The notes under the pieces are model-generated. The model did not search any database, was not told where the DNA came from, and saw only the letters and a list, made by a program, of their open reading frames with translations. From Clostridia bacterium (GTDB lineage Bacteria; Bacillota; Clostridia; Oscillospirales; CAG-272), in NCBI GenBank assembly GCA_024404435.1, contig JAKSPW010000015.1, forward strand, positions 1-13,799: DNA of 13,799 nucleotides. The letters are read 5' to 3'. The stretch's first letter is position 1. Every line of letters starts with the position of its first letter. Position numbers and translations under genes: made by a program. Positions 1 through 13,799 of the stretch are shown here, in pieces.

Positions 1-21
1 GAAGATCATCGAGAGAAAATC

Positions 22-975
22 TTAAACGAAAGCTCCCTCGACTTCAAGGGCGATGCTCTTTAATTTCCCGGCGGAGTCGATGAGCTGCTCTTTCTCCATG
101 GAGCTGAGCGGAATGTCGAGAACGTGCTCGACTCCGCCCGAGCCGATCACGGCGGGAACTCCGAGGCAAACGTCTTCGAGCCCGTAATGACCCGACACGA
201 GCGTTGATACGGGAAGGATCGTTTTTTCATCCCTCACGATGGAAGTAACGATCCTTTTTGTCGCCTGCGCGATGGCGTAATACGTCGCTCCCTTCGCCTT
301 TATGATGTCGTACGCGCTGTCCCGGACATAATCGAAAATATCGTACAGCTCGTCCATGTCGGCGCACCCGTCGCAGATAGGGCAGTAGTCATCCATGTCG
401 ATGCCGGACACGTTCGCACTGCTCCATACGGGGAATTCGCTGTCTCCGTGCTCACCCATGATAAAGGTGTGCACGTTGCGGAAGTCGACGCCGAGATGAC
501 GTCCGACGAGGTACTTCATCCGCGCCGTGTCCAGCACCGTGCCGCTTCCGATAACCCGCGAGGCGGGGAAGCCCGACTGCCTCAGGGCGACGTGAGTGAG
601 GATGTCGACCGGATTTGAGACGACGAGCAGGATGCACTCGCCGTTCACTTTTTTGATTTTTTCGATGATGTCTCCGAATACGGCCGTATTGCGGTGGAGC
701 AGATCGATCCTCGTTTCTCCCGGCTTCTGTCCCACGCCCGCTGAAATAATGACGATCGACGCGTCTTTCAGTCCTTCGTAATCGTCGTCATATATCTTCA
801 TCGGAGACGTGAAGGGCAGGCAGTGGCTCAGATCCATCGCTTCGCCCTTTGCCTTTTCGCGGTTCGAATCAATGAGGACCATCTCCGAAAACAGTCCGCT
901 TTCCATCAGCGTGTATGCAATGGTGGAGCCGACGAATCCGCAGCCGACTATCCCGACTTTCTTTATATCTGTCAT
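22..975 (-). CDS. ldh: L-lactate dehydrogenase
   Basis: NAD-dependent LDH/MDH superfamily enzyme, cytosolic, interconverting pyruvate and lactate and so regenerating NAD+ in fermentation. The protein is 317 aa, the normal full length. The N-terminus has the Rossmann dinucleotide motif GCGFVG. The segment GQKPGETRIDLL carries glutamine at the substrate-specificity position (Gln in LDH, Arg in malate dehydrogenase) and the mobile-loop arginine. DTARMKYL supplies the Asp/Arg pair, and MGEHGDSEFPVW holds the catalytic histidine. These features favour LDH over MDH. The ATG start follows an AAAGGAG ribosome binding site about 8 bases upstream; the stop is TAA. It is divergent from tyrS with about 70 bases between its start and the tyrS -35 box; I see no convincing promoter of its own there. 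Its downstream neighbour lies outside the window. The family is certain; the substrate call rests on the Gln. Confidence 0.95.
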   Translation of the reverse strand: MTDIKKVGIVGCGFVGSTIAYTLMESGLFSEMVLIDSNREKAKGEAMDLSHCLPFTSPMKIYDDDYEGLKDASIVIISAGVGQKPGETRIDLLHRNTAVFGDIIEKIKKVNGECILLVVSNPVDILTHVALRQSGFPASRVIGSGTVLDTARMKYLVGRHLGVDFRNVHTFIMGEHGDSEFPVWSSANVSGIDMDDYCPICDGCADMDELYDIFDYVRDSAYDIIKAKGATYYAIAQATKRIVTSIVRDEKTILPVSTLVSGHYGLEDVCLGVPAVIGSGGVEHVLDIPLSSMEKEQLIDSAGKLKSIALEVEGAFV

Positions 976-1047
976 AATTATTTTCTCCTTTCTCCGGACT
1001 TATTTTTCCGTTTTTGTTCTTTAAAAATACTAATTGACAATAAAACC

Positions 1048-1076
1048 TTGACTAAAAACTTCATTTGTGATATACT
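1048..1076 (+). promoter_or_regulatory. Sigma-A promoter of tyrS leader
   Basis: TTGACT (1048-1053), a 17-base spacer, then TATACT (1071-1076), with TG one base before the -10 box (extended -10). Initiation would fall near 1083, just before the conserved 5' end of the T-box leader, which supports the call. A second TTGACA at 1034-1039 has no matching -10 box at the right distance. Confidence 0.8.
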
Positions 1077-1083
1077 TAACCAA

Positions 1084-1340
1084 GATAAGGCAGAGACGGA
1101 AAGAAGTAACGGTTTTTTTCACTGAAGAGAGCGTTCGGCCGGTGCAAGAACGTGTGACGGATCCGCGAATACGTTCCCGAGCTGCTTCCCCGAAACAGAG
1201 TAGGGGAAGACGGGTGCGCCCGTTACGGCGCTTGTGTTAACGACACAGTAAGGTGCTTATTGCGAGATGAGCACAAATCAGAGGTGGTACCGCAATTATT
1301 TGCCCTCTTTCCGTTTGGAAAAGAGGGCTTTATTATTTGT
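1084..1340 (+). ncRNA. T-box leader, tRNA-Tyr responsive
   Basis: A T-box riboswitch binds uncharged tRNA and controls transcription termination upstream of aminoacyl-tRNA synthetase genes. Seen here: a stem I region with the AAGTAA (AGUA) motif near 1105, the AGAGAG and GGTGCAAGA distal elements (about 1126-1149), and the T-box proper GAGGTGGTACCGC (1281-1293) that pairs with the tRNA acceptor end. The likely specifier is UAC (Tyr) at 1170-1172 in the context GAATACG, consistent with tyrS downstream. A terminator follows (1302-1338). The AGAGG at 1280-1284 can instead pair with CCTCT at 1304-1308 in the terminator's left arm, giving the expected antiterminator. Tyrosine starvation should therefore raise tyrS expression. 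The class is certain; the exact 5' end and the specifier are read by eye. Confidence 0.93.
1302..1338 (+). terminator. Conditional terminator of T-box leader
   Basis: GCCCTCTTTCC (1302-1312) pairs with GGAAAAGAGGGC (1317-1328) with one bulged A and a GTTT loop, followed by TTTATTATTT. Its left arm is shared with the T-box antiterminator, so it forms only when charged tRNA-Tyr prevails. Confidence 0.9.
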
Positions 1341-1364
1341 TAATTATTTTCGGAGGATATAAAA

Positions 1365-2207
1365 ATGCAAATCTATGAAGAACTTGTTGCGAGAGGACTT
1401 ATCGCGCAGGTAACTGACGAGCCTCAGATCAGAGAGCTCGTCAACAACGGCAAGGCTACCTTCTACATCGGCTTCGACTGCACTGCCGACAGCCTTACCG
1501 CAGGTCACTTCATGGCTCTCACGCTCATGAAGAGACTCCAGATGGCAGGCAACAGACCGATCGCTCTGATCGGCGGCGGCACCACGATGATCGGTGACCC
1601 GTCCGGCAGGACCGATATGAGAAAAATGCTCACCAAGGAAGACATCGCGCACAATGCCGAGTGCTTCAAGAAGCAGATGGAAAGCTTCATCGAGTTCGGC
1701 GAGGGCAAGGCGATGATGATCAACAACGCCGAGTGGCTCCTCAACCTCAACTACGTCGAGCTTCTCCGCGAGGTCGGCGCATGCTTCTCAGTCAACAACA
1801 TGCTGAGAGCAGAGTGCTACAAGCAGAGAATGGAGAAGGGACTCTCCTTCCTCGAATTCAACTACATGATAATGCAGTCGTACGACTTCTACTACCTCTT
1901 CCAGCATTACGGATGCAATCTCCAGTTCGGCGGAGACGACCAGTGGTCGAATATGCTCGGCGGCACGGAGCTGATACGCCGCAAGCTCGGTGCTGACGCG
2001 AACGCAATGACGATCACGCTCCTCACCGACTCGCAGGGCAAGAAGATGGGCAAGACCGCGGGCAACGCCGTATGGCTCGACCCGAACAAGACGAGCCCGT
2101 TCGAATTCTACCAGTATTGGAGAAACGTCGGCGACGCGGACGTTATGAAGTGCATCAGAATGCTAACGTTCCTTCCGCTCGAGCAGATCGACGAGATGGA
2201 TAAGTGA
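1365..2207 (+). CDS. tyrS: Tyrosyl-tRNA synthetase, catalytic part, stopped by in-frame UGA
   Basis: Class Ic aminoacyl-tRNA synthetase that charges tRNA-Tyr with tyrosine using ATP. The start is ATG at 1365, eight bases after GGAGG. Motifs: GFDCT (36-40), the HIGH-equivalent TAGH (45-48), GGDDQWSN (189-196) and the KMSKS-equivalent KMGKT (227-231). The catalytic Rossmann domain is complete. Reading stops at codon 281 (TGA at 2205-2207), but the same frame continues open for 126 more codons to TAA at 2586-2588, and the continuation is clearly the rest of TyrRS. Read through, it would be 407 aa, the usual family length. The stop sits in EMDK-stop-DDSR; in related clostridial proteins I recall Trp at this place (EMDKW), so a TGG-to-TGA change explains it. 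Four other Trp codons in this gene are TGG. Without the C-terminal part the product lacks the S4 domain and should bind tRNA poorly. It may be a real nonsense mutation, a sequencing or assembly error, or leaky readthrough. Confidence 0.93.
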
Positions 2208-2342
2208 GACGACAGCCGCATCAATGAGAAGAAGGACATCCTCGCATACGAGCTGACCTCTCTCGTTCACGGAACGGAAGAAGCAGACAAGGCAAGAGAA
2301 GTATCGAAATCGCTGTTCGCAGGCGGCGGAGACGACGCCAAC

Positions 2343-2588
2343 ATGCCGACGACAGAGATCGACGCGTCTGAGATTCCCGAGGACGGCATCAACATCGTCG
2401 ACCTCATGATGAAGTGTGAGCTCGCCGCAAGCAAGGGCGATGCAAGACGACTCATCCAGCAGGGCGGTGTCATCGCGAACGAAGTCAAGGTCAATGCTCC
2501 CGACGAAAAGTTCACGCTCGACGCTCTGAAAGAGGGAGTCAAGATACGCCGCGGTAAAAAAGTGTTCCACAAGGCGATAGTAAAATAA
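2343..2588 (+). CDS. tyrS: C-terminal S4 domain of TyrRS, detached by upstream UGA
   Basis: This is the remainder of tyrS in the same frame as 1365-2207. Coding similarity starts directly after the UGA (codons from 2208 read DDSRINEKKDILAYEL, the helical anticodon-binding linker). The first in-frame ATG after the stop is at 2343 (MPTTEID), corresponding to residue 327 of an intact 407-aa protein. From there 81 aa make an S4 RNA-binding domain: LAASKGDARRLIQQGGV followed by VKVNAPDE and the basic end IRRGKKVFHKAIVK. Independent translation is doubtful: only a GGCGGAG stretch about 11 bases upstream could act as a ribosome binding site, and that is also coding sequence. Most likely it is the cut-off end of one gene rather than a separate gene. 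A terminator follows within three bases. Confidence 0.75.
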   Translation: MPTTEIDASEIPEDGINIVDLMMKCELAASKGDARRLIQQGGVIANEVKVNAPDEKFTLDALKEGVKIRRGKKVFHKAIVK

Positions 2589-2590
2589 TG

Positions 2591-2618
2591 AAAAAGTCAC
2601 CGAAAGGTGACTTTTTTT
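2591..2618 (+). terminator. Rho-independent terminator of tyrS
   Basis: GTCACC (2596-2601), a GAAA loop, GGTGAC (2606-2611), then seven T, with an A-tract before the stem that could extend the pairing. It lies directly after the TAA at 2586-2588, which supports that TAA as the original end of tyrS. Confidence 0.92.
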
Positions 2619-2659
2619 CATGCCTTTACGGTAAATCGGCAAAAGTTTTTTGTAAACTG

Positions 2660-2688
2660 TTTATTTTTTTCTCCTTTTATGGTAAAAT
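2660..2688 (+). promoter_or_regulatory. Possible promoter of ispD-ispF
   Basis: A -10-like TAAAAT (2683-2688) is preceded by TGG (extended -10), with a weak TTTATT (2660-2665) 17 bases upstream. Two perfect TATAAT hexamers overlap at 2688-2693 and 2693-2698 but lack good -35 partners. A promoter is expected here because a terminator lies just upstream; the exact boxes are uncertain. Confidence 0.45.
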
Positions 2689-2726
2689 ATAATATAATGG
2701 TAAATGTCGGACAAAGGAGCCTCGTG

Positions 2727-3476
2727 ATGGGATTTCGTGAGTTACTGAAAAAAGCGGCACACGCCGTCTCCCCGAGACAGAGGACAACGGCTCTGATTCT
2801 CGCCGCGGGAAGCGGAACGAGATTCGGTGAACGCAAGCAGTTCACGGAAATACTCGGAGTTCCCGTGCTTCTCCGCACGGCGCTCACGTTCGATGCCTGC
2901 CCGCTTATCGACGAGGTGATCGTCGTAACGGGTGAGGAAGACATCACTTCCTGCCGCGAAATGCTCGAGGGCAGGATAGGGAAGCTTACAAAAGTAGTTG
3001 CGGGCGGCGCGACGCGTCAGGAGTCCGCGATGGCGGGACTCGAAGAGGTCGATCCCAAAAGCGATTTTATCGCGATCCACGATGCCGCAAGGTGCCTCGT
3101 GACGGTCGACGTGATCGAAAAGGTACTTCACGAAGCCTATGAGACAGGTGCTGCGGCGGCAGCGGAAAAAGCGGTCGACACAGTGAAGTTTGCCGACGGA
3201 AACGGTGTCATCACCGAGACCATCGACAGAGATCACGTGTGGCTCATGAAGACGCCTCAGATATTCGACGCGAATATGTACAGAGCCGCCGTTTACAGCG
3301 CATACAAGGACAAAGTACCGGTCACCGACGACTGCATGCTCGTCGAGAGACTCGGATTCAGGATAAAAGCCGTGGACTGCGGCAGAGAAAACATCAAGAT
3401 AACGTACGCCGAGGACAAGATCATTGCCGAGGCAATACTTACTTCCCGCGAGGAGCGGAAAAATTCGGAGGAATAA
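2727..3476 (+). CDS. ispD: 2-C-methyl-D-erythritol 4-phosphate cytidylyltransferase
   Basis: Third step of the non-mevalonate (MEP) isoprenoid pathway: joins CTP and methylerythritol phosphate to give CDP-ME and pyrophosphate. With the ATG at 2727, seven bases after AAAGGAG (2713-2719), the protein is 249 aa. An in-frame GTG lies one codon upstream, and longer ATG starts lack ribosome binding sites and would begin in the tyrS terminator. Motifs: nucleotide-binding LAAGSGTRFG (25-34) with KQF (37-39), GGATRQES (93-100), IHDAAR (117-122), TPQIF (176-180) and VTDDC (199-203), all in family order. About 18 residues precede the usual family start, a short basic helix. ispF starts five bases after its TAA stop, and the pair is commonly adjacent or fused in bacteria. 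Confidence 0.94.
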   Translation: MGFRELLKKAAHAVSPRQRTTALILAAGSGTRFGERKQFTEILGVPVLLRTALTFDACPLIDEVIVVTGEEDITSCREMLEGRIGKLTKVVAGGATRQESAMAGLEEVDPKSDFIAIHDAARCLVTVDVIEKVLHEAYETGAAAAAEKAVDTVKFADGNGVITETIDRDHVWLMKTPQIFDANMYRAAVYSAYKDKVPVTDDCMLVERLGFRIKAVDCGRENIKITYAEDKIIAEAILTSREERKNSEE

Positions 3477-3480
3477 TCAG

Positions 3481-3951
3481 ATGAGGATCGGGCACGGGTA
3501 TGATGCTCACAGAGTTGAGGCGGGGAAACCTCTCGTTATCGGAGGGGTACCTGTCGAATGTGACTTTGGGCTCATGGCTCATTCCGACGGCGACGTGCTC
3601 ATACACGCGCTTGCCGACGCAGTGCTCGGTGCCGCGGGACTCCGCGACATAGGGTACTATTTTCCCGATTCATCTGACGACACACTTAAGATGGACAGTC
3701 GGATAATACTTGAAGAAGCTTTGTCGAGGGCCCGAAAACAAGGGTTTGAGCTCGACTATGCCGACGTTACCCTGATAGCACAAAAGCCGAAAATGGCGCC
3801 TTATATAGATAAGATCAGAGCCTCACTTGCCGACACGATGGGAGTATCTCCCGACAGAGTGAACGTAAAGGCAACCACCGAAGAAAAGATGGGCTTTACG
3901 GGACGCGGTGAGGGAATATCCGCACACGCGGTCTGTATTCTTACCGAATAA
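3481..3951 (+). CDS. ispF: 2-C-methyl-D-erythritol 2,4-cyclodiphosphate synthase
   Basis: Fifth step of the MEP pathway: cyclises CDP-ME 2-phosphate to MEcPP with release of CMP. The protein is 156 aa, typical for this small trimeric, metal-dependent enzyme. It starts MRIGHGYDAHR, with the metal ligands Asp8 and His10 and the third ligand His42. HSDGD (34-38), the loop around FPDSS (61-65) and the C-terminal stretch from KATTEEKMGF through GRGEGI (130-146) are family signatures. The ATG at 3481 follows GGAGG (3467-3471); a longer in-frame start at 3424 lies inside ispD and is rejected. It is co-transcribed with ispD and followed by a strong terminator. The intervening kinase gene ispE is not in this window. 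Confidence 0.96.
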   Translation: MRIGHGYDAHRVEAGKPLVIGGVPVECDFGLMAHSDGDVLIHALADAVLGAAGLRDIGYYFPDSSDDTLKMDSRIILEEALSRARKQGFELDYADVTLIAQKPKMAPYIDKIRASLADTMGVSPDRVNVKATTEEKMGFTGRGEGISAHAVCILTE

Positions 3952-3955
3952 ATGA

Positions 3956-3985
3956 GGGCACCCTTTCGGGTGCCCGTTTATTTTT
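3956..3985 (+). terminator. Rho-independent terminator of ispD-ispF
   Basis: GGGCACCC (3956-3963), loop TTTC, GGGTGCCC (3968-3975), then GTTTATTTTT. It lies four bases after the ispF stop. Confidence 0.92.
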
Positions 3986-4228
3986 AAGCCGCGAGCCGGT
4001 CCGTTCGGGTCACGTCCGGTAATTTTTACGTCCTTCGGTACGGCGTGCGGCGGATAATGAGTCGGGAGCAGCCGCCTGACTGCTCAATACCATAATATGA
4101 CGCGCCGTGCAGTCTGTGAAAGCGGAGCCCGTCGACACGGGCAGCGGAAAAATACGGTTTGAGTCCGTAAACGGAAATTCCGCGTCATTTGCCGACCGAT
4201 GAAGCAGAAAAAATGTGAGGTAGATAAA
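3986..4228 (+). other. Gene-free leader of rpe operon with several hairpins
   Basis: About 240 bases between the ispF terminator and rpe without a credible gene. Visible inverted repeats are GAGCAG/CTGCTC (4066-4071 with 4080-4085), GCCCGT/ACGGGC around CGAC (4127-4142) and TACGG/CCGTA around a seven-base loop (4153-4169). It is more GC-rich than the other intergenic stretches here. I could not match it to a riboswitch class I know: it lacks the M-box, cobalamin, TPP and SAM consensus blocks. No clear promoter or terminator is visible inside. It could be an unrecognised structured leader, a small RNA or decayed sequence. Confidence 0.4.
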
Positions 4229-4894
4229 ATGAAGAAAATAACGATCTCTCCGTCGCTGCTCGCCTGCGACTTCCTTCACCTTGAGGATGAAGTGAAAAGT
4301 GCCGTGGCAGCCGGTGCCGGAATGTTCCACGCCGACGTCATGGACGGAGTTTACGTTCCGAATATCAGCTTCGGCTTCGACATAATCAAGTCGATAGTAC
4401 GCGTTTCCGATATACCCGTTGACGCACATCTGATGATAAAGAAGCCGCAGAACTATATCGACGTTCTGAAAAACGCGGGAGTATACTCCGTGACCGTTCA
4501 TTCCGACTTTGACTCTCCCGAGCTCGTGAGACGTACGCTTGAGGATATCAAAGCGGCGGGAATGAAGGCGGGTCTCGCCCTCAGGCCGTGCTTCCCGGCG
4601 GAAACGGTTCTGCCGTACGCCGACATCTGCGAGATCTTCCTCGTGATGACCGTGGAGCCGGGCTTCGGCGGTCAGAAATTCATGAGCGACATGATCCCGA
4701 AGATTCGCGAGATTAAAAAGATCGCCGACGGAGCCGACCACGAGATCTCCGTTCAGGTCGACGGCGGTATCGGTGAGGCGACGATCGGCGCGGTATCCGA
4801 GGCGGGAGCCGACAACTTCGTCATCGGAACGGCGTTCTTCAAGGCAGAAGACAGAAAATCCGCAGTCGAAAAATTCATTGAGGCTGCAAAATAA
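4229..4894 (+). CDS. rpe: Ribulose-phosphate 3-epimerase
   Basis: Interconverts ribulose 5-phosphate and xylulose 5-phosphate in the pentose phosphate pathway; a cytosolic TIM barrel with a bound divalent metal. From the ATG at 4229 it is 221 aa, the family norm. Motifs: ISPSLLACDF (6-15), HADVMDG (34-40) with metal ligands His34 and Asp36, DAHLM (65-69) with His67, VMTVEPGFGGQKF (139-151), and VDGGI (177-181) with the catalytic/metal Asp178. An in-frame ATG at 4199 exists, but the one at 4229 has GTGAGG eight bases upstream and gives the usual N-terminus. mgtE follows after 39 bases with no terminator between, so the two are probably co-transcribed. Confidence 0.96.
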   Translation: MKKITISPSLLACDFLHLEDEVKSAVAAGAGMFHADVMDGVYVPNISFGFDIIKSIVRVSDIPVDAHLMIKKPQNYIDVLKNAGVYSVTVHSDFDSPELVRRTLEDIKAAGMKAGLALRPCFPAETVLPYADICEIFLVMTVEPGFGGQKFMSDMIPKIREIKKIADGADHEISVQVDGGIGEATIGAVSEAGADNFVIGTAFFKAEDRKSAVEKFIEAAK

Positions 4895-4933
4895 TAAACT
4901 AAAAAATACTATCCGAAGAAAGGAGTGCATCAC

Positions 4934-6292
4934 ATGATCGTAGATATCAGAGAATGCGTGGACATGATCGAAGAATTGCTTGAAAAAAAGGATTACAGAT
5001 CTCTCCGAAGTACGCTCGCCGATCTCGAGCCCGCAGACGCAGCTGAAGTACTTGACATGATGGATGAAGAAGACATCCCGCTCCTTTTCAGGATACTTCC
5101 GAAAGATTTTGCCTCGGATTGCTTCGTTGAGATGGACAGTGACCATCAGATGATGCTCATCACCGCCTTCAGCGATACGGAGCTTGACGAGATCGTCGAC
5201 GACCTGTTCGTCGATGATACCGTAGACATCATCGAGGAGATGCCCGCCAACGTCGTCAAGAGGATACTCTCTCACGCCGATCCCGAGAAGCGAATGATCA
5301 TCAACAAGATACTCGCTTATCCTAAGGACAGCGCGGGCGCGATCATGACGACCGAGTACGTGGCGCTCAGAGAGAACATGACCGCCGAGGACGTGTTCAA
5401 AAAGATCAAGCGCACGGGCGTCGACAAGGAAACGATCTACACCTGCTACGTTACGACGGACAAGAAAGAGCTCGTCGGCGTCGTGACCGTCAAGGACGTC
5501 CTCATGGCGCAGGACGATGACGTGACGGTCGGAGATCTCATGGAGACGCAGATCATCAGCGTCAACACGATGGAGGACAAAGAGGTCGCCGCGAAAATGC
5601 TTTCAAAGTACGACTTCCTCGCTCTTCCCGTGGTCGATAACGGAAACCGACTCGTCGGTATCGTCACTTACGACGACGCTATGGACGTCATCGAAAGTGA
5701 GGACACAGAGGATATCGAGATCATGGCGGCTATCACGCCTACCGATAAGCCCTACCTCAAGATAGGAGTCTTCGAGACGTGGCTTAAGCGTATCCCGTGG
5801 CTGCTGCTCCTCATGTTATCGGCAACTCTCACGAGCAAGATACTCCAGCACTTTGAAACCGCGCTCGCCGCACAGACGGCTCTGATCGCGTTCATTCCGA
5901 TGCTTATGGATACGGGAGGAAACGCAGGCTCGCAGGTCTCCGTCACCATCATCCGCGGACTCAGCCTCGGTGAGATCGAGCTGCGCGACATACTTCGCAT
6001 AATCTGGAAGGAGCTTCGCGTCGCGCTTCTCTGCGGCACGGTCCTTGCGATTTTCAATCTCGGCAAGATGATGCTCATCGACAACGTCACCTTTGAAACG
6101 GCTCTCGTCGTATGCCTGACGCTCATCGCAACTGTCACGACGGCAAAGCTCATCGGCGGAACGCTCCCGATACTCGCAAAAAGCATAGGCTTTGACCCTG
6201 CGGTCATGGCAAGTCCGTTCATCACGACGATCGTCGACGCACTGTCGCTTATCGTATATTTCAGGATCGCATCACTCATACTCGTAATGTAA
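4934..6292 (+). CDS. mgtE: Magnesium transporter MgtE
   Basis: Mg2+ channel/transporter of the inner membrane, gated by cytoplasmic Mg2+. With ATG at 4934 (AAAGGAG ends nine bases upstream) it is 452 aa. The alternative GTG at 4925 overlaps the ribosome binding site. Domains in order: acidic N-domain of helical repeats (about 1-130, including LADLEPADAAEVLDMM), two CBS domains (about 137-195 and 203-258) that sense Mg2+, a connecting helix (about 260-285), and a membrane domain of five helices (about 286-452). The pore signature MDTGGNAGSQ is at 325-334, and the TTIVDA segment (431-436) carries the conserved Asp of the ion site. No M-box riboswitch is present upstream; it appears to be the second gene of an rpe operon. 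The small coiled-coil gene follows 24 bases after the TAA. Confidence 0.95.
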   Translation: MIVDIRECVDMIEELLEKKDYRSLRSTLADLEPADAAEVLDMMDEEDIPLLFRILPKDFASDCFVEMDSDHQMMLITAFSDTELDEIVDDLFVDDTVDIIEEMPANVVKRILSHADPEKRMIINKILAYPKDSAGAIMTTEYVALRENMTAEDVFKKIKRTGVDKETIYTCYVTTDKKELVGVVTVKDVLMAQDDDVTVGDLMETQIISVNTMEDKEVAAKMLSKYDFLALPVVDNGNRLVGIVTYDDAMDVIESEDTEDIEIMAAITPTDKPYLKIGVFETWLKRIPWLLLLMLSATLTSKILQHFETALAAQTALIAFIPMLMDTGGNAGSQVSVTIIRGLSLGEIELRDILRIIWKELRVALLCGTVLAIFNLGKMMLIDNVTFETALVVCLTLIATVTTAKLIGGTLPILAKSIGFDPAVMASPFITTIVDALSLIVYFRIASLILVM

Positions 6293-6316
6293 ATTTATTT
6301 TAAGGAGGACATATAT

Positions 6317-6646
6317 ATGGAAGACGGAAAAATGAAAGAAATCTGGGGAAACGTGAAAACAGGCGCGAAGAGCGCGGCAAAATTCACGGCAGAAAAGACG
6401 TCCGAGCTCGCTGAGATCACAAAGCTGAAATACGCGATCCACAGCGCAAAGTCGAAGCTCGAAAAGTGCTACACGGAGCTCGGCAGACTCGACTATGACA
6501 AGTCGAAGACCGGCGACGATCACGCTGACGAAGTGGTCACGCTCATCATGCAGATCGACAAGCACCTCGACGACATCAGCAAGCTGACTGCGGAGATCGA
6601 GGAAGTCAAGGCAAAAAAGGCCGAGGCTGAAGAAACAGAAGAATAA
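6317..6646 (+). CDS. Small coiled-coil protein of unknown function
   Basis: 109 aa, not assigned to a named family. The ATG at 6317 follows a perfect AAGGAGG (6302-6308), so it is very likely translated. The N-terminal part (MEDGKMKEIWGNVKTGAKSA) may be amphipathic. Residues about 28-105 are strongly helical with heptad-like spacing (LKYAIHSAKSKLEKCYTELG, later LIMQIDKHLDDISKLTAEIE), ending in a Lys/Glu-rich tail. No signal peptide or membrane segment is seen. Similar short proteins with a conserved ELAEI.KLK..I start occur in clostridia, often uncharacterised and sometimes with a zinc ribbon, which is absent here. It probably shares a transcript with rpe and mgtE and ends at the bidirectional terminator. 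Confidence 0.8.
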   Translation: MEDGKMKEIWGNVKTGAKSAAKFTAEKTSELAEITKLKYAIHSAKSKLEKCYTELGRLDYDKSKTGDDHADEVVTLIMQIDKHLDDISKLTAEIEEVKAKKAEAEETEE

Positions 6647-6678
6647 AAAAAGAGACCACCGACGGTGGTCTCTTTTTT
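6646..6678. terminator. Bidirectional terminator between convergent operons
   Basis: AGAGACCACC (6651-6660), loop GAC, GGTGGTCTCT (6664-6673), flanked by an A-tract on the left and T-tract on the right, so it works in both directions. It ends the rpe-mgtE transcript and the metK transcript. Its last base overlaps the metK TGA stop, which supports UGA being read as a stop in this organism. Confidence 0.94.
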
Positions 6679-7859
6679 CAGAATTTCTTTTTCAGTTCGT
6701 CCTTGATGTCGGTTTCTTCCCACGGAGTGCCGAGGTCCTCGCGTCCCATGTGGCCGTAAGCGGCGAGGTCGCCGTAGATCGGGCGGCGAAGTCCGAATCT
6801 CTTGATGATCGCAGCCGGTCTCATGTCGACGAGCTCGCAGAGTGCCTCGGAGATCGCCTCATCGGTGACACCGTCTCTTGCCGTGCCGAAGGTATCGGTC
6901 ATGACGGAAACGGGGCGTGCAACACCGATCGCGTAAGCAAGCTGGACCTCGCATTTTTTTGCGAGTCCCGCCGCAACGACGTTCTTGGCGAGGTATCTTG
7001 CGAGATATGCCGCGGAACGGTCGACCTTCGTCGGGTCCTTGCCCGAGAATGCTCCGCCGCCGTGGCGTGAGTATCCGCCGTAGGTATCAACGATTATCTT
7101 TCTGCCGGTGAGTCCGCTGTCCCCCATCGGTCCGCCGACTACGAAACGTCCCGTCGGGTTGACGTAGATCTTTGTTTCTCCGTCGATGAGGGAAACGTCG
7201 ACTGTCGTTTTAATAACGTTTTCTATAATTTCTTCTCTGATCTGTTCGAGCGTGACCTTATCGTCGTGCTGAGAAGAAACGACTATCGTGTCGACTCTCA
7301 CGGGACGGTCACCGTCGTACTCTATCGTGACCTGCGTCTTTCCGTCCGGACGGAGGTAGGGGAGAGTACCCTTCTTTCTGACTTCCGTCAGCTTTTTCGC
7401 GAGCTTGTGCGCAAGTGCGATGGGAAGCGGCATCAGCTCGGGAGTCTCGTCGCACGCGAAGCCGAACATCATGCCCTGGTCGCCCGCACCGGTGTCGAGG
7501 CCGTCGGTGTCCTCACCCGATTTCGCCTCGCTTGATTTGTCGACGCCGAGCGCGATGTCGGGGGACTGCTCGTGGATCGAGCTGATTACGGCGCAGGTAT
7601 TGCCGTCAAAGCCGTATTTTGCGCGGTCGTAGCCGATACCGACGACGGTATCGCGCACGATCTGCTGAAAATCGACGTAGGAGGACGTCGTGATCTCACC
7701 CATTATGGACACGATGCCCGTCGTGCAGGTCGTTTCGCACGCAACACGCGCCATCGGGTCCTGTCTCAGTATCTCGTCGAGTATTCTGTCGGAGATCTGG
7801 TCACAGATCTTGTCGGGATGTCCTTCCGTCACGGATTCTGATGTAAATAATTTCTTCAT
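6678..7859 (-). CDS. metK: S-adenosylmethionine synthetase
   Basis: Makes S-adenosylmethionine from methionine and ATP, releasing phosphate and pyrophosphate; a cytosolic tetramer with Mg2+ and K+. The protein is 393 aa, the family length. Signatures: TEGHPDK (11-17) with catalytic His14 and Asp16, [10 protein letters not shown] (124-133, PROSITE-type motif 1), and [16 protein letters not shown] (267-282, phosphate-loop motif 2), plus [13 protein letters not shown] (235-247). The ATG is preceded by AAGGAGA six bases upstream. The stop is TGA, directly at the terminator. It is controlled by a SAM-I riboswitch in its leader, giving end-product feedback. Confidence 0.98.
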
Positions 7860-7889
7860 TTTCTCTCCTTTTCTATCGGAGTCCTGATG

Positions 7890-8021
7890 AAAAAGGCCTC
7901 ATTTTCTCGGGCGTGCCCGACAAAATGAGGCGATTTTAACTCATCTGTCAGGAATTGGCACCTTGTCTCACGATAGGTTGCCGGGCGTCACAGAGCCAGT
8001 CTCTCAGCCACTCTCGATAAG
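7890..8021 (-). ncRNA. SAM-I riboswitch (S-box) with terminator, metK leader
   Basis: Reading leftwards, the aptamer spans 8021 to 7940. P1 is CTTATC paired with GATGAG (8016-8021 with 7940-7945). Next come GAGAGTGGCTGAGAGACTGG and GCCCGGCAACC, the S-box core with its kink-turn, and then AGGTGCCAATTCC. Downstream, CCTCATTTT pairs with AAAATGAGG (7922-7930 with 7897-7905), topped by a GC stem, then a short U-tract, forming an intrinsic terminator. ATGAG from the P1 3' strand can pair with CTCAT of the terminator's left arm, the expected antiterminator. High SAM should stop transcription before metK. Confidence 0.96.
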
Positions 8022-8044
8022 TGATATTTTGTTTTTACGGGTAT

Positions 8045-8073
8045 ATTTTAACACATTTTGGTGTTTTTTGCAA
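8045..8073 (-). promoter_or_regulatory. Promoter of metK leader
   Basis: On the leftward strand: TTGCAA (8073-8068), a 17-base spacer, TAAAAT (8050-8045), with TG before the -10 box. Initiation near 8038 would place the SAM-I aptamer about 15 bases into the transcript. It lies only 16 bases after the ribU stop. Confidence 0.75.
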
Positions 8074-8088
8074 TAGTTTTGCGGAAAA

Positions 8089-8769
8089 TCACGCGAAGTT
8101 GAACGATCCGTCAAGTCCGGTGAAGAAGTAAACGAGCGCGGCGACTGCGACGAGGACGGCACAGACGATGATGATGACTGTCCTTTTCGGAGTCTTTCTG
8201 CTTTTACCGATCTCCGCATGAATGAATCCGGCTTTCGTGAGCGCGACCGTTATCGGCGCGTAAAGAACGAAGGTAAGTGCCGCATTGAAGACGGCTTTCG
8301 TCAGGTTGAACGGCAGGAACAGCGTCGGGATCATCTTGCCGACGGCTTCCACGGACACGTTCATATAGTACGGAGTTATAAGAAGATTTGCAGCCATCAT
8401 GACCGCGGTCATCGATACGACGGATGCCGCCATTGCGATGATCGCCGTTGATACCTTTCTCCGCTTATAATAGATGAGGCTTCCTACACAGACGAATGCG
8501 GTACTCGACAGTACGTTCATGATGAAGCCGTAGATGCCGGTCGAGCCGATCGTGACAGCCTCGATAAGAGACACGATAAGCACCATCGCAAAGCCGTAAA
8601 GAGGCCCGAACATCATGGCTCCGACCGTCATGAAGGCGTCTTTAAGATCGAAGGTCAGAAAGCCGGCCTTGAAATGAAAGAGCACGCACGCGACGTAGGC
8701 GAGGGCAGAGAAGAGCCCGACTGCGGCGATGGTTTTAATTTTATTCGAATTACGAGTGGTTTTTGACAT
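8089..8769 (-). CDS. ribU: ECF transporter S component, probably riboflavin-specific (RibU)
   Basis: Membrane substrate-binding subunit of an energy-coupling factor vitamin importer, which pairs with shared EcfA/A'/T subunits encoded elsewhere. 226 aa with about six hydrophobic helices in the first 180 residues, family elements FDLKDAF (40-46) and FGPLYGF (54-60), and the RibU-like NLLITPYY (128-135). A basic stretch (about 189-196) is followed by an extra C-terminal hydrophobic segment (about 198-217), so it is longer than the roughly 190-aa family core. Riboflavin specificity is strongly supported by the FMN riboswitch immediately upstream. The ATG follows GAGGAG; the stop is TGA. No terminator is seen between it and the metK promoter. 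Confidence 0.9.
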   Translation of the reverse strand: MSKTTRNSNKIKTIAAVGLFSALAYVACVLFHFKAGFLTFDLKDAFMTVGAMMFGPLYGFAMVLIVSLIEAVTIGSTGIYGFIMNVLSSTAFVCVGSLIYYKRRKVSTAIIAMAASVVSMTAVMMAANLLITPYYMNVSVEAVGKMIPTLFLPFNLTKAVFNAALTFVLYAPITVALTKAGFIHAEIGKSRKTPKRTVIIIVCAVLVAVAALVYFFTGLDGSFNFA

Positions 8770-8804
8770 GGTTTTTCTCCTCTTATATTATGTGAGGGAG
8801 AAAC

Positions 8805-8827
8805 AAAAAATCCCGATAGAATCGGGA
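8805..8827 (-). terminator. Conditional terminator of FMN riboswitch
   Basis: On the leftward strand TCCCGAT (8827-8821), loop TCT, ATCGGGA (8817-8811), then six U (8810-8805). It lies between the FMN aptamer and the ribU ribosome binding site. A small GCGC-TTT-GCGC hairpin sits just before it. Confidence 0.9.
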
Positions 8828-8844
8828 ATGCGCAAAGCGCTTTT

Positions 8845-8957
8845 GATTCTTCTCTCATCCGGACTCTGACCGTCGGTACGGGAATCTCACCCGTTCGGCT
8901 CCGTTTGGAGTTCGTGGACTATACCACCGGTAAGGAATTTCACCTATCCCCGAAAAA
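8845..8957 (-). ncRNA. FMN riboswitch (RFN element) of ribU
   Basis: Reading leftwards from 8957 the RNA shows the conserved RFN blocks: CGGGGATAGGTGAAATTCC, ACCGGTGGT, AGTCCACGA, GGTGAGATTCCCGTACCGACGGT and AGAGTCCGGATGAGAGAAGA, closing a multi-branched aptamer. FMN binding should favour the terminator at 8805-8827. AGAATC at the aptamer's 3' edge (complement of 8845-8850) can pair with GATTCT in the terminator (complement of 8818-8823), a plausible antiterminator. The effect is repression of riboflavin uptake when FMN is plentiful. Confidence 0.96.
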
Positions 8958-8964
8958 TATTTTT

Positions 8965-8996
8965 TACCTCTGCCTGTCATAAGACAGGCAGAGGTA
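8965..8996 (-). terminator. Hairpin after tuf, probable str-operon terminator
   Basis: A perfect 14-bp stem (8965-8978 with 8983-8996, loop of four) eleven bases after the tuf stop. In the tuf direction the stem is followed by AAAAAATATTTTT rather than an immediate U-run, while the opposite direction gives an immediate TTTTT. It may still end the str transcript, perhaps incompletely. The FMN aptamer begins about eight bases further on. Confidence 0.7.
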
Positions 8997-9007
8997 TTTT
9001 TGAGAAA

Positions 9008-10213
9008 TTACTCAGCGATATCAGCAACGACGCCGGAACCGACTGTTCTGCCGCCTTCACGGATAGCAAAACGAAGTCCCTTTTCGATTGCGATAGGAGT
9101 GATGAGCTCAACGTTCATGTCGACGTGGTCGCCGGGACGGCACATTTCAACGTCAGCAGGAAGAGAGATCGTACCGGTAACGTCTGTGGTTCTGAAGTAG
9201 AACTGCGGTCTGTAACCGGAGAAGAACGGCTTCTGACGTCCGCCTTCTTTTTCAGTCAGAACGTAAACCTGACCTGTGAACTTTGTGTGCGGGTTGATCG
9301 TACCGGGCTTGCAGAGAACCTGTCCACGCTCGATAGCTTTCTTGTCGATACCGCGGAGAAGAAGACCGACGTTGTCGCCTGCTTCAGCGGAGTCAAGGAG
9401 CTTATGGAACATTTCAACACCCGTGATAACGGTTGTCTTTCTCTCTTCTGTCAGACCGATGATCTCAACGTTGTCGGACATCTTGACTGTACCACGCTCA
9501 ACTCTACCTGTAGCAACCGTACCACGACCTGTGATGGAGAAAACGTCCTCAACAGGCATCAGGAACGGGAGGTCAGCCTTTCTGTCAGGCGTCGGGATGT
9601 AGCTGTCAACAGCGTCCATGAGTTCATGGATGGAAGCGTACTCGGGAGCGTTCGGATCTGTGGAAGTGCAGTCAAGAGCAACACGTGCAGAACCGCGGAT
9701 GATCGGAATATCGTCGCCCGGGAAATCGTACTCGGAGAGGAGGTCACGGACTTCCATCTCAACGAGCTCGAGGAGTTCGTCATCGTCAACGAGGTCAGTC
9801 TTGTTCATGTAAACGACCATTGCGGGAACGCCGACCTGACGAGCGAGCAGGATGTGCTCACGAGTCTGCTGCATAGGACCGTCGGATGCAGCGACAACGA
9901 GGATAGCGCCGTCCATCTGAGCAGCACCGGTGATCATGTTCTTGACATAGTCAGCGTGACCGGGGCAGTCAACGTGTGCGTAGTGGCGGTTTTCTGTCTC
10001 GTACTCAACGTGTCTGGTGTTGATTGTGATACCACGAGCTCTCTCTTCGGGAGCGTTGTCGATCTGGTCGTATGCCATGAATTCGATGTTGCCGTTGCCG
10101 AGAGAAAGTGTCTTTGTGATGGCTGCAGTAAGGGTTGTCTTACCGTGGTCAACGTGACCGATGGTACCAATGTTTACGTGGGGCTTAGTGCGCTCAAATT
10201 TTGCCTTTGCCAT
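9008..10213 (-). CDS. tuf: Elongation factor Tu
   Basis: GTPase that brings aminoacyl-tRNA to the ribosomal A site. 401 aa, full length. G1 GHVDHGKT (19-26), switch region with RARGITINT (58-66), G3 DCPGHAD (82-88), G4 NKTD (137-140; many homologues have NKCD), then GSARVAL as G5. Domain 2 carries [13 protein letters not shown] and domain 3 [15 protein letters not shown]. The ATG is preceded by AGGAGG about eight bases upstream. It follows fusA after 45 bases without a terminator: the last gene of the str operon, as in most bacteria. The stop is TAA. Confidence 0.98.
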
Positions 10214-10258
10214 GGATAAATCCTCCTAAAAATTTTTTTATTTTTTCTTGATTCTTCT

Positions 10259-12334
10259 TTAGTTTCCTCTTGCCTTGATGACGGTTTCCATAATGGACTT
10301 CGGAACTTCATTGAAGTGTGAGGGCTGCATCGTGTACTGAGCACGGCCCTGTGACTTCGAACGGAGGTCTGTAGCATAACCGAACATCTCGGACAGCGGA
10401 ACGAATGCATTGATCTCTGTAGCGCCGTTTCCGGGCTCCATAGATGAGATCTGACCGCGGCGGGAGTTGAAGTCTCCGATAACGTCGCCGAGGTACTGAT
10501 CGGGGGTGATCGTCGTGACCTTCATGATAGGCTCCGTAAGAACGGGGTCTGCAAGTCTCATGGCTTCCTTGAAAGCCATGGAGCCGGCGATCTTGAACGC
10601 CATTTCGGAAGAGTCGACCTCGTGGTACGAGCCGTCGTAAAGTGTGACCTTTACGTCAACTACGTTGTAACCTGCGAGAACGCCGCTCTGCATAGCGCCC
10701 TGAATACCCTGGTTGACAGGCTCGATATATTCCTTCGGAATGGAGCCGCCGACCGTGGCATTGATGAATTCATAACCTTTACCGGGCTCATTGGGCTCGA
10801 TAATGATCTTGACGTGACCGTACTGACCGGAACCGCCGGACTGACGCTTGTACTTGCACTCGTGGTCTACGCGACGGCGAATGGTTTCCTTGTATGCGAC
10901 CTGCGGCTTACCGATGTTTGCCTCTACCTTGAATTCGCGGAGAAGTCTGTCCACGATGATCTCAAGATGAAGCTCACCCATTCCGGCAATAATGGTCTGG
11001 CCTGTCTCTTCGTCGGTGTAGGTTCTGAACGTGGGGTCTTCCTCAGCAAGCTTTGCAAGACCGATGCCCATCTTTTCCTGACCGGCGCGTGTTTTAGGCT
11101 CGATGGCGACTCTGATGACGGGCTCCGGGAATTCCATGGATTCAAGGATTACGGGAGACTTTTCGTCACAGAACGTGTCACCGGTCGTCGTGTACTTCGT
11201 TGCAACGACGGCGGCGATGTCGCCGGCATAGCAGGTCTCGAGGTCCGTTCTGTCGTTTGCGTGCATCTGGACCATGCGTCCGAAACGCTCGCGCTTACCC
11301 TTTGTAGAGTTGAAAACGGTCGAACCTGCGTCAACAGAACCCGAGTAAACTCTGAAGAAGCAGAGCTTTCCGACATACGGGTCTGTCATGATCTTGAATG
11401 CGAGAGCAGAGAAGGGCTCCTCGTCAGAGGCATGTCTGTCTTCTTCATCTCCCGTGTCGGGGTTGACACCCTTGATAGCAGGGATGTCGGTCGGAGCGGG
11501 CATATAGTCGATGACTGCATCGAGCAGCTTCTGCACGCCCTTGTTTTTATAAGACGTACCGCATACGACGGGAACGATTTTGTTTGCGATCGTTGCCGCG
11601 CGGAGTGCGACTTTGAGTTCGTCTACCGAGATCTCTTCACCTTCGCAGTACTTATCGAAGAGAGCCTCATCGGTCTCGCAGATGGCTTCGACCATCGCTT
11701 CGCGATACTGAGTTGCCTTTTCGAGCATGTCTGCGGGGATAGGCTCAACGCGCATATCCCTTCCGAGATCGTCGTAGTAGATATCCGCTTCCATGGCCAT
11801 AAGGTCGATGATACCTCTGAAGGTCTCTTCCTTACCTATCGGAAGCTGGATCGGTATGGCATTCGCCTTGAGACGTTCTTTCATCATGTCGACGACGTGA
11901 TAGAAATCGGCGCCCATGATGTCCATCTTGTTGACGTAAGCCATTCTCGGTACTCCGTACTTGTCAGCCTGTCTCCAGACTGTCTCCGACTGAGGCTCTA
12001 CGCCGCCTTTGGCGCAGAGGACCGTGACGGAGCCGTCAAGCACTCTGAGCGAACGTTCGACTTCAACGGTGAAGTCAACGTGACCGGGTGTATCGATGAT
12101 ATTGATTCGCGTATTTTTCCAGTAGCAAGTCGTAGCTGCAGAAGTGATCGTGATGCCTCTCTCCTGCTCCTGCTCCATCCAGTCCATCGTTGCGGCGCCT
12201 TCGTGAGTCTCGCCGAGCTTATGGGTTTTACCAGTATAGAACAGGATACGCTCTGTCGTTGTCGTCTTACCGGCGTCGATGTGAGCCATGATGCCGATAT
12301 TTCTGGTACGCTCAAGTGAATATTCCCTTGGCAT
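10259..12334 (-). CDS. fusA: Elongation factor G
   Basis: GTPase that drives translocation of tRNA and mRNA on the ribosome. 691 aa, full length. The N-terminus [20 protein letters not shown] confirms the start. G1 AHIDAGKT (17-24), G2 in RGITITSAA (59-67), G3 DTPGHVDF (81-88) and G4 NKMD (135-138) are present, and domains II-V are complete, including GMGELHLEI and the C-terminal [14 protein letters not shown]. The ribosome binding site GGAG lies 14 bases before the ATG, longer than usual. It sits between rpsG (51-base gap) and tuf in the standard str order. The stop is TAA. Confidence 0.98.
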
Positions 12335-12385
12335 ATACTAATATTATTCTCCTTTACCGGACCTTTGCTTGAAAAACGGGTACGA

Positions 12386-12856
12386 TCAATATCTGAAATG
12401 AGCAAACGCCTTGTTGGCTTCTGCCATTCTGTGCATATCTTCCTTTTTCTTGAAGGCTCCACCGGCGCTGTTCTTAGCGTCCATGATTTCGCCTGCAAGT
12501 CTTTCTGCCATCGTTCTCTCACTTCTGGAGCGTGAGCAACCGACGAGCCAACGCAGACCGAGCGTCTGGCGTCTCTCGGGTCTTACTTCGATCGGAACCT
12601 GATAGTTGGAACCGCCGATACGACGAGCTTTGACTTCAAGAACGGGCATGATATTTTCGAGTGCATCGTTGAATGCTTCCAGCGGGCTTGAACCCAGCTT
12701 TTCCTCGATGATTGCAAATGCATCGTAGACGATCTTCTGTGCAACGCCCTTCTTACCGTCGTACATTACGTTGTTGATAAGCTTTGTAACGACCTTGGAA
12801 TTGTACATAGGATCCGGTAATACATCTCTTTTGGATATCTGACCTCTTCTCGACAC
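12386..12856 (-). CDS. rpsG: 30S ribosomal protein S7
   Basis: Primary 16S rRNA-binding protein that nucleates assembly of the 30S head; in E. coli it is also the translational repressor of the str operon. The start is taken as GTG at 12856 ([20 protein letters not shown] follows), seven bases after AAGGAGG, giving 156 aa, the family length. An upstream in-frame ATG overlaps that ribosome binding site and would add seven atypical residues. Conserved segments: [35 protein letters not shown] and the end [10 protein letters not shown]. The stop is TGA, where the family normally ends, again showing UGA as a true stop. Confidence 0.97.
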
Positions 12857-12898
12857 TGTTCTTCCCTCCTTCATTAAATTTATGATATCACAGGTACT

Positions 12899-12915
12899 CG
12901 AAAGAAATCCTTTCG
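12899..12915 (-). other. Hairpin in rpsL-rpsG intercistronic region
   Basis: CGAAAG/CTTTCG with a five-base loop, about 40 bases upstream of the rpsG start in a 137-base gap (12857-12993). That gap is long for adjacent str-operon genes. In E. coli S7 represses translation by binding the rpsL-rpsG intercistronic RNA; a similar role here is only a possibility. The rest of the gap shows no gene or terminator. Confidence 0.4.
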
Positions 12916-12993
12916 TATGCGTCGTGCTGTCAGAATAGAAAAACATTTATTGCTGAACAGCGGTGACACATTTTTTTGGGGAAAGCGCGTTAA

Positions 12994-13410
12994 TTATTTC
13001 TTCTTAGCACGCTTTGCGCCGTACTTTGAACGGCTCTGGTTACGGTTTGCGACGCCCTGAGCGTCGAGTGTGCCGCGGATGATGTGGTAACGTACACCGG
13101 GAAGGTCACGTACTCTTCCGCCGCGGATCAGAACGACAGAGTGCTCCTGAAGGTTATGACCGATACCGGGAATGTAGCATGTAGCTTCCATACCGTTGGT
13201 AAGTCTGACTCTGGCGATTTTACGAAGAGCTGAGTTAGGCTTCTTCGGCGTCGTCGTTGTGACCTTCGTGCATACTCCGCGCTTCTGAGGGCTGCTCTGA
13301 TCTGTAGCGCGGTTCTTCAGTGTGTTGAAGCCCTGCTGCAGTACCGGGGATTTCGACTTGTAGGTCTTGTCCTGTCTGCCCTGTCTTACGAGCTGATTGA
13401 GTGTAGGCAT
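12994..13410 (-). CDS. rpsL: 30S ribosomal protein S12
   Basis: Decoding-centre protein of the 30S subunit. 138 aa: the core of about 124 residues plus the extra N-terminal segment (about 20-45, [11 protein letters not shown] to SSPQKRG) common in Bacillota. Signatures: [26 protein letters not shown] (51-64) with the lysine equivalent to E. coli K43, [20 protein letters not shown] (81-100) and the basic tail [10 protein letters not shown]. At residue 101 the conserved lysine of RVKDLPG (E. coli K88 counting Met) is arginine (codon CGT at 13110-13108). The ATG follows CGGAGG seven to eight bases upstream. First gene of the str operon, with its own strong promoter. Confidence 0.98.
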
Positions 13411-13446
13411 GTTTTTCCTCCGTTTCTTCAGAAATAAATGTTTTTC

Positions 13447-13471
13447 GCGGCAAAAAGAGATGACTTGCCGC
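13447..13471 (-). other. Leader hairpin upstream of rpsL
   Basis: A 7-bp stem GCGGCAA/TTGCCGC with an 11-base loop inside the roughly 110-base 5' leader of the str transcript, about 37 bases before the rpsL start. It is not followed by a U-run, so it is not a terminator. It might be an RNA stabiliser or a regulatory site; no class is recognised. Confidence 0.4.
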
Positions 13472-13528
13472 AGAATTGTTCACCAAAATGGGCATAGTTA
13501 TACACTTATCCCCATAGGCGTACAGTTT

Positions 13529-13557
13529 ATTATAGCATTTCAAAATTGCTTTGTCAA
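13529..13557 (-). promoter_or_regulatory. Consensus sigma-A promoter of str operon
   Basis: On the leftward strand: a perfect TTGACA (13557-13552), a 17-base spacer, a perfect TATAAT (13534-13529), with TG one base before the -10 box, and an AT-rich stretch upstream (about 13560-13595) that could act as an UP element. Initiation near 13522. It fits the very high expression expected for rpsL-rpsG-fusA-tuf. Confidence 0.93.
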
Positions 13558-13598
13558 GCGGAAAATAATATTTTTTCTATATAATATAGATGTTTTTT

Positions 13599-13635
13599 AA
13601 AAAAACATCCCGTAGAATCAAATCCACGGGATGTT
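13599..13635 (-). terminator. Terminator of the gene entering from the right
   Basis: On the leftward strand AACATCCCGT (13635-13626), a 12-base loop, ACGGGATGTT (13613-13604), then U-rich sequence (complement of the A-run 13599-13605). It lies four bases after the TAG of the partial gene and insulates the str promoter. Confidence 0.88.
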
Positions 13636-13638
13636 ACG

Positions 13639-13799
13639 CTATTTCCCATAATAAGGAGAACTTTGATAACCTGTTTTTTGTAGTTTGCGAATCTTTTTGT
13701 CTAATATGGCAGTCATAGTTCTTTTGAACAGCTTTTTTTGACCAAATATTTTGACAAACGTAGGACTTACTGAATAGTAGAATCTGATAAATGCTCGTC
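13639..13799 (-). CDS. C-terminal end of AT-rich gene, CFI-box-CTERM-like (partial)
   Basis: The last 52 codons of a leftward gene whose start lies outside the window; the stop is TAG at 13641-13639. The visible end contains RAFIRFYYSVSPTFVKIFG, later ILDKKIRKL and the ending GYQSSPYYGK. This resembles the tail I recall for clostridial proteins with a CFI-box-CTERM domain (…GRxFIRxYYxxSPxxVKxFG…LDxxVxxLxxKG), but the diagnostic Cys-Phe-Ile box would lie upstream and cannot be seen. The stretch is clearly more AT-rich than the neighbouring housekeeping genes and uses the only TAG stop here. A terminator directly follows the stop, supporting it as a real gene. The function is unknown. Confidence 0.65.
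   Translation of the reverse strand, partial: RAFIRFYYSVSPTFVKIFGQKKLFKRTMTAILDKKIRKLQKTGYQSSPYYGK

Follow-up and report, generated by a model that had tools for sequence, protein, structure and literature searches.

The tyrS gene of an uncultured Clostridia bacterium is interrupted by a single in-frame TGA at codon 281, which most probably is a consensus or sequencing error in a fragmentary genome bin (probability roughly 0.7). The gene lies in the window, a stretch of 13,799 nucleotides that is one whole contig of the bin. The presence of the TGA in the assembled sequence is confirmed: it stands in a column usually occupied by Trp, in an otherwise intact gene, and the bin carries other, unlike lesions. 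The base error itself we infer, and the coverage of the bin was probably low. The original prediction had left four options for the TGA: a sequencing or assembly error, a second tyrS or tyrZ elsewhere, efficient readthrough and a working split enzyme. The error is now the best supported of them because conserved genes elsewhere in the bin are damaged in unlike ways, whereas a second gene and a split enzyme became unlikely and readthrough is not singled out by the sequence. Accepting the error, tyrS would be an ordinary T-box-regulated tyrosyl-tRNA synthetase (TyrRS) gene, apparently the only one, of a gut-type Clostridia species; codon 281 would most likely be TGG in the living cell, and a normal TyrRS of 407 residues would be made.

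Structure of the tyrS gene

The tyrS frame starts with the ATG at 1365, ends with the TAA at 2586-2588 and has the TGA as its sole internal stop (Table 1), so the claim of a gene that is complete except for one codon was borne out by the reading of the frame, as was the count of four TGG codons in it. Both domains of a bacterial TyrRS are present, one before and one after the TGA when the two pieces were searched apart, while the reading frame that should join them is not continuous; in a family search of the bin's own genome the tyrS match spans the TGA. Homology resumes after the stop in the same frame, which agrees with the earlier statement that no frameshift is involved. The 378 bases 3' of the stop gave an open frame in 106 of 20,000 base shuffles. 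In-frame stops flanked by coding stretches were screened ab initio in 81 contigs, which amount to 815 kb or roughly half of the bin; the tyrS TGA ranked second among 89 candidates from 2,181 stops tested. The candidate ranked first is presumably a normal rplC/rplD junction, and most of the 89 resemble gene junctions or antisense frames, five besides tyrS having been inspected in the sequence.

Table 1. Features of the tyrS region, with positions counted from the first letter of the window
Feature	Position	Strand	Details
T-box leader upstream of tyrS	1084..1310	+	Rfam RF00230, 118.2 bits against a gathering score of 93
tyrS 5' part, codons 1-280, catalytic domain	1365..2204	+	PF00579, profile positions 3-251 of 292
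In-frame TGA, codon 281	2205..2207	+	usual codon TGG (Trp), 96/108 distinct aligned relatives
tyrS 3' part, codons 282-407 and TAA, linker and S4-like C-terminal domain	2208..2588	+	PF22421 at residues 50-121 of the piece

In the aligned stem region of the T-box leader, GAAUACG would fit a UAC (Tyr) specifier. An FMN riboswitch before ribU (8843-8961) and a SAM riboswitch before metK (7938-8023), both on the minus strand, are as expected for these genes.

Apart from the stop, the gene is in good condition. The window TyrRS deviates at none of 152 near-invariant columns over the whole protein, which is not unusual, since 15 other rows were listed with deviations in these columns. After the stop, dN was 0.14 against a dS of 1.3 to the relative L002 and of 3.1 (saturated) to L003, similar to the values of the L002-L003 pair in the same part (0.12 and 1.4). 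Compared with its two closest relatives, the C-terminal part thus has a dN/dS of at most about 0.1. In this part the window protein is 81, 79 and 80% identical to L002, L003 and L008, and these three are 84, 72 and 69% identical among themselves. The low dN/dS, the lack of deviations in the near-invariant columns and the normal identity of the C-terminal part mean that the stop is very young, or is read through, or is absent. Decay of the gene was ruled out by the intact near-invariant columns and the low dN/dS after the stop.

Codon 281 in related genes

The tyrS alignment included 109 relatives, 108 of them distinct (L007 and L078 are the same): 29 loci kept from whole genomes, out of 49 relative genomes matched, and the best 80 of 595 contig loci. 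Those with names were mostly uncultured gut Clostridia. The earlier statement that clostridial TyrRS proteins have Trp at this position proved right for the great majority (Table 1), the residue not being invariant: alignment with close tyrS genes shows Trp as the usual residue, and 12 of the 108 carry another sense codon, namely CTT (3), GCC (2), CTC (2), TGC, TTG, CTG, TAC or ATG (one each), for Leu, Ala, Cys, Tyr or Met. The single Cys belongs to L009. None of the 108 distinct relatives has a stop codon in this column, which indicates no conserved programmed readthrough. All four aligned genes of the same genus (L002, L003, L007 and L008) have TGG at codon 281, and the closest rows, L002, L003 and L008, are 85-89% identical to the window TyrRS over the whole protein.

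In the protein database, which is clustered at 90% so that a same-species copy could hide, no match of the 5' piece exceeded 95% identity among the best 120 of 7,999, and none of the 3' piece exceeded 84% among the best 120 of 619. The top match of the 3' piece among these 120 (P0121, 84%) has Trp at the position of codon 281. Database TyrRS proteins, including those of Gemmiger/Subdoligranulum, reach 94-95% identity to the catalytic part (best 120 of 7,999), whereas in the C-terminal part the identity is no more than about 40-60% for most of the aligned rows that are not close kin. One database TyrRS of 479 residues (P0001) repeats about 70 residues in tandem around a KKMGKT motif; this is a duplication or else an artefact of assembly.

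Two kinds of TyrRS occur in the genus (g1), one 60-63% identical to the 5' part of the window gene (G001, G002, G004 and G011) and the other 88-93% identical (G003, G005, G006 and G009); each of these eight genomes has one kind only, and the coexistence of the two kinds within the genus suggests gene replacement. The genes of the 60% type, which stand outside the alignment, have open frames of 410-417 residues without a break.

Reading of UGA in the bin and the genus

TGA is used as an ordinary stop codon in the bin. Of the 425 long non-overlapping frames in the 81 contigs (815 kb), 221 terminate at TGA, and a count over 200,858 codons gave 1,383 TGG. Within the window, rpsG, metK and ribU all end in TGA, as stated earlier, and the earlier conclusion against recoding of the whole genome is supported. 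Release factor 2 (prfB) was found over the cut-off in eight of 12 genomes of the genus, including all four that are at least 90% complete. In this bin, which is 80% complete, it was not found over the cut-off; a weaker match of the family is present and is probably prfA, as a match of the same kind accompanies the stronger one in other genomes. None of the 12 genus genomes yielded selA (a control set was over the cut-off in one of 14). A tRNA scan of the bin detected 11 tRNA genes, none of them for Trp and none with the anticodon UCA; in the sister genome G006, no tRNA-Trp was seen in the 49 of 60 stretches that were scanned.

Number of TyrRS genes

A search of the bin's own genome for TyrRS by protein and by family, including the search for a second gene proposed earlier, found one PF00579 place. 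Both TyrRS and TrpRS should match this family, so the single place means that trpS was not found in the bin. Two full PF00579 places are present in eight of the 12 genus genomes, and only one of each pair matches the TyrRS query; the other, with open frames of 338-359 residues and in one case 546, was taken for TrpRS. Among the other genomes, this bin has one place, G010 has fragments, G008 has one place that is not TyrRS and G007 has none. Thus, two TyrRS genes were found in none of the 12 genus genomes.

Other lesions in the bin

The bin comprises 1,502,207 bases in 248 contigs and is 80.21% complete and 1.51% contaminated. Orthologues were compared using queries from the sister genome G006 (60 stretches, 992 kb), which were chosen by codon score, and the resulting cases were sorted by eye. 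Among 199 orthologue-like genes in the sampled part of the bin there were two clear internal stops, the tyrS TGA and a TAG in ftsE, and one clear frame break (L187). The reverse test in G006 gave no clear case in 191 orthologues, also judged by eye; the cases listed there, a stop at L222:10276 and a frame break in L208, both lay in poor alignments. With cases sorted in this way, the difference between the bin (two or three lesions, 199 genes) and G006 (none, 191 genes) is suggestive only. Further candidates in the bin, which inspection did not accept as clear, were a stop upstream of a likely start (L137:6347), a stop in a contig-end fragment with a second one close by (L155:85) and a possible frame break at 50% identity (L161). 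A cruder run had listed four stops and one frame break in 120 genes of the bin, and 15 stops and three frame breaks in 99 genes of G006; as its queries were chosen by length alone, the G006 cases and two of those in the bin (L149:9133 and L189:9282) were taken for antisense frames, and the latter two were no longer listed once queries were chosen by codon score.

The TAG of ftsE lies on the minus strand of L157 (G000:C179), at about 7,620-7,670, where eight of nine genus relatives have Tyr and one has Phe. Five residues that are invariant in the nine relatives are replaced, all of them within 51 bases together with the TAG, and inspection by eye shows a change to G in every one of the six altered codons. 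One of the replaced residues is presumably the Gln of the Q-loop. This cluster of changes to G suggests base-calling errors. Changes to G are partly expected from the overall comparison of the bin with G006 (572 A to G and 392 G to A), and in view of this bin-wide excess the ftsE pattern points to base errors without proving them. A scan of 158 orthologue alignments for clusters of changes that all lead to the same base found one weak cluster elsewhere and did not flag ftsE itself; the scan is therefore insensitive, and a general signature of errors towards G is not established.

The frame break of L187 (G000:C216, minus strand, near 9,503-9,507) consists of a gap of about 12 codons with a change of frame, in a gene that we take to encode an alpha-type subunit of a 2-oxoacid oxidoreductase. 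Besides, a GH88-type hydrolase gene on the plus strand of L115 (G000:C4) is cut by a TGA at 2140, its halves matching PF07470 (positions 27-117 and 170-294 of the profile) with scores that in both cases fall short of the curated cut-off. Single-stop lesions are not peculiar to this bin: in other genomes, stops were seen inside the matches of five ABC-protein rows, all distant, of five listed genes, and the prfB match of G001 (G001:C46:4354-5403) has one TAA inside. Some of the broken genes of the bin may be true pseudogenes. Base-level assembly errors are expected to leave conserved genes damaged in different ways, and Cooley and Wright (2024, PMC11017572) trace many internal-stop pseudogenes in bacterial assemblies to errors of assembly that are associated with coverage, assembler and platform.

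Alternative explanations

A point against the error is that the tyrS difference is isolated, without a cluster of odd changes like that of ftsE, and is not a change to G. Next after the error ranks a short-lived nonsense allele, with or without leaky reading of UGA. A genuine recent nonsense allele in the sampled population, belonging to a dying lineage or to a minor strain caught in the consensus and involving no special decoding, is possible at a clearly lower probability than the error. One substitution from the usual Trp codon would be enough, and the 3' part is undecayed, as expected if the allele were very young; however, tyrS is essential and this is apparently the only TyrRS gene, so a null allele should be lethal and should not reach a majority without compensation. 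According to Belinky et al. (2021, PMC7918605), bacterial in-frame stops exist mostly on the time scale of polymorphism. It is unlikely that a real TGA is misread as Trp by a normal tRNA-Trp(CCA) at a few per cent, with the T-box raising transcription when uncharged tRNA-Tyr accumulates and so offsetting the loss. The T-box leader is indeed present upstream of tyrS, 6% readthrough of a TGA reporter in a prfB+ strain of Bacillus subtilis is cited in the same source, and in Escherichia coli the reading of UGA is promoted by a tRNA-Trp whose anticodon stem has 4 bp (PMC13092985). On the other hand, no aligned relative has a stop at codon 281, the scans of the bin and of the G006 stretches gave no tRNA-Trp, and the TAG in ftsE would not be helped by reading of UGA. 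A real and fixed TGA is less probable still; in that case leaky UGA-to-Trp reading would supply the sole TyrRS, and the T-box would drive up tyrS transcription until the amount of full-length enzyme sufficed.

The remaining explanations are more doubtful yet. A second intact tyrS or tyrZ in the unassembled part of the genome, making this copy a fresh pseudogene, is very unlikely: the bin is incomplete and lacks trpS as well, but a hidden tyrZ would be without precedent in the genus genomes, none of which has two TyrRS genes. A working split enzyme, composed of fragment 1-280 and an S4-like domain started separately from the ATG at 2343, is slightly less credible than that. The match to the C-terminal domain does start after 2343; however, the stop falls within the PF00579 match (position 251 of the 292 in the profile) and not at a domain border, and codons 282-326, which are well aligned with the relatives, would be in neither product. 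The ATG at 2343 encodes Met 327, which is kept in 84 of the 109 intact relatives, so it is no new start, and the open frame behind the stop does not speak for a new gene. A 319-residue TyrRS fragment of Geobacillus activates Tyr and is not known to charge tRNA. Least probable of all, and practically negligible, is the recoding of UGA, either as Trp throughout the genome or as selenocysteine at codon 281. The Cys of L009 in this column and the failure of prfB to pass the cut-off in this bin would fit recoding, but the release factor 2 of the genus, the regular use of TGG and the ending of about half of the long frames in TGA contradict genome-wide recoding, and with selA found in none of the 12 genomes the selenocysteine variant was also rejected.

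The consensus error thus stays the preferred explanation. If the TGA were nevertheless real, an essential synthetase would be tolerating a nonsense codon, perhaps with T-box feedback as a buffer. As it stands, the case mainly advises caution: a lone in-frame stop in a fragmentary bin calls for comparison with whatever else is broken in that bin before unusual decoding is invoked.

Comparison with known systems

The window gene agrees with the bacterial TyrRS (tyrS) in having both the PF00579 and PF22421 domains, 407 codons and a T-box leader, and differs in the in-frame TGA that replaces the usual Trp codon. With the pseudogenes caused by assembly errors (PMC11017572) it shares the setting, a fragmentary assembly with other, unlike lesions in which a conserved gene has an isolated internal stop; there the stops are tied to coverage, whereas the present case is judged from the consensus sequence and is not proven. 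The short-lived in-frame stops of PMC7918605 resemble it in the single substitution and in the low dN/dS after the stop. The tyrS stop occurs in one genome, whereas that study required a second genome to reduce artefacts. Finally, the reading of UGA by a tRNA-Trp with a 4-bp stem (PMC13092985) is similar in that the tyrS UGA stands where Trp is expected, and different in that UGA is a normal stop in the bin and tRNA-Trp is not among its 11 detected tRNAs.
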